64,000 nt of DNA, from assembly GCA_008501765.1 (NCBI GenBank), contig QQUE01000007.1, positions 496,001 to 560,000 of the forward strand, written 5' to 3'. The notes beneath the pieces are model-generated. The model saw only the letters and a list, made by a program, of their open reading frames with translations. It was not told where the DNA came from and made no database searches. A program made the translations under genes and the position numbers. Within the stretch, counting starts at the first letter, position 1. Each line of letters starts with the position of its first letter. Shown here piece by piece: positions 1 to 64,000 of this stretch. The DNA comes from Calditrichota bacterium (GTDB taxonomy: Bacteria > Zhuqueibacterota > Zhuqueibacteria > Zhuqueibacterales > Geothermadaptataceae).

Positions 1-1768
1 CGCCACTTTTGATATATTTCTCTATTTTATTCAATGTTTTAAGCGGCATGCTTTCGATATTTGGCAGCAGAAGAGCCTGGTACTGCAAATTTCCAACTTT
101 CAACTTCCCGTCTGCAACACTGGCCATATTCTGCAATGCATCATCATTCAATAGATCAAAATCGTAGCCATTTGAAATCAGCAAGTGTCCCAGTTCGCCC
201 CAATCGAACTCGCGCGTCCATTTTCGTGCATTGAGAACAACTTTAGTCCATTGGTTAGCCAGCGGAGAATAAATAGCGATGTCCGGCGCGAAATCACCTT
301 TTTGCAGCAGCACGGCGCAACGGGCAACGTATTCAGCGAGCAATGGATAATATTTCCACAGAATATTTTGATGATTGAGCAAAGCTGCAAAACCGATGGT
401 GCGCGAAGGCGCAATATCCCGCTCCGGACTGTAACTGTAACCGTGATTGTAGAATTTTGTCGCACCCGAGCGCAGATAGCCATCGCTGGCGATTTTCAAT
501 TCTTGAAGCGTCGAACGGTACCGTTCCCAATGCATAAAAGTATAGGCCTCGGTGGTAATTATTTTCCGCCCGTAAATGTGCGCACCGGAGGCGACATATT
601 TTTTCGGTCCAATGCGCGTGTCGAACCAGGGGTGCTGATCTTTCTCTCCCGGAGTGATTTCCATCTCAGGGATGTGCGTCATGCCCGCGGCTTCAATATT
701 GTCTGTTGTCAATCCATAGGGCTGAATCCGGGCTTTAACATTGTGTTGCGCGCACCAATTTGTAAAAGTCTTGAAAAACGCATTCAATCCTTGCTGATGT
801 AAAAATTCGTTTACATCAAATCGAATTTTTGGTGAAATATCACCAACATCCCACCAAATTGCTGGCAGATATTTGGTTACATCGTATTTTTTGGATTTTT
901 GGAATTGCTCCAGCAAATCATCGCTCCAATAAATTCCGGAAGCGGAGTTGGGCAATTCAAAACTATCGGCAAACATCGACTCAACCGTTTTACCGAATTC
1001 AGCGCCAAATGCCTGGTACAGTTTGCCGCCAAAGTCTTCGCAGTAATGCTGCATGGCTTTTTCGCTAAAATGATCGACGGCTTCACCGGGATTGGTTTTA
1101 AGCCAGAACGCCATGATACGCCATTGGCCATCTGGAATCTGCCATTTCAGTAAATTTTGGCTATCGTAATCGGTTAAAATCTGTAGCGATTTTTCATCAA
1201 TTTTTTTGTTTTCAATTTTCCCTGCAACGACTGCGAGTAATTTTTCATCTCCACTTAATTTAGGTGTAAACTTCTCCCATGAACGCTTCGTTTTAGTTAA
1301 TTTTGTTGGGAGTTTCTGGTCAAATAATGCTGGTCCCGTAACGATGATTGATGTTGGCACAATATCTTTGCTGCGCTCATTTTCCGGAACCCAGTCCCCC
1401 CCGATTATCCAGCCCGGGCCGCCAAAATTGATCGAAACTTTCATACCGAGCCGCTTGGCCTCAAAAACCATATGCTTTAGCAAATCGATGAACTCAGCAG
1501 ACATGAACGACACATTGCCCTTTTCATAAAAACGCTGCATTGTAATCTGCTCGACGCCACCGATGCCGTGGGCGTGCATTTGCTCCAACTCCCAGGTAAT
1601 CTCTTCTTTGGTCACTGACATCGGCCACCACCAGCGGGTGTGCGGACGGTATTCTATGGGTGGATCGCGAAATTCCGTCATCAGCGTTTCCCAATCAGCC
1701 TGAGCTGCGAGATCACTGAAGAAACTGCAAAAAAGAAAAAGCATCGCAATTTTGCTGAGCTTAACCAA
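1..1768 (-). CDS. Glycoside hydrolase family 106 alpha-L-rhamnosidase-like protein, N-terminal part (runs off the window)
   Basis: The frame is open from about 1768 to base 1 with no stop, so about 589 N-terminal residues are visible and the C-terminus lies outside. The N-terminus has the GH106 pattern: RPHTRWWWP, then EITWELEQMHAHGIGGVEQ, followed by FGGPGWIIGGDWVP and a TIM-barrel-like stretch. GH106 enzymes remove alpha-L-rhamnose from plant and algal glycans. An ATG at 1744 has no ribosome-binding site. A TTG at 1768 is preceded by AAAGGG at suitable distance and gives a proper signal peptide (VKLSKIAMLFLFCSFFSDLAAQ), so I prefer the TTG. That start lies only 3 nt after the amidohydrolase stop, which suggests co-transcription. 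The catalytic acids lie too far downstream to judge here. Family assignment is by recalled motif similarity. Confidence 0.8.
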   Translation of the reverse strand, partial: MVKLSKIAMLFLFCSFFSDLAAQADWETLMTEFRDPPIEYRPHTRWWWPMSVTKEEITWELEQMHAHGIGGVEQITMQRFYEKGNVSFMSAEFIDLLKHMVFEAKRLGMKVSINFGGPGWIIGGDWVPENERSKDIVPTSIIVTGPALFDQKLPTKLTKTKRSWEKFTPKLSGDEKLLAVVAGKIENKKIDEKSLQILTDYDSQNLLKWQIPDGQWRIMAFWLKTNPGEAVDHFSEKAMQHYCEDFGGKLYQAFGAEFGKTVESMFADSFELPNSASGIYWSDDLLEQFQKSKKYDVTKYLPAIWWDVGDISPKIRFDVNEFLHQQGLNAFFKTFTNWCAQHNVKARIQPYGLTTDNIEAAGMTHIPEMEITPGEKDQHPWFDTRIGPKKYVASGAHIYGRKIITTEAYTFMHWERYRSTLQELKIASDGYLRSGATKFYNHGYSYSPERDIAPSRTIGFAALLNHQNILWKYYPLLAEYVARCAVLLQKGDFAPDIAIYSPLANQWTKVVLNARKWTREFDWGELGHLLISNGYDFDLLNDDALQNMASVADGKLKVGNLQYQALLLPNIESMPLKTLNKIEKYIKSG

Positions 1769-1771
1769 TGC

Positions 1772-3724
1772 CTAAAACCCTTTCACCTCAATTTCATCTT
1801 CCGGATCAATTAAACGAACGTAAAGCCCCCAATTGGCGCCCAGATTTTCCACTTTCACCAGGAGTTTGTTCGTGCCTTTTTTCAGGTGAATATCCAAAAA
1901 CTCGTTATCTGCAAAAGCACGCCTGCCAATGTGTTTGTTGTAAATAATAGTATCATTGAGCCAAATTTTTGCGCCATCATTGCTGCCAAGTGACATACGA
2001 ATATTTTTTGTCACCGGGCTGGAAATTTCGGCGTATGCGTAGGCCATGCCAGTCAAATCGCCCTGTTGAATTTTCAGGCTATTCTGAAAAACGGATAGGA
2101 AATTTAAGTGCCCTGATTCATTTGTCAGCACATTTTGCCAGTATATCTTTTCACCGGCGCCGTTAAATGTGTGTGAAATATTGTTACTTTCTTCTGGTGG
2201 AAGTGGGTTATCCAATCCGCTTCCAAACTCAAATGGCCCGACAACAATCCAATCACGAATAAAACCTTTGGTCGAGCGATGAATTTGCCACCACTGTTTT
2301 AAATTGCCCGGTCGATTCAAAACAGCGAGATCATCCGGTTTCCGCGAATGCCCCTGCAAGCGAAAAACTTCAAGTGCGTTGGTACGCAATATTCGCTGCG
2401 CAACTGCGATGGCTTCTTTTTCACTCAAATAGCCGCTGCTAACTTTTTCAATGAGCACTTCAGCAACGATGCGCCGCGCCATCACAGCGTGGGCATAAAC
2501 GAGCTCAACAACACTGTAATCGCCGCCAAAAGCCAAAATTTTATTGGCGGGAACCGTCTCGATCCATTCGTGTAAATAGCGTTTACTGTACGATGGCGAA
2601 ATGATAGCACTCCAGCACATATCGATATAAACATTGGGAAAATTTTTCGCCAGCACGGCAAGTTCGCCACCGTAAGGATAGCTGCCGTGGAACAAACAAA
2701 AATCAACGCGCGGATGCGCCATCAAAAGTTTTGTCAAGTGGGTTGGGTTGGAATTGGTAATAATATTGCCGTTTCCAGCCTGAAGCCCGGTATGAATTTG
2801 CACAGGTAGATCAAATTCTTCAGCCAAGTCAACAAGCCGGTGCATAATATAATCCTGCAGCTCTTTCATTTCAGCCGCAGACAACAGGGGTGATCCAGGT
2901 TTGGTATTCAATATTCGAGAAAAATGGGACTGTGCTCGGTCTTCGGGACAGTTGCCAAAATCGAGGGTGCGATTGTAGGCCAGACCCGACTTGATGCCCA
3001 CCATTTTACGCTGCACGCCATTTGAAACAGCCTTGCGCAGAGCAGTTAAATAATCCGCCAAATTGTGAATCTCAATTCGAAAATCTTTGGCAATTTTCGT
3101 GATGCTGCTTTTGGAGGAAATCATGACAAAATTATCAAACCGCTCCACATGCCGGAATTGGCTGGAATCAAACTGCGCTATACTACCATCGAGAATGGAA
3201 AGCTCAATTCGGGCTTTGTCTCTTAATATTTTCTTGTACAATCCGGCTTTGCTGGCTTCTCTTATTTTCTGGGATAATTCTTTATAATTATTTTCATCGA
3301 TATCAGAAAATCCATAAAGATCGTTTGCAGCGATGAGCGGCACACGACCGTAGCCGGTGGTTCGCATAACCTGAAAATAGGGGGCAAACAATTGCCAGCG
3401 CTCGTCAATGGAAAAGTCCTGACCGAAAATAACGCCGATCATGTCAAGTGAGTTGCTTGCCGAAGTCAAATCCTCCAACGCATAATGTCGAAACAGGTGG
3501 GTAAAATCCAGTTTATCGGCATTGGCGATACGAGCGGTTTCTGATTCCAGATGCTCGTGCGTATCAATTATCCAGATGTTATCAACCGCAGTTTTAATTC
3601 TTTCAGCAAAACCAGATTTTGGGAGATCAGACACTGTTCGAATTTGTGAAAACAATAATACTGAATTCACAAATACAAAAACGAGCCCAGCCGCAAGCGA
3701 GAAATATATACGTTTTTTCACCAT
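1772..3724 (-). CDS. Secreted amidohydrolase-family protein with C-terminal beta-sandwich-like module
   Basis: This is a 650-residue protein with an N-terminal signal peptide (residues 1-27, ending LLFSQ). Residues 50-480 resemble the metal-dependent amidohydrolase (amidohydrolase_2 / uronate-isomerase-like) barrel. Visible ligand motifs are DTHEH (54-58), QIHTG (His311), FHGSYPYGGE (His346) and AFGGDYS (Asp402). Residues about 490-650 form a separate module with the core LGSNDGAKIWLND, an LKKGTN turn and NLGANWGLYVR. The same module ends the ThuA-HEAT protein at 6026-9463. The substrate is unknown; the setting among glycan enzymes suggests a sugar-derived lactone, amide or uronate. AGGGAA precedes the ATG. 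The gene sits 17 nt after the glycerophosphodiesterase gene and 3 nt before the GH106 gene, so the three probably share a transcript. Confidence 0.75.
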   Translation of the reverse strand: MVKKRIYFSLAAGLVFVFVNSVLLFSQIRTVSDLPKSGFAERIKTAVDNIWIIDTHEHLESETARIANADKLDFTHLFRHYALEDLTSASNSLDMIGVIFGQDFSIDERWQLFAPYFQVMRTTGYGRVPLIAANDLYGFSDIDENNYKELSQKIREASKAGLYKKILRDKARIELSILDGSIAQFDSSQFRHVERFDNFVMISSKSSITKIAKDFRIEIHNLADYLTALRKAVSNGVQRKMVGIKSGLAYNRTLDFGNCPEDRAQSHFSRILNTKPGSPLLSAAEMKELQDYIMHRLVDLAEEFDLPVQIHTGLQAGNGNIITNSNPTHLTKLLMAHPRVDFCLFHGSYPYGGELAVLAKNFPNVYIDMCWSAIISPSYSKRYLHEWIETVPANKILAFGGDYSVVELVYAHAVMARRIVAEVLIEKVSSGYLSEKEAIAVAQRILRTNALEVFRLQGHSRKPDDLAVLNRPGNLKQWWQIHRSTKGFIRDWIVVGPFEFGSGLDNPLPPEESNNISHTFNGAGEKIYWQNVLTNESGHLNFLSVFQNSLKIQQGDLTGMAYAYAEISSPVTKNIRMSLGSNDGAKIWLNDTIIYNKHIGRRAFADNEFLDIHLKKGTNKLLVKVENLGANWGLYVRLIDPEDEIEVKGF

Positions 3725-3741
3725 TTCCCTACTTTCACTAT

Positions 3742-4593
3742 TTAAAATCGCGTTTCATCCAGCAATTTTAGCCACAAATCAGGGTTATCGGTTTGCACGA
3801 TATCCGCATTCCCGATTATGAATGGCAAATATGCAGATTGCACGCTGTCTTTTCGTGCTTTCCGATCAAGTTTTCCGAGCGAGTTAACCCACAAATTGGC
3901 GCCCGCCGCTTTAATTGTTGAATCAACCGCGGAAGTAAAAATATCTGCGTTAATTTGAATCACCGGCGAATTAAACCGTGCAATTGCCATTTTCACTTCT
4001 TCGAAGGTTTCTGCGCGTGGTAAAACCAAAAGTTTGGGATCGAGCAATTTGATGCTATCGAGCACAGCGAAGTCATGATCAAAGAACATAACCTGTTTTT
4101 GGGTTTCTGTTTTTTGAACAAGTGCAACCAGGTCACGCAGTGAAGCTGATTTATTATCAAGATCAAACATCAAATGATTTTTTCCCAGCAAGAGCGCCTG
4201 CTCAAGAGTTGGGATAAAATGTGTGAGGGAATCATCCGGTGCATTTTTAAGGGACAATTTTTTTATATCCGACCACATTAAAGAATCCACCCTGCCAGTC
4301 CCGTTTGTTGTGCGCTCGAGCGTTTTGTCGTGCATCAAAATAAGCATGCCATCCATCGTCTGCCGGACATCAATTTCGATGATTGCGACGCCCATATCGA
4401 TGGCATGCTGAATGGCTGCGAGGGAATTTTCCGGATAGTACAAATGCACTGCCCGGTGCGCGGCTACGAGAACTTCAGGCGAGGAAGGATTGTTAAATGT
4501 GTACAATATTTTGCTAACTGGGGATGTTTTTTTTGATTCACATCCTGCAACGATCAGTAAAATTATCGCTAACAAATAAGTGCATTTTTTCAT
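3742..4593 (-). CDS. Glycerophosphodiester phosphodiesterase lipoprotein
   Basis: This is a 283-residue protein with a lipoprotein signal: hydrophobic stretch followed by VAGC, lipid Cys18. The GDPD family pattern is complete: AAHRA (His46, Arg47), PENS (Glu55), EIDVRQT (Glu73, Asp75), DG.L..MHD (His88) and LERTTNGTG. Enzymes of this family hydrolyse glycerophosphodiesters to an alcohol and glycerol-3-phosphate with a divalent metal. The lipid anchor places it facing the periplasm. An OPA-family (GlpT-like) organophosphate carrier lies further upstream in the same gene block at 14929-16197; a link between the two is only an inference. The length is normal for the family. The start follows a weak GGAAA-type site. 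Confidence 0.88.
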   Translation of the reverse strand: MKKCTYLLAIILLIVAGCESKKTSPVSKILYTFNNPSSPEVLVAAHRAVHLYYPENSLAAIQHAIDMGVAIIEIDVRQTMDGMLILMHDKTLERTTNGTGRVDSLMWSDIKKLSLKNAPDDSLTHFIPTLEQALLLGKNHLMFDLDNKSASLRDLVALVQKTETQKQVMFFDHDFAVLDSIKLLDPKLLVLPRAETFEEVKMAIARFNSPVIQINADIFTSAVDSTIKAAGANLWVNSLGKLDRKARKDSVQSAYLPFIIGNADIVQTDNPDLWLKLLDETRF

Positions 4594-4679
4594 ACAAGGA
4601 TTTCCAACTATTTAAATAAACTAAGTAATGGTTTATACAAATCTGCAAAAATAATGTCCGACCGTTGCCATCAGCGTGA

Positions 4680-4717
4680 GATTCCGGGATTCGATAAAAA
4701 ACATCGAACCCGGAATG
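4680..4717. repeat. Palindromic REP-like unit
   Basis: In the 180-bp gap between two minus-strand genes, GATTCCGGGATTCGAT and ATCGAACCCGGAATGAC form an imperfect hairpin with a short A-rich loop. The outer GTCATTCC/GGAATGAC ends recur at 27204 and about 30812-30890, so it belongs to a dispersed family. There is no T-run, so a terminator role is not evident. Confidence 0.6.
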
Positions 4718-4773
4718 ACATCCTGAACGCGTTTTATAAGATATTACTATTGCAAATCAATATAGCAAAATTA

Positions 4774-6015
4774 TTAAAACAATATTTCAGCACCACGCCC
4801 CTGCTGAATTAATGGAATGTAAGTTTCCAATTCCGTTTGCACTTCGGGATCCGTCAAATCAATAGTTTGTTTTTTTTCATCTGCCATATACGCGGCCATG
4901 ATTAGTTTGGTAATTTCCAGCCCGTATTCCCAGGACAAAAATCCATCGCGCCCGGCGAGGAATGCAAGCGCAGCATCTTTGTTTTCATCGGTGTATCCGT
5001 ACAGATCCGCCTCATTTTGTTGCACAGCAAGCAATCCTCGCGATGCCGTCGATTTCTCCAGCGCGATTTCTGCATCCGCAACAGCATCAGCTGCTGCGTC
5101 ACCGATAAAAACTTGCAGTGATGAATTCAAGGTGTTGACTTCGAAGGCGTATCCCGGGCCCATGCCATCCATGAACAGACGTAATCCCTGCTTTTCAAAC
5201 ATCCACGAATTGGTAAATTGAGCTTTGACCAATTGCCCGGTCTCAGGATTTTTAAAAGTCACCATGCCGGTGACAAAGTCTTCCGCCGGTGTTTTGCTAT
5301 AGTCGACACCAAAATCTTGCAGTAATTTTTCACGCCACTTCGGCTGCCCCCATTTTAATAGAGCACAGTCACAAGAAACCGAGACCGGCTGCAGAAATGT
5401 CAACGGCTTGTCTGGTGGCGTCAGCGTGTACCAGCCGACAGCGATACTGTGGCATCCCATATCGCTCAAAACACCGCCACCCTGTTTTGTCGGATCCCAA
5501 AACCACGGCATGTGCGGACCGCCGTGTTCTTCAGAAGAGCGTGTCAACATCAGTGGCCCCATGGATTTTTGCTGCGGCGCCAATTGTTGCATCTGCGCTC
5601 GAATTAACTTCATAAAAACCTGATTTTCAAAATACGCTGTTCGCACGTCGACTTCATCAACAAGTTTGAGAATTTTTCGTGCTTCGGCCATGTTTCGCGC
5701 CAGCGGCTTATCGCAGATTATACCTTTGAGTGCGGCTCCATTTTTTATGGCAGCAACGATTTCTTCAACGATGGCAACACGGGTAAAATTGGGGGTAAAA
5801 ATCGCAATGGCATCGACGTTCTGTGCCATTTTTCGAATATTTTCATAAACTGTGCAGGGGCCAATTCCCAGGTCATAGACATACTGTGAAAACTCTTGCG
5901 CAGACTCCAACGAAACGACGCCGGTGATATCTATTTCCCGTATTTGCGCAATGGCCTGCGCTTGAAACTTTGCGATAAATCCGGCGCCGATAATTCCGAG
6001 TTTTAATGTTTTCAT
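4774..6015 (-). CDS. Gfo/Idh/MocA-family oxidoreductase, cytoplasmic
   Basis: The protein has 413 residues and no export signal. The N-terminal Rossmann motif GIIGAGFIAKFQ binds NAD(P), and CDKPLARNMAEA (lysine of the EKP-like motif) marks the family's catalytic region. The C-terminal part has the expected alpha/beta domain with GGGVLSDMGCHSI. Members oxidise or reduce sugars, inositols and their derivatives at one ring carbon. A TTG lies two codons upstream, but GAGG sits 7 nt before the ATG at 6015, so I use the ATG. It follows the ThuA-HEAT gene by 10 nt, which points to one operon. The substrate cannot be told from sequence. Confidence 0.85.
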   Translation of the reverse strand: MKTLKLGIIGAGFIAKFQAQAIAQIREIDITGVVSLESAQEFSQYVYDLGIGPCTVYENIRKMAQNVDAIAIFTPNFTRVAIVEEIVAAIKNGAALKGIICDKPLARNMAEARKILKLVDEVDVRTAYFENQVFMKLIRAQMQQLAPQQKSMGPLMLTRSSEEHGGPHMPWFWDPTKQGGGVLSDMGCHSIAVGWYTLTPPDKPLTFLQPVSVSCDCALLKWGQPKWREKLLQDFGVDYSKTPAEDFVTGMVTFKNPETGQLVKAQFTNSWMFEKQGLRLFMDGMGPGYAFEVNTLNSSLQVFIGDAAADAVADAEIALEKSTASRGLLAVQQNEADLYGYTDENKDAALAFLAGRDGFLSWEYGLEITKLIMAAYMADEKKQTIDLTDPEVQTELETYIPLIQQGRGAEILF

Positions 6016-6025
6016 ATGCAATCCT

Positions 6026-9000
6026 CTAATTCTTAATTGGCTGGACTTTCAAATTTTGAATCTTGCTGCCGTCCAAATTTCGTACTCGTGCGCAAGCGCC
6101 CCAGGATCCTCCAAGTTGACGAATTTTAATCATTACTGTGTTCCACCCTTTTTTCAGCTCGATGGCCACAACATCAGCAGCAGGCGAAACGGTACGCGAG
6201 GTATCGTTGCTGTGGATCAGTTCGCCGTTAAACCAGGCTTTGATTCCATCGTTGCTGCCGAGTTCGAGATTGGCTTTTTGAGCTTGCTCAGCCCAGATAT
6301 TCGTGCGTAAATATGCAGCGCAGAATGTGCCACCACCAAACAAATTTGTTAGATTTACCTGCCAAGGTGCATTTTTATCGGTAACCGCTGTAACTGTCTG
6401 CCATTCAATATTTAAATCATTTTTCTCCGGCGGGAATTCGAAGTAAAAAAGGTCCTCACTTTCGTGTGTGAAGGGCCCGGCAATTTGCCACTGTGTGATA
6501 AATCCTTCAAATTTTTCGATCTGATTAATGTGCTGCTGCGCTTCAGCAACTATGCCTGTATTTGGGGAATTTTGTTGAATCTGAATCAGCACTTTTTTTG
6601 TTTTTACCGGATGGTGCACCAGGATTTCCGCGGCAATTTTCACAGCAGCAACTTCAGCTTCTGGTCGCAGAGAAGGAACTTCTAAATAATGTACCGCCAT
6701 GTCAAATGCAGATTCCGTGTCCATGGTTCCCAGGCCAGAAAGGACCAATTTTCTTTCACTATCATTTTTCGATAATTCCATTGCACGCTGGTAGCGCTTG
6801 ATGGCTTCGGTTTTGTCTTTTTTCCCAATAATTCCAGCCATGCGAACGAAGCCACGCAACGCCAAAACCCGATCGACAGCGGAATCACTTGTAAGGATTA
6901 AATTTTCCAATTCCTGTGCGGGTTCGGCTGTTGGCCATTGTGACAATGCACGAATGGCTGCGGATTTAAGAGCGGTACTGGTGTCCATCAGCGTATTTCT
7001 AAGCACCGGTAACGAGGATTGATGACCAATTTTAGCAAGCACCAGCAATAAAGATCGCCGCGCTTCAATAGCGGTGATATTTGGTAAAATCGAGAGAATA
7101 AATTCGGAAATTTCTGAATGCTCTTTTGTTCCGCTGGATTCTTTTATTGCAACAGCGTGCAGTGTTTTTTCCAATGCAGCACGCTCAGTTTCATCCGCTG
7201 CTGCAATTAACAAATCAACCAACTGCAGGGCTTTGTCCGGTTTTGCAATTAACTGCAAGGCCCGAATCGACTCCAGTCGAATTTTTGCTTCATTTGAACC
7301 GGCTGATTTTAACAACGCATCGGCAATGAATGAATCGGGATCACGTGGCTTCCGGACTCGCAAACTGCGAATGAGCTGAAATTTCGTATTTGAATCGACA
7401 TTCGGCATAAGATCGACAATCCGGGACTCGATACCATTTCCGGGAAGCCGGTATAAACTTGTGCGGGCGGCAGGAGCCTTCAAGTTGGGCTGACATGCGA
7501 GTTTTGCCAAAAAATAAACGGATGAAGTATCACCTATTTCACCCATTGTTTGCAGCGCTGCGATAGCAACGTCATCATTTTTATTCACGGCCAATTCGGT
7601 GACAATTTTTAATAATTCAGGATCACGTCTGCTGCTCAAAGCATCGAGGATTTTCACCTGGTCTCCGGCTGCTAATACGGGCAATGACTTGACGATTCCG
7701 CGAATATTAAACTCCGGCGGCATCCCGCGAACAATCATCGCAACTGCTGCACGCATCTCCGAATTGTCGTTTTTCAAAACTTCGATCAACAATTCACCAA
7801 CGCCGTGAACACCGCTGTGAACCAGACCATTCAAGGCGGCATAGCGCACGGTGTTCGGTTCGGACGAACTGAAAAGCGTCTTATAAATTTTACTGGCTTC
7901 ACTTGTCTTCTTTAGCTCGAGCAATTGATCGGCACAATTCAGATAAGCATCGACAACTTCTGCATGCAAATGGTCGAGATTTACCCTGGCTTCTGACAAT
8001 GCTTGAATGGCCGATTTATTGCCAATTTTCCCCAAAGCTGCGATGGCAGCCGTAGCCACATTTTTATCTTCGGAATAGATCATTTGTTTTAATTTAGGCA
8101 CGATTTTGAAGTCCCGTCTCTCGCCAATGGAATTTATAATTCCAATTTTTGCTGTACCGCGGGATTTCAACAATGCTTTTCGAAAAGCTCGATCGACGGC
8201 TTTATCCGGGATTTTTTCGAGGGCAAATCGGGCCATTTCAACGGTTGCTGAATTGTTGAGCATTTTTGCCAATTGATTCACTGATCTCTTTGAACCATAA
8301 ATACCGAGCATTTGGCAAATATATTGTTTGCCGTCCAGACTGGCATCTGATTCAAGGAATTTGATTAATCTTTTTTCAGTCGTGCGGCTGGTTTTTGGAG
8401 ATTGGTGGGCCAATGAGATAAATTCACGCAGAGCAAAATGATGCTCCAGACTTTCGCCAAATTTATAGGCCGCAAGTTGGTCGAGTAACGAATCGAGTTC
8501 GGTGAAATCGAGTACGTTTTCAATAACAAAAGGAATGGGTTTTGTGTTTGCTTTCAAATCACCAAATGCGAATTGAATGCCGGCTAAATAATGCTGTAAA
8601 ATGGCCGCATTCCAATAAATTTCCGGATTATGCCCGAATGAACAATAAAAGACGCGGCCTTTGCCGAATTTACGCACCCAACTGATCGGAACATCCCGGT
8701 CGGTAAAATGAACGCCTTTTGCCGCTAAATTGGTTTTATCGCGCATATTGAGGCCAATGAGTACACGGCTATTTTTTCTTAAATTCAGAAATTTATGGCG
8801 GTAAATCTCCTCGCAAATTTGAAAATTTTTATCCTGAAAGCTGCGATTCAAAACATGCTTGTGATCGGTTATCTCGATAGCCCATGTTCCATTGCCATTC
8901 CATGGATGGCCATCAAATTGCGCACCGAGCATTTCTGCGGCTTCGGGCCAGTCATAAAAATTATCCGTTGCTGCATGAATAGCAATCAGACCTTTACCGC

Positions 9001-9463
9001 TTTTCACAAATTCCAGCAGACTTTTTCTTAAAACCGGATCATCAAACTTTAAATTTGTTGTATTATTCAGCAGAATGGCATCGAATTCCTTGATTTTGTC
9101 CGGTGCAAACACGGCCAAATCTTCGCTAAAAACAACGTCAAAAGCGGCGGTTTTTTGCGCCATGAGTTCGAAGGTTTTGTTGGCAAATGGAATGGCGTCA
9201 TGCCGATAGCCGTCAGTCCGGGAAAATACCAACAGTTTGCGTGACTTTTTAGGTTGGCTGATCACTTTATCCGGAAGCGCCTGCTCGATTTTTTTTGCCT
9301 GCCCCGCTGTGACCTGACCGTGCATAGCGGTTGGAAAAATTAAAGCTGTAAAAACAAGCATCAAAATGAGAACGGTGAATGGCCTTAATCTATCCACTAA
9401 AATATCAATGGTTGATAGTTCGGAAAACTTGGACTTACCTGCGAATTTTCTATCATTTCTCAT
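6026..9463 (-). CDS. Secreted ThuA-like / HEAT-repeat protein with C-terminal module
   Basis: From the ATG at 9463 the protein has 1145 residues. That start has GGAGG 7 nt upstream and lies one base after the preceding gene's stop; an in-frame start at 9523 would overlap that gene and lacks a site. A membrane-spanning signal (FTVLILMLVFTALIFPTAMHGQ) comes first. Residues about 70-310 are a ThuA-like domain of glutamine-amidotransferase fold (FSRTDGYRHDAI, LIAIHAATDNFYDWPE, GRVFYCSFGHNPEIY). Residues about 340-960 are HEAT-type alpha-helical repeats. Residues about 975-1145 repeat the module found in the amidohydrolase at 1772 (LELGSNDGIKAWFNGE, LKKGWN, LGGSWGACAR). ThuA-type proteins usually sit with sugar dehydrogenases, as here. 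The reaction is unknown. Confidence 0.82.
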   Translation of the reverse strand: MRNDRKFAGKSKFSELSTIDILVDRLRPFTVLILMLVFTALIFPTAMHGQVTAGQAKKIEQALPDKVISQPKKSRKLLVFSRTDGYRHDAIPFANKTFELMAQKTAAFDVVFSEDLAVFAPDKIKEFDAILLNNTTNLKFDDPVLRKSLLEFVKSGKGLIAIHAATDNFYDWPEAAEMLGAQFDGHPWNGNGTWAIEITDHKHVLNRSFQDKNFQICEEIYRHKFLNLRKNSRVLIGLNMRDKTNLAAKGVHFTDRDVPISWVRKFGKGRVFYCSFGHNPEIYWNAAILQHYLAGIQFAFGDLKANTKPIPFVIENVLDFTELDSLLDQLAAYKFGESLEHHFALREFISLAHQSPKTSRTTEKRLIKFLESDASLDGKQYICQMLGIYGSKRSVNQLAKMLNNSATVEMARFALEKIPDKAVDRAFRKALLKSRGTAKIGIINSIGERRDFKIVPKLKQMIYSEDKNVATAAIAALGKIGNKSAIQALSEARVNLDHLHAEVVDAYLNCADQLLELKKTSEASKIYKTLFSSSEPNTVRYAALNGLVHSGVHGVGELLIEVLKNDNSEMRAAVAMIVRGMPPEFNIRGIVKSLPVLAAGDQVKILDALSSRRDPELLKIVTELAVNKNDDVAIAALQTMGEIGDTSSVYFLAKLACQPNLKAPAARTSLYRLPGNGIESRIVDLMPNVDSNTKFQLIRSLRVRKPRDPDSFIADALLKSAGSNEAKIRLESIRALQLIAKPDKALQLVDLLIAAADETERAALEKTLHAVAIKESSGTKEHSEISEFILSILPNITAIEARRSLLLVLAKIGHQSSLPVLRNTLMDTSTALKSAAIRALSQWPTAEPAQELENLILTSDSAVDRVLALRGFVRMAGIIGKKDKTEAIKRYQRAMELSKNDSERKLVLSGLGTMDTESAFDMAVHYLEVPSLRPEAEVAAVKIAAEILVHHPVKTKKVLIQIQQNSPNTGIVAEAQQHINQIEKFEGFITQWQIAGPFTHESEDLFYFEFPPEKNDLNIEWQTVTAVTDKNAPWQVNLTNLFGGGTFCAAYLRTNIWAEQAQKANLELGSNDGIKAWFNGELIHSNDTSRTVSPAADVVAIELKKGWNTVMIKIRQLGGSWGACARVRNLDGSKIQNLKVQPIKN

Positions 9464-9464
9464 T

Positions 9465-10793
9465 TCAAAGCCTCCACGGGCTACGCATCGGGCGCGATAA
9501 CATCCGGTTTGCTTCGTCATCATTTATAAACCGTTCCTGTTTTTGATCCCACTGTAATTTTCGCCCGAGCCGCATGGCAATGCTGCCGAGAAAGCCGGGC
9601 ATTATAGAATGGTGCGCTACTTCAGCCGGAGTAATCGTTTTCTTTCGACTGCGAACACAGTCGAGAAAATTGCGGGTGTGATCGGTGCTTTTGTAAAGAT
9701 GAATTTCACCCGGTCCAATGACTGATTTTAACAGGGACTTCGGGGAAGCGTCCATTCCACCACGGCTGACATGCACCCACCCTTCTGACCCGATGAAATG
9801 CGTACCCATGCCTTTCGGCTGCTGGCTGGCATTAGCCGCGATGAGCCGAAATCCTTCGGCATATTTGCCGGCAAATTTATAAGTCACCGGGGTATTGAAC
9901 AACCCGTCTTTGCCATCCGGATAATCCGCTTTTCCTTCGATTTCAATCGGGCTGGAGTGTTCTGTTCCCATGCCCCAGTGGGCAATATCCAAATGGTGCG
10001 CACCCCAGTCGCTGATTATTCCCGCAGCAAAATTATTGTTCCAGCGGAAATTAAAGTGGCACCTGTCCTGGTGGTACGGCAGCCAGGGTGCCGGCCCCAG
10101 CCACATTTCATAATCAAGCTCAGCAGGCACTGGTTCAGCGGGCAAAAACGCCTTTCCGGTTGCGGTAAATCCTTCGGGCAGTCCGACGAGAACCGTATGC
10201 ACATCGCCGATCCGCCCATTTCTCACCAACTCGCATGCGACACGAAAGTGGCGTTCTGAACGCTGCCAGCTGCCGGTTTGCCAGACGATGCCGTATCGGT
10301 CCACGGCATTACAGAGAGCCCGCCCCTCCGGGATATTGAACGCCAGCGGTTTTTCGCCGTAAATATCGAGACCACGGCGGGCAGCAGCGATTGCAATGAG
10401 TGCGTGCCAGTGATCGGGCACGGCAATCGTCACCGCGTCGAGATCAGTACGAGCGAGCAGTTCGCGAAAATCATAATAAACCTGGCAATCATTATTTTTA
10501 TAGTAGCGATTGATGGCGCTTTGCGCTCGCAGGGCATGTTTTTTATCAACGTCACAAACGGCACGCACGACCACGTCATTTTTATCAAGGAAGGATTTCA
10601 TGTTAATTGAACCCATCCCTCCGACGCCAATGCAAGCCATATTTATTTTTTCGCTCGGCGCCACAGCACCTTCTCGCCCTAAAGTTTTGGCAGCAATGAG
10701 GTGCGGAAATCCAGCAACTGCCAAAGATGCACCGGAAACTTGTTTGATAAATTTGCGCCGGTTAATTGTGTTGCTCTTCATTTTCAATTCCAT
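9465..10793 (-). CDS. Tat-exported Gfo/Idh/MocA-family oxidoreductase
   Basis: This 442-residue protein has a twin-arginine signal (NRRKFIKQVSGASLAVAGFP), so it is folded with its nucleotide cofactor before export to the periplasm. The Rossmann motif is IGVGGMGSINMKSF, and the EKP motif is in GEKPLAFNIPEGRAL. The downstream part has WLGPAPWLPYH, ISDWGAHHLDIAHWG and a final SPWRL. This layout matches exported members that oxidise glycosides at the sugar ring. A second ATG four codons in (10781) could be the true start, since the site before the first ATG is poor. The stop TGA overlaps the start region of the ThuA-HEAT gene, suggesting coupling. Substrate unknown. Confidence 0.85.
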   Translation of the reverse strand: MELKMKSNTINRRKFIKQVSGASLAVAGFPHLIAAKTLGREGAVAPSEKINMACIGVGGMGSINMKSFLDKNDVVVRAVCDVDKKHALRAQSAINRYYKNNDCQVYYDFRELLARTDLDAVTIAVPDHWHALIAIAAARRGLDIYGEKPLAFNIPEGRALCNAVDRYGIVWQTGSWQRSERHFRVACELVRNGRIGDVHTVLVGLPEGFTATGKAFLPAEPVPAELDYEMWLGPAPWLPYHQDRCHFNFRWNNNFAAGIISDWGAHHLDIAHWGMGTEHSSPIEIEGKADYPDGKDGLFNTPVTYKFAGKYAEGFRLIAANASQQPKGMGTHFIGSEGWVHVSRGGMDASPKSLLKSVIGPGEIHLYKSTDHTRNFLDCVRSRKKTITPAEVAHHSIMPGFLGSIAMRLGRKLQWDQKQERFINDDEANRMLSRPMRSPWRL

Positions 10794-11216
10794 CTTTTAA
10801 TTAAAAAAACAATTTGGCACTGATACTCACTGATGGAACACAGATTTGAAAAATATCGCTCTGCTTAAAGAACGAGTTGATTTACAGTAACAAATCCCCG
10901 ATGAGTGTCACCCCGGTTTGCGCTCCAGGCAATCCCGGGGTCTCATACGTCTTAATAGTTACGATCGAGATTCCGGCATTCTTTCGCTTTCGAATTTTTA
11001 TGTAATACTTTGAAATTTGTAAGAATAATGTCAAAGCTTCACTTCTAATGAAGGCGAAAGAAACCGAAATGACAAAAGGAGATTTGCCCTGTAAAAAAGC
11101 GAGCTGGTTTACAGCCATAACTCCAAACGTTCGAGATTAGATCATACCGTTTCTTAAACAAAGTGAAAAAAATTACCGTGTTCGATCTGTGCCGATCTGT
11201 GGCAAAAAATATATTT
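10794..11216. repeat. Intergenic repeat region with direct and inverted repeats
   Basis: No real gene was found in these 423 bases. A roughly 30-bp sequence centred on GTTGATTTACAGTAAC (about 10868-10898) recurs in the same direction as GCTGGTTTACAGCCATAAC (about 11093-11124). A related copy also lies inverted: GGAGATTTGCCCTGTAAA at about 11078-11095. Between them are a CCCCGG...CCGGGG hairpin (about 10910-10941) and a palindromic TCATTTCGG stretch. Flanking traces (cactgatggaacacagat; cgatctgtgccgatctgtgg) resemble a unit at 32484. A 78-codon reading frame over the region is a by-product of the repeats. Confidence 0.55.
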
Positions 11217-13559
11217 TTAATGTCTCAATTCAAATTCATCAAGTATTCCGCCATCGGTGCCATCGCCATTCATTTTTATGGCTTTAAATTTTAATGTTTT
11301 ACCATCAATTTCAACAACGCAATAGTGATATTCGTAATATTCGCCTTCATCCGTTTCGTGGCTATCAGGCCGTGCCTTGTGGTCGGGCAGGTCGATTTGC
11401 TCCCATTCGTAGTACTTGTGGTTATCGAGAGATGAGCCGCCACCTCCCGTTATAATATAGGCAGCATTGTTGCCTTTTCCTGTCGCAGGATCGTAGGGCG
11501 GATGGGGCAAACCACGCTCATAATCATGGGTATGGCCACTGAAAACAATCGCGACGTTGTTCGCTTCGATGATCGGTACAATTTCCTTGCGCAAATGCTC
11601 TTCACCGTCGTAATAACCACCCGACCAGGCTTCGGAATAAGGTGGGTGATGAAAAAAGACAAAAATCCACTCGTACTTATCCTTTGCTTTTTCCAGGTCA
11701 TTTTTGAACCACTCGTACTGCTGGCTACCGGGTGGAATTCTGTCGCCGAGTGGTCCTTCAGATTTGTTGGGATCAATGAATACGAAATGGGCGTTGCCAT
11801 AATCGTAGGAAAACCAATATTCGGTGCTGCCCGTGGAAGACACGGGATGGTGGACGCGATTATCGAATGGCGGTACTTCACGGATATCCCAATAACCGCC
11901 GTATTCGTGATTTCCAATTGAAATATACGACGCGACCTGGCCACCAAACCAGCGCATCGGATATAAATATTCATCAACCCATTCCGACAAACGGTGCCCG
12001 GAGGTGACGACATCCCCAACATTGGTGACCAAATCTGCATTTTCGCGCGCCATCAATTTCACAACATTTTCAGTGACTTTTGGATAACTGCGATTATCGC
12101 CCCAGATCAGAAATTTGAAAGGAGCATCCGTGGGCTTTTTCGTATGAAATTTTTGTACCGGACTGGCCATATTTCCGGAGATAACACGGTACGAGTAATC
12201 CGTGTCTTTTTGCAGGCCAACCAGCGTTATTTCATGAATTGTCGTCGGAGCGTACTGACCAAAAATTTTGGAGTTCAGTGAATTTCCCTCGCCAAATTCC
12301 ACAGTTCCGTAACCTGGCAACACTGTTTCCCACATAATTGTGACGCCATCTTCTTTCATATTCTGCAAATAAGGCTGCACCATGAGCGCCGGATGCGTAG
12401 CCATTTTTTCATTAATAGATTTTAGAAAAGAACTAATTTTATTCAACTTACCATCAAGGTTTTCATCGCTTGTTAAAATAGTGTTGATACTAGTTGTAGC
12501 TGATTTCAGCCACTCCTTTTCCGGTGCGGGATGGCGCAGAAAATAACGGTCGAGGCGATCGATTTGACCGGCAAGTTCTGTATATTTTTTGTTCAACTGG
12601 TATTCTTCGTCCGTCATGAGCCGGACGTAACGCAAATCACCAGTCCCGTGCACATTGACAACTTTGATGGAAAATTGCAGCACTTCATTTTCTTTTTTCG
12701 ATTTGGGCAGCGATAGCACCGTTTCATCTTCAACATTGCCCAATTTATTGCCATTGAGCCAGACTTCGCCTTTATCATTGATGCTGGTAAAAAATCGAAG
12801 CGTTTTGTTGAGCACAGGGTAACCACCAATTTCATCCGGCAGCCTGAAAGTTGTGCGGTACCACGCATGTTTAAATTCGCCGGGCCAGGATTTGCGGGAT
12901 GTGGTTTCTTCCCATTCCGTATCAGGGAAATTCATCTGTGCTGCAGCATCGCTTGCGGAAATTTTATAACGAAAGTTTTTGATTTCAATCCCTGAGCCTG
13001 GCTGCAGCTCATTAATTTTTTCGGCTGCTTTTACAAAAGCGCCATATCCAACCGGCATCCCGACAAGATCCGCTTGAAAAAGGCGTGTATCGTATCCATG
13101 TTTCCCGGCGCGAACGGCTAAAGTAAATTTTTCGCCCGATTGCGCCGGCGATAATAAAACGAAACGGCCAGATCGCTGGCTCGATTTGAATATTTGTTTG
13201 CCGTCTTTATAAACTGTGCCATCGCCATCAACGCGCAGAATGAGCACGACGTCTTTTCCTTTTAATTTTTTCGGGATGGTCACTTCGCGGCGGTACCACT
13301 TTACTTTTGCCTTGCCCTTCCAGGTCAAATTTAATGTTTCCTTTTTCCAGCCGCCTGTTTTATCCGAAAAAACGTCATCAACAGCTAAATCACCGTAGTA
13401 AATTTGCCATTCAAATAATTCAAAAAACGGGTGTGGATCAAATGGTTGTGTAAGAATTTCCGCCTTTTTCTCACCATGCAAATTTGTGATATTTAGTATG
13501 CCAAAAAGAATCAAGCTGATTATTTTAACATTCATTTTATTTCTCATAGAAAAAATCAT
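11217..13559 (-). CDS. Secreted purple-acid-phosphatase-like metallophosphoesterase with N-terminal beta domains
   Basis: The start is the ATG at 13559 (780 residues), with GGAG 8 nt upstream; a GTG three codons earlier is inside that site. A signal peptide ends near NLHGE. Residues about 40-325 hold two jelly-roll-like segments ([25 protein letters not shown]) like sugar-binding domains of glycosidases. Residues about 392-476 match the fibronectin-like N-domain of purple acid phosphatases. From about 485 the calcineurin-like phosphoesterase motifs appear in order: [27 protein letters not shown] and [10 protein letters not shown]. It should hydrolyse phosphomonoesters or diesters outside the cytoplasm using two metals. 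It is probably separately transcribed from the next gene across the repeat-rich gap. Confidence 0.85.
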
Positions 13560-13615
13560 GTGCTGCACTCCAAAGTAATTGAGTTTAATATAATTTCATC
13601 AATTAGATTTCTGAA

Positions 13616-14878
13616 TTAATTGTTTTCATTCGAATTTTGAATTGCACCAGCAAAAATAGCATTCATGTCAAATTGTAAAAATTGCCGGTTATATGCATCA
13701 AGCTCGCCCGATTCGTGGTCTGCTTTTGCGTTTGCCACCCAAATTTGCATCGCTGTCAAATCATAGACAACCGTCTGTAAATTTCCTGTCCCGACGGAGG
13801 AGACGATATCGTTAATTATCACCTCAGCGTTAATTTTACCATAATATTCGAGCAATTTATCATGGAGTGGGCCATCATATTCGGGCACATCCCAACTCAT
13901 TCCCCAATAGACGATATCCTCAATTCGCTGGTGGGCGTCGGTAACCGGCTCGAGGTTTTCAGGTGAAAAAACATTGCAAACTTCCCGGGATGTCTGCAAT
14001 CCGCGCAACTCACCAAATTCTCCATCGCCGATTCCGTACATTAGCGAGGTTGTGCGCTGTGCATTTCTGACCCGGTTTATTGCTTCGTCAAGACTTTTGT
14101 CAAATTGCAAAATATCCCGCAGCAAAAACATAAACGGAATACCGGCAAATGTGTCTCTTTCTTTGTGATAATCATCGCCGATTTCGCTGATCGCCAGTTT
14201 TTCAAGGCTGATTCCTGAAATACATCCAACCACACCTGCCCAGGTTATGTTGGCAAAAGGGTGTCCATTTTCAGGTACATAAACAACAATCAGAGGATAT
14301 TTTTGGATATTGGCGCCAGTTTCATAATCCAGACTTCGCAGCTGGTAAAGATGGCCATCGGCAGCAGTTGCTTTGCCCCAGGCGCCAAATAAACTGCAAT
14401 GCCACTCCCCTGCTTCGCCAATAATATTCGCACGGATGATGTCCTGTAGCGGCAATCCGGAACCATCGGCCAGTCCCTGCATTTCTTCGATAAAATGGGC
14501 AGGGATGAATGGTTTTGTTTCTGCATAAACCTGATCGAGCAATGCCACAGGTTTGCCGGCTTTTTCAACCATAAGTTGAATCATATTTTGCACGTGATCA
14601 GTGATTTCGTTTTTTAAGAGAACACCGTGCGCTTTCCCCATCTCATACGGCGTGCCCCAAACCGTTAAAACCTGTATTTTATCTTCATTTTCCCCGGCAA
14701 TTGCCAATCGGCCATGTGGTGCACTGGTTACAAATTCTGGTTGAACTTTTAGGATTTTAGAGACCGTGCTATTTGATGATTTTTCGCTTTGACACTGCAG
14801 AATGAAAAACGCAAATCCAATCAGAATTAATATTTTAATCCCAAAATACTGAAAATCTTTATTTCTGAAATGTGTCAT
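13616..14878 (-). CDS. C45-like (acyltransferase/Ntn-hydrolase) family lipoprotein
   Basis: A 420-residue protein begins with a hydrophobic segment ending FFILQC, a non-canonical lipobox with Cys29. The body matches the C45 / acyl-CoA:6-aminopenicillanate-acyltransferase-like group of Ntn hydrolases: WGTPYEMGKAHG near 74-85, and GEWHCSLFGAWG with Cys161 as the expected autocatalytic nucleophile. LRSLDYETG and FANITWAGVVGCISG follow, as in the family. These enzymes cleave amide or ester bonds after self-processing at the Cys. The natural substrate here is unknown; N-acyl compounds or peptides are possible. GGAGGAGAT precedes the ATG. It lies downstream of the OPA transporter gene (50-nt gap) and may share its transcript. 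Confidence 0.78.
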   Translation of the reverse strand: MTHFRNKDFQYFGIKILILIGFAFFILQCQSEKSSNSTVSKILKVQPEFVTSAPHGRLAIAGENEDKIQVLTVWGTPYEMGKAHGVLLKNEITDHVQNMIQLMVEKAGKPVALLDQVYAETKPFIPAHFIEEMQGLADGSGLPLQDIIRANIIGEAGEWHCSLFGAWGKATAADGHLYQLRSLDYETGANIQKYPLIVVYVPENGHPFANITWAGVVGCISGISLEKLAISEIGDDYHKERDTFAGIPFMFLLRDILQFDKSLDEAINRVRNAQRTTSLMYGIGDGEFGELRGLQTSREVCNVFSPENLEPVTDAHQRIEDIVYWGMSWDVPEYDGPLHDKLLEYYGKINAEVIINDIVSSVGTGNLQTVVYDLTAMQIWVANAKADHESGELDAYNRQFLQFDMNAIFAGAIQNSNENN

Positions 14879-14928
14879 ATCTCCTCCGCAGATTCAGTCA
14901 TTTTTTTAAATTTTTCATTCCTGCCAAG

Positions 14929-16197
14929 TTATAAATTTGACTTTCCAGTTCTGGATTTCCACCACAGATAAAAGGTTAAAAATGCACTAATCGCGGCAAC
15001 CACAACCATGATGGTGAAAATCGGAACGAGGTCGTTATTGTTTTTTTCGTAGAGCCAGCCAATAATTTGTTCCTGGAAAATTGGGCCAATGGATCCCGTC
15101 CCATTGATAATCCCGGCCGCAACCAAAGCACCACGTTTTGAACCGACGTCAATGGCGCCAACACCAGAGATGAGTGAATCCGGTCCATAGAGCATAAATC
15201 CGGCACATCCCATAGAAATTGTGAAGTACATCAAGCTAGTCGCACCGCGATAATACATCAGAAAAAATGAGAGGGTCATCAAGCCCAACATAAAAAAAGT
15301 AATCAGTGCTCGCTTTCCTTTAAAGAAACGATCCGAAGCAAATCCGGCGAAAATAACGCCGGCAAAGCCTGCAAGATCAAAAACAGTGGATAGATAGCCG
15401 GCATCATCGCCCGCGAGCAGGTAATTTTTATTTAAAAAGTAAGGCGCCCAACTCCATAATGCATAACGTAAAAACTTGATACAAAAATAGATCAAACCCA
15501 TGGTAATAATTGTCTTTACAACATCGGCGCTCCAGCCGAGGCTGCCGTTTTCTACGCATTCAGAAGCATCTTCAGATTCCTCTTCAACTGATTTGTAACC
15601 AACATCTTCAGGTTTGTTTGGATGCAGGATGAGAACGACGAACCATATGGCAAGCAAAACGATAGACGCTCCAAAAAATGACCAGCGCCAACCCATTTGC
15701 CCAAGCAAAAAGGCCGCAAAGGAGGTCGCAGCCACAGAACCGACCTGGTAGCAGGTTGACCAGACACCCAGAACACTGCCCCGCTGTTTGCGTTTGAACC
15801 AATAGGCAAGGCTGCCGATACAGCCTGGCCAGCCCGTACCCTGTGCCAATCCATTTAGAGCAAGAAATAATGCAATTGTCCAAAAGCTATTTGAGATGCC
15901 AAAGATAAAATTACATGCTGCAGATATACCCATCCCAACCAATAAAAGGCGTTTCGGCCCCAGTTTCCTGCCAAAAAATGCGCTCGAATATTGGCCAACC
16001 ATATAAAAAACAAGATAGGCTGTACCCAGATGCGCGAGATCGATTGCATTCAAACCAAGGCTGTCTGAAAGCGCACTTTTTACGACATAAAACGCCTTGC
16101 GGCAAAAATAATAACCCGCATAAGACAGCCAGGTTGCCGTTAAAATCTTCACTTGCCACGATCGAAATGAGCCTGTGCCACTTCCGGCAACTACCAT
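14929..16197 (-). CDS. MFS transporter of the organophosphate:phosphate antiporter (GlpT/UhpT-like) group
   Basis: The protein has 422 residues with about 12 membrane segments. OPA-type hallmarks are SYAGYYFCRKAFYVVKSAL in helix 1, GTAYLVFYMVGQ and NGLAQGTGWPGCIG. Known members exchange glycerol-3-phosphate or hexose phosphates for phosphate. The start is the ATG at 16197, with a perfect AGGAGG 4 nt upstream. A longer frame begins inside the inverted repeat of the neighbouring cassette and is not credible as coding. The gene therefore lies just beyond the left end of that cassette (16229-16667). The ligand cannot be predicted from sequence; an organophosphate or another small anion is expected. 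Confidence 0.85.
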   Translation of the reverse strand: MVVAGSGTGSFRSWQVKILTATWLSYAGYYFCRKAFYVVKSALSDSLGLNAIDLAHLGTAYLVFYMVGQYSSAFFGRKLGPKRLLLVGMGISAACNFIFGISNSFWTIALFLALNGLAQGTGWPGCIGSLAYWFKRKQRGSVLGVWSTCYQVGSVAATSFAAFLLGQMGWRWSFFGASIVLLAIWFVVLILHPNKPEDVGYKSVEEESEDASECVENGSLGWSADVVKTIITMGLIYFCIKFLRYALWSWAPYFLNKNYLLAGDDAGYLSTVFDLAGFAGVIFAGFASDRFFKGKRALITFFMLGLMTLSFFLMYYRGATSLMYFTISMGCAGFMLYGPDSLISGVGAIDVGSKRGALVAAGIINGTGSIGPIFQEQIIGWLYEKNNNDLVPIFTIMVVVAAISAFLTFYLWWKSRTGKSNL

Positions 16198-16228
16198 CGT
16201 ACCTCCTGATGAAAATTTCTCCCTTTTA

Positions 16229-16246
16229 TCCCGCAAAGACGCAAAG
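16229..16246 (+). repeat. Left terminal inverted repeat of the GxxExxY cassette
   Basis: TCCCGCAAAGACGCAAAG is itself made of two related halves (CCGCAAAG and ACGCAAAG). It lies 21 nt upstream of the AGGAGG of the OPA transporter gene. Confidence 0.75.
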
Positions 16247-16254
16247 ATGAAAAA

Positions 16255-16637
16255 TTATTCTTCAAGATTATTAACACACCGAGTAATTCCATATTTCATG
16301 AGTTCTTCGTTAAAATTCAAAAGATATCCCAGCTTGAGTCCAGTTAATTTTAAATAGGTCTGTGTTTGTTTTTTATGAACTGGTTTAACAGTCTCTACGC
16401 TTTTAGCTCCAAAATCACTTTATCTTCTACAATTATATCTGCTTTAAATCCTTCATCAAATTTAATTCCACGATAATTAATTGAAATTGGCACCTGGCGT
16501 TTTACTTTCAATCCACGACTTATCAATTCATGGGACAATGCAATTTCATAAACTGATTCTAATAACCCGGGTCCTAATTCTTTATGGACTTTTATCGATG
16601 AATCAACAACTAATTTACCGATTTCATTTTCATTCAT
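16255..16637 (-). pseudogene. GxxExxY family (PD-(D/E)XK-like) protein, frameshifted
   Basis: The first frame gives 80 residues starting MNENEIGKLVVDSSIKVHKE, with ELGPGLLESVYE (the GxxExxY motif) and FKADIIVEDKVILELKA, then stops at TAG. The next frame continues exactly where the family should: VETVKPVHKKQTQTYLKL, GLKLGYLLNFN and a stop TAA at 16255. Adding one base in GCG-TAG restores a protein of about 127 residues, the usual family length. So this is either a one-base deletion or a sequencing error. The family is related to PD-(D/E)XK nucleases (D..K core IIVEDKVILELK), but its role is not established. The ATG overlaps the amidotransferase stop. Confidence 0.85.
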
Positions 16638-17521
16638 TTTTCTTGGGGCCTTTGCGGCTTTGCGGGATTGTTCTTCTTTCTAACCTGGTGATTCATCCAA
16701 TTCACAAATTCGCATTGTCGGATTTCGTCTGAAAGTAAATCATCGTCGATAGCGTATTTCCAGCGCAGATCGCGCCTGGAATCATCTGAAAATATGGTTT
16801 CCAGTTCGTCGACATAGTGCAGCAATTCATCCCGATTCTTGAAAAGGCCAAGCTTCAATAACTTTTCTTCCCGCGCCAGAGCCAGCCGGGCCATTTCGTG
16901 CAGATCGTATTCCGGATGGTATTGCGGCGCCCAGAATTCACCGTTTTTGTATTTTACGGCAACAGATTGGATAGCGGTAAAATCGTTGGAAGCCAAACAT
17001 ACAGCTCCCTCGGGCAGCCGGGTAATTTCATCATCGTGACTGGTAAAGGCATCAAAAACAGATGATTTGCCTGCGTACATCGGGTGATTCCGGCCCTCGG
17101 CTGAAAGGTAAATTTTGCGTGCGACTCCCATTTCCCTGCCCCTGGGATGGGCCTTCACTTCACCGCCTGCCGCATAAACGGCAATTTGCGCTGCCCAGCA
17201 ACTGCCAAACTGCGGGACTCCGGCTTCAAATGCACGATCGACAAGGCCGAGAATGCGACCAACGTGCGAATCCGCTTCGTCATAAACAGTCAGATTGCAG
17301 CCGGGCCATAAAATTCCGTTATATTTTAAAATTTCTTTTTCGTTCGGCAGCTTCCCATTCTCATCGTGGGAATAAAGGATCTCGCATGTCATTTCCGGGA
17401 AATTTTGCTTAAGCAATTTTGCATAAAGTTTTCCCGCCGTAGTCATGCCCACCTGCTCAAAAACATCTCTGCTGGATTTGGAATAGCTGTCAATTATTAA
17501 AAAATGAGGGGAGTCCGTCAT
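16634..17521 (-). CDS. Class I glutamine-amidotransferase-like hydrolase
   Basis: A 295-residue cytoplasmic protein carries the class I amidotransferase catalytic triad: Cys108 in FGSCWAAQ, and His202 and Glu204 in QYHPEYD. Relatives range from GMP synthase subunits to gamma-glutamyl hydrolases of the PuuD type. Since it is the last gene of an operon with a GS-like ligase, an aldehyde dehydrogenase and an alcohol dehydrogenase, I infer that it removes the gamma-glutamyl group from the oxidised product. It begins 7 nt after the HAD gene stop. The last 11 or so residues (NPAKPQRPQEK) are encoded by the inverted repeat of the neighbouring cassette, so the native C-terminus has been replaced. Confidence 0.82.
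   Translation of the reverse strand: MTDSPHFLIIDSYSKSSRDVFEQVGMTTAGKLYAKLLKQNFPEMTCEILYSHDENGKLPNEKEILKYNGILWPGCNLTVYDEADSHVGRILGLVDRAFEAGVPQFGSCWAAQIAVYAAGGEVKAHPRGREMGVARKIYLSAEGRNHPMYAGKSSVFDAFTSHDDEITRLPEGAVCLASNDFTAIQSVAVKYKNGEFWAPQYHPEYDLHEMARLALAREEKLLKLGLFKNRDELLHYVDELETIFSDDSRRDLRWKYAIDDDLLSDEIRQCEFVNWMNHQVRKKNNPAKPQRPQEK
16650..16667 (-). repeat. Right terminal inverted repeat of the GxxExxY cassette
   Basis: On the minus strand this reads TCCCGCAAAGCCGCAAAG, with one mismatch to the left copy. It lies inside the 3' end of the amidotransferase frame. Confidence 0.75.
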
Positions 17522-17528
17522 AGTTGTC

Positions 17529-18281
17529 TCATACCTGATTTATGGCGTTGATAACATCGACTAAATTGCTATAATCACTAATTTTTCCATCAGCTTTCGT
17601 ATTGGCGCTATCACGATCGATTGCAGCCGTGCACAAAATGGTTTTCATACCCAGCGCCTGCGGTCCGGCGATGTCATTGTGTTCGCGATCGCCGATGTGA
17701 ACCAATTCATGCAACGGCAATCCAAGTTGCCCGGCAGCCGATTTGAATACATCTGGATGCGGTTTTGAAAAACCGAGCTCATCTGAAAAAACAAATCCAT
17801 CAAAACAATCGAATAAATTCTCACCAGCAAGAAGTCCCCGCAGCGTGCGACCCGGACTGAAAATCGTATCGGAGATGACACAGAGTTTATAATTTGCTTT
17901 CAGATTGTGAATGGCTTCGTGAACACCGGAAATAAAATCCGGTTTAAACTCCAGTTCCATTTCTTCGTGCAGCCGAACGAGCTCAGCCATTTCTGCAGCA
18001 GGCAATTCCAATTGAAATCCTTTGAGAATGAGTGCCAGCCGATCATGAACATTCCAGGTTACAAATTGTTCATGCCAAACTTTGCGAAAAGCCGCATCGA
18101 CAGCATCGTACACAGCACTGACTTGCTCCTTCGAAACCGAGATATGCCGATTTACAAATCTGTGCATCAGAATGCGTCGCTCTTCAGCTTTCGATGGACG
18201 ACCTGCAGCCAGGCGCTTCGGCTCGTCCGAGTCATCGATAAAAACTGTGTCCCACAGGTCGAAAGTTATCCCTTTTATCAT
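17529..18281 (-). CDS. HAD-superfamily hydrolase
   Basis: A 250-residue protein has the HAD motifs in order: FDLWDTV (Asp8 nucleophile; the second Asp position is shifted compared with DxD), VISDT (motif II Ser), FSKPHPDVF (motif III Lys) and HIGDREHNDIAGPQALGMK (motif IV acids). A helical cap lies between motifs I and II, as in the phosphoglycolate-phosphatase/haloacid-dehalogenase subfamily. The likely reaction is dephosphorylation of a small molecule, but the substrate is unknown. It lies 61 nt after the Fe-ADH gene and 7 nt before the amidotransferase gene, so it probably acts in the same pathway or repairs a by-product. AGGAAA precedes the ATG. Confidence 0.83.
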   Translation of the reverse strand: MIKGITFDLWDTVFIDDSDEPKRLAAGRPSKAEERRILMHRFVNRHISVSKEQVSAVYDAVDAAFRKVWHEQFVTWNVHDRLALILKGFQLELPAAEMAELVRLHEEMELEFKPDFISGVHEAIHNLKANYKLCVISDTIFSPGRTLRGLLAGENLFDCFDGFVFSDELGFSKPHPDVFKSAAGQLGLPLHELVHIGDREHNDIAGPQALGMKTILCTAAIDRDSANTKADGKISDYSNLVDVINAINQV

Positions 18282-18342
18282 TTATTGAATTTCCTGATTG
18301 ATTCGCCTATTTTTTTTCTCACTATGTCCACAATGAAAAAAA

Positions 18343-19494
18343 TTAAATCAAATTTTGCAAAATTCCGGCAACATCGCCCTTCTCAACTTTTCTTGGATTT
18401 AAAGGGCAGCACGGATCTTTTAACGCATATTCTTCAATAGCAGAAACATCTGCCTGCTTGATGCCGAGTCCCTTTAAATCAACAGGCAAGCCAAGGGAAA
18501 TTTGCCACTTTTTAATGGATTCAATCACTTTTTCCGCATCGGTATCTGTATTGAATATTCTCCCGAGGGAAGCCATCTTCTGACGCACGCCGTTATCCTC
18601 AATATTGTATTTCATCACTGCATTGAGAACAGCCGCATTAGCCAGTCCGTGATGCATGTCATAAATCACGCCGAGCGCGTGGGCAATCGAGTGATTTACA
18701 CCCAGGCCTTTTTGAAAAGCTGTCGCACCCATTGCCGAGGCCAACAGCATTTCTCCCCGGGCTGCGATGTTTCCACCGTTTTGCACCACAAGTGGCAAAT
18801 TATTGAAAATTCGTTCGATAGCATCTTTAGCCAGCGCGTCAGCAAAGGGATGAAAAACCGGCATAATAAAAGCCTCGAGATTATGCACCAGCGCGTCAAC
18901 ACCTGTTGCAGCGGTCAAATGCGGCGGCAAAGAACGCGTTATTTCCGGATCGAGCACCGCAATCGTCGGCATGAGAAATGGCGAAAATATGATCGTTTTG
19001 GTATTTGTCTTTTTGATGGTAATAACACTGCTGCGTCCAACTTCACTGCCCGTCCCCGCAGTCGTTGGAATTGCGTAAAACGGCGGCATATTGTTTTTAA
19101 TAAGGCGATCACCCCCTTTGCTGTCATCGTATTTCTCGAGGGGCCCGTCATGAGTGGCCAGGCATTTTATGGTTTTTCCGGCGTCCATTGGCGAGCCACC
19201 GCCGAGACCAATAATGAACTCGCAATTTGAATCTTTGTAAATTTTCGTGCCCTGATAAACATTGTCGTCAGTAGGATTTGATTGCACATCGCTAAAAGTT
19301 TCAATGGAAATCCCTGATTTTTCACAGACATCCCGCAGAGAATCTGCGATGCCGGCCTTTTCTATTCCCGTGTCGGTGACGAGCAATCCTTTTTTGTATC
19401 CGGCCTGGGCGATAAATTTTGGCAAGTCAAAAATAGCACCGGGCCCATATTCTATATGGGTTGGAAATGAATATGTATGTCGCAATATAGGCAT
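18343..19494 (-). CDS. Iron-containing (group III) alcohol dehydrogenase
   Basis: The 383-residue protein is full length for the family. GLGGGSPMDAGK (about 96-107) binds the NAD(P) pyrophosphate, and PTTAGTGSE follows. Metal ligands fit Asp200 and His204 (GVDALVHNLEAF), His268 (GVNHSIAHALG) and His282 (MHHGLANA), with the 14-residue spacing seen in FucO-type enzymes. It interconverts primary alcohols and aldehydes. In this operon it should feed, or be fed by, the aldehyde dehydrogenase whose gene ends 14 nt upstream. GGAG lies 7 nt before the ATG. Amino-alcohol adducts are my preferred substrate, by context only. Confidence 0.9.
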   Translation of the reverse strand: MPILRHTYSFPTHIEYGPGAIFDLPKFIAQAGYKKGLLVTDTGIEKAGIADSLRDVCEKSGISIETFSDVQSNPTDDNVYQGTKIYKDSNCEFIIGLGGGSPMDAGKTIKCLATHDGPLEKYDDSKGGDRLIKNNMPPFYAIPTTAGTGSEVGRSSVITIKKTNTKTIIFSPFLMPTIAVLDPEITRSLPPHLTAATGVDALVHNLEAFIMPVFHPFADALAKDAIERIFNNLPLVVQNGGNIAARGEMLLASAMGATAFQKGLGVNHSIAHALGVIYDMHHGLANAAVLNAVMKYNIEDNGVRQKMASLGRIFNTDTDAEKVIESIKKWQISLGLPVDLKGLGIKQADVSAIEEYALKDPCCPLNPRKVEKGDVAGILQNLI

Positions 19495-19508
19495 TGGTGT
19501 TCTCCAGT

Positions 19509-20900
19509 TTAAATTTCAACTCTTAAATGAAAGGATTTCGGCCGGGTGAGTTGCTCAAAACCCACTTTCGAAAGTGTGCATCCGCGCCCGGAATCTTTCA
19601 CGCCAACCCAGGCCAAATAGGGATCGAGATAGTCGCACCGGTTCATAAACCAGGTACCGGTGTTAATTTGATCCCCGATTGCCACCGCCAGCTCGGCATT
19701 TTCCGTCCAGATTGAGGCCGTCAATCCATAGGGGCTGTCATTCATCAAGCGGATAGCTTCGGCATCATCTTTTACTTTCATAATTCCGACAGCGGGTCCA
19801 AAGCTTTCTTCCATCATGAATGGCATCGCATGATCGACATCAATTAATACTTGAGGAGCACAATAATTTTCGCTGACATCGGTTTCAGGAAACAAGGAAG
19901 GATCGATTAGTGTCTGCGCACCAGCCAAAACAGCGTGTTCGATTTGCTTGTTAAGAAATACCGCACCCGATCTTTTCGCAAGCGGTCCCAATGTCGTTTC
20001 CTGATTCATGGGATTGCCAAGGCGATATTTCTTCGTTAACGCGACAAATGCTTCGACGAATTTAGCATACCGGGATTCGTGCACATAAATTCTTTCAATT
20101 CCACAACACGATTGCCCGCTGTTAAAAAAGGCACCGTCGACCAAATTTTCTACTGTGAACTCGAACGGAGCATCGTTGCGGACATAAGCAGAGTCTTTGC
20201 CGCCAAGCTCAAGCCCGACGCCGATAAATCGTTCCTGGGTCACCTTTTGAATTTCATAGCCCCCTTTTACCGAGCCAGTGAAGGCGACGAACTGCACACG
20301 CGGATCCTGAATTACCTTTGCCGTATCTCCATGATCGAGATGCAAATATTGAAAAAGCCCCTCGGGCAGTCCGGCCTCGCGAAAAGCATCGAAAAATCGT
20401 TCGGCAACCAACGGTGTTTGCGCCGAATGACGAAGAACGACTGCATTCCCGGCAAGCAAGGCAGGTACGATACTATTTACAGCAATAAGATAGGGATAAT
20501 TCCACGCAGGAATGACAAAGATGATTCCCAGCGCCTCTCTTTTAATAAAACGGTTAAACCCTTGTTTCTCAGCTACTTTCACATTAGCCAAGGCGTCACA
20601 AGCCTGGTCTGCCATACCCAGTGTTCTTTCCACAGCACCTTTTACTTCAAATGGGGAGTAGGCGATGGGCCGGCCCATTTGCCAGCTCAATTCCTCACTG
20701 ATTCGCTCTGAATTGGCTGCCAATTTTTCTGCAAAATCTTTAATGAATTGGATTCGCGTTTCTATTCTGGTGTTTTTCCATTCTTTTTGAGCTTCACTGG
20801 CATGGTGCAAAACGGCGTCAATTTCATATCTGTCATGCTGAGGTAATTCAACATAAACATGATTATCGATGGGCGAAATGACTTGAAATTTATTTTTCAT
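19509..20900 (-). CDS. NAD(P)-dependent aldehyde dehydrogenase
   Basis: From the ATG at 20900 the protein has 463 residues. AAGGG lies upstream and the ATG follows the GS-like gene's stop by 13 nt; a TTG at 20927 would overlap that gene. Catalytic features are all present: PAWNYP (Asn134), ELGGKD (Glu231) and FFNSGQSCC (Cys265). The nearby sequence IERIYVHE resembles amino- and betaine-aldehyde dehydrogenases. It oxidises an aldehyde to the acid. Placed between a gamma-glutamyl-ligase-like enzyme and an Fe-ADH, it most likely acts on a gamma-glutamylated aminoaldehyde; this is an inference. Confidence 0.9.
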   Translation of the reverse strand: MKNKFQVISPIDNHVYVELPQHDRYEIDAVLHHASEAQKEWKNTRIETRIQFIKDFAEKLAANSERISEELSWQMGRPIAYSPFEVKGAVERTLGMADQACDALANVKVAEKQGFNRFIKREALGIIFVIPAWNYPYLIAVNSIVPALLAGNAVVLRHSAQTPLVAERFFDAFREAGLPEGLFQYLHLDHGDTAKVIQDPRVQFVAFTGSVKGGYEIQKVTQERFIGVGLELGGKDSAYVRNDAPFEFTVENLVDGAFFNSGQSCCGIERIYVHESRYAKFVEAFVALTKKYRLGNPMNQETTLGPLAKRSGAVFLNKQIEHAVLAGAQTLIDPSLFPETDVSENYCAPQVLIDVDHAMPFMMEESFGPAVGIMKVKDDAEAIRLMNDSPYGLTASIWTENAELAVAIGDQINTGTWFMNRCDYLDPYLAWVGVKDSGRGCTLSKVGFEQLTRPKSFHLRVEI

Positions 20901-20913
20901 TTGAGATACCCTT

Positions 20914-22296
20914 TTAAATACGCTCAAAATAACGTTTTCTCTCCCAATCCGTCACAGCATTTTCGAATGCTTCCTGCTCGCTGCGAAAAAAATGGGTGTA
21001 ATGCCCGACTACTTCATCACCAAATGCCTTTTTAATAAAAGGCGAATGAGCAAATAAGTCTGTCGCTTCTTGCATGTTTTTGGGCACATTTTTCAACTGG
21101 GCGGCTGTGTAGACATCTCCTTCAAATATTTCTGGTGGTTCAATTTTGTTTTTTAATCCATCAAGTCCGGCGGCTAACGAGGCTGCAAAAGCCAAATAAG
21201 GATTGCAATCAGCGCCGGGAATACGGCATTCAATGCGCAAACTCTGGTCTGAACCGACGATGCGAAATCCGGCGGTGCGATTGTCGTGACTCCAGGCGAT
21301 TCGCGTGGGCGCCCAGGAACCACTCTGATAGCGTTTATATGAATTGATTGTCGGAGCATAAAAAACCATGATTTCAGGCACGTGGGCGAGCCACCCGCCA
21401 AGAAACCACAAAAATTCATCTGAAACACATAAATTGCCAATTTTGTTTTTCCCGGAGAAGATGTTCTGACCATCACGCCATAAACTCAAATGCAAATGAC
21501 AACTCGAACCAGCTTGTTCCTCCGCTATTTTAGCCATAAAAGTAACGCTCAATTCCTGCTTGTCAGCCACTTCTTTTATACACTGTTTGAAAATTCCGTG
21601 GCGATCGGCCATAGTCAAAACGTCCGCATACTGGACATTTAGTTCATGCTGCCCAACACCCCATTCTCCCTTGGAAGTTTCAACAGGAACGCCAGATCTT
21701 TTTAAGTGCTTTCTTACCTCAGCATGCAGAAATTCGGTGCGGCTGCCTTGCAGAATATGGTAATCCTCAATATACCAGCCGAATGGTTTTAAATTGGCGT
21801 ATTCCTTTTCGGCAGCGGTTTTGTATGAATCTTCAAAAATATAATATTCGAGCTCGGAACCGGCCATTGCCGACAGGGTTATTTCATTCAACTTTTTAAT
21901 CTGTTGATTAAGAATAGAGCGTGGAGCAATCTCAACCGGCTTGCCGGTTTTATCATCTTTTAGGTCACACAAAACCAAAGCGGTTTTCTCCAGCCAACTG
22001 GCCAGGCGTAATGTGCGAAAATCCGGGACCAACTTAAAATCGCCATAACCGAGCTCCCAGTTGGCATATTTGTAGCCCGGAACGGGATTCATTTCCATGT
22101 CGACCGTTAGCAAATAATCGCAGGCGTGGGCACCATGTTTGGCGGCGCTGCTGGCGAAAAATTCCGCGTCAAATCTTTTGCCCATAAATCGTCCATAATG
22201 ATCGGTAAACACGACGAGCACTGTTTCAATCAGATTTTTTTGTATCTGACTGCTCAATTCGCCAATTGTCAGCATCCCGTGTGTTTTTGTTTGCAT
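20914..22296 (-). CDS. Glutamine-synthetase-family ligase (probable gamma-glutamylamine synthetase)
   Basis: A 460-residue GS-fold protein. Metal and substrate motifs are visible: GSELEYY (Glu148, Glu150), GQHELN (Glu218), SSCHLHLSL (His267, His269), PTINSYKR, and RIECRIPGADCNPYLAFA (Arg357 region). The C-terminus WERKRYFERI and the short N-terminal domain resemble PuuA/GlnT-type members rather than housekeeping GlnA. Those enzymes join glutamate to amines through the gamma-carboxyl with ATP. The next genes in the operon can then oxidise and release the amine-derived carbon. GGAGAG lies before the ATG. It is the first gene of the five-gene operon; the beta-helix gene upstream ends 87 nt away. 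Confidence 0.87.
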   Translation of the reverse strand: MQTKTHGMLTIGELSSQIQKNLIETVLVVFTDHYGRFMGKRFDAEFFASSAAKHGAHACDYLLTVDMEMNPVPGYKYANWELGYGDFKLVPDFRTLRLASWLEKTALVLCDLKDDKTGKPVEIAPRSILNQQIKKLNEITLSAMAGSELEYYIFEDSYKTAAEKEYANLKPFGWYIEDYHILQGSRTEFLHAEVRKHLKRSGVPVETSKGEWGVGQHELNVQYADVLTMADRHGIFKQCIKEVADKQELSVTFMAKIAEEQAGSSCHLHLSLWRDGQNIFSGKNKIGNLCVSDEFLWFLGGWLAHVPEIMVFYAPTINSYKRYQSGSWAPTRIAWSHDNRTAGFRIVGSDQSLRIECRIPGADCNPYLAFAASLAAGLDGLKNKIEPPEIFEGDVYTAAQLKNVPKNMQEATDLFAHSPFIKKAFGDEVVGHYTHFFRSEQEAFENAVTDWERKRYFERI

Positions 22297-22383
22297 AGTT
22301 TTCTCTCCAAATTTCGGATTTACTGATTCGATATGAAATGTGCTTTACTGTACATCTGATATCAATAAGCAAATACAATCTAA

Positions 22384-25300
22384 CTAATTACGCCAGTTTT
22401 TCTTTTCGACGATAAGCTGCAGATTTTCGAATTCAACTTCGTATTCTTTTTGGTCCGGCGCACCAGCAGCCAGGCCCAAATGTATCGCTTTCGCAAGACC
22501 GGGAATAGCATCGGTATGCCGTGAAACAGTCCAGTTGATGCCGTCGTAGCTCGCGTACCCTGAAAAGCTGTTCCCGTGGCGCTCGAGTTTTATCCACATC
22601 GGATACGGCTCCATCGCAGGATGATTTTGGCTGTTGGCTTTATGCATGCAGCCGTCGCCGTGTTCATCCCAATTCATTCCAACTCTGCCCGGGGAAACGA
22701 ACATCAGCGCGGAGCCAAGACTGCCTGGCTCGGATTCAAAACTATCTGTGATATCGTTGCGGGCAAATAATCCCGCCCGGAACCACTCATGGGTGCGTTT
22801 ACCAAATTTCTTGACCTTCACAGTGGCGACAAAATTACCAGAAACGAGTTCCTTAAAATAAATAGCCCCGTAAGAATCTTCGCCATGGTAAAAATCGCTG
22901 CCGGCTGTTTTCAGATAATAAGTATTTTTCTTTTTATCGAAATTCAATTCACACGGAGCTGCTCGCACAGCACAATATTTCTGAAATTCGCTGGCACTGA
23001 TATCAATTTTTTCGAACGGATAAACAGTCACTTTGGTTGATGGAGAATTGCCGATTTTTACCGAATGAACACCTGCACTCAGTTTCTGTGAAAATCGTAT
23101 TTTTTGCTTGAAGTTTTCACTAAAATCAACGCTTTTTGAGTCGATTTCGTGACCATCAATAAAAAGTTGGACTGCGCGGTCAGCATCTTTTGAGTACAAT
23201 TTTCTCACAAATGCTGAGACAACCAATTCATTTCCGAACGGCAAAATTCTGGCTGAAACAGTAAGGGAATCGCATAAATATGGCACCGGTTTTCCCTTGC
23301 ACTCCACTACTATTTCCCGTGACTGCCCAATAGCGAACCGGTGTTTCCCCGGCCTGATAATTTGTATTTGAAACCGAATTTCGCGCTCATTTCCCTGAAC
23401 AATTGGAAATTCTTTTTCCTCGATTACACGACCATTCATATAAAATGGCACTGTTTGAATTCCGGTTGATCCGGAATTTTTAATTTTAATCCACGCTTCC
23501 AAAAGATCGCCAGTGCGTACTTTTTTTGCCCGCTCCCCTTTCGGGTTTGTGAGGCTTAGGTTCCCAAATTTAAAATCCGGTTTGCCGGTGATAATCGCTT
23601 CCGGTTGAGAAACCGGTTTTTCGATACGGTGGTTATTGCGATAATTATTGTCAACCAAATTGGCGGCACAGAGCTTCATGTCGCCCTGATCGAGGTTATA
23701 AAATATATTCTCCTCAGCAGTCCACCCCAGGGACATATTATCAAACCAGATAGCCACATTGTCGTTAAACATCCCGCCTTTGACGTCGTGAATCAAATTT
23801 CTTCGCACAACAGAATTGTGGGTTAATCCGGAAGTCGTAATCGCGCCGGAATCATCAGCGCGCTCCTGCACGTGATGCACATGATTGTACTCGACACGGT
23901 ATCCGCCATTGACAGCTTCCTCAAGATTTCGCCAACCACCGACATTTATCGGGTAGCGGCCCAAGTTGCGCGTTACTTCATTGTGAGAAATTTCTGTATT
24001 TAAACTATTGGCTGCATAGATACTTATGCCACCGGTCAGTTCAACATAATTATACGAAATCACTGTTTGCTGAATGATATCTTTCCAATCCTGTGGATGT
24101 GCGTTTCCAACCACCTGAATTCCACCGGACTCTGCTTCGCTGATATGGTTATTGAGCACACGCGTGTTATAGTTTCCCAGCATAATTCGCACGGCCTGCC
24201 CGGCGACACCGCGAATTTTTGAATCTGCCAATTCACAGCCATTTGTATATTCAAAAGAAATAGCAGATTGACCGGTATTTGTGCCCTCAAATGTTAGTCC
24301 GTAGATGCGGAGATTGCGCACAGGTTTTTCCTTCTCTCCTTGAATTTTAAAAAGATTGTCCAAAACCGGAACGACGATATTCGCTTCATTTGGATCCGTA
24401 ATTTCAACAGGCGGAATCAAATATAATTCAGAGTTATCCGTATCGAAAAACCACTCACCCGGGTAATCGAGCAAGGCTTTTACATTTTCAACATAATAGC
24501 GCGGCGGCGAAATGACGATGCCTTTTTCCGGTTTTTTTAGATAAGCGATCGCATTGGCCGCATCTATTTTTTCGATAGAGTTATGCCCTGTGTGCCAACG
24601 TAATAACATGATAATACGGTTATCCTGCATCCGCGGCCATGGAGCTAACTCATTTTTATTGAATTCAAAATAATCTGCAGTCCCTGATGTGGTTGCCGGA
24701 GTATAAAAGCCTTGATTTGGCGTGCGGGCCAATGTTTGCATTTTTCCGTTAACCAGTAATTTTTCGACCTGTAAGTCATCGGTGCCTGCAACCCAAAAAT
24801 CATTCTTTTTTTGCCACGAAACGATACGTTCACCACCAGAAATAACGGGTTCCTCGCCCGGATAAGCTGCATAGGTAACATAATAATCTTTCAATTTGTG
24901 GTATTCAAAAGCGCCTGTCGGCAGGTTTGTTTCACAACGCTCGCCGCCATCCTCCGGTTGAAAACTCACCGGTTCGTCTAAGGAGTAATAACCACCGCGA
25001 ATAAAAACGAGGATATCACGTCCGTCACCGAGTTCATGGGGGGAGCCGATATAGCGGGTTTCTACCGGGGGTTCTTTGGGTGTATAGATTTTTTGTTTGA
25101 GCTCAAAAACAGCCTGCTGGGCACGGGCAATCGTTGCAAATGGGCCATCACTATTTGTCGCATTCGGTTCGGATAAAATCCCGGACCAGGCGTCATCGCC
25201 ATTGACCGCGACGTAGAAATCGGCGTTTTTTCCTTCTGGTAAAAATTTTGCCCACTTTTCACCACGCAATAATTTGCCCTGCGCTAGAGCGGATTGTCCT

Positions 25301-25413
25301 GAAGCCGAAACTACCGCTAAACATAAAATCAGATAAAAAATGGTTCTTGTATGCAGTCGTATTCCAGAGTCTTCCGGCAATTTTCTTTTTTTCATCCTGG
25401 CGGAAAAAATCAT
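22384..25413 (-). CDS. Secreted right-handed beta-helix protein with CARDB-like and C-terminal lectin-like domains
   Basis: A 1009-residue protein with a signal peptide (residues about 22-45, ending SALAQG). Residues 62-610 are a parallel beta-helix of the polysaccharide-lyase/hydrolase type, opening FYVAVNGDDAWSG...GPFATIARAQQAV and with many short strand repeats (NNHISE, YNYVEL, NHVHHV). Residues about 615-800 contain CARDB-like beta-sandwich repeats. The last 170 residues (GAIYFKELVSGNFVATVKV, GMNWDEHGDG, YDGINW) resemble a DUF1349/concanavalin-type domain. It probably binds or cleaves an extracellular polysaccharide. The ATG overlaps the nagA stop (ATGA) and is preceded by AAAGGAT, so translation may be coupled. 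Confidence 0.8.
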   Translation of the reverse strand: MIFSARMKKRKLPEDSGIRLHTRTIFYLILCLAVVSASGQSALAQGKLLRGEKWAKFLPEGKNADFYVAVNGDDAWSGILSEPNATNSDGPFATIARAQQAVFELKQKIYTPKEPPVETRYIGSPHELGDGRDILVFIRGGYYSLDEPVSFQPEDGGERCETNLPTGAFEYHKLKDYYVTYAAYPGEEPVISGGERIVSWQKKNDFWVAGTDDLQVEKLLVNGKMQTLARTPNQGFYTPATTSGTADYFEFNKNELAPWPRMQDNRIIMLLRWHTGHNSIEKIDAANAIAYLKKPEKGIVISPPRYYVENVKALLDYPGEWFFDTDNSELYLIPPVEITDPNEANIVVPVLDNLFKIQGEKEKPVRNLRIYGLTFEGTNTGQSAISFEYTNGCELADSKIRGVAGQAVRIMLGNYNTRVLNNHISEAESGGIQVVGNAHPQDWKDIIQQTVISYNYVELTGGISIYAANSLNTEISHNEVTRNLGRYPINVGGWRNLEEAVNGGYRVEYNHVHHVQERADDSGAITTSGLTHNSVVRRNLIHDVKGGMFNDNVAIWFDNMSLGWTAEENIFYNLDQGDMKLCAANLVDNNYRNNHRIEKPVSQPEAIITGKPDFKFGNLSLTNPKGERAKKVRTGDLLEAWIKIKNSGSTGIQTVPFYMNGRVIEEKEFPIVQGNEREIRFQIQIIRPGKHRFAIGQSREIVVECKGKPVPYLCDSLTVSARILPFGNELVVSAFVRKLYSKDADRAVQLFIDGHEIDSKSVDFSENFKQKIRFSQKLSAGVHSVKIGNSPSTKVTVYPFEKIDISASEFQKYCAVRAAPCELNFDKKKNTYYLKTAGSDFYHGEDSYGAIYFKELVSGNFVATVKVKKFGKRTHEWFRAGLFARNDITDSFESEPGSLGSALMFVSPGRVGMNWDEHGDGCMHKANSQNHPAMEPYPMWIKLERHGNSFSGYASYDGINWTVSRHTDAIPGLAKAIHLGLAAGAPDQKEYEVEFENLQLIVEKKNWRN

Positions 25414-26342
25414 GGGATTATCCTTTTAGAAGGGTCGATAAATTTCAGCGGATTTTTATTGGTCAACTGGTATGCTTGATCCTGCGTACAGCCAAGCTGA
25501 TCGATCAAATTTTCATAACTCTGCCGCATGGTGACGGCTGAACCGGCAAAATTTTCTTTGCCCGGCTCCCGTACAACCTGATCCGTACCTACTTCGAGAT
25601 TGAGTTCTGCTAACATGTAATTTCCGGGTGGAGCAGCCGCAGCCGCAATCGCATCTGTCACGATGATAGAATTATCATATCCGACTAAATCCAAATAATT
25701 CCGCAGGGTGAAAAACGGAATGTGGGTACCATCTGCGATGAAACAAATCGAAATTTTTTTTCGCAGCGACAGAACGCGTTCAATAATATTATCATGCCGT
25801 TGCACGTTTGCCGGACAACCGTTGCCGAGATGCGTAAATAACTGAACACCCGCGTCAATAGCCTTATGCAGTGTTTCTAAATCCGGGTTGCAATGTCCGG
25901 CCGAAACGCAAATCCCGTTTTTAGCCAGAAATTGTGTGACGGCGAAATCCGAATCGCACTCCGGAGCCAGTGTGACGATTCGAGTTAATCCATCAGCAGC
26001 ATCGAGCAGGCTTTTCATGATTTCAAGATTTGCAGGTTGAATCCAGCGGGGTGAATGGGCGCCACGGTAGCCAGCCTGATTCAGCAGAAACGGGCCTTCA
26101 ATATGAATGCCGGCAATTATTTCTTGGATGAGGGAATCTTCTTGCCGCGCCCGAGAGAGAAATCGCAATCGTTTTTTTATTACGCCGATTTCAGCAGTGA
26201 TAATAGTGGCGAGAATTCCCTTGACACCATCCTCTTTTAATTGCAAGCAGGCGCGGTAAACTTCATCAACAGACAAGTTATCTGAATTAAAATCTACGCC
26301 AGCATAACCATTAACTTGCAAATCAAAAAAAGAATGGCTCAT
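25410..26342 (-). CDS. nagA: N-acetylglucosamine-6-phosphate deacetylase (short form)
   Basis: A 310-residue cytoplasmic protein carries the NagA metal and catalytic motifs: GIHIEGPFL (Glu), SAGHCNP (His), THLGNG (His) and IVTDA (catalytic Asp). It removes acetate from GlcNAc-6-phosphate. It is about 70 residues shorter than the E. coli enzyme because the N-terminal part of the small beta-sandwich domain is missing; it starts directly at [15 protein letters not shown]. The THLGNG variant replaces the usual HLYNAM-like segment. ATGA overlaps join it to nagB before it and to the beta-helix gene after it. Function is well supported by the NagB neighbour. Confidence 0.87.
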
Positions 26343-27085
26343 CGATTCGAATCAATCTGATTTAATAATGAAGCCGAATCCTGATCCAGGAATATCTGGA
26401 CAGAGGCGTGTTTCTGCAAAATTGTTGCAGGTACATCCGGTGTGATTGCAGACTCGATGGATTTTTTTACCGCATTTGCTTTCCGGCGGTCGGACACACT
26501 GCAAATGATGTTTTTTGCTTTTAAAATTTGCTGGATCGACATGCTGATTGCTTTTTCGGGGACGTCGTCAAATTTCACAAACCACCCTTCCCCCATCTGC
26601 TGGCGGCGGCATGCTGCATCGAGAGTGACAGTGATGAACGGATCCTCGATGGAAAAGTCAGCAGGCGGATCGTTGAATGCCAAATGTCCATTTTCACCAA
26701 TGCCGATAAACGCAACATCGATTGGTAAAGTTATCAGCAATTTATTCAGTCGTTCACATTCGGTTGCCGGATTTTTATCTCCTTCAACATAAATAAAATC
26801 TTTTAGTGGAACTTGGTTAACAAAACGCTCATTCAGGTATTTACGAAATGAAGCGGGATGGCTGGCAGGAAGTCCAATATATTCATCGAGGTGAAATCCG
26901 GTAACGGCTGACCAGTCGATCTGTTCCTGTATCAAATAAGAGAGCATCTCAAATTGCGAGGCGCCGGTCGCCACAATAATGTTGGCTTCACCAAATTCCG
27001 CAATGGCATTCCGGATAAATCCGGCTCCACAGGCGGCTGCCTTTTTACCCAATTCGTCTTTTGATGCTGCAATTATAATTTCCAT
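26339..27085 (-). CDS. nagB: Glucosamine-6-phosphate deaminase-like protein
   Basis: A 248-residue protein of the NagB/6-phosphogluconolactonase fold. [12 protein letters not shown] and [16 protein letters not shown] are the family's signature segments. The deaminase turns glucosamine-6-phosphate into fructose-6-phosphate and ammonia. In E. coli the second segment has Asp-Gly-His and a Glu three residues after Phe-Asn; here they read Asn-Gly-His and Asp, a variant I recall from other phyla. Partnering with nagA in an ATGA-overlapping pair supports the assignment. A GAGAG-type site precedes the ATG. The next upstream sequence is a 342-bp repeat-bearing gap. Confidence 0.83.
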
Positions 27086-27427
27086 GACTCTCGTTTATAA
27101 AAATTAAATCAGGCCATTTCGAAGATACATCCTCAGTGCAAAGCCAGAATCAACTGCCTATTTATCGTGAGTTCGACATAAGGAAATTGCACTAATATGT
27201 CTCGTCATTCCGGTTTTTGCAGCGCAAAATACCGGAATCTTATTTATCACATCATTCCGGTTTTGCAGCGCAAAATACCATAATCTTGTTTATCACGTCA
27301 TTCCGGTTTTTGCAGCGCAAAATACCGGAATCTTAAACGCTTAACTAGAACAAAGGTCAAAGTGCTTTGCCAGGGAGATCCCGGCATATCGTTGGTGCTC
27401 GAGCCGGGAAGACTTTTTTCATATTCA
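27086..27427. other. Intergenic region with palindromic repeats
   Basis: No gene is visible between nagB and the symporter gene. The gap holds three tandem palindromic units (27203-27336) and, at about 27380-27413, a further inverted repeat of the form ATCCCGGC...GCCGGGAA. Confidence 0.6.
27203..27336. repeat. Three tandem 46-47-bp palindromic units
   Basis: The unit CATTCCGGTTTTTGCAGCG followed by CAAAATACCGGAAT starts at 27206, 27253 and 27299. Each copy folds into a hairpin (ATTCCGGT.TTTTGC / GCAAAATACCGGAAT) and copies are joined by TTATTTATCAC-type linkers. Copy 2 has lost one T and carries CCATAAT for CCGGAAT. The outer GTCATTCC links it to units at 4680 and 30812. Confidence 0.8.
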
Positions 27428-29125
27428 TCAAGCGCCAATTCCTGCGGTTACAAAACCAATTATCATTATGAAAATTACCAAAAGCACGGCGTAGCCAAAT
27501 CCGACAACATCAATTTTGTAGCGTTTAAAACTGAATGTTTTGAAAATCTTTAACAAATCTACCAGAATGAGGCTGTGTCCGCGTTCGAGCAAAGATTCTT
27601 CTTCGACATTTTTTTCAGCCGCATCGCCTTCGAGAATTATGTCGATTCCGGCCTCTTTCAGTTTGTGCTCTTCACCAACAGGAGTTCGCAACAGCATGTA
27701 AAATTCATCGAGCATTTCTTTGGGCTCGGATTTTGTAACCAGGCTGGTGATTATAAATGCCACAATACCGGCAGGCAAATAAATCGCAATTTGGGCTGGT
27801 AGCGACCACTCTAAACTCCAGGAAAAATAATCTCCAGTGATGAGCATCGAGCCAAATGAGGCAGCGAGACTGGCATAAACGCCATAACGATTTGCTTTAC
27901 GCCAAATAACAGCCATCCAAAATCCGATGCCGAAGAACGCGGTAAATTGCCACATAATTTTCAGACCGGCCACAACATTGGGGATAAATAATCCGAAGAG
28001 AACACCACCAATTACCACCATAACAGAAGACAGGCGAGCTACTTTCAAATAATGCGCTTCGCTCTCATATTGCTTCCAATATTTTCGATAATAATTCCGC
28101 GTGAACAGAGCTGAGCCACCGACCATAAATGCGTCGCACGTTGACATCACCGCGGCAGCCATCGACGCAATCATTAATCCCACAAGCCCGCTGGGCAATA
28201 GATTCATGACCGCCATTCCGAAAGCCATCTCACGGTTAGCTTCGGTCAAACTCGGGTATAAAAACGCAGCAAAAACACCGATAAACGCCCATCCGAGTGT
28301 CGCAATTCGTTTTAGAAAATTGCCGTAAGTCCAGCCTGTGCGACAGCTCATTTCCGTTTTTCCAGAACCTCCAACCGCCATGTGATGCGGTTGGACGACA
28401 ATACCAACCAAACCGTTGACGACGACCATGGTTATAAAAAATAAAGTAACTTCCTGTGGTGCGACAAAACTAAACATGTGCTCTGGCAAACCCTGGTGAA
28501 TTTCCGCAAGGCTACCCGCTGCTTCAATGGCGAAAGGAATCATCAAAAATGAAAGGATAAGTATAAAAAATCCCTGAATTAAATCGGTGATTACCGCTGC
28601 GACGAGGCCGCCAAGAACGCTGTAAAGCACGAACAATACGGTCATGATTATTACGGCGATATCCGTTGGAACGGAGCCCAGTGTAATTGCGTCAATCGTC
28701 GTGCCGGTTCCTTTGAGCATAATTCCTGTGCTCAAAGCAAAAAACAGCAGCCCCATCAAGGCATAGATCGCTCCAAGTTTTCGGCCATAGCGTTTTTCAA
28801 AAAAGTCACCGAGCGTGATATAGCGCAGCCGGCGGTAAATCGGTGCGATCAGCCAGTAAAACGGGGTCGCAAACATCCAGAGCCATTGGTACCAGATTCC
28901 GGCCAATCCGATTTGCGAACAGGCTCCGGCAACTGCCACGGGTTGGTCGGTATGCGTTCCCGCACCCAGCGCATGTCCCATCATCAATAATTTACCGAAA
29001 CGGCGGTTCCCCATAAAATAATCACCTGTAGATTTCACCGATTTATAGGTCATGACACCAATTATGGTCAAGCCGATAAAATACGCTGCAATTACAACCA
29101 AATCCAGAATCGTTAGTCCAAACAA
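27428..29125 (-). CDS. Sodium:solute symporter (SSS family)
   Basis: A 565-residue, 13-helix type membrane protein. The SSS pattern appears at the N-terminus (LDLVVIAAYFIGLTIIGVMTYKS, STGDYFMGNRRFG), with the sodium-site region LGAGTHTDQPVAVAG and later SMAAAVMSTCDAFMVGGSALFTRNYYRKY. It imports a sugar or sugar acid with Na+. The start codon is TTG at 29125: AGGAG lies 6 nt upstream and no ATG fits. The gene follows the fused TIM-barrel/DUF1080 gene by 42 nt and probably carries the product of extracytoplasmic glycan cleavage. The exact ligand is unknown. Confidence 0.88.
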   Translation of the reverse strand: MFGLTILDLVVIAAYFIGLTIIGVMTYKSVKSTGDYFMGNRRFGKLLMMGHALGAGTHTDQPVAVAGACSQIGLAGIWYQWLWMFATPFYWLIAPIYRRLRYITLGDFFEKRYGRKLGAIYALMGLLFFALSTGIMLKGTGTTIDAITLGSVPTDIAVIIMTVLFVLYSVLGGLVAAVITDLIQGFFILILSFLMIPFAIEAAGSLAEIHQGLPEHMFSFVAPQEVTLFFITMVVVNGLVGIVVQPHHMAVGGSGKTEMSCRTGWTYGNFLKRIATLGWAFIGVFAAFLYPSLTEANREMAFGMAVMNLLPSGLVGLMIASMAAAVMSTCDAFMVGGSALFTRNYYRKYWKQYESEAHYLKVARLSSVMVVIGGVLFGLFIPNVVAGLKIMWQFTAFFGIGFWMAVIWRKANRYGVYASLAASFGSMLITGDYFSWSLEWSLPAQIAIYLPAGIVAFIITSLVTKSEPKEMLDEFYMLLRTPVGEEHKLKEAGIDIILEGDAAEKNVEEESLLERGHSLILVDLLKIFKTFSFKRYKIDVVGFGYAVLLVIFIMIIGFVTAGIGA

Positions 29126-29167
29126 TGGAAACTCCTACTCTGCTTGCGATAAATTAATTTTGATGGT

Positions 29168-30625
29168 TTAGATTTTTTTAATCCGCAAATTTCTGAACCA
29201 GATCGGATTGCCATGATCCTGCAATCCGATAAATCCATTCCGGGGCATATCTTTGTAAGCTGTTTTAAATTTGTTCGCAGTGCCGTCCGGATTTTTACCC
29301 GCTTCCGTCCAGTCATTTAAATCCATATCAATTATCTGGACGCCATTTTGGACAACGTAAATTTTATTATCAAGGCAGGTTATGGTGAATCGATTCCACT
29401 CTCCGGCTTTTTTTACAACGTCTTCTTTCGCGCCAAGACAGTCATAAATTGAACCGCAGGAACCGTATTTACTGCCGTCGGTCGATTCATGAATTTGAAC
29501 TTCGATAGATGTGTGTACATAATTAGCGAGGTCACCAGCGCGAAAGAACACCCCGCTATTAGCACCTTCGGATAATTTAAATTCAAGGTCGAGAATAAAG
29601 TTACCAAATTGTTCGTTTGTCCAGATATATCCACCACCATTGAGCGCGAGAATCCCGTTTTCATCAATTTCCCAGGTGCCCGGCTTTAAAGAAGCATTGG
29701 ATAAATCGTCTGTAAACAGATTCTGCCAACCGGACGGGTTAATGGATTGCGCCACCTTATTAAAATAGCGCAGGCTTTGACGGATCGCCGGAACAGATTT
29801 TAACCAGTTGTGCTCAAATTCAACACAAACTGTGCCCTGATAATTCTGCCGGTGCATCTCCTGCATAATCGCTTCGACATCGGCAACGCCCGTTCCCCAG
29901 GCGACATCGTGGGCTTCGCGCACACCAAACTCGTTTAAATCGCCAAAATGAAAATCGTGGATTCGGCCTTCGAGTTTCTGTATTGCTTCTATTGGATCGA
30001 CACCAGATCGCATCCAGTGGCCAACATCAGCGCAAACACCGATGAGCGGACTGCGATCCTTGCATATTTCCAGGGCTTTATCGGGATTCCAATAATGGGA
30101 AGGTTTAGGGTGATTGTGCACCGCCGCTTTTATATTGTATTCTTCACAGAGCTTCTCGATGACATCCCAGGCCGCTTCATCCTTTGGTTCGGTGATGATT
30201 AATTCGATGCCCATATCTTTGGCAAAATCGAAAACTTTACGGTTTTCTACCTCATCGGTCGATAACCCGACGACGCCATAATTCACCAGCCGCATGCCTT
30301 TGCTGCGAATAAAATCTTTAACTGTTTGCCGTTGCTCAGCCGTCAGACTGTGATCAAATCGCAGGTCTGGCTCAGTGTCGCTCAATTTTTGACCGGGATA
30401 AGCCTGAATCCAGGTTAAACCCAAATCAGCGGTTTTTTCCACAGCCTCAAAAAATGAATATTTGTTGAAACTCCATAATTGCATTCCGAGACGCCAACCA
30501 TCGTAAGCATCTGTTACTGCATGGGTTGTTATGGGAAGATTATCAGATGGTTGTTGTTTTTCTGTCGAAGGCGAGCATCCTAAAAACAAAACGATTAAAA
30601 AAACAAAAACAGCTTTTACTTTCAT
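29168..30625 (-). CDS. Lipoprotein fusing a sugar-isomerase-type TIM barrel to a DUF1080 (3-keto-glycoside hydrolase) domain
   Basis: The start is the ATG at 30625 (485 residues), with GGAG 7 nt upstream; the longer frame to 30706 has no site. The lipobox is VLFLGC (Cys16). Residues about 40-290 are an AP-endonuclease-2/xylose-isomerase-like TIM barrel (GWRLGMQLWSFNKY, AAVHNHPKPSHYWNP, VCADVGHWMRSG, HFGDLNEFG, VCVEFEHNW). Residues about 300-485 are DUF1080 / 3-keto-disaccharide hydrolase (GWQNLFTDDLSNAS, NSGVFFRAG, IEVQIHESTDG, GFIGLQDHGNPIWFRNLRIKKI). Both domain families have been linked to cleavage of 3-keto-glycosides made by Gfo/Idh/MocA dehydrogenases, and such a gene is the next one upstream. 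Having both in one surface or periplasmic lipoprotein is notable. Confidence 0.87.
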   Translation of the reverse strand: MKVKAVFVFLIVLFLGCSPSTEKQQPSDNLPITTHAVTDAYDGWRLGMQLWSFNKYSFFEAVEKTADLGLTWIQAYPGQKLSDTEPDLRFDHSLTAEQRQTVKDFIRSKGMRLVNYGVVGLSTDEVENRKVFDFAKDMGIELIITEPKDEAAWDVIEKLCEEYNIKAAVHNHPKPSHYWNPDKALEICKDRSPLIGVCADVGHWMRSGVDPIEAIQKLEGRIHDFHFGDLNEFGVREAHDVAWGTGVADVEAIMQEMHRQNYQGTVCVEFEHNWLKSVPAIRQSLRYFNKVAQSINPSGWQNLFTDDLSNASLKPGTWEIDENGILALNGGGYIWTNEQFGNFILDLEFKLSEGANSGVFFRAGDLANYVHTSIEVQIHESTDGSKYGSCGSIYDCLGAKEDVVKKAGEWNRFTITCLDNKIYVVQNGVQIIDMDLNDWTEAGKNPDGTANKFKTAYKDMPRNGFIGLQDHGNPIWFRNLRIKKI

Positions 30626-30721
30626 GTTGTTCTCCAAAATGAGATCAATTCTTAAAAACTTTAAAATTGAATACTCACGACAGCAATTAACTGTCATCAT
30701 ATGCAAATTACTTTGTTGAAT

Positions 30722-30746
30722 TTCTCCCCTATTTTGGAGGGGAGAA
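30722..30746. repeat. Hairpin TTCTCCCCT / AGGGGAGAA
   Basis: A perfect 9-bp stem with a 7-nt loop lies between the Gfo/Idh/MocA gene and the fused lipoprotein gene. There is no T-run on either side, so it may be an RNA-processing or mRNA-stability hairpin rather than a terminator. Confidence 0.5.
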
Positions 30747-30764
30747 TACTAAATTCTAATAATC

Positions 30765-30939
30765 TTACCCGTTGTGCAAAAATATTGTCATTCATTGCAA
30801 CCTCACCCAGGCTGTCATTCCCGAGTCTTTTTATCGGGAATCTACCCCTGATTTTAGCATGGATTCCCGCTTGAAGCATGCGGGAATGACAAAGTAAGTG
30901 CATAATTAGTCGACCAAAACCATTTTGCTCAACGGGTAA
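30765..30939. mobile_element. MITE-like unit with 17-bp terminal inverted repeats
   Basis: The ends are TTACCCGTTGTGCAAAA (30765-30781) and the inverse of TTACCCGTTGAGCAAAA (30923-30939), differing at one position. The 175-bp interior has no gene. It holds two nested palindromes: GTCATTCCCGA...TCGGGAAT at about 30812 and GATTCCCGC...GCGGGAATGAC at about 30871. It makes up most of the 319-bp gap between two minus-strand genes. Confidence 0.6.
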
Positions 30940-30944
30940 TATTC

Positions 30945-32366
30945 TTACAATTTCCAGCCATTTTGGTATTCACGCATGATAAATTCATTGGCTTCCGGCA
31001 TATTAGTAAATTCTCCTTTTACACCGTCCCAATCGAGTTTCGTATTTTTGTGTGCCATGCGAATAGCAATATTACCGATCATCATCGTTTCAGTGAGCTT
31101 GGAAGCATATTCGAAATTAGAGGTCGCTTGCTTTTTGTCCTTAATGCACTGCACCCACTCTTCGTGAATACCGGGAGACCGCGGAATTGTTTTTTCCGGC
31201 AGTTTGTACTCTTTCATCCGAGTTTCCGGTACCAGGCGCGGGTGTGAGCCGTAGCAACCACACATGATCAATCCTTTATCACCGATGAACAGAATACCAC
31301 CGTCGGAATCACCCATCTTGCGGCCTGGTTCGATTCCTTCCGGGCGTCGTGGCATAATTCCGCCATCTGACCAGGTAAGCTTTACTGGTGGCAGTCCTGC
31401 GCGTGCGGGAAAATCATAATCGACGACGGAAGCAACAGGCCAGGATTCGTTGTTAAATTTTGTTGAACTGGCCTGTACAGTCGTTGGATATTCCATTTTC
31501 AATGCATGATACGGAATATCAAAAATATGGGCACCCATATCGCCGAGAGCGCCGGTTCCAAAATCACACCACGCGCGCCAGGCCCACGGGGCATAAGATG
31601 GATGGTAATGCCGGTACGGAGCGGGTCCCAGCCACAGATTCCAATCCAATGAGGGCGGAACGGAAGGAATTTCCTGCGGCCGATCCATTCCCGTTTTCCA
31701 GACCGGGCGGTTCGTCCAGCATTCGACTTCTCGCACTTGGCCGATCGCATCATCTTGCAGCCATTCGACGATTAAACGGATGCCTTCGCCGGCATGTCCC
31801 TGGTTGCCCATTTGCGTAATGACTCCGGCTTTTTTGGCGGCTTCACGCAGTTTTCGTGCTTCACCAACAGAGTATGTCAGCGGTTTTTGTACAAATGTAT
31901 GTTTGCCGCGTTTGATCGCTGCCATTGCAGCGATGGCATGGGTGTGATCGGGGGTGCTGACTGTCACAGCGTCAATATTTTTTTCTTTGTCGAGCATAAC
32001 GCGGAAGTCTTTGTATTTTTTTGCTTTTTCCAGATAACTTTTGCCCGAGCCTTTGCCTTCGGCTGCTTGTTCTTCCGCGTATGTTTTCGCCCGTTTTAAC
32101 GTATCTGCCATTTTCACGTCATCAACATCGCAAAGGGCAACAATGTTTTCCGTTGCAGCAACGGCGGCGATGTCGGAACGCCCTTTACCGCCAGCGCCAA
32201 TGGCTGCGATATTGAGTTTATCGCTCGGTGCAACAAAACCTGGCCCGCCAAGTACATGGCGGGGAACAATCGTAAATGCAGCGGCGGCCACTGCAGATGT
32301 TTGTAGAAATTCCCGCCTCGATAAGGCTGTTTGCTTTGGTAAAGATTTTTTCTTTTTCATCTGCAT
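30945..32366 (-). CDS. Tat-exported Gfo/Idh/MocA-family oxidoreductase
   Basis: A 473-residue protein with a twin-arginine signal (SRREFLQTSAVAAAAFTIVP). The Rossmann motif is AAIGAGGKGRSDIAAV; TPDHTHAIAAMAAIKRGKHTFVQKPL holds the catalytic-lysine segment. The later region has WLGPAPYRHYHPSYAPWAWR and GTGALGDMGAHIFDIPY, typical of the exported, PVC/FCB-type members. It is expected to oxidise a sugar residue at one ring carbon (C3 in characterised relatives) in the periplasm with a pre-bound nucleotide. GAGGAG lies 7 nt before the ATG. Its position upstream of the TIM-barrel/DUF1080 fusion supports an oxidise-then-cleave pair. Confidence 0.87.
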   Translation of the reverse strand: MQMKKKKSLPKQTALSRREFLQTSAVAAAAFTIVPRHVLGGPGFVAPSDKLNIAAIGAGGKGRSDIAAVAATENIVALCDVDDVKMADTLKRAKTYAEEQAAEGKGSGKSYLEKAKKYKDFRVMLDKEKNIDAVTVSTPDHTHAIAAMAAIKRGKHTFVQKPLTYSVGEARKLREAAKKAGVITQMGNQGHAGEGIRLIVEWLQDDAIGQVREVECWTNRPVWKTGMDRPQEIPSVPPSLDWNLWLGPAPYRHYHPSYAPWAWRAWCDFGTGALGDMGAHIFDIPYHALKMEYPTTVQASSTKFNNESWPVASVVDYDFPARAGLPPVKLTWSDGGIMPRRPEGIEPGRKMGDSDGGILFIGDKGLIMCGCYGSHPRLVPETRMKEYKLPEKTIPRSPGIHEEWVQCIKDKKQATSNFEYASKLTETMMIGNIAIRMAHKNTKLDWDGVKGEFTNMPEANEFIMREYQNGWKL

Positions 32367-32483
32367 TTGGGCACTCCTCAGATTTTTAATATCAAATTAC
32401 AATGTTTGTATTTAATTGGCTTATTTGCTATAGAAAATATACTGCAAAACTCTTGTTTGCCACCGATCTTCACTGATTTATTT

Positions 32484-32523
32484 TTACACAGATTTTTAAA
32501 TATAATCGGAAAAATCTGTGTAA
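32484..32523. repeat. Palindrome TTACACAGATTTTT / AAAAATCTGTGTAA
   Basis: Perfect 14-bp arms with a 12-nt loop lie in the 223-bp gap upstream of the Gfo/Idh/MocA gene. The surrounding words (ccgatcttcactgat, aatccgtggct) recur near 10817-10850 and 11183-11205, so it is a dispersed intergenic repeat. No gene is present in the gap. Confidence 0.55.
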
Positions 32524-32589
32524 ATCCGTGGCTAAAACAATCGCATAATAAGTAAAGTTGACTGAATCGAACTCACGTTTTTTTATTAA

Positions 32590-33846
32590 CTATTCACCAC
32601 ATTGTTTTTTTATGACTGCTTCCAGCTTTCGTGTCGTCAAACAGGTACCGCGAACGGTGTGGTAAAAAACTTTCCAACTCGTCCCCATGTAGTCCCAAAT
32701 CGGCGTGCCATCGCGCTGAAGCAGCGCAAACCATTCGCCTAAATCCTGGTTTATTACTTTCGAAAAAACAAAATCATGCACTTTTTTAAACGCCTCGAGG
32801 TACTTGTCATTACTGGTTAATAAATAAGCATCCAAAAATCCGACAAGCGCCTCTGCCTGCTGCCAGAATTCTTTCGTGGATTCAGTCACCGGGCCATTCC
32901 GTTGTCCTTCGACATATAATCCACCGTGCTGCCAATCGACACCATTTTTGTAAGTGTGATCAAAAATCGGGAGGACGCGCGAAAGACTATTTTCCCGGGG
33001 TATTCCCAAAATATCCTGTGCGTGCAGGTATAACCAGGCCAGTTCAATATTATGGCCATAGGAGGTGATCTCAACAGATTTGCCATCGTCATCAAATCGA
33101 TCGCGGCCCCACACGGTATCAAGCTCAACATTGGCGATTGGTTGCCACTTTTCGGTAAACATTGAAATGCCTGTACCTGTTTCCGGGTCAACCATTTTAT
33201 CAAAAATCAAATCGATGACTGTTTCCAGTGCGTTGCGATGTTCCTGATTTCCTGTAAGTTCAAAAAGTGTTGTGAAGGCCTCCATCAGGTGCATGTGAAC
33301 ATCGAGCGATTTGTGGGCACCATAATCCGCGTGGGCTTTTTTCAGGTTGAATTGCCGGTCAAAATGCTCAAAATAACCACCGTTCACTGGATCGGCGATA
33401 TTATTCTGAAGTAATTCAAAAATCCGAATAGCCTCATTTTTTGCCGTTTCATCCCTAGTGAGCAAGCTATATTCGGCCAGGGCATAAATCAGAAATGAAT
33501 GACCATAAATAATTTTATTATCATCCAAAACGGTCCCGTCTTCATCGACAATCCAGAAATAGCCATCGTACTTTTCATCACGGAAATACTTAAATAAAAA
33601 ATCAATGCCCGATCGCAATGCTTCCTCCGCACCGGGCCAGTCAAACCCCAGCCGTTTTGCATGCGAAATCGTAAAAATACAGCGGCACTGCGCTAAAAAA
33701 GATTTTTCAGTAATCTCGGTTCTTTTGCCAAAGCGATCATAATTTGTTTGAAAGCCACCAAATTTTTTATCAACCGCTCTTTCAACCCAAAATGGAATCA
33801 GTTTTTGTTGCAGATAATTTTGTGTTTTCTGAAGGTAGGATTTCAT
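32590..33846 (-). CDS. AGE-family sugar 2-epimerase (N-acylglucosamine / cellobiose 2-epimerase-like)
   Basis: A 418-residue (alpha/alpha)6-barrel protein of the AGE family, with normal length and no signal peptide. Family motifs carrying the catalytic histidines are present: KSLDVHMHLMEAFTTLF, SYGHNIELAWLYLHA and TKEFWQQAEALVGFLDAY, plus a final tryptophan-rich segment (GTSWKVFYHTVRGTCLTTRKLE). Members swap the C2 configuration of GlcNAc, mannose or reducing-end glucose of cellobiose. The nearby nagAB pair makes an N-acylhexosamine plausible, but a disaccharide is equally possible. It lies between the MFS carrier gene and the Gfo/Idh/MocA gene on the same strand. Confidence 0.85.
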   Translation of the reverse strand: MKSYLQKTQNYLQQKLIPFWVERAVDKKFGGFQTNYDRFGKRTEITEKSFLAQCRCIFTISHAKRLGFDWPGAEEALRSGIDFLFKYFRDEKYDGYFWIVDEDGTVLDDNKIIYGHSFLIYALAEYSLLTRDETAKNEAIRIFELLQNNIADPVNGGYFEHFDRQFNLKKAHADYGAHKSLDVHMHLMEAFTTLFELTGNQEHRNALETVIDLIFDKMVDPETGTGISMFTEKWQPIANVELDTVWGRDRFDDDGKSVEITSYGHNIELAWLYLHAQDILGIPRENSLSRVLPIFDHTYKNGVDWQHGGLYVEGQRNGPVTESTKEFWQQAEALVGFLDAYLLTSNDKYLEAFKKVHDFVFSKVINQDLGEWFALLQRDGTPIWDYMGTSWKVFYHTVRGTCLTTRKLEAVIKKQCGE

Positions 33847-33985
33847 TCTTGCTCTTGACTTAATTCGTTATCAATGTAAAATGAACTGAAAAGCACGTAT
33901 TGACGGAATGGATCTAATTTATCGCAATAAACAGTTTGAATCCAATTAAACCCATTTCGTCAACAATTTCGCTCATGCTGAAAAA

Positions 33986-35515
33986 TTATGTCGTAGCCCC
34001 GGATGCTTCGGAAATATCCTCCGGTTTGTAGCCTCCTTTGGAGCGGAAATAGAATATCAAAATCAGATAGCAGATAAACATAATTACCGGAAAAATCGCT
34101 ACGGTAGCCAAGGCATTTTTCTTTGCAGTTGAAGAAATCGTCGCCAGCATCGACTTTTCTTCATCATTGATGGCAACCACTTTTTCCTGGTCGATGGGTC
34201 GATATGTGCCGAAAACACTGGTTTTTTCCTCGCCAACAATGCGCTCGTGTAAAACTGAGTTTGTAGAGAGAAGTTCGCGGTCGATTTCTTTATCCTGAAT
34301 ATTGCCAAGAAACGCCGCGCCAATCACTCCGACGCTGAGCATTCCAACGCCTGCAATTGCGTTTAATGTCAGCGCGCCGCCTTTTGGAAATCGCTCTGCG
34401 ACGACACCGAGCATTGTCGGCCAGAAGAATGATTTTCCCAATCCGTAGAGTGTTGCTGACAGAAAAACAGCAACGCCGAATGAGCGAGAAAGTGCAATCA
34501 ATCCGATTGTTGCGATTACAGAACTGATCGCTAAAAGGCCAAGCGGTGAAAATTTTTCGATAATGGGTCCGGCAAAAAAGCGTAAAACCATCATTATAAA
34601 AGCAGTGTAGACCAATACCCATCCGCCTTGCAAACCAAGTTCAGCCATGACAGGCGTCATCAGATCAGAAATCCAACTGTCTGTTCCAAGTTCTGTTGTG
34701 GCAAGAGGAATCATAATGAGAAGGAGAAAGAAAAACATCGGGCGGCCCAGGGAACGCACATAGGAGCCGTAAGCAATTAATAATACGAGAGCAACAATCA
34801 CTTCTGTGACGAGAGACCAATCAAAAACCCGGCCCACTTCGCGCACCATCAGGCCGACAACAATAATAGCACTGAGAATGCCGGCTTCCTGCAACATGGC
34901 TTTGAAAGAGACACCGGCCTGCACGCGCTCGTGCACCGGAAAAGTGCGTTTAAACATCATGACGCCATAGATAATTGTCGGGATGAGAACCAGTCCAACT
35001 TTCCAGCGCCAATCCATATCCACACCCATGCCGAGGGCAATCAAACCACCGAGAACCAATCCACCCGGCCACCCGGCATGCAGAATGTTGAGCCACTTGG
35101 TTTTTTGTTTGGAAAACATCGTGGCAACAACCGGGTTTATTACGGCCTCAACTGTTCCACTGCCCAGAGAAACGACAAATGTACCGATGTACAGCATCCA
35201 GTAGCCATTGGCAAAAATGAGTAAAAAGACTGAAGAAAAATGGCAGACAAAGGCAAAAATCATCGCCTTGCCGTAGCCGATTTTATCGATAACAAAACTG
35301 AAAAGTACGATGCTTATGGCAAAAGGCCAGAGTCCAACGCCGAAGAGTTCCCCTTTTTGTGTTTCACTTAAATTGAACTGGACACCCCAGTCCGCGATAA
35401 CTTGTGTTCGGATTATAAATCCAAAAGCCGTTGCAATCAACGCGATAAAACAGGCCCAGAAAAGCCATCGCATTTCATCATAAGATCCTAAATTCTCATC
35501 ATCTTTCTTGCTCAT
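33986..35515 (-). CDS. MFS sugar-type transporter
   Basis: A 509-residue membrane protein with about 12 helices and an acidic N-terminal tail (MSKKDDENLGSYDE). The helix 2-3 loop DKIGYGKAM matches the MFS signature, and SLGSGTVEAVINPVVATMF with LNILHAGWPGGLVLGG resembles fucose-permease-like carriers common in glycan loci. A soluble insert (about 405-465) between the last helices, starting near NIQDKEID, is longer than usual. GAGGG precedes the ATG at normal distance. It is the first gene after a 385-bp gap, so a promoter is likely upstream. Substrate unknown. Confidence 0.85.
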   Translation of the reverse strand: MSKKDDENLGSYDEMRWLFWACFIALIATAFGFIIRTQVIADWGVQFNLSETQKGELFGVGLWPFAISIVLFSFVIDKIGYGKAMIFAFVCHFSSVFLLIFANGYWMLYIGTFVVSLGSGTVEAVINPVVATMFSKQKTKWLNILHAGWPGGLVLGGLIALGMGVDMDWRWKVGLVLIPTIIYGVMMFKRTFPVHERVQAGVSFKAMLQEAGILSAIIVVGLMVREVGRVFDWSLVTEVIVALVLLIAYGSYVRSLGRPMFFFLLLIMIPLATTELGTDSWISDLMTPVMAELGLQGGWVLVYTAFIMMVLRFFAGPIIEKFSPLGLLAISSVIATIGLIALSRSFGVAVFLSATLYGLGKSFFWPTMLGVVAERFPKGGALTLNAIAGVGMLSVGVIGAAFLGNIQDKEIDRELLSTNSVLHERIVGEEKTSVFGTYRPIDQEKVVAINDEEKSMLATISSTAKKNALATVAIFPVIMFICYLILIFYFRSKGGYKPEDISEASGATT

Positions 35516-35900
35516 AATACCATCCCTCGCTTGTTAGTATTTGCAGCGGAAAATAAATTCTGCTGTCCGTACAATAAAAATGGAATTAGAAAAATATAAG
35601 TTGAAAAAATTTAAAACTTTATTCAAATAAATATAAGGAATTATCTGGCTCGTAACTTGTAAAAAGTTGTAAAAGTTCTTGGCCAATTTCACACCGATTT
35701 AGGTGCTAATTAGTCTTTGTAAAAGGCAGGGAACAAATAATATTTTTGCTTTCATTATTGCGTTAAAGCATTGTTAGAAAGAAGTATCCAATAATGGCAA
35801 TTGAACAGAATGATAAATACAATTTACAAATAGAAATCACAGCAGAAGCAGGGCCGGAGATATGAAATATCCCGGCCCATCGCGCATCACCCCGGCAAAG
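35516..35900. other. Intergenic region, likely promoter of the sugar operon
   Basis: This AT-rich gap has no gene. A strong hairpin sits at 35851-35878 next to the parvulin gene's stop. A promoter for the MFS-led operon is expected in the remainder, but I could not fix boxes with confidence. Confidence 0.4.
35851..35878 (-). terminator. GC-rich hairpin after the parvulin lipoprotein gene
   Basis: GGGCCGGAGATAT pairs with ATATCCCGGCCC with one bulged base, 22 nt after the stop codon. There is no clear T-run, so it may only stabilise the transcript end. Confidence 0.4.
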
Positions 35901-37346
35901 CTACTTTTCTTTGTTTTTATCAGCAGCTTTCTTTTCGGCTACCTGAATTTCTTTCAACCTTCGTGCTTCCGTTAGAGCGGGGCCAAAGCTCCCGTTCACA
36001 AATTTAAAATTATACTTCTTTTCGACCATGCTTTCAAATTTTTCACGCAGCTCACGTTCAATATCAAAATTATTTTTTTGCTTGCCACTTTCATTATTTT
36101 GGTTCGCCAACTGGAGTTGTGCAGCGATTTTATCTTTTACCGCATTCTTATAAAGCAGAGACCGCAGCAATTCTTCGCGAATATTTATAAGCTGCGATTT
36201 AATCTCGGGAATCTCCTGAAAATTCAATTCCCTGGCATGCAATGCCAGTACGTGCTGCTCAATTAAACTCATAAGTTTTTTATTGAATCCTGAAATATTT
36301 TCCGGTGCTTTTTTAGCATCTGCAAAAATATCAGCCACTTTTACCTCACCGCCATCAAATGTTGCCAAAACTATCTTTAACTCATCTTCTGATAAATGGT
36401 CCGGCTTTACAGAATCGAGGGCGTCATATTTACTTTTTCCGGTGAGTTTACGTTTAATTGTCTCAACAGCTGCATCGTTTTTTCTGTAATTATAGCGTGG
36501 CCCAACCTCAGAAATGGTTTTATCCACCTTTGCCTGAATTAGATGCCGTCGTGTCCGAAACAGCGTTTTCCAAATTCGATCCCGAACTTGAGCGAGCGGA
36601 GGAATCACAACTTTTCGGGTTTTGCCTTTGAATAGAATGTAATAGCCACCGATACCCTTAATTGGTTTCGAAAAAGTGTTGGTTGCCATCGTGTCCATCG
36701 CTGCCCGCAGAATAATATCACCCATCGATTCAGGAATAATGTAGCCGATATCACCGCCTTTTTTGTTGCTTGCGATATCTTGTGAATAGCGCGCGGCCAC
36801 TTCTGCAAATGGTTTGCCTTTTTGAAGCAATTTATAGGCATGCTCAATTGTGTCTTTTTGTGAGGAAATAAATTCAGCAGAAGACTCTACGACAAACGGC
36901 CGCATGATATAAAACATATTGGTTTGCGGTGAAAACTCAGTATGAAATTTATTCACCAAACTGTCGCTAATCACTTTGTTGATGATTTCATCGCGCATGT
37001 ATCGCGTGAACAGAACGCGAGATTCATTCTTGGCCAAGGTCTCGATATAAGTTGAATCTTTTCGATACCCGAGTTCCTCAGCTTCGAGAATCGTCATCTT
37101 TTTCAGAGCTTTCGTCTTTACGATTTCCTGTAAATTTTCTTCTGTGGGCCATTGTTCGGGTTTGTATTGTGTGCTTGCCAAATAATGATCAACATACTCT
37201 CTTTGCGAGACTTCCCCACCATCAAATCTGGCTAAATATATATCATCAGATGACTTGGTGCAGGATGCCGTTAAAAGTGTCAAGATAAAAACCACTACGA
37301 CAGGAAGTTGAATCAAAGCCATACTACGGGTTGAAAAAACGGACAT
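35901..37346 (-). CDS. Parvulin-type peptidyl-prolyl isomerase lipoprotein
   Basis: A 481-residue protein with a lipobox LLTASC (Cys29). The N-terminal helical part (REYVDHYLAS, KTKALKKMTILEAEELGY) resembles the SurA/PrsA chaperone core. Residues about 135-265 resemble a PpiC rotamase domain (FAEVAARYSQDIASNKKGGDIGYI). A long charged C-terminal tail (about 400-481) follows. Such proteins help fold or insert outer-membrane and secreted proteins in the periplasm. It follows the 1240-residue type IX cargo gene across a terminator, so it may be expressed at a lower level from read-through. GAGG lies 7 nt before the ATG. Confidence 0.8.
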   Translation of the reverse strand: MSVFSTRSMALIQLPVVVVFILTLLTASCTKSSDDIYLARFDGGEVSQREYVDHYLASTQYKPEQWPTEENLQEIVKTKALKKMTILEAEELGYRKDSTYIETLAKNESRVLFTRYMRDEIINKVISDSLVNKFHTEFSPQTNMFYIMRPFVVESSAEFISSQKDTIEHAYKLLQKGKPFAEVAARYSQDIASNKKGGDIGYIIPESMGDIILRAAMDTMATNTFSKPIKGIGGYYILFKGKTRKVVIPPLAQVRDRIWKTLFRTRRHLIQAKVDKTISEVGPRYNYRKNDAAVETIKRKLTGKSKYDALDSVKPDHLSEDELKIVLATFDGGEVKVADIFADAKKAPENISGFNKKLMSLIEQHVLALHARELNFQEIPEIKSQLINIREELLRSLLYKNAVKDKIAAQLQLANQNNESGKQKNNFDIERELREKFESMVEKKYNFKFVNGSFGPALTEARRLKEIQVAEKKAADKNKEK

Positions 37347-37371
37347 TTTATTTCCTCATTGTAATTAAATA

Positions 37372-37406
37372 AAAAAAACGGGATTGCCCCGAAGAGCAAT
37401 CCCGTA
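37372..37406 (-). terminator. Rho-independent terminator after the 1240-residue cargo gene
   Basis: On the minus strand ACGGGATTGC and GCAATCCCGT form a 10-bp stem with loop TCTTCGGG, followed by eight T residues. It lies 20 nt after the stop codon at 37426 and 26 nt before the next gene, where it could reduce read-through. Confidence 0.9.
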
Positions 37407-37425
37407 ATTTACTTAAAAACAGAAC

Positions 37426-40400
37426 TTATTTCAACAGTAACATTTTCTTTGTTTGCTTGAAGGAATTTGATTTAAGTGTGTAATAGTAAACACCACTTGG
37501 TACAGAAATTCCAAAAGCATTTTTACCATTCCAGGTAATTGAATGTGTGCCCGCTTCCACAACGCCATTGATCAAGGTACGAACTTTCTGACCAAGAACA
37601 TTGTAAATAACGATATTCGCATTTCCTGTTTTGGCAATTGTATAATCGATCGTGGTTTCCGGATTGAATGGATTTGGATAGTTATGGCCAAGCGCATAAT
37701 TATCCACGATTGCCAATGGATTTTCAGAGACAGAAACAGTTGAAGAAGTAACCGTAAATTCACCACGGGTGGTGATATCAACACCCCAGTCATCCATCGG
37801 GGTTTCGGTAAAACCAGCAAAACCCATCACATCGCCTTCTTTAAAGACTTCCGAGCCATCTTTGCCCATAAAATAGTCTTTCGTAGCACGGAGTCCAATA
37901 CCGACTTCGATGAAATCATGACCCCAGGCGTGTGCCATCCAGTCAGCTTGACCATCAGTCACACTTGGATGATTCAGCAGCAATCCATCGTGACCCAAAG
38001 CAAGCGCACTATCTGCATCGACAACAGAATATTCAAACATGTCATAGTCAGAACCGGTATCGGTTTGGCCATTATATTCGGAGAAATCAGCTGCCCAGTA
38101 ATCGAGATTCCGCATGCCGCCGCCATCATATTCGGGGTAAGTACGAGCACCCCATTCGAACATCATTTCAGCGCCAATAGGCTCAGCACCAGCAACACTT
38201 TGGCTTTCCAAATAACCTACTGGAGTATAGTGGGTTTCGTACCATGCTACATTCCAACCGGTGGTTGCATCATTGTCGGAATCGACAAGTAAATGATAAT
38301 AACCACGTGAATAGTAGTAAGTTACACCATCTTTTTCAGTATCGGCTGCATTGTTTGGCCACGCAGGTCCGCCCCAGAAGCGAAGCAAAAAGTAAAGAGC
38401 GTCTGTTGTTGCAAAGGCTCTTGTTTCTTTGATATCAACAATATCAGTTACCAAAGCGCCAACTTCAGCCGGGAATAGACCATCAACATTGTCAACCCAA
38501 TCGACACTTGCAGCACTGCCCCAATCAGAGTCATCACCATCAAATGTGATGTCAGATGGGCGACGCGGTATTGCAGGGACGACAAATTCACCGCGTGTGG
38601 TGATGTCAACACCCCAGTCATCAATTGGTGTTTCAGTCATACCGCAAAAAGCAATTACATCGCCTTCATTGAAATAGCTCACACCTTTGGCTTCGTAATA
38701 CTCTTTCAGCGGTGTGATTTCAATTCCATACTCGATAAAATCATTGCCCCAGCCATGACCTGCCCAGAAAGAACGATTATCATTGTTAAAAGGCTCATGA
38801 TCACTGCTATTGATTTTAGTGGAACCTTGCCACATCATACCTTTGGCAGAATCAGCAGCTGGAACTGGCAAATTAAAAATTTCATAGTCAGAACCGGTAT
38901 CGGTTTGGCCATTATATTCTGAATAATCGGCAGCCCAGTAATCCATGTTGCGGACACCACCACCATCATATTCAGGATAGTATCTGGCACCCCATTCGGT
39001 CATCAATTCAGCGCCAATTGGTACTGCATCGGCAACACTCTGGCTTTCGAGATAACCAACAGGCGTATAATGGGTTTCATACCAGGAAACATTCCAACCC
39101 GTAGTCGCATCATTATCAAGGTCATAAAGCACGTGATAATAGCCGCGGGAATAGTTGTAAGTCACGCCATCTTTTTCACTGGTGGCGCCATTGTTTGGCC
39201 ACGCTGGACCACCCCAGAAGCGGAGGAATGCAAAAATTTGATTGCCCTTTATTGTTGTCTGGACTTCTTTAATATCAACGATATCATTTACCAGAGCGCC
39301 AACTTCGGCAGGGAACAAACCGTCAACATTATCTACCCAGGCTACAGGTGTACCATCTGCCCAGTCGGAATCGTCACCATCCATGAAAAATGGACCACTC
39401 GGTTCACCACCTGTACCTGAACCGGTAGCTTCACTAACTGTAAATTCACCACGGGTGGTGATATCAACGCCCCAGTCATCCATCGGGGTTTCGGTAAAAC
39501 CAGCAAAACCCATCACATCGCCTTCTTTAAAGACTTCCGAGCCATCTTTGCCCATAAAGTAGTCTTTCGTAGCGCGGAGTCCAATACCGACTTCGATGAA
39601 ATCATGACCCCAGGCGTGTGCCATCCAGTCAGCTTGACCATCAGTCACACTTGGATGATTCAGCAACAATCCATCGTGACCCAAAGCAAGCGCACTATCT
39701 GCATCGACAACAGAATATTCAAACATGTCATAGTCAGAACCGGTATCGGTTTGGCCATTATATTCGGAGAAATCAGCTGCCCAGTAATCGAGATTCCGCA
39801 TGCCGCCGCCATCATATTCGGGGTAAGTACGAGCACCCCATTCGAACATCATTTCAGCGCCAATAGGCTCAGCACCAGCAACACTTTGGCTTTCCAAATA
39901 ACCTACTGGAGTATAGTGGGTTTCGTACCATGCTACATTCCAACCGGTGGTTGCATCATTGTCGGAATCGACAAGTAAATGATAATAACCACGTGAATAG
40001 TAGTAAGTTACACCATCTTTTTCAGTATCGGCTGCATTGTTTGGCCACGCAGGTCCGCCCCAGAAGCGAAGCAAAAAGTAAAGAGCGTCTGTTGTTGCAA
40101 AGGCTCTTGTTTCTTTGATATCAACAATATCAGTTACCAAAGCGCCAACTTCAGCCGGGAATAGACCATCAACATTGTCAACCCAATCGACACTTGCAGC
40201 ACTGCCCCAATCAGAGTCATCACCATCAAAAGTGATGTCAGATGGGCGACGCGGTATTGCAGGGACGACAAATTCACCGCGTGTGGTGATGTCAACACCC
40301 CAGTCATCAATTGGCGTTTCAGTCATACCGCAAAAAGCAATTACATCGCCTTCATTGAAATAGCTCACACCTTTGGCTTCGTAATACTCTTTCAGCGGTG

Positions 40401-41148
40401 TGATTTCAATTCCATACTCGAGAAAATCATTACCCCAGCCATGACCTGCCCAGAAAGAACGATTATCATTGTTAAAAGGCTCATGATCACTGCTATTGAT
40501 TTTAGTGGAACCTTGCCACATCATACCTTTGGCAGAGTCTGCGGCTGGAACTGGCAAATTAAAAATCTCATAGTCAGAACCGGTATCGGTTTGGCCATTA
40601 TATTCTGAATAATCAGCAGCCCAGTAATCCATGTTACGGACACCACCGCCATCATATTCAGGATAGTATCTGGCACCCCATTCGGTCATCAATTCAGCGC
40701 CAATTGGTACTGCATCGGCAACACTCTGGCTCTCAAGATAACCAACAGGCGTATAATGGGTTTCATACCAGGAAACATTCCAACCCGTAGTCGCATCATT
40801 ATCAAGGTCATAAAGCACGTGATAATAACCGCGGGAATAATTGTAAGTCACGCCATCTTTTTCACTGGTGGCGCCATTGTTTGGCCACGCCGGACCGCCC
40901 CAGAAATCAAGCTTGGCAAAAATTTGGTTGCCAATAATTGTTGTCTGCACTGATTTGATATCAACAATATCATTTACCAGAGCACCAACTTCTGCAGGGA
41001 ATAAACCGTCAACATTATCTACCCAGTCAACTGCATCAATGCCTGCCCAATCCGATGCATCTCCATCCATAAAAATCTGTGAAGAAGCGGGAGTGACAAG
41101 GACAAACATGCAGAAAACTATAGATAAAACTAGAGCAACTTTCTTCAT
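37426..41148 (-). CDS. Type IX-secreted surface protein with four tandem beta-sandwich-like repeats
   Basis: The start is the ATG at 41148 (1240 residues), with GAGGA 7 nt upstream; the first 24 residues (MKKVALVLSIVFCMFVLV...) are a signal peptide. Four repeats of about 281 residues follow in the order A-B-A-B (about 25, 306, 587, 868). Each opens DGDxSDW and contains VDNVDGLFPAEVGALV, SRGYYH, DNDATTGWNV, WYETHYTPVGYLESQSVA and DDWGVDITTRGEF. The opening resembles CBM9/DOMON-like carbohydrate-binding domains, but I cannot confirm this. The final 80 residues are a sorting domain (HNYPNPFNPETTIDY...KKMLLLK). The A-B pair is duplicated almost perfectly at DNA level with a 1686-bp period. Confidence 0.85.
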   Translation of the reverse strand: MKKVALVLSIVFCMFVLVTPASSQIFMDGDASDWAGIDAVDWVDNVDGLFPAEVGALVNDIVDIKSVQTTIIGNQIFAKLDFWGGPAWPNNGATSEKDGVTYNYSRGYYHVLYDLDNDATTGWNVSWYETHYTPVGYLESQSVADAVPIGAELMTEWGARYYPEYDGGGVRNMDYWAADYSEYNGQTDTGSDYEIFNLPVPAADSAKGMMWQGSTKINSSDHEPFNNDNRSFWAGHGWGNDFLEYGIEITPLKEYYEAKGVSYFNEGDVIAFCGMTETPIDDWGVDITTRGEFVVPAIPRRPSDITFDGDDSDWGSAASVDWVDNVDGLFPAEVGALVTDIVDIKETRAFATTDALYFLLRFWGGPAWPNNAADTEKDGVTYYYSRGYYHLLVDSDNDATTGWNVAWYETHYTPVGYLESQSVAGAEPIGAEMMFEWGARTYPEYDGGGMRNLDYWAADFSEYNGQTDTGSDYDMFEYSVVDADSALALGHDGLLLNHPSVTDGQADWMAHAWGHDFIEVGIGLRATKDYFMGKDGSEVFKEGDVMGFAGFTETPMDDWGVDITTRGEFTVSEATGSGTGGEPSGPFFMDGDDSDWADGTPVAWVDNVDGLFPAEVGALVNDIVDIKEVQTTIKGNQIFAFLRFWGGPAWPNNGATSEKDGVTYNYSRGYYHVLYDLDNDATTGWNVSWYETHYTPVGYLESQSVADAVPIGAELMTEWGARYYPEYDGGGVRNMDYWAADYSEYNGQTDTGSDYEIFNLPVPAADSAKGMMWQGSTKINSSDHEPFNNDNRSFWAGHGWGNDFIEYGIEITPLKEYYEAKGVSYFNEGDVIAFCGMTETPIDDWGVDITTRGEFVVPAIPRRPSDITFDGDDSDWGSAASVDWVDNVDGLFPAEVGALVTDIVDIKETRAFATTDALYFLLRFWGGPAWPNNAADTEKDGVTYYYSRGYYHLLVDSDNDATTGWNVAWYETHYTPVGYLESQSVAGAEPIGAEMMFEWGARTYPEYDGGGMRNLDYWAADFSEYNGQTDTGSDYDMFEYSVVDADSALALGHDGLLLNHPSVTDGQADWMAHAWGHDFIEVGIGLRATKDYFMGKDGSEVFKEGDVMGFAGFTETPMDDWGVDITTRGEFTVTSSTVSVSENPLAIVDNYALGHNYPNPFNPETTIDYTIAKTGNANIVIYNVLGQKVRTLINGVVEAGTHSITWNGKNAFGISVPSGVYYYTLKSNSFKQTKKMLLLK
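37755..41100 (-). repeat. Intragenic tandem duplication, period 1686 bp
   Basis: Bases about 37755-39440 and 39441-41100 align at an offset of 1686 with only scattered differences. Long stretches, for example 37918-38292 against 39604-39978, are nearly identical. The outer edges near 39210 and 40905 differ more (codons for AFLRFWGG against AKLDFWGG). Confidence 0.9.
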
Positions 41149-41201
41149 GACACATTCCTCGTTTTGTGAAAATAATAAATTTGATGTAATATGGCATGCA
41201 C
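41145..41201 (-). CDS. Possible 18-residue leader peptide before the 1240-residue cargo gene
   Basis: A perfect AGGAGG (41211-41216) is not used by the main gene. Nine bases after it a GTG opens an 18-codon frame (MHAILHQIYYFHKTRNVS), whose TGA overlaps the ATG of the main gene in an ATGA. This could couple translation. It may equally be chance, and other start codons lie in another frame close by. No homologue is known to me. Confidence 0.25.
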   Translation of the reverse strand: MHAILHQIYYFHKTRNVS

Positions 41202-41407
41202 CTGAACATACCTCCTTTCGCATTTCAATAATTGCAGGCGCAAAACACAATGGGTTAAATTAATTCAGCTAGTTCAAATTCTAATTTCAGCATTATCTGA
41301 GCCTGTATCTATGGAAATATCCTATCTGCTATAACAACTTTATGCTTCTTTGATTGACAATATGCGAGTTGTGGAATTAAAAATTTTTCGTTCGTGTGAA
41401 TCCTTAT

Positions 41408-43126
41408 TTAGTATTGAAGCCATTTCATATCAACGATTGGAACAAGAGATTCACCTGAAAATTTCTTTGTGACAAACATCGAAATTTCCTGGGATTTTGC
41501 ACTGCTGTCAACTTCAATGTCCTGCAATAACTTATAGTTTATCGAAACAGGATATCGTTTTTTAAGCTCTGTAAGTTTATCTTCCAGCAAGGCCTGATGT
41601 TTCTCATGCAACAACAAATTGTGTGCTTCGGCTTCATATTTATAAAACCGGGTGGTATCCACGTTGGCTATATCCAACTCTCGCCACCGGTTCTTGAAAA
41701 ATTCTTGCAACTCAGCATCTGTGATTGTCAAATCATTAACAAACTGGCCTCGCTGCACATCATATGTCCACTTTCGTTCCCATATTCGCAGATCGTCTTT
41801 TATCGAAGTAGAATCCGCGAAGCCTTCTTTCTCGGCAATCGCAATGAAAGAAGTATTTTTAATCATACGGCCAATTTCAGTAATTAATCGTTCCCTAAAT
41901 TCTTTTGCGGACTGACTACCATTCAAATTTTTCCGATAAAAATTCATGTATTCCAAATAATCAGCAACAGAAATTGAGCTGTCATTGGTAGTAGCTAAAT
42001 TTTCATCAAGAATTCTGTTTATACTTTTTAAGTAGCCCGCAGCCGTATCAGTTGGTTGTTGAACCATTTCCAGAAGCGAGGTGGATCGCGGCAATCCACT
42101 TTGCACCCATTGGTACAATGCCGGGCTCAACTGCTCAACAATTTGCCCTTTCAGGCGAATATCTCTGGGCGTTAATACTGAATCCATCAGCGCTTGAGAA
42201 ATTCTATCTGCCCGAACATCAAACAGTCTTTCATACATCTTTTTGCGTTTTGGGCCATGTTTGAGCTCGTCCTCTTTGATTCCGTGCAGGTTAATATCCA
42301 AAATTTGTATTAACACGTAACCATCGCCATAAGGAATTGGATCGGAAGTTTTACCAATCTCCAAATTTTCGATAGCAGCCAGCACATTGGGCCGGATATC
42401 GTAAAAATCCATCCAGTCGGTTTCAAAGAACTTTTTATTTTTTAGAGGAACGTCCTGTTTTTTTAGCTGGTGTGAAATATAGTTTTCAAGGCTGGAGGTT
42501 TCCGTTTCCGTTTCCATTTTAATTCTTTGTGCTTCGCCGAGCGAAGTCACCGGCCACATGATCATCCGCCATTTTACGGTCGCTTTTTTGGTTGCTTCCT
42601 GCAGCTCTTCTTCGGGTACTTTTACTTTGCTGTAAACATATTTGTGATAGAATGCTTCCAATAAATCATGATTTTTACGACGTTTAACCCGTTTTACTAC
42701 GTAATCACTTTTATCTAATCCCTGTCGGTAGCCTTCATTTGCCAATAACAACTCATTAATCATGAAGTTTAGGTATACAAGCTTGGGATTCTCGCCGGCT
42801 CGCAAGGGTGCGAAACTGAATTCATAACTGAATTTAAACTCATCAGCCGTTATCGTGCGTTCACCGACGCGGGCAATAATTTTTTGCTCCGGATCTTGTT
42901 TTTCCTTATCCGAACAGGATAAAAAGTTCAAGAAAAATATTAAACATAACCACTCTGTCAGGGTTCGAAACCCTGACGAGGCTGTCGAAAAAGCGGGTAA
43001 ACCGATCGCTGAGCTTGTCGAAGCGCCCGGCGTTACCCCCAAATTTGGGCCCTTCGACAAGCTCAGGGTCCAAATTTTGAGGATTTTCAACAGTCTCGAC
43101 AGAGTTAAATTGAATTTATACATCAT
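41408..43126 (-). CDS. Parvulin/SurA-like lipoprotein with an in-frame palindromic insertion in its signal region
   Basis: A 572-residue protein. The ATG overlaps the stop of the gene before it (ATGATG), so the start is well fixed. Residues 1-17 (MMYKFNLTLSRLLKILK) and 57-71 (TEWLCLIFFLNFLSC, lipid Cys71) look like parts of a lipoprotein signal, split by about 40 residues translated from a repeat (LSLSKG...ASTSSAIGLPAFS). The body has a chaperone-like N-domain (VGERTITADEFKFSYEF, NFMINELLLANEGYRQGL) and rotamase-like segments (DPIPYGDGYVLIQILD). Together with the cargo genes on both sides it probably assists folding or secretion. Catalytic activity of the rotamase part is uncertain. Confidence 0.75.
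   Translation of the reverse strand: MMYKFNLTLSRLLKILKIWTLSLSKGPNLGVTPGASTSSAIGLPAFSTASSGFRTLTEWLCLIFFLNFLSCSDKEKQDPEQKIIARVGERTITADEFKFSYEFSFAPLRAGENPKLVYLNFMINELLLANEGYRQGLDKSDYVVKRVKRRKNHDLLEAFYHKYVYSKVKVPEEELQEATKKATVKWRMIMWPVTSLGEAQRIKMETETETSSLENYISHQLKKQDVPLKNKKFFETDWMDFYDIRPNVLAAIENLEIGKTSDPIPYGDGYVLIQILDINLHGIKEDELKHGPKRKKMYERLFDVRADRISQALMDSVLTPRDIRLKGQIVEQLSPALYQWVQSGLPRSTSLLEMVQQPTDTAAGYLKSINRILDENLATTNDSSISVADYLEYMNFYRKNLNGSQSAKEFRERLITEIGRMIKNTSFIAIAEKEGFADSTSIKDDLRIWERKWTYDVQRGQFVNDLTITDAELQEFFKNRWRELDIANVDTTRFYKYEAEAHNLLLHEKHQALLEDKLTELKKRYPVSINYKLLQDIEVDSSAKSQEISMFVTKKFSGESLVPIVDMKWLQY
42955..43080. repeat. Palindromic repeat unit inside a coding sequence
   Basis: It contains TCAGGGTT-CGA-AACCCTGA (42958-42976) and a perfect 15-bp inverted repeat CTGAGCTTGTCGAAG (43009-43023) / CTTCGACAAGCTCAG (43052-43066), with a smaller CCCAAATTTGGG inside. 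The GAGCTTGTCGAAG word is a widespread intergenic repeat in many bacteria; here it is read in frame as protein. Confidence 0.85.
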
Positions 43127-46100
43127 TTTATAATTGCGAATTTACCTCGTTTGATGCCGAGATCAGGAGCTTCGACGACAAAGAAATAGATGCCAAATGC
43201 CACTTCCGGCCCGTCATCCGTTGTCAAGTCCCAAGATTTACGACCAAAGTCCATAACTGCTTCGTGCTCAAGTTTACGGACGAGTTTGCCGCTGGCCGTG
43301 AAAATATGAATTGTACATTTCGGTGGCAGATTTACAAAATCCACGCGCCGCTGGGTTGTGCCTCCGAGTTCATAAATTGGTTCAAAAGTATTCGTAACTA
43401 CGTAGGGATCAGGCACGACATAAATTTCGCGGATGTCCATTTTCGCTTTTTCTTTGTCCCAGGTACCGCCTTCGATTGCATAACGGAATGTATCCAGCCG
43501 CGCCGGATTACGTTCGGTGCGAAATCGGAAAATATCACCCTCTGCCGGTGGAATTGTGGCGTTGAGTGAATCGAAGCGGTTCTTGAAAAATCGGATCTGC
43601 CACGAGGCCCAATACTTGCCTACGTCATATTTAGGAAACATGATTGTTACGCGTGAACTATCCCAGATTTGCCCGACCATTTCCGGAGGCAATTCGGTTC
43701 CATTTTTAATTTTATCATAAACCATTTTCACTTTCATCTTGTGGGGATTGTTCGGATCGGTCACGTTCCACGTTGTAAAATTGATTGGATGGGCTGGTGT
43801 CAGAAATGAATCAGAAAAAGAGGTGTCGATACCAACGTGATCTTCCACCCGTATCTCAAAATCAAACGGCAGAGCCAATGCCGAGCCGGTTAATTCGATG
43901 GCTTCAACCCGCAAGTTCGATTTTGTCGGTGTTGCCCACTTCTTCCATTCGTTTGTTTTGCGGCCCTTCTCGTTGTATTTAATGACAGAGATACCTCTCT
44001 GATCATCACTTGAACTTATTGGAAAAGACAAATCATAATTTATCCCTTCAAAAATTCCGGCTTCGAGGAGAGGAAATCCTTTCCGGCTGAAGTCAAACGA
44101 GGTATCGTAAAGGTAATTAAACATGGTATCGCCGGAGGTACGGTTGATACAGGTTATCCCTGTTGTGCTTCCCCACTGGTAATCCGGCGTTAAATTGTTC
44201 AACCACCCGTCATCTGTAAACGAAAGCTCATAAGTTTCGCCGAGATGGTCTGTCGCATGGACACGGCTGTACACGTCGATATTCCAGCGTCCACCCTGGG
44301 CAAATCCGCTAACATGCTCAATTTTAAGCGAATCAACGTGAGGATCGGTGTATCCCGCCGCCGTTTCAACGGGAACAACAACAGCCGTATTCCGATCCCG
44401 AAATACGACTTCGCCGACTGTATTTACAGTAATGTTGAAAGCAGATTCACTCGGCATAGCCTGAAGAGGATAATCAATCGTAACAATATTTCGGTCAAAA
44501 AAGTCGAAATCGTTGCCTGCGTCAATTGATGATACAGCGTAAAAATAAGTACGCCCGTTATCCACAAGCGTGTCCACATAGGAATGACGCAAACCACTGT
44601 CTTTTCCCATATCGTAATGTACACCAAGATTTGGAAAAGGAATGGGATGTTCGCCTTTTAAACCATCGGCTTTGTCAAAAATTTCAAGGGGTTTAAAAAG
44701 CAAGACATTGCCGAATGCATCAGATATCGTTTTTAAATCGAGAAATTTGGGATCGGTACTTTTATATAAGCGGTAGCCGTTGAAATCTTCTCCAAAGAAA
44801 GGGTCTTTCGATTTTTCTGCAGCTGTATCCCAATAAAGAATTACTTTACCATCATAAACATTCGAGATCAAAGTCGGCTGTAGTGGTGGTGTTAAAAATC
44901 GATAGTTATTATTGTAAATGCTCTGCATCGTCGATTTATTTCGAACCGCATCGTCTTGATCACCACCCATTATCAGTGCGATAGCAAATCGTTTCCACGA
45001 TGGCCGGTTGGTTTCTTCGAGCAGGTCGATAGTTTCCAATTTTACATTTTTTGCACCAAAGGTAAATGCAATATTTTCATCGGTATCCTCGACATCGGTA
45101 TCCTCTTGGGATAAATATTTTGTCCAAAATTTCTTATCATCCTTTAAGTCTTTATTGCCTTCATAAACAAAGACGTGTTTCAGGCCAGCCTGGTCAGCTT
45201 CATCAATATCCGTTGAGTCAAAGTTCGGCTCGCCGGCGTCAACCAATCCGTTGGTTTCCGTGCCATTGGGATCGGGTCCCGGCCAATTGTTTTCGTCAGG
45301 ACCAATGCCATCGCTGCCGCGATCATCATTTATGGCTTCATAGTCAAGTTTATCATTTTTATTTACGTCTTCACCGGGATCAATAGCACCATTCAAGTTA
45401 ATGTCTTCAGTATCCCAAATCCCGTTCCCTGCGGTTCCCGGAACATCCGGAATACCTGAATCGTCAAATGGAGTCCAATCGCCGTCATTGTCAATACCAT
45501 CGCTCAAAGATTCATCGATGATACCGTCACGGTCATCATCCTCGTTATTGTCTTCAATCCCTGGGCTTTCCAAAAAAGCGAATCCAAAGACGCCGATTTT
45601 TTTATAAGTATTCAATTCGTCGGGGAATTTCTGCCATTGGTACAAAATATCGAATGCCAACCGGCCTTCATCGCTGGCACCAAATTCAGCAATTTTGTAG
45701 TCCGCTGCATTAAATGTTGAACGTCCAACATTGGCGTCAGCATACATTCCCGTTACTACCCGGTTCAAAGTGTGATCACTGTAATTTCGGACGCGGTAAA
45801 CCGAGACCACCAAATCTTCAGCCAACGGGTGAAACCACGCGTAGGAACGGGCTTCTACTTCGATTCCGGCGCCGAGCATTCCCCCATCTTTCCAGGTTGT
45901 GGTATCCGGTGTGCCATCAGCATTTTTAAATGGAAAATATTCGCCTTCCCAATATTCATTCCAGGCATCATTTTCGTGGTCATCCATCATATAAAATGTT
46001 TCCTGATCAGCGATTGCAGCAGCCTTAAATTCACCATTCCAGCGTCCTTTTCGCAGACCAGGTTCCGTTGTCCGAGGTGGCCGGCCAGCTGGTGGGCGGG

Positions 46101-46785
46101 TATCTTTAATGTAAGAACCTCCCGGCCAATACATGGGCCATGTCCGCTTGTCAGAACTTATAGCCATGCTTTTCAGAATACTTTCTGGAGGCTCGAGGTT
46201 TAAGTCATGTACGCCATTAAAATTGACATCTTCATCCGGGGTCACGACACCATCATTGTTAACATCTTCATCAATTCCCCAGATAAATCCATAGTATCCG
46301 TCATTGAAATAACCGGGAAGTGGCGCCCATATTTGTTGATGATCCCGGTTTTTTGACTGCGCCGCGACAGAAGAATTACTTACATGGGCAAGGTGGGTAT
46401 CGGTTAGAATTGGGAATTGAAGGCCATCACGCTGGTCTGGGACAACTTTGCTCCGGTACGGACTCATATCAGTGACATAAGCGCCAATATAAAAGTTAAA
46501 TGTATTCCCGTAACCAGCGCCTGCTCCGGAGGAACTGCCAGGCCAGCTTAACTGATGCCCCGGTGACAAACCGGCATCACCAAGATTGCCAATGTTCCAC
46601 AAGGGCAAATAAACGAGGTTTCGGTCAAACAAACCTCGCGCCCAATAGCGGGCCCAATGCATCGGATGCACATCAAATTGTGTTCCTGCAAGCTGGGCTT
46701 GTAAGCTGTCCGCAGATGCATAAAACAGAAACAAGCCGATCAATGCAGTTTTTATTGTATTGATTAATTTTTTAGATGAAAACAC
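43123..46785 (-). CDS. Large type IX-secreted surface protein, probable partner of the TonB receptor
   Basis: The start is GTG at 46785 (1220 residues), with AGGAG 7 nt upstream; the ATG at 46824 has no site. The signal peptide is FSSKKLINTIKTALIGLFLFYASADSLQAQ. Calcium-loop-like acidic repeats follow (DVNNDGVVTPDEDVNFNG at about 200; DDDRDGIIDES and DINLNGAIDPGEDVNKND at about 440-500). A fibronectin-like segment (PLQPTLISNVYDGKVILYWD) starts near 640. The last 100 residues form a sorting-domain-like end (IYVVPDPYVV...VDFVNLPPKCTIHIFTASGKLV...GKFAIIK). It lies directly behind the TonB receptor and PorV-like genes, where a SusD gene would be in Bacteroidota. No enzyme motif is seen; a substrate-capturing or scaffold role is inferred. 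Confidence 0.8.
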   Translation of the reverse strand: MFSSKKLINTIKTALIGLFLFYASADSLQAQLAGTQFDVHPMHWARYWARGLFDRNLVYLPLWNIGNLGDAGLSPGHQLSWPGSSSGAGAGYGNTFNFYIGAYVTDMSPYRSKVVPDQRDGLQFPILTDTHLAHVSNSSVAAQSKNRDHQQIWAPLPGYFNDGYYGFIWGIDEDVNNDGVVTPDEDVNFNGVHDLNLEPPESILKSMAISSDKRTWPMYWPGGSYIKDTRPPAGRPPRTTEPGLRKGRWNGEFKAAAIADQETFYMMDDHENDAWNEYWEGEYFPFKNADGTPDTTTWKDGGMLGAGIEVEARSYAWFHPLAEDLVVSVYRVRNYSDHTLNRVVTGMYADANVGRSTFNAADYKIAEFGASDEGRLAFDILYQWQKFPDELNTYKKIGVFGFAFLESPGIEDNNEDDDRDGIIDESLSDGIDNDGDWTPFDDSGIPDVPGTAGNGIWDTEDINLNGAIDPGEDVNKNDKLDYEAINDDRGSDGIGPDENNWPGPDPNGTETNGLVDAGEPNFDSTDIDEADQAGLKHVFVYEGNKDLKDDKKFWTKYLSQEDTDVEDTDENIAFTFGAKNVKLETIDLLEETNRPSWKRFAIALIMGGDQDDAVRNKSTMQSIYNNNYRFLTPPLQPTLISNVYDGKVILYWDTAAEKSKDPFFGEDFNGYRLYKSTDPKFLDLKTISDAFGNVLLFKPLEIFDKADGLKGEHPIPFPNLGVHYDMGKDSGLRHSYVDTLVDNGRTYFYAVSSIDAGNDFDFFDRNIVTIDYPLQAMPSESAFNITVNTVGEVVFRDRNTAVVVPVETAAGYTDPHVDSLKIEHVSGFAQGGRWNIDVYSRVHATDHLGETYELSFTDDGWLNNLTPDYQWGSTTGITCINRTSGDTMFNYLYDTSFDFSRKGFPLLEAGIFEGINYDLSFPISSSDDQRGISVIKYNEKGRKTNEWKKWATPTKSNLRVEAIELTGSALALPFDFEIRVEDHVGIDTSFSDSFLTPAHPINFTTWNVTDPNNPHKMKVKMVYDKIKNGTELPPEMVGQIWDSSRVTIMFPKYDVGKYWASWQIRFFKNRFDSLNATIPPAEGDIFRFRTERNPARLDTFRYAIEGGTWDKEKAKMDIREIYVVPDPYVVTNTFEPIYELGGTTQRRVDFVNLPPKCTIHIFTASGKLVRKLEHEAVMDFGRKSWDLTTDDGPEVAFGIYFFVVEAPDLGIKRGKFAIIK

Positions 46786-46864
46786 GAGATTTCTCCTGTT
46801 TTGAATCACTTTAAAGACTCGCATATTATTTCAATAAAATTGAACTATTCATGTTTTTTCCAGC

Positions 46865-47962
46865 TTAATAAGCGCTGATTCCAACAGTGAAACGATTTAC
46901 ATTGGAAAGAATACCCCAGTCTGCCCAGGCATAGTCGACTGTAATTGATGCAGATCCTAATATTTTATAATTGATCCCACCACCAAGTGTCAATCCGTCT
47001 TCAGCCACATCCGAAAAAAGGGAGCGGTAACCAGCTCGTAAAAACACCATGTTATAGACGCGGGCTTCTAGTCCCAAATCGAGCGTTTCGACGTCGTTGC
47101 TCGGATGATTCATATTGCTTGCAAAAGTGATGGAACTTTTGTCATTCAATTGTCGCTCGTAAGCCATTCCAAATCTGAATAAAAGTGGCAATGCAAAAGT
47201 CTGTGTTGCATAATTAATGGCAACATTGTTGTTATTGAAATATTTATCCCGGCGTCCATCCACATCTGCAATCGTTGTTAAATCGCGTCCGGAAAGTCCA
47301 ATTTCCGGCCCAAGATTGCTTAAAGCGCCGCCAATCCGCAATCCTTTAAATGGAGTTTTAAACAAGATTGACAGATCGCCAGCGACCGCAGAACCGTTTA
47401 AATGCCAAATATTTTCGTGAAAATATTTCACACCAAGGCCAACAGAAACCCGATCTGTAATCGCCAATGCCCAGTAAAGTCCAGCGACAAAATCCATTGC
47501 TGTATAAAATTCCCCGGTCCCCTCAGGCCGAAACACGGTTCGAACCGGATTCTCACCGTAATCGAGCATAGCAAGGTGAAATCCCAAAGCCGAACTATAG
47601 GCAGGTAAAGGAAGAACAAGGTCAATAGCGCTGAAATTTGTTCCGACAAACCATTCGGTCTGTGTGGCTTGCAGCGCAAAGCTCTTCATTTGCACGATTC
47701 CTGCAGGGTTCCAATACAGGGCTGAGGGATCGTCTGCGGTTGCGACAAAGGCGCCACCAAGCGCGACAGCACGTGAACCAACTCCGATTTCGAGCATGGC
47801 TGCTGCCGTCGTTCCTCTGCGGCTCACATCAGAACCGAACTCGAGTTCGGTTGGATCAACTTGAGCAAAGAGGCAGCTATCCCCAATTGACAACATCACA
47901 ATTGTGATTAAGATAGCGGGAAAAAACTTTATGGTTTTTTTTCTCATCATTTTTTCACTCAT
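46865..47962 (-). CDS. PorV/PorQ-family outer-membrane beta-barrel protein
   Basis: A 365-residue protein with a signal peptide ending SCLFAQ. The family pattern is clear: GTTAAAMLEIGVGSRAVALGGAFVATADDPSALYWNPAGI, then amphipathic strands up to VDYAWADWGILSNVNRFTVGISAY. PorV-type proteins belong to the FadL-like group; in type IX systems they bind cargo sorting domains at the outer membrane and pass them to the attachment machinery. Being located between a TonB receptor and a type IX cargo gene suggests a dedicated shuttle for that cargo. Its ATG lies 7 nt after the receptor stop and has no good ribosome-binding site, so coupled translation is likely. Confidence 0.88.
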   Translation of the reverse strand: MSEKMMRKKTIKFFPAILITIVMLSIGDSCLFAQVDPTELEFGSDVSRRGTTAAAMLEIGVGSRAVALGGAFVATADDPSALYWNPAGIVQMKSFALQATQTEWFVGTNFSAIDLVLPLPAYSSALGFHLAMLDYGENPVRTVFRPEGTGEFYTAMDFVAGLYWALAITDRVSVGLGVKYFHENIWHLNGSAVAGDLSILFKTPFKGLRIGGALSNLGPEIGLSGRDLTTIADVDGRRDKYFNNNNVAINYATQTFALPLLFRFGMAYERQLNDKSSITFASNMNHPSNDVETLDLGLEARVYNMVFLRAGYRSLFSDVAEDGLTLGGGINYKILGSASITVDYAWADWGILSNVNRFTVGISAY

Positions 47963-47968
47963 CTGGAG

Positions 47969-50881
47969 TTAAAATTCAAAGTTTAGACCGAATTGTATTA
48001 ATCGAGGGCGTGAATACCAGGCAGGATTATAATTCGCCTCATCAAGCGTAAATTCACCCAGTTGTTCAATTCGATAATTTCTCAACCGTTCTTGCTCTGG
48101 TAAGCGAGCAGCAGGCCCCGCCTGGCCAGTGATTGAATTAACCGTATTTTCATCAAGATGATTAAACAGATTAAACACATTCGCATAAATTCCCCACCGC
48201 ATTCCGGAATATTTAAATGTTTTTAACGCTTTCAAATCAACTGTCCAGCGCAGTGGTTTTCGCCCAGTATTATCCCACCAGCCGGAGGGCACGGTGATAC
48301 TCGGATTAAGTGTTGCCGGTGAGTAGGGCAAGCCTGATCCGAACTGTCCTAACATGGTAAAATTCCAACTTGGCGCCGGACGCCAGCTTGCTGATCCGTT
48401 CAGTGAATGGGTTTGATCCCAATTAAGGAAATTTATCCGTTTTGTTGCCAGGGTATAAGCACCTTTTCCCGGCCCGGAGAGAATTTGCACATCAACCGCT
48501 GCGTTGGGTGACGATGCTGTCCCCTTTGCTACCATGTAGGTATAGTCAATTCCGGCATTGAATTTTCCATCGGACGCACGATAATCGAATGCCATTGTCA
48601 CACCCGAGGAATTGCCGTATTCTTTATTGATGTAGCGGCTGAAAGTCGTTGCGTTGCTGAGGGTTAAAATTTCAAGACCTAATAAATCCCGGATATCTTT
48701 ATAAAAAACAGACAATTCCATTCCAACTCCATCTGCCAGCTCTTGTTGCAATCCAATTTCATATTGAATTGTTTTTTCAGGTTTCAGATTTGGATTTCCG
48801 ATCGTCGTATTCGCAATACTGAATTGATTATAGTGCCGTAACACCGGATTTTCATACATCTTTTCGTAACTCGGGGTTTGGAAAAAATGTCCGTATGACA
48901 GCCGCAAGGCGCCTTTGGCCGAGATTGGAAAAGACAAGCCAAATCGTGGACTGAGCTGGTATTTATCTTTCGCCTGTTTATAATATTCATCAGCACCAAC
49001 GAATTCCGGAAAAACGATGCTGTAATCAGGTGCATAGCGATCTTTCGGCTGAAAAACATCCAACCGCAAGCCACCGTTAAAAATGATTTCTCCCATACTC
49101 AAAGTTGTCTGAAAATAGCCAGCAGCTTCAACTGGATAACGGTCATAATCTACATAAAACTGGTCATCAGCAGCACTATCCGCATGTGTCTCGCGCAGCC
49201 TGAGATTTCCATATTCATAATCTCGTGTTGCATCCCGGAAATGCTCCCATGTAAGTTCAAGTCCAATAATTTCAGATTGCAGGTAGGGGAACTGCAGCGT
49301 TTCATAACCCAGCATTTCCCGCATCGGTGAGTTTTTATAGTGGATGTGATATTTTTTAGCTTCAAAACCTGTTTTTATCTCGAGAACATTGTTGAGTTGC
49401 CAGGTAATATCCCCATTGACCAAATTGATCGATTGATCGAACCAATGGCGATTCCAGGAGGCTATGCCACCAAAATCGTACCCGGTATTTAGTCCGGGAT
49501 CCCACGCATTCACAGCGGTAGTTTGATAACGCGGATCAAGTGGGTCCTCATACATATAGTCTTTGTCATTATTTTCTTGCAAAGAATAACGCAAACTATA
49601 AAACAGATTCTCCATGGGTGCATGAGTTAAAACAACCAAATGCGTCATATTATCAGTTAAATTGGTTATCATGCCCTCCGGAGCAAATCGCCAACTATTG
49701 CTGTAACCCTGACCTTCAGTCGTACTGTAAAAAATATTATAGGCGAGAGTAAGTGAGGGTTTCGGCTGGTACACAAGCTTGGTATTGATGTTTATCGTTT
49801 TATCCCATTCCATATGGTCAATCTCACCATTGCCCGTGTGCAAAGAATCCGGCAGAGGAATTACCAGCGGATCATCGGGGTCGAAAGCTGCGCGATACCA
49901 CTCACGATAAACTTCGATTTCCCAGCCATCTTCGGGGCGGTAGCGTTGCTCGCCGTTCAACCATCCTTTTGAATCAACGATGCGACCATTGACATAAAAA
50001 CCAAGTTTTCCAAGTTTTTGTGGAAACGGAAGCGGTCCGGAAAATGAAAATTTAAGTTCTGTTTCATCGGTTGGATCATAAGTATCGAGTCCAATATATT
50101 GTGGTTTGTTCGGTGAGTAGTATCCACCAATAATGGCATCGAAAGTTGTTGCAAATTTATTTTCAGGGACTTTTGTTACGATATTGATAATCCCGGATTG
50201 AGCGGAGCCATATTCGGCGTTAAATGTCCCGGAAATAACCTGCAGTTCTTTGATGAAGTTGTTTTCTATATTAACATTGGATCCACCACCCTGATTAAAA
50301 GTATTGGTAACTGGAACCCCGTCAATGAGATAAGCGACCTCTCGGGAACGACCGCCACGAAAGTGCAATGCACCACCGGCATCCGCAATAACCCCTGCTT
50401 GCAATTGCACAATTTCACTCATTGTTGAAACCGGTAACGCATCGATCTCTTCCTGGCCAACATAGGATGCCGTATTTGTACGGTCAAATTCGACAGCCTC
50501 ACGCTCTGCGACTACTGTAACTTCCTCCCCTTCAATGACAGTTTCTTCCAATTCGGCGGTTACTTTTACTGATCGATCTGTGAAAACACGAATTTCCGTG
50601 ATATTGGCGGTTCGGTAACCAATCATTGAGACGCGCAGCGTGTATGTGCCCGGTGCAAGATTGATGATGAGAAAATGTCCATCAACATTTGTTGCAGCTC
50701 CCATGCTTGTGCCAGCGACAATGACATTGGCCCCGGGCAATACCTGCCCGGATTTCTTGTCAATGACGACACCTGATATCTTTCCAGTCGTGCCCGCAGG
50801 CATATTATTTACGCAGAACAGGCTCAATATCAAAAAAAGAACATTGAAACACATTAGGTTGAAACGATTCATACAATTCAT
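47969..50881 (-). CDS. TonB-dependent outer-membrane receptor with carboxypeptidase-regulatory-like N-domain
   Basis: A 970-residue protein. After the signal peptide, residues 33-112 are a carboxypeptidase-regulatory-like domain (GKISGVVIDKKSGQVLPGANV), followed by a TonB-box-like EEVTVVA near 120. The plug spans about 130-238 (HFRGGRSREVAYLIDGVPV, GTFNAEYGSAQSGIINIVTK). The 22-strand-type barrel ends in PRLIQFGLNFEF with the terminal Phe expected for outer-membrane insertion. It should import a bulky ligand using TonB energy. No SusD partner follows; instead a PorV-like and a type IX cargo gene do. GAGGAT lies 8 nt before the ATG. It sits downstream of the LacI-type regulator. Confidence 0.92.
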   Translation of the reverse strand: MNCMNRFNLMCFNVLFLILSLFCVNNMPAGTTGKISGVVIDKKSGQVLPGANVIVAGTSMGAATNVDGHFLIINLAPGTYTLRVSMIGYRTANITEIRVFTDRSVKVTAELEETVIEGEEVTVVAEREAVEFDRTNTASYVGQEEIDALPVSTMSEIVQLQAGVIADAGGALHFRGGRSREVAYLIDGVPVTNTFNQGGGSNVNIENNFIKELQVISGTFNAEYGSAQSGIINIVTKVPENKFATTFDAIIGGYYSPNKPQYIGLDTYDPTDETELKFSFSGPLPFPQKLGKLGFYVNGRIVDSKGWLNGEQRYRPEDGWEIEVYREWYRAAFDPDDPLVIPLPDSLHTGNGEIDHMEWDKTININTKLVYQPKPSLTLAYNIFYSTTEGQGYSNSWRFAPEGMITNLTDNMTHLVVLTHAPMENLFYSLRYSLQENNDKDYMYEDPLDPRYQTTAVNAWDPGLNTGYDFGGIASWNRHWFDQSINLVNGDITWQLNNVLEIKTGFEAKKYHIHYKNSPMREMLGYETLQFPYLQSEIIGLELTWEHFRDATRDYEYGNLRLRETHADSAADDQFYVDYDRYPVEAAGYFQTTLSMGEIIFNGGLRLDVFQPKDRYAPDYSIVFPEFVGADEYYKQAKDKYQLSPRFGLSFPISAKGALRLSYGHFFQTPSYEKMYENPVLRHYNQFSIANTTIGNPNLKPEKTIQYEIGLQQELADGVGMELSVFYKDIRDLLGLEILTLSNATTFSRYINKEYGNSSGVTMAFDYRASDGKFNAGIDYTYMVAKGTASSPNAAVDVQILSGPGKGAYTLATKRINFLNWDQTHSLNGSASWRPAPSWNFTMLGQFGSGLPYSPATLNPSITVPSGWWDNTGRKPLRWTVDLKALKTFKYSGMRWGIYANVFNLFNHLDENTVNSITGQAGPAARLPEQERLRNYRIEQLGEFTLDEANYNPAWYSRPRLIQFGLNFEF

Positions 50882-50981
50882 CTGGAATTATCCTCAATGA
50901 AAAATGATATTTGTTTCTTTTAACTCATATCCGGTTAAAAATTAAAATTGGTAATTTTTAAAATAAAGGAGGCGCAAATAA

Positions 50982-52022
50982 TCAATTATAATAAGAACCT
51001 GAGCTCAGATTCAGTTGTACTTTATCAAGGCTACTACAGGATTCACCGACAATTAACTCGGGTTTTAAAGTTACTTTCTGAATATTTTTAAAACCCGTTT
51101 TTTCAATTTTACCAATGAGGAGCATGGCTGCATTCGTCGCAATAAATTCTACAGGTTGGGAAATGCATGTTATCTTCGGTCTAATGATATCATTCGAAGG
51201 CAATTTGTCGAACGCCACTATGGAGATATCATCAGGAATATTTAAATTTAAATCGTAGGCTGCTTTTATCGCACCCACGCTTATAAGGTTATTGCCAAGA
51301 AAAAATGCTGTGGGTGGGTCGGGAAGTTTTAAAATTTCCAGAGCAACTTCGTAACCGGCATGCTGAACCGGAGCACATTCCTTAATGTAACGCGGATCAA
51401 TTTGAATATTATGTTGGGTGAGTGCTTTCCGATAACCGCGATTGCGTTCGGCATAGGGAAAAAGATGTCCGGGGCCATTTATGAAGCCGATCTTTTTGTG
51501 TCCTAACTTGATAAGGTGTTCGACTGCTAACAACGCTCCGGAACAATGATCAACTGTAATGTAGTCCGTTTCAACATCATCAAATTTTCTATCAACTAAT
51601 ACAAAAGGAGTTTTGGTCTTTTTAAGACGAATGGCGGAGTTTGAGGAAATTGGGAAAATGATTACACCATCTACTTTGCGAGTTAGTAACAGATCAAGAT
51701 ATTCGCTTTCCTTTTGGCTGTCTTCCTCAGAATTGCAAAGCAGGATATTAAAATTCAGGTAACTCATATACCCTTCGATGGTATGAATACAACTGCTAAA
51801 AAATGGGTTTTTAATATCCGGAATGATGACGCCAATAATGTAGGATTTGTTCATCGCTAAAGATTTTGCAATTTTATTTGGCTGGTAATTCAGCTCCTTC
51901 ATTGCTGTGATAATCTTCAGTTTTGTTTTTTCGGATACTTTCTGAGGTGTGTTCAAGTAGCGTGAAACTGACATTGCCGATACGTGCGCATGCTTGGCAA
52001 TATCATTAATTTTAACAGCCAT
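50982..52022 (-). CDS. LacI-family transcriptional regulator
   Basis: The start is the ATG at 52022 (346 residues), with GGGAG 5 nt upstream; a TTG four codons earlier lies in that site. Residues 1-50 are the LacI helix-turn-helix and hinge (KINDIAKHAHVSAMSVSRYLNTPQKVSEKT, YQPNKIAKSLAM). Residues about 60-335 are a periplasmic-binding-protein-like sugar sensor (GVIIPDIKNPFFSSCIHTIE, VDRKFDDVETDYITVDH, GHKKIGFINGP). It probably represses the receptor and sugar genes downstream until a sugar is present. Two candidate operators lie close: a 15-bp palindrome just upstream of its own start and a LacI-type site at 53465-53482. Confidence 0.92.
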   Translation of the reverse strand: MAVKINDIAKHAHVSAMSVSRYLNTPQKVSEKTKLKIITAMKELNYQPNKIAKSLAMNKSYIIGVIIPDIKNPFFSSCIHTIEGYMSYLNFNILLCNSEEDSQKESEYLDLLLTRKVDGVIIFPISSNSAIRLKKTKTPFVLVDRKFDDVETDYITVDHCSGALLAVEHLIKLGHKKIGFINGPGHLFPYAERNRGYRKALTQHNIQIDPRYIKECAPVQHAGYEVALEILKLPDPPTAFFLGNNLISVGAIKAAYDLNLNIPDDISIVAFDKLPSNDIIRPKITCISQPVEFIATNAAMLLIGKIEKTGFKNIQKVTLKPELIVGESCSSLDKVQLNLSSGSYYN

Positions 52023-52035
52023 TCTCTCTCCCAAA

Positions 52036-52050
52036 ATGTTAGACTAACAT
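52036..52050. promoter_or_regulatory. Palindrome ATGTTAG-A-CTAACAT before the LacI gene
   Basis: A perfect 7+1+7 inverted repeat lies 14 nt upstream of the regulator's ATG, where binding would block transcription or translation start. A half site CTAACAT recurs near 52235-52241 and 53537-53543. It could be an autoregulatory operator, though it lacks the CG centre usual for LacI-family sites. Confidence 0.4.
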
Positions 52051-52257
52051 AATAATAACATTTATTCTGTACTTGTCAAGGAGAATTAAATCTTAGAAAT
52101 CATGCAACTTTGAACCTATTTTTACTTTTCCAGCCAATAAAAATATGAATATTACTATCAATCTTTTATTTCATCAACCAACACATTCGTACTATCGATA
52201 AACATTTTAACAAATTAACCGCTTTACTAACATTTCAAATGGATGAAAGTAACAATT

Positions 52258-53331
52258 TCAATCGCTGCGTGTTGCTCTGTGTGTATAGCCGGTGAAAGTG
52301 TAATCCAGTGCGGCAGGAATACCATTCTCACCAAAAATAAACTTCACTTCAATCGCGGTGAATCGGGCAGAGAATAATTCATTTGATTGTGGAATCAACT
52401 CAAACCGCCGGGAACCATGCGCTAAAATCCAAAGCGTGTCATCTTCAATGAAAATCTGATGCTCACCTTTTTCTTCCTTTTTATAGGTCCCAACATATTT
52501 TTGCAGCGCTTCGGTACTTAATGTCACTTTAGGCGTAATTGCTGAAGCTGGATTTAAGGGAATTTCTTCCAATTCTCGAATCCAGATATTTCGATAACGT
52601 ACAGGATTACCATGATCCTGCAATGACAGGGGCAATTTATCCGGGTGGTTTTTATAGACGCGGTATTTTTTCCAGTCGGTTTCACCCCAAAGAGTCACGT
52701 TATCCTGCACGAGAACACCGTTGTGAAAAACGGTCATTCTGGCTTTTTTTGTAAGTTGTCCCAAATTGTTAAATCGGGGGCGGTGAAAAACAATGTCATA
52801 GGCTTGCCATTCACCGGCGGGACGGGCGGCATTTACTGCCGGTGGATACTGGCCGTAAACAGCAGCAGCCTGACCATCGGGATAAGTTATATTGTTATAG
52901 GAATCAAGAACTTGTACTTCATAACGTCCCATGAGAAAAACACCGCTGTTTCCCCTTCCCTGGGATTGGCCTGTTGCTGGAGTCGGAGCCATCCATTCCA
53001 CATGTAGCTGGACATCTCCAAAACTTTGTTTCGTTTTAATATAGCCACTTCCTTTTACGCACTCGAAATAATCTTCTTTGCATACCCATTTCGTCGGTTG
53101 ACCATTCATGCCGACCCATTTTGTAATATCATCCTGTCCCGAAAATAGCACAACAGCATCGGAAGGTGCGGTGATTGGTAAAAATTGAGTGGGCGGTGTC
53201 ACTATCGGCGGCTGCGGGCGATTTAAATCATGCACCCGCCATTGAGCTCCCATCTGCGCATACAAAATACACGGAGAAAGTAACAGGAATATCTGGGAAA
53301 TTAAGAATCGACGGAAGGAATAAATGTGCAT
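52258..53331 (-). CDS. Secreted DUF1080 (3-keto-disaccharide hydrolase family) protein
   Basis: The start is the ATG at 53331 (357 residues), with AAGGA 8 nt upstream; the frame from 53355 lacks a site. A signal peptide ends PCILYAQM. The DUF1080 domain spans about 55-265 (WVGMNGQPTKWVCKEDYFEC, NSGVFLMGRYEVQVLDSY, WQAYDIVFHRP, LSLQDHGNPVRYRNIWIREL). The family includes enzymes that cleave 3-keto-glycosides. The final 90 residues (LQKYVGTYKKEEKGEHQIFIEDDTLWI) form an extra beta-rich segment like the C-terminal part of beta-lactamase-related proteins. It is upstream of the LacI gene on the same strand and has a LacI-type operator in its promoter region. Confidence 0.85.
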   Translation of the reverse strand: MHIYSFRRFLISQIFLLLSPCILYAQMGAQWRVHDLNRPQPPIVTPPTQFLPITAPSDAVVLFSGQDDITKWVGMNGQPTKWVCKEDYFECVKGSGYIKTKQSFGDVQLHVEWMAPTPATGQSQGRGNSGVFLMGRYEVQVLDSYNNITYPDGQAAAVYGQYPPAVNAARPAGEWQAYDIVFHRPRFNNLGQLTKKARMTVFHNGVLVQDNVTLWGETDWKKYRVYKNHPDKLPLSLQDHGNPVRYRNIWIRELEEIPLNPASAITPKVTLSTEALQKYVGTYKKEEKGEHQIFIEDDTLWILAHGSRRFELIPQSNELFSARFTAIEVKFIFGENGIPAALDYTFTGYTHRATRSD

Positions 53332-53725
53332 TTTATTTTCCTTACAAATTAACAAATTTTAATGGCGGCCTTTAAAATGTACCAGGGTCGAAGGAAGGAT
53401 ATCTATGGATGCAAAGATAACAAAAAATCAAAACATGTGGTTAATAAAGGCATATTTTTAATCGAATGCAAATGTTTGCATTAGGAAATTATGATTTTTT
53501 ACAATTCATTTTAATAGTATTTGCTAAAATGGTAAGCTAACATGTTATAACATAATAAATTGAACACACCTATTTTTCCGTTTTAGGTTGCGCCTGATTA
53601 AACCGTCACAACATCCCGCTATTTTAAATAAAAATTCGCAACAAGTGACGAATAAAATAAGGCTTAAGGTGAAAAATCCCGATAAAAAACCAAACACCAC
53701 TTAAATAAAAATAGAGAGTTACCGG
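53332..53725. promoter_or_regulatory. Divergent promoter region between the DUF1080 and NHL-lipoprotein genes
   Basis: This AT-rich 394-bp stretch has no gene and must hold promoters in both directions. On the minus strand TATCTTTG (about 53412-53419) matches the TAnnTTTG -7 element of Bacteroidota-type promoters, though no well-spaced -33 TTTG was found. It also contains a LacI-type operator (53465-53482) and the palindrome ATGTTATAACAT at about 53541-53552. Confidence 0.45.
53465..53482. promoter_or_regulatory. LacI-family operator-like palindrome AATGCAAA-TG-TTTGCATT
   Basis: Perfect 8-bp arms flank a TG centre. Apart from the centre it matches the general LacI/PurR-type operator TGCAAACGTTTGCA. 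It lies about 134 bp upstream of the DUF1080 start, near a LacI regulator gene two positions down. Confidence 0.6.
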
Positions 53726-55255
53726 GTGAAAAGATATTCTTGTTTTATCGTTAGTCTGTTTTTTTTTGTCATAATAATCGCATGTAAAAAGGATCCGGCA
53801 AGTCCGAAAGATAAACCACCTCACGTATCGCTTTCTCTGGCGAATGAGCAGCCTTCTGTGTTGCTGCCGGAAAATCAAATTTCCATTTTAGTAGAAATAA
53901 CCGACGAAGATGAACTGGATTCTATCGAGGTAAAGTGGTCAGCCAGTGCCGGAACATTTGTCTCCTCATCAAAAACCGGCGCTATTTGGCAAGCCTCAAA
54001 AACTCCCGGCATTTATGCAATCCGAGTCGAAGGGATCGATTTAAAAAGGCAGTCAGGCGAGGATTCCTTGCTCGTCTCCGTTGGAAATCGTGCCCCGAAT
54101 ATATTAACATTGACACCTGAAAACTCAGCCGTTGTTCTTGGGAATCTGGCCTCATTCGCAACCACAGCATCCGATTCCGATGCCCATGTTTTGGATTATT
54201 CCTGGAAGGCGAGCGCTGGTGAAATTCAACAGGAAAATGAAAATTCGATCGTTTGGCTTGCGCCGCAGGAGCCGGCATATTGCCAAATCTATCTCGAAGT
54301 CGCCGATGCTTTCGGAGGGATCGCCCACGATACTGCCCATGTGGTGGTGTATCGCGAGGCAGGTTCGGCGTGGGTAGCCGATACCGGTAACAATCGTGTT
54401 TTGAAATTATCGGCCGATGGAGATGTCCTTATCACAAAAACTGGTTTTATCTCACCAAATAAAATTAAAATTGATGCCATACGGCGCTCAACATGGATCC
54501 TTGATTTTGCTTTGAGAAACCTCACACTGTTAAATCTTGAAGGTGAAAACAAAGCCGTGTTTGAAGATCTCGGCGGCCCCGCCGACCTCAGTGTAATGCA
54601 GGTGAATGGCAATATTTGGGTCGTGGAAACAGATTCAAATCGTGTTGTGGAAATCTCAAATGACGGCAAAAATCTGGTGCGGCAATTCCTGGGATTTAAT
54701 CACCCATCAGCTATCGGACTGGACCAGCGGTCCGGGGGAATTTATATCGCCAACACGGGAAATCACGAAATAGTGATGCTGCAAACAAACACGCCAAATA
54801 AATATGATATAAAAACGACAGATACTTTTCATACAACTTTTCGTGAATTTGATACACCTGTTGCTTTAGATGTCGATTTGCACACCCAGGAAGTCTGGAT
54901 TGTCGACAACTTTCTCGAATCTGTGATGACAATTAAGGAAGACCAGCTTTTTAATATCGGCGTATCCGGGTTGCGTCTGCCAAAATCGGTTGCCATCGAT
55001 AATACAACGCGAACTGCGTGGATCGCAGACACGGGCAATGGTCGAATAGTCAAAATAAACAAAAATGGGATCATCTCCGAAGTTACCGGCTTTTTGTTGC
55101 CACACGCTATTGCTGTTGATCCGAACGATGGCAATCTGTGGGTCGCAGATACAGAAAATGATCGCATTGTGAAATGTGCCCCCAACGGAGAAAAATTATT
55201 TACAGTTTATGGATTCAGTTCGCCTCAGGGAATAACAATAAATCCGGGACAATAA
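53726..55255 (+). CDS. NHL-repeat beta-propeller lipoprotein
   Basis: A 509-residue protein starting at GTG 53726, with a lipobox IIIAC (Cys20). Residues about 30-215 form two immunoglobulin-like segments (PPHVSLSLANEQPSVLL, RAPNILTLTPENSAVVLG). Residues about 215-505 contain six NHL-type blades: AWVADTGNNRVLKL, NIWVVETDSNRVVEI, GIYIANTGNHEIVML, VWIVDNFLESVMTI, AWIADTGNGRIVKI and LWVADTENDRIVKC. Such propellers usually bind proteins or ligands; no catalytic residues are apparent. It is expected in the outer or inner membrane facing the periplasm. The PEGA protein gene follows after 2 nt, so the two form an operon. Confidence 0.85.
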   Translation: MKRYSCFIVSLFFFVIIIACKKDPASPKDKPPHVSLSLANEQPSVLLPENQISILVEITDEDELDSIEVKWSASAGTFVSSSKTGAIWQASKTPGIYAIRVEGIDLKRQSGEDSLLVSVGNRAPNILTLTPENSAVVLGNLASFATTASDSDAHVLDYSWKASAGEIQQENENSIVWLAPQEPAYCQIYLEVADAFGGIAHDTAHVVVYREAGSAWVADTGNNRVLKLSADGDVLITKTGFISPNKIKIDAIRRSTWILDFALRNLTLLNLEGENKAVFEDLGGPADLSVMQVNGNIWVVETDSNRVVEISNDGKNLVRQFLGFNHPSAIGLDQRSGGIYIANTGNHEIVMLQTNTPNKYDIKTTDTFHTTFREFDTPVALDVDLHTQEVWIVDNFLESVMTIKEDQLFNIGVSGLRLPKSVAIDNTTRTAWIADTGNGRIVKINKNGIISEVTGFLLPHAIAVDPNDGNLWVADTENDRIVKCAPNGEKLFTVYGFSSPQGITINPGQ

Positions 55256-55257
55256 CC

Positions 55258-56301
55258 ATGAAAACGATTTGTAAAATCTATTTTTATATCCTTTTGATTT
55301 CAATTCCACCATCGACACTTGCCCAAATGCAAATGCCGAAAATTGCCATTTTGGATTTTGCCACCAGAGGTGAAATCAGCATAGATCAGGCCACTAGTTT
55401 CATCGCTTTATTGCGGCAGGAAGTGGCAAAAATTGCAGGCTGGCACGTGCTCTCGGATTTGGAAATGCGGGAATCATTTGGTGGGCCCGACCTGGATATT
55501 TTGCGAGCTGACAATCTCGAGCAAGCCAAAATAAAAGCGCGCACATTGCATGCAGAAATCGTCCTTTTTGGAATGGTGGCGCGACAGGATTCATTGTATG
55601 CCATCCGAATTTTAAATTATGATTTGAAAAGAGAAAAATACAGAGCAGAATTGACGAAAAGTTTTGTATTTCAGGAAAAAAAATTGGTTGCTACCATTGA
55701 TGAAATTACACGAAATCTGGATATCGGACCAAATGCCAATGTTGAACCCAATGACACAACCGGCGTATTATCTTTAACTACTGAGCCGGATTCCTGCGTT
55801 GTTTATTTGAATGATAAAATGGCTGGACGTACTCCTCTCCGTCTTGGTTTTCTGCCATCCGGAAAATATAACTTGGTTATGGAAAAATCATCCTTTAAAT
55901 CAACACGCGGATTTGTCGAAATTCAGGCTGGGAAAGTGAGCGAATATCACACGAAATTGCGTAAAGATGTCCGGTTAATCGTACAATCCGAGCCGCCTGG
56001 AGCCATGATTTATGTAAATGATGCCCCTGTGGGAACGACACCGCAGTCCATTTTAATGACCTCCGGGACGACTTATGATTTCCGCTTTTCTTTGGGAGAT
56101 TTCAAAGATGTACACAAAAAACTGACCTTGTCGGAAAACAAAACTCTTTCAGTAAATTTTAATCAAACGCAGAAAAAATGGTACTATTTGGGCAGTGGCG
56201 GAGCTGCGACACTTGGATTTATTTACTATTTGGCAAAGAGAGACAAAACTTCAAAGGATAAATTAGGAGGAGGCCTCCCCGCACCACCAGGGAGGCCATA
56301 G
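55258..56301 (+). CDS. PEGA-domain protein with CsgG/LpoB-like N-terminal region
   Basis: The start is the ATG at 55258 (347 residues), 2 nt after the NHL gene; earlier in-frame codons overlap that gene. A signal peptide ends PPSTLAQ. Residues about 25-150 (PKIAILDFATRGEIS, AGWHVLSDLEMRESFG, AEIVLFGMVARQDS) look like the CsgG/LpoB-type fold. Two PEGA domains follow at about 165-232 (LSLTTEPDSCVVYLNDKMAG) and 233-300 (LIVQSEPPGAMIYVNDAPVG). A short membrane-like segment (WYYLGSGGAATLGFIYYLA) lies near the end. PEGA domains are common in surface proteins; here a periplasmic or envelope-associated role with the NHL lipoprotein is likely. An inverted repeat GGCCTCCC/GGGAGGCC lies at its 3' end. 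Confidence 0.82.
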   Translation: MKTICKIYFYILLISIPPSTLAQMQMPKIAILDFATRGEISIDQATSFIALLRQEVAKIAGWHVLSDLEMRESFGGPDLDILRADNLEQAKIKARTLHAEIVLFGMVARQDSLYAIRILNYDLKREKYRAELTKSFVFQEKKLVATIDEITRNLDIGPNANVEPNDTTGVLSLTTEPDSCVVYLNDKMAGRTPLRLGFLPSGKYNLVMEKSSFKSTRGFVEIQAGKVSEYHTKLRKDVRLIVQSEPPGAMIYVNDAPVGTTPQSILMTSGTTYDFRFSLGDFKDVHKKLTLSENKTLSVNFNQTQKKWYYLGSGGAATLGFIYYLAKRDKTSKDKLGGGLPAPPGRP

Positions 56302-56312
56302 AGAAGAAGAGA

Positions 56313-57704
56313 TTATTTCAGCAGAGTCAGAATTTGTGATTGTTTGAAATCGTCAGCCTGGAAAATTGCCATATATTTTCCGGAGGAAAACTTGCTCGCA
56401 TCCCACCTGACGACATGCTCCCCCGCCGGCAATGATTCCTGCAGCAATTTTTCCACGAGTTGGCCACGGATATTGTAAATTGCCAGGGTAACAAATCGTA
56501 TTTTTTCCAGATGAAATTTAAAATTCGTCTCGGGATTAAAGGGATTTGGATAGTTGGCAAATATAGCAACCTGCACAGGGCTAACTTCGTCATTTATTGC
56601 GGTCACCGAGGCTGTTTTGAATTGCTTTAAATCAGACCATTCGCTTTTTCCGCTATCATTGCCTGCACGGATACGCCAAAAATAGGTGGCTTCAGGTTGC
56701 AACCCGGTTATTTGGAAAAATGTATCTGCGACAACGGTTACATCTATAATTAGCTGAGAAAAGGAGCCGGCAAAATAGACTTGGAGATCATACTGTGTAG
56801 CTTGTTCCTGATTTTGCCAGCGGGCCAACGGCGTGACCGGAACATTTACAGCATCCGCTGCGGGAAAAAGACGAAATGGAATTTCCGGTGGGCCAACTTC
56901 GGCTTTCCCTGTGCTAAAATGTCCTTCAGCCCAGGGACCGACGACGGTCAAATTCTGCGCCTGAATCTGCCACTGATATTCAGTTTCTGGCTCAAGTTGC
57001 GGCAATACAAGCGATGTATCAATTATTCCTCGGCGCGAGAAAACCAGTTCATTACTGTCCTTCATGGCAAAACATTGCACATTATACATTTGTGCGAAAT
57101 CCACTTTACCCCAGACGAGCGTTGGTTCGTGCTGCACACCGGTGGCGTTTTCGAGTGGAGAAATGAGATCAGGTTGCGACGGAACAGCCAAAAATCCCGG
57201 ATAATTTATCGTCAGTTTTAATTTGTCGATTATTGCCGGATCTGCGATAACAAATTCGCCTTCCCCGCGCATTTCTTTTTTTATAGTCAACCCACCAAAA
57301 AAATCTTCCAAAAGGCCGGTCATACTGTCTGGCAACACCCAGGCGATAATTATTGAATCCCCGGACGCAGCCTGATAGCGTAATTCATGCTCAACAGTAC
57401 CTTGAAAGGACATATTTCCCTGACGGAAATCGCAATAACTTCCCTGCCCAAGCTCAATTCCTGCCAGTTCAGAACCAATAAACCGGGCGTCAAAAATACC
57501 GGCTGGCGGGTACGGTGGCAATTCAGCTTCACCGAGATGAGCATCGAGGTTTGAAGTAGCTTCCGGTTTAAGCCCAAAAACAAGCTCCTGGCTACCACCC
57601 TGGCTGTCTTTGACGGTTAATGTCATTTCAATGGGTGGAGTCTGTGCATTTAAGGCCATTGCCAACACAAAAATCAAAAGCTGTCCCCGACAAATAATTC
57701 TCAT
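56313..57704 (-). CDS. Type IX-secreted protein with fibronectin-III domains
   Basis: The start is the ATG at 57704 (463 residues), with GAGG 6 nt upstream; the TTG at 57740 lies in the terminator hairpin. The signal peptide ends LALNAQ-like. Residues about 20-175 carry a module with ELPPYPPAGIFDARF, also found twice in the neighbouring M6 protease. Two fibronectin-III-like domains follow (PDLISPLENATGVQHEPTLVW; PFRLFPAADAVNVPVTPLARW...YFWRIRAGNDSGKSEWS). The last 80 residues are a sorting domain (NYPNPFNPETNFKFHL...SQILTLLK). There is no catalytic motif, so a binding role is likely. It lies 11 nt from the convergent PEGA gene. Confidence 0.83.
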   Translation of the reverse strand: MRIICRGQLLIFVLAMALNAQTPPIEMTLTVKDSQGGSQELVFGLKPEATSNLDAHLGEAELPPYPPAGIFDARFIGSELAGIELGQGSYCDFRQGNMSFQGTVEHELRYQAASGDSIIIAWVLPDSMTGLLEDFFGGLTIKKEMRGEGEFVIADPAIIDKLKLTINYPGFLAVPSQPDLISPLENATGVQHEPTLVWGKVDFAQMYNVQCFAMKDSNELVFSRRGIIDTSLVLPQLEPETEYQWQIQAQNLTVVGPWAEGHFSTGKAEVGPPEIPFRLFPAADAVNVPVTPLARWQNQEQATQYDLQVYFAGSFSQLIIDVTVVADTFFQITGLQPEATYFWRIRAGNDSGKSEWSDLKQFKTASVTAINDEVSPVQVAIFANYPNPFNPETNFKFHLEKIRFVTLAIYNIRGQLVEKLLQESLPAGEHVVRWDASKFSSGKYMAIFQADDFKQSQILTLLK

Positions 57705-57720
57705 TTTTACCTCATTGTCA

Positions 57721-57750
57721 AAAACTCCAGAGGGCTGCAAGCAGCCCTCT
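57721..57750 (-). terminator. Hairpin terminator after the M6 protease gene
   Basis: AGAGGGCTGC and GCAGCCCTCT pair perfectly around an AA/TT loop, followed on the minus strand by GGAGTTTTTG. It lies about 45 nt after the protease stop and 25 nt before the next start. Confidence 0.75.
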
Positions 57751-57794
57751 GATTACCGGCGTATCTGAATTGAATTCTTACCGTGGAATCTGGG

Positions 57795-60700
57795 TTACTT
57801 CGAGAGAATCATCTTTTTAATAGCCAGATTCTCCTTTGTTTGCAGGGTATAAAAATATACACCTGAGCTTAAATTTCGTGCATTAAATACGATGGAGTGC
57901 TGACCCGCAGCCAATTCCTGATTTATGAGAACTGCGAGTTGCTGCCCGATCAAATTGTAGATAGTCAATTTTACCTGCATTTTTTGCGGCAGCGAGAATT
58001 CGAACCGGGTTTCCGGATTGAACGGATTTGGATAATTCTGACTGAGAATGAACGCTTCTGGTAATTCACTAGTTTTTGCGCTTGAGAGTACCAAACTTTC
58101 AACAGCTTCATCCAGAATCATCACCGGATTTTTTCCAGAAATTTCTGTATTCATTTCTTCAGAAAAGGGATTATCAACTTTTACGGCCAAGTCATTGGCG
58201 ATCAGTTCAATTTTAACAGGATATGTGAGAGCATGGAGCTTCAATACAGCATTGTCTCCAGTTAATGAGACGACATCTTTATTGTTGGAAAAACGCATAT
58301 CCGCAATTCCCTGCGGTGGCAATGGTGGCAATTCAGAACTAGCAGCAACTTCCGAATTTGAGGCAAAATAAAGTTCGCGAGAATGCCCTGCAGCATCAGA
58401 AACAAGTATGTACGGCCACGAATCTTTTGCACTACTCGTAGTAATCACTCTTGTCTTGCCGGTGGATGAAGAAAAAATCAATAAACCATCCTGTTTTACC
58501 CGAACCCAGTATCCTTTGCCAGATTTGAGAATAGTCGCTGCAAAATAGCCTTTGTCAAATCCGAAAAAATCAGATTCAATATTGTCCAGGGGCGAGCTGG
58601 AAATCGAACTTATTACCACATCACTCGCCAATGGTCCAATGAGGTTCCAGCCAGCTTTTACGGGAATATTCTGAGATTCGAGTTCATAGCCTTGCACGGT
58701 ATAATTCTTACTGGCAGAGCTTTTTAACCAATAACCCTTGCCTGATTCCAGAATATTTTTGCTGACAAATCCATTTTCATAAGAATAAGCCGTGGATGTA
58801 CCGGAATTTGGAAAAAGGGTAGCAACACTCATATCATTTGCAGCCAAAGGAACTGAAATAAGATTCCAGCCAGACAAAATAGTCACACTTTCTGTAATCT
58901 CTGCCGTGAATTTTATAAACAAGGTAGTAACGTTAGTATTTGTAAGAATATAGCTGCTCACCTTTTTCATGTCGGTATTTGTTATCGCGCCGCCATAGCC
59001 ATCAATCAAAGTAAAACTTCCTTCCGGCAAAGCGGCTTTATTCCACGAGAAGGCGATAGAATTTGTATTGATTCCCGGCTGCAAGTGCAACACCCAAACA
59101 GGTTCTTCTTCGCTATCACTGCGAAAATCAGCCAGTGAACCCTGTGTGCCTTCAATCTGAAAACGGGCATCAAAAATTTCTGAGGGCGGAACCGGCGGCA
59201 ATTCGTTTTCACCACATTCATCATCCAGTCCGGAAGTTGTATTTTGGCCTTGCCCGAATTTAAGTGAGGTCGTTGTTGTTCCGGCCTGCATCAGAAGAGT
59301 GGATTCCCATGTCGAAGCGCACGTCCCTTCTGAACCAGCCTGAATAAACGTTACTTTTTGAAATTCCGCAGGATTTTCATCGATACTCACAGTAACGGAG
59401 CCAACTCGAGTCTCTTCATCCCTATTTTCAGAAGCAGTAACTTGCACAGTTCCCATATTTTGACCACCATGGCCCTGGGCAATTTCCAGCCATGAATTGT
59501 CCGCCACTGTGTTCCAATCCATTAAGCCAGTCCCGGCATTCGTAACCTCAAAAGCAGCCATCTCCCCTGTTGGAGAAATCTCGACTGTATCGACGCTGAC
59601 CGTTAAAATATAATCTCCGCTGGCGCCATCGGTGGGCACGGCGGTAATCGTGGCATTTAAAAGTGGCTGGCTGGCATCGTTGGAAGAAAAGCTTAGTGCG
59701 GCAACTTCCTGACGCGAAACCATGCTCCAATCGATTGTAATATCAACTATTTTACTCGAGCCTGGTGGGATGGTAAATGAGCTGGGCGAAGCATTTAACC
59801 AGTTTTTGTCTGCGAGAATATTATTAACTACTAGAGACTCAAAGCCGTCATTATAAACTGTCATTTGTCCATCGGTATCCTGGCCATCGACTCCAATTTT
59901 TAGATCAGCGATAACCATTTCACCAGAAAGAGAAATGTTTGCTATTTCGACGTACGTTGGCGCGTTTGTGTAATCCGTGCTGTTGGGATTTGTCGTGGTT
60001 GTAAACGAGGCATTATTCGCATTGCCCGGAAAAATGTCACCGCCATCACCCCGATTGTAATTGTGGTCCAAATCATTGCTTCCATCTGCTGCCTCCAGGT
60101 CTACACCTTTATGATTTTCATCGCTATTGACTTTATTTGAGCTTGATTTAGCGGAAATTATATTTTTATCAATATGCCAAATTAAAAGGCCGGGATTATA
60201 AATATTGGCATCGAATCCAACTTTTTGCCGGTTTTCGATCAGAAAATATTCGCTGGCTGGATTGCCGTCCTTCCAAATTTTATAAACAGCACCAAAATGC
60301 TCTTCAATGTTGGGGATCTCGACAGCAAACATATCTTCAGTTACAATTGTTGGGGAAATCCAGCCAAGTTCCTCTTTGCACCATGCGCTCATATGCGCCG
60401 GCGTTTGCGGATGACCGCCGTCGCCGCCATAGGAGCCCGAAGCCATCAGACACCAGTTGCCAATGCCTGCGGAAGAGTAGTCGGTATCGTACAAATCAGG
60501 CAATCCCAATGCGTGACCAAACTCGTGGCAGAAAACACCGATATCTATCAATCCGTTATTGTAATGGGATTTCAATTCAGGTTGGATGATATAATCGTTT
60601 ATTTTAATGTACTGTCCGGGGTATCCGGGGCGCGGATCATTTGTTGTGTAAACACCTTGCGGCATAATGGCCGGATAATAGTAACGTGCCGAGGAAAAAT

Positions 60701-61331
60701 TCCATCGGTGCGACCAAATATTGTCGCGAACACTGCTTGGTTGTGTTTCAGCACCCGGCCCGGTGTGCACAATCATTAAAATATCAACATAGCCATCGTT
60801 ATCGCTGTCGAACTGGCTAAAATCAATTGCCGCATCCGAGGCTTTAACCAAATCAAGGGCAAAACGTGCCCCACCGCCGGTTAATCCGGATTGACTGTCC
60901 ACATAAAATGCTTGTGACTGTGGCGCCGAATACCAGCCATAAGTCTGCCCCATCAATTGAAACTGACCGTAAGAAATTTCATCGTAGTAATCGACCATAG
61001 TCCCCGATGGATTATCATCGAAAATCTGGTTCTGAAATTGAACTGCGGAATAAAAATGTGCTGAATTGGAATAAGTCCCAATCAGTAAAGGCACTGCCAT
61101 AGATGATGCACTTTGAACGGAATGTCCTGTGTTCAGTTGACCGGCTTTTAAATCCGATTTTCTTTGCTGGATAATACGCGCAACATTTCCCGCGCTCGAA
61201 GATTGCTCCATCTTCGCGAGCAAATTACGTATATTATCCGGCATTTCAATTCCCGGTAAAGGGACATCTGCCGAAAGTGTCATGGGCAATGCAATAAATA
61301 AAACAGCTATCAAAAGGTATTTAATTTTCAC
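57795..61331 (-). CDS. M6-family (immune inhibitor A-like) metalloprotease with type IX sorting domain
   Basis: A 1178-residue protein starting at GTG, GGGAG upstream, with a signal peptide ending TLSADVP. The zinc site is CHEFGHALGLPDLYD (His269, Glu270, His273, with Asp279), and the fold segments MVDYYDEISYGQF and GNWCLMASGS are typical of M6 peptidases. Two BACON-like domains (about 480-660) follow (LNASPSSFTIPPGSSKIVDITI; WNTVADNSWLEIAQG). Next are an ELPPVPPSEIFDARF module, two GWNLI-type repeats (ESGKGYWLK; KSGKGYWVR), a second ELPPLPPQGIADMRF module and the sorting domain (SQNYPNPFNPETRFEF...AIKKMILSK). It degrades proteins at the cell surface or outside. A prodomain precedes residue 80. 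Confidence 0.9.
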   Translation of the reverse strand: MKIKYLLIAVLFIALPMTLSADVPLPGIEMPDNIRNLLAKMEQSSSAGNVARIIQQRKSDLKAGQLNTGHSVQSASSMAVPLLIGTYSNSAHFYSAVQFQNQIFDDNPSGTMVDYYDEISYGQFQLMGQTYGWYSAPQSQAFYVDSQSGLTGGGARFALDLVKASDAAIDFSQFDSDNDGYVDILMIVHTGPGAETQPSSVRDNIWSHRWNFSSARYYYPAIMPQGVYTTNDPRPGYPGQYIKINDYIIQPELKSHYNNGLIDIGVFCHEFGHALGLPDLYDTDYSSAGIGNWCLMASGSYGGDGGHPQTPAHMSAWCKEELGWISPTIVTEDMFAVEIPNIEEHFGAVYKIWKDGNPASEYFLIENRQKVGFDANIYNPGLLIWHIDKNIISAKSSSNKVNSDENHKGVDLEAADGSNDLDHNYNRGDGGDIFPGNANNASFTTTTNPNSTDYTNAPTYVEIANISLSGEMVIADLKIGVDGQDTDGQMTVYNDGFESLVVNNILADKNWLNASPSSFTIPPGSSKIVDITIDWSMVSRQEVAALSFSSNDASQPLLNATITAVPTDGASGDYILTVSVDTVEISPTGEMAAFEVTNAGTGLMDWNTVADNSWLEIAQGHGGQNMGTVQVTASENRDEETRVGSVTVSIDENPAEFQKVTFIQAGSEGTCASTWESTLLMQAGTTTTSLKFGQGQNTTSGLDDECGENELPPVPPSEIFDARFQIEGTQGSLADFRSDSEEEPVWVLHLQPGINTNSIAFSWNKAALPEGSFTLIDGYGGAITNTDMKKVSSYILTNTNVTTLFIKFTAEITESVTILSGWNLISVPLAANDMSVATLFPNSGTSTAYSYENGFVSKNILESGKGYWLKSSASKNYTVQGYELESQNIPVKAGWNLIGPLASDVVISSISSSPLDNIESDFFGFDKGYFAATILKSGKGYWVRVKQDGLLIFSSSTGKTRVITTSSAKDSWPYILVSDAAGHSRELYFASNSEVAASSELPPLPPQGIADMRFSNNKDVVSLTGDNAVLKLHALTYPVKIELIANDLAVKVDNPFSEEMNTEISGKNPVMILDEAVESLVLSSAKTSELPEAFILSQNYPNPFNPETRFEFSLPQKMQVKLTIYNLIGQQLAVLINQELAAGQHSIVFNARNLSSGVYFYTLQTKENLAIKKMILSK

Positions 61332-61358
61332 TGGCAGATTACTCCCATTTTATTCTTT

Positions 61359-61928
61359 TTAATTCTGCTGGTTGATAATGAGATTGGCAGGTTTGAGTCT
61401 AATTTTTACGCCAGAAGTATTTTTGTTTTCAGATTTGGCCAAAGAAAATTCAGGTCGGTCTTCACTTAAAGTATATCCGACAAAAGCGGATAGCGATTCT
61501 CCCTCAGGGAATGTGAAACTGGCCTGAATTTTCTTTTTAAGCCCGATTCGAAGACTGTGTATCGGAATTATTGAGGCTATTTTATCCTCGGAATTAATGA
61601 TCTGATCATCAGAAATCCGCAGGACGAAATATAATTTTTGATAAGACCTAATCGAATTATTCGTTACTTCAAAATTTACACGAATACGGTTATTTTTAAC
61701 AAACCGGCGCATTTCTTTTACTAAAATTGGATCAGATTCCTTTGTGTTATGATAATTTTGTGATTTCGGACTTTCGCTGATGCGTTGGTTTGTTTTGGGG
61801 ATTTTGTTCTTCGATAAGACTCCTTTCGTTAAAACTGAATTTTGAGAATAAACCTGTTGGGCACTTATAAGGAAAAAAAGGACGAGCCATATTGTATTTT
61901 TAATCTGGTTACCAATCATTTTTCCCAT
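61359..61928 (-). CDS. Small secreted protein of unknown function
   Basis: A 189-residue protein with a signal peptide (NTIWLVLFFLISAQQVYSQ). The next 60 residues are polar and probably disordered. Residues about 90-160 form alternating strands (IRVNFEVTNNSIRSYQKLYFVLRISDDQII, IQASFTFPEGESLSAFVGYTL) that could be a small beta-sandwich. No family is recognised. The ATG at 61919, three codons in, is an alternative start with GGGAAAA before it. It lies 27 nt upstream of the M6 protease gene and may be its partner or inhibitor; that is a guess from position. Confidence 0.65.
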   Translation of the reverse strand: MGKMIGNQIKNTIWLVLFFLISAQQVYSQNSVLTKGVLSKNKIPKTNQRISESPKSQNYHNTKESDPILVKEMRRFVKNNRIRVNFEVTNNSIRSYQKLYFVLRISDDQIINSEDKIASIIPIHSLRIGLKKKIQASFTFPEGESLSAFVGYTLSEDRPEFSLAKSENKNTSGVKIRLKPANLIINQQN

Positions 61929-62469
61929 GCACTTTTCTCAACAAAAATTTACCAATTTCATGAGTTGCAAACTTTGACTCATCCTAATTTTCACTTCAAA
62001 TAATCGCTCAAGATTTGGCAAAGCCAGTGCCAGAAATTTGTGCAGCAAAATTTCTTTGTGGGACAAACAATTGCAAATCAATAATTTAGCACATTACAAT
62101 AGCATCGCATATTGATAAAAACCACCAATTTTTAATGTGAGAAAATAATTTGGTTACTGTTTCAAATCGGGATAAAAAGACGGTTTGAGAAATTCCAGGC
62201 GGGGATAAATATCAATAAATATTAGAGGACCTGATCGTTATTGTTCCGAATTTGCAGAATGTTCCAAAATGGGATTGAATCGGAAGTATCCCTGACAGAA
62301 ACTTGAACCCGTCAGGGGATTACCATGTTTTGAGTATATTAATACTACTTTGGCAAATTCGATTTTTCCAAAAAAGACCAGTATGTTCAAAAAACAACCC
62401 TGACAGGGCTTGGAGCCCTGTCAGGGTTAAGCTCGCTCCAGTCCATTTAATCTGCCAAAGTAGTATTAA
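61929..62469. other. Intergenic region with two palindromic units
   Basis: No gene is visible in 541 bases. It includes an imperfect CCCTGACAGAAACTTGAACC / CCCGTCAGGGG-type palindrome at about 62290-62318 and the MITE-like unit at 62338-62470. The part near 61929-62100 is plain AT-rich sequence, where the promoter of the 189-residue protein gene is expected. Confidence 0.55.
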
Positions 62470-62470
62470 T
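62338..62470. mobile_element. MITE-like unit with 20-bp terminal inverted repeats
   Basis: ATTAATACTACTTTGGCAAA (62338-62357) and the inverse of ATTAATACTACTTTGGCAGA (62451-62470) match at 19 of 20 positions. The 133-bp unit has no gene. It contains a perfect 13-bp-stem hairpin (62398-62426, CCCTGACAGGGCT/AGCCCTGTCAGGG). Its right end touches the stop codon of the trypsin-like gene, where the hairpin may also act in 3'-end formation. Confidence 0.7.
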
Positions 62471-63705
62471 CAACGTAAATAAAGCATCTTGCGTGATTCT
62501 ACCAAATGAGAGTTTATCACTAATCTATAAAAATAAACACCGGAAGCCACTGGCTGAGCAAATTCATTGGTCCCATTCCAGTTTGCGATATGTTCGCCAT
62601 TTGCGAGTCTTTCAGAAGTCAAAGTTTTAACATGCCGTCCATGCAAATCAAAAATAACGACTTCAGCAAAAGATTCATCGGCCAACTCGAACTGAATGCG
62701 TGTTGTCCCATTAAAAGGATTGGGGTAATTTTGTCGTAACCGATATTTTTGTGGTAGTGGTGTACCATCGACTGAAGTAGTGGTTTTGTTGATTATTGAT
62801 CTCAGAGCATAAAACATATCATGTTGAATGCGGTAATGCTTGTTATTGAATGCGTAACTGGCCAAACCTAAAGTATAATAAAAAGTATTGTCTGTAAAAA
62901 ATAAAGAGCTACCACTTTCACCCGGAATACCAAAACCGTAATAACCAATTTCATGTTCTTCAATTACATCGAGGGTTCCATAACTATAATATAAACTATC
63001 ACCCGAATAATACCTGCTCGAGTCTAAAAAATTATAAGTTGCAGGGTAACTAAACTGGTGAAATACTTTATTTCGATAAGCACTGGTGTCGGAATAAAAT
63101 CCAACACCGATCCAGCCAGTTTTTAATCCAATATTTTCATGCAATTCTATTAATGCAAGATCATCTCCAGTACCTAAGGGTAGAAAAAGTTTTGCTGCTA
63201 TCGCACTTTCGAAGTTAGAGTTTTCGGAGCCATTACCATAAGCAGGAATAACCAGCAGGCTGTCATAATAAACAAGGTGAGCTGTTGAATCCAAAGTGAA
63301 TGTTATATGCTCAGCTGTCAAAACGTAATTCTTCCCCACCATTGCACCAGAACCACGTGGTCTGATTTCTCCGTCACTAAAAGAGAAAATTTTAACAGCT
63401 GTACGCGCAGGATAATGTGAGACATCAAAAAGTGAATTTGCAGGCCGTAATTGGGTAAATCCGGATTTTATACCGTTTAACGTATCCGATTCAGTTGGTC
63501 TCTCGAGATTTAATTCTAGCTTTCCAGGGCTGTCGCCATAATACCAGTCAGTTTTATTGAAATCAAAATCTTCACCTGTTGCAGGCAAAGAAATTTGCTC
63601 ATGCTCTCCCGTTCTATAGTTGATGGACATGAAATCAATTGTTTGGGAAAGTAATGATGAAAAAGAGAAAATGATAGCAGCAAAAAAGATTGAAAAAACT
63701 CGCAT
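62470..63705 (-). CDS. Trypsin-like serine protease with type IX sorting domain
   Basis: A 411-residue protein with a signal peptide ending SSLLSQ. The serine-protease triad fits GAMVGKNYVLTAEHIT (His133; TAEH in place of the usual TAAH/TAGH), GDDLALIEL (Asp182) and GIPGESGSSLFF (Ser264). The last 85 residues form the sorting domain (QNYPNPFNGTTRIQFEL...SRKMLYLR). It should be exported by the type IX system and act at the surface. AAAGGAT precedes the ATG. Its stop codon TGA overlaps the edge of a MITE-like unit. Confidence 0.85.
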   Translation of the reverse strand: MRVFSIFFAAIIFSFSSLLSQTIDFMSINYRTGEHEQISLPATGEDFDFNKTDWYYGDSPGKLELNLERPTESDTLNGIKSGFTQLRPANSLFDVSHYPARTAVKIFSFSDGEIRPRGSGAMVGKNYVLTAEHITFTLDSTAHLVYYDSLLVIPAYGNGSENSNFESAIAAKLFLPLGTGDDLALIELHENIGLKTGWIGVGFYSDTSAYRNKVFHQFSYPATYNFLDSSRYYSGDSLYYSYGTLDVIEEHEIGYYGFGIPGESGSSLFFTDNTFYYTLGLASYAFNNKHYRIQHDMFYALRSIINKTTTSVDGTPLPQKYRLRQNYPNPFNGTTRIQFELADESFAEVVIFDLHGRHVKTLTSERLANGEHIANWNGTNEFAQPVASGVYFYRLVINSHLVESRKMLYLR

Positions 63706-63807
63706 TGTGTAATCCTTTCATTTCGGGTAAATGAATGGGCAATAAAATAAACTTTGTACGATGATAGTTGGTTCATCTATCCGCTTAATAAAAATGTATT
63801 ATTGAGG

Positions 63808-64000
63808 ATCAATCGATTCCCAGCCCGAGAGATTTTTGGAAAGCACCTAAAACACAAAAATATTCGCTTTTAAATATTTCACTGTCAAACTCAGATTCGG
63901 TGTAAAACGCTTCATCCCAGACTTCGAGCCATTCATAATCGGCATGTGTTTTCCGGTCTCCGAGTTTGTTCGAAATTTCACCAATAATCCGCGCATTTTC
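63808..64000 (-). CDS. C-terminal end of an unidentified gene (runs off the window)
   Basis: The minus strand is open from the window edge to a TGA at 63808, giving 63 residues (ENARIIGEISNKLGDRKTHA... to SLGLGID). The composition is that of a real acidic soluble protein with several aromatic residues (YEWLEVWDEAFYTESEF). I do not recognise the family. The 102-bp gap to the protease gene holds no other gene. Confidence 0.6.

Follow-up and report, generated by a model that had tools for sequence, protein, structure and literature searches.

Known in-frame insertions and comparison with the present locus

In-frame palindromic or MITE insertions are listed for Wolbachia, Neisseria, enterobacteria, Yersinia, Coxiella, and archaea (PMC10969869, PMC2229807, PMC2759123, PMC5896051), so the statement in the first-pass annotation of this DNA that such insertions are rarely noted outside Rickettsia does not hold. 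In one Yersinia case described among the same papers a MITE forms part of the signal peptide, and autotransporters provide examples of very long bacterial signal sequences (PMC2805444). REP hairpins are known targets of insertion sequences, namely of IS1397, ISKpn1, IS621, and ISPsy8 (PMC1525189).

The Rickettsia RPE (Ogata et al. 2000, 2002, via PMC2229807, PMC10969869) is, like the element described here, a hairpin of 100-150 bp with terminal inverted repeats that lies in frame in unrelated protein genes; the likeness is one of kind, and homology to RPE families is not claimed. It belongs to another genome and is another element, its duplications are marked "?" in the review table whereas those found here are clear and 3 bp long, and nearly half of the Rickettsia RPEs are in genes as against 2 of 18 intact copies here, both in n-regions. 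The enterobacterial ERIC/RU-1 and Yersinia YPAL/RU-2 fusions, notably YPO1552 (Delihas, PMC2759123), form a comparable system. RU-2 gives residues 1-30 of YPO1552 and thus its own start, while at the present locus the element adds to the n-region and leaves the native start, core, and lipobox in place, and the empty site is found in congeners. The REP-targeting insertion sequences likewise insert into a palindromic repeat, so that elements become nested, but the element here is a 120-bp non-autonomous one with GAGACTGTYGAAAA ends. The older hairpin into which it was inserted resembles REP sequences (PMC3733652) as a 27-29-nt repeat, mostly intergenic, with up to 29 copies per genome; it differs from them in having no visible GTAG/CGTC end tag and in being located inside codons. 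Coxiella QMITE1 and QMITE2 (PMC5896051) are likewise MITEs overlapping ORFs, QMITE1 with 2-3-nt duplications, but their insertions in functional genes are at 3' ends and not at the N-terminus as here.

In-frame MITE fusions, signal peptides included, are already published, and the event is of a known kind that is rarely seen so cleanly. Three features are new here: the elements are nested, with an exact empty site; n-regions were used more than once; and the older hairpin has apparently been maintained. The ordered series (no hairpin, hairpin, hairpin with MITE) would show selfish DNA becoming coding sequence, and the exact empty site and another, independent case accompany it. The series suggests that insertions of this sort can survive in the cleaved n-regions of signal peptides, and the persistence of a coding hairpin across diverged species makes selection versus mutational self-correction testable.

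The lipoprotein gene and the inserted element

The window (the whole 64,000-nucleotide stretch of DNA that was analysed) contained on its minus strand a 572-aa ORF (41408-43126) that crossed the repeat without a stop. Its product showed a weak PPIC/rotamase similarity, below the Pfam cut-off, and had no match in NCBIfam or in a PDB profile search, and the gene would best be called a conserved lipoprotein and no more. The hydrophobic core and lipobox WLCLIFFLNFLSC were located at 42914-42952 (minus strand), with the lipobox Cys at residue 71 and invariant across 7 orthologues, which is the layout of a predicted lipoprotein signal peptide. Hydropathy of the core was the same with and without the insert.

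The MITE-like element, bounded by comparison of the genome copies, was 120 bp long (42978-43097, minus strand) with terminal inverted repeats GAGGCTGTCGAAAA / TTTTCAACAGTCTC, and was flanked by the target-site duplication GAC at 42975-42977 and 43098-43100. The element's middle held the CTGAGCTTGTCGAAG inverted repeat. The 15-bp arms reported earlier (CTGAGCTTGTCGAAG / CTTCGACAAGCTCAG) were located exactly, at 43009-43023 and 43052-43066, and extended to 20 nt with 95% complementarity (left arm CTGAGCTTGTCGAAGCGCCC, 43009-43028; right arm GGGCCCTTCGACAAGCTCAG, 43047-43066). The arm 15-mer occurred 28 times in the genome versus 0 for a reversed-pattern control. Minus frame 1 of the window element translated to RLLKILKIWTLSLSKGPNLGVTPGASTSSAIGLPAFSTA; stop-free frames were present on each strand, and the ORF therefore survived the insertion.

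The earlier proposal of a palindromic insertion in frame, with frame and lipobox preserved, was borne out, while its extent (about 40 residues, 42955-43080) was corrected to 42978-43097 plus the 3-bp duplication. The insert amounted to exactly 41 residues, since 120 + 3 = 123 nt make 41 codons, and Cys30 thereby becomes Cys71, the hydrophobic core being untouched. With the element and one GAC removed, the empty site translated to MMYKFNLTLSGFRTLTEWLCLIFFLNFLSC, with 30 residues to Cys30, a length as in the G002 orthologue, and both congeners lacked the 41 residues when the orthologues were compared as the first-pass annotation had suggested.

The element family in the genome

The genome contained 19 copies of the element, of which 18 were intact, each exactly 120 bp, with CTG directly before most of them and a perfect 3-bp duplication in most. 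The inverted ends measured 15-16 bp (GAGACTGTYGAAAA / TTTTCRACAGTCTC). Flanking triplets, counted by eye, were identical in 14 of the 19 copies and differed among copies (GAC, GTC, AAC, GGA, GTT, GAT), and thus represent target duplications and not element sequence. A model with CGAG...CTCG ends and a 1-bp duplication was dropped for one with 16-bp GAG...CTC ends and a 3-bp duplication, because the copies at non-GAC targets (AAC, GGA, GTT, GAT) fitted no other. With 120 bp, 19 copies, no transposase gene, terminal inverted repeats, and target-site duplication, the family has the characters of a MITE.

The intact copies fell into two subfamilies (10 and 8 members); 1 substitution separated the window copy from its subfamily consensus. 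Absence of indels as a sign of constraint was ruled out, as the copies were mostly young and in two subfamilies. Most copies were inserted in CCTG[AT]CAGG (CCTGWCAGG), that is, in a hairpin arm, and several were nested in a second, longer repeat with TACTACTTTGGCAGATT...AATCTGCCAAAGTAGTA ends. This longer repeat is a second MITE-like family, into which the 120-bp element was inserted several times (L025, L026, L027, L032); an intact hairpin AACCCTGACAGGGCTTGGAGCCCTGTCAGGGTT was also seen in the window at 62393-62428 within a longer repeat with ends like these. A search of the other 81 genomes of the phylum (E <= 1e-6) gave no match to the element, and the 120-bp family was found in one genome only among the 82. 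A literature search with the repeat and end sequences returned nothing relevant.

Two of the 18 intact copies were in genes, both in frame and both in signal-peptide n-regions, and the remaining ones fell outside the genes that were recognised by ORF length. In L036 and L029, ORFs that span the element were not accepted as fusions, since the native starts (MKQIKNILAVLL... and MHIRSANLEDL...) come after it.

A second coding insertion

Other genes with the element had been proposed as a check, and one was found. At G000:C8:105749-105868 a copy in the opposite orientation was located in frame in the n-region of a secreted amidohydrolase, between ATGGGAATTCCTAGC and GGCAGAGTTCAGAGCGTGCTGATC..., giving MGIPS[insert]GRVQSVLIVLLLLFLFPVPGSGQ. 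The upstream AAAAAAAAGGAAACTAAAATG resembled AAAAAGGAAAACACGATG of the G002 orthologue, the AAGGAAA-type ribosome site was conserved, and both orthologues were without the insert. This copy carried 9 substitutions relative to its subfamily consensus, some common to another copy, and the frame was still open over 1061 codons. Insertion in frame in unrelated genes (lipoprotein and amidohydrolase) with insert-free orthologues is the pattern expected of an RPE-like element, as judged from the predicted reading frames.

The older hairpin at the landing site

Once the element and one GAC were discounted, a 29-nt hairpin, CTCTGTCAGGGTTCGAAACCCTGACAGAG, was recovered across 42953-43104, made of a left part CTCTGTCAGGGTTCGAAACCCTGAC (42953-42977) and a right remainder GACAGAG (43098-43104) cut off by the element. 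The insertion sits in one arm of it, the CTGACAG half. The hairpin occupied n-region codons of the lipoprotein signal peptide, and same-site hairpins were present in the congeners (L002, L003): AACCCTGACAGGGTTTGAATTCCTGTCAGGG in the G001 orthologue and a variant hairpin in that of G002, both matching in position and frame, in proteins 67% and 66% identical. Orthologues outside the genus had no such N-terminal segment. Hairpins of this kind number only 5 and 3 in the two congener genomes, so that three separate hits are far less likely than descent from a hairpin in the ancestor of the genus. The second palindrome, taken in the first-pass annotation as part of the insertion, is instead this older landing site, ancestral in the genus and also present in the orthologues; the two palindromes are not one event and differ in age and origin.

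The hairpin family is a 27-29-nt repeat, mostly intergenic, with copy numbers of up to 29 per genome. A GTAG/CGTC tag was seen by eye neither at 42953 or 43104 nor at the other printed hairpins, hence the designation "REP-like" only. A 27-nt hairpin was also observed in G002 (L307, 1503-1529) in frame within a histidine kinase ORF (...KKSWDVNPDRVLNPVRIVASDCLSIT...), apparently inside the ATPase domain, as read by eye. A tandem hairpin series with CCTGACAGG... and CCTGCCAGG... alternating at a period of about 390 bp was present at G000:C4:43961-45162.

Proposed course of the insertion and alternative explanations

The account that we consider probable is that a 120-bp non-autonomous MITE, moved by a transposase presumably supplied in trans, entered an older REP-like hairpin, already present in the lipoprotein n-region codons, at its CTGACAG half. 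Three bp would have been duplicated on insertion, lengthening the gene by 123 nt or 41 codons, with the ORF kept open by the element's stop-free frames. Translation would begin at the ATG that overlaps the stop of the gene upstream and would continue through the hairpin, yielding a signal peptide with core and lipobox unchanged and an n-region 41 residues longer. The site would have been tolerated because n-regions are permissive and of variable length, come before the recognised core, and are cleaved off. A wider proposal, in which n-regions are a protein-coding refuge for hairpin-targeting MITEs, the compensated ancestral hairpin is a landing pad, and elements can accumulate with export kept when their length and duplication together are divisible by 3, is put forward tentatively and is rather unlikely to hold in full.

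Expression is the main doubt, given a very strong mRNA hairpin and a young insertion. The composite was far more stable than shuffles (RNA z = -7.8, DNA z = -5.5), and the predicted RNA hairpin of -74.2 kcal/mol begins about 26 nt past the lipoprotein start codon, within the first codons. A hairpin of this predicted strength near the start could hinder expression or be a substrate of RNase III, an enzyme that processes MITE hairpins in Neisseria (PMC2229807). The DNA event would then be as described, but the gene would be silenced or weakened, through ribosome blocking or RNase III cutting, and the frame would be a remnant. The lipoprotein frame is intact over 572 codons; with the window copy 1 substitution from consensus, such an open frame is uninformative on whether the protein still works. 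Against silencing, the amidohydrolase frame stays open despite its 9 substitutions, which suggests tolerance, and the old hairpin was already tolerated at the site in three species. Silencing was judged unlikely.

It is also possible, with a lower probability still, that selection maintains the older hairpin, perhaps even the composite as a whole, as an RNA or DNA structure, for example one pacing translation during membrane targeting. In three species, with orthologues of about 67% identity, the hairpin keeps both site and frame, and it folds in each of them at z about -6. When 14 pairs were scored over the three sequences, 93% of cells paired and 4 pairs were altered on both sides, a change seen in none of the slid controls, with three sequences only entering the comparison. 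The same pattern is, however, predicted by template-switching correction of quasi-palindromes or by replacement with another copy of the hairpin family, and more distant orthologues are without the hairpin.

The reading preferred above, with translation through the insert, depends on the start codon. An ATGA overlap of the stop of the upstream 1233-aa gene and the lipoprotein start (43123-43126, minus strand) was common to all three species, the window and both congeners. No ATG or GTG was present between codon 3 and the lipobox of the window ORF, and together these two features make a start at the overlap, with the ribosome reading through the insert, the best-supported reading. The lipoprotein signal is then likely to lie about 55 residues from the start. 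Translation beginning downstream of part or all of the element, at TTG29 or CTG56, would leave a short signal and a repeat that is mostly untranslated. TTG13, TTG23, TTG29, and CTG56 are in frame and a GAAGG stretch precedes TTG29, but TTG29 is still inside the element, CTG starts are rare, and the internal-start check proposed earlier found no ATG, GTG, or TTG after codon 29 as far as the lipobox, so this reading is improbable. Two independent palindromes without a mobile-element origin, or an assembly chimera, can be given practically no weight: all that speaks for it is that the sequence comes from one assembly, but 18 copies share their boundaries and mostly have perfect 3-bp duplications, which already refutes this, and the locus is in the interior of a 1-Mb contig.

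Related ends in other genomes

Searches by end sequence in the genome, in 62 class relatives, and in genome-contig and viral-contig collections returned short elements and single ends only, and no autonomous partner with matching ends. L194 (2363 bp) was rejected as an autonomous element, its 319-aa gene being nuclease- or phospholipase-D-like by eye and not a transposase, and it may be two short elements. A 522-aa ORF that resembled an IS1182-like transposase by eye (L056, 996-2564, in G019) had a short element with the same ends close by, with no matching ends seen around the ORF itself.

Short elements with the same end sequence, mostly with 3-bp duplications, also turned up outside the class and the phylum; the end type is thus widespread, unlike the 120-bp family. 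Those with GAGACTGTYGAAAAA ends measured 71-230 bp and came from many phyla (L070 1369-1516, L071 1377-1516, L158, L161, L184, L194, L218, L260, and L261), and 3-bp duplications were present in most. L071 also held an unrelated palindromic repeat. Several of the GAGACTGTYGAAAAA-ended elements followed CCTAAC, which resembles the core of an integron attC site.
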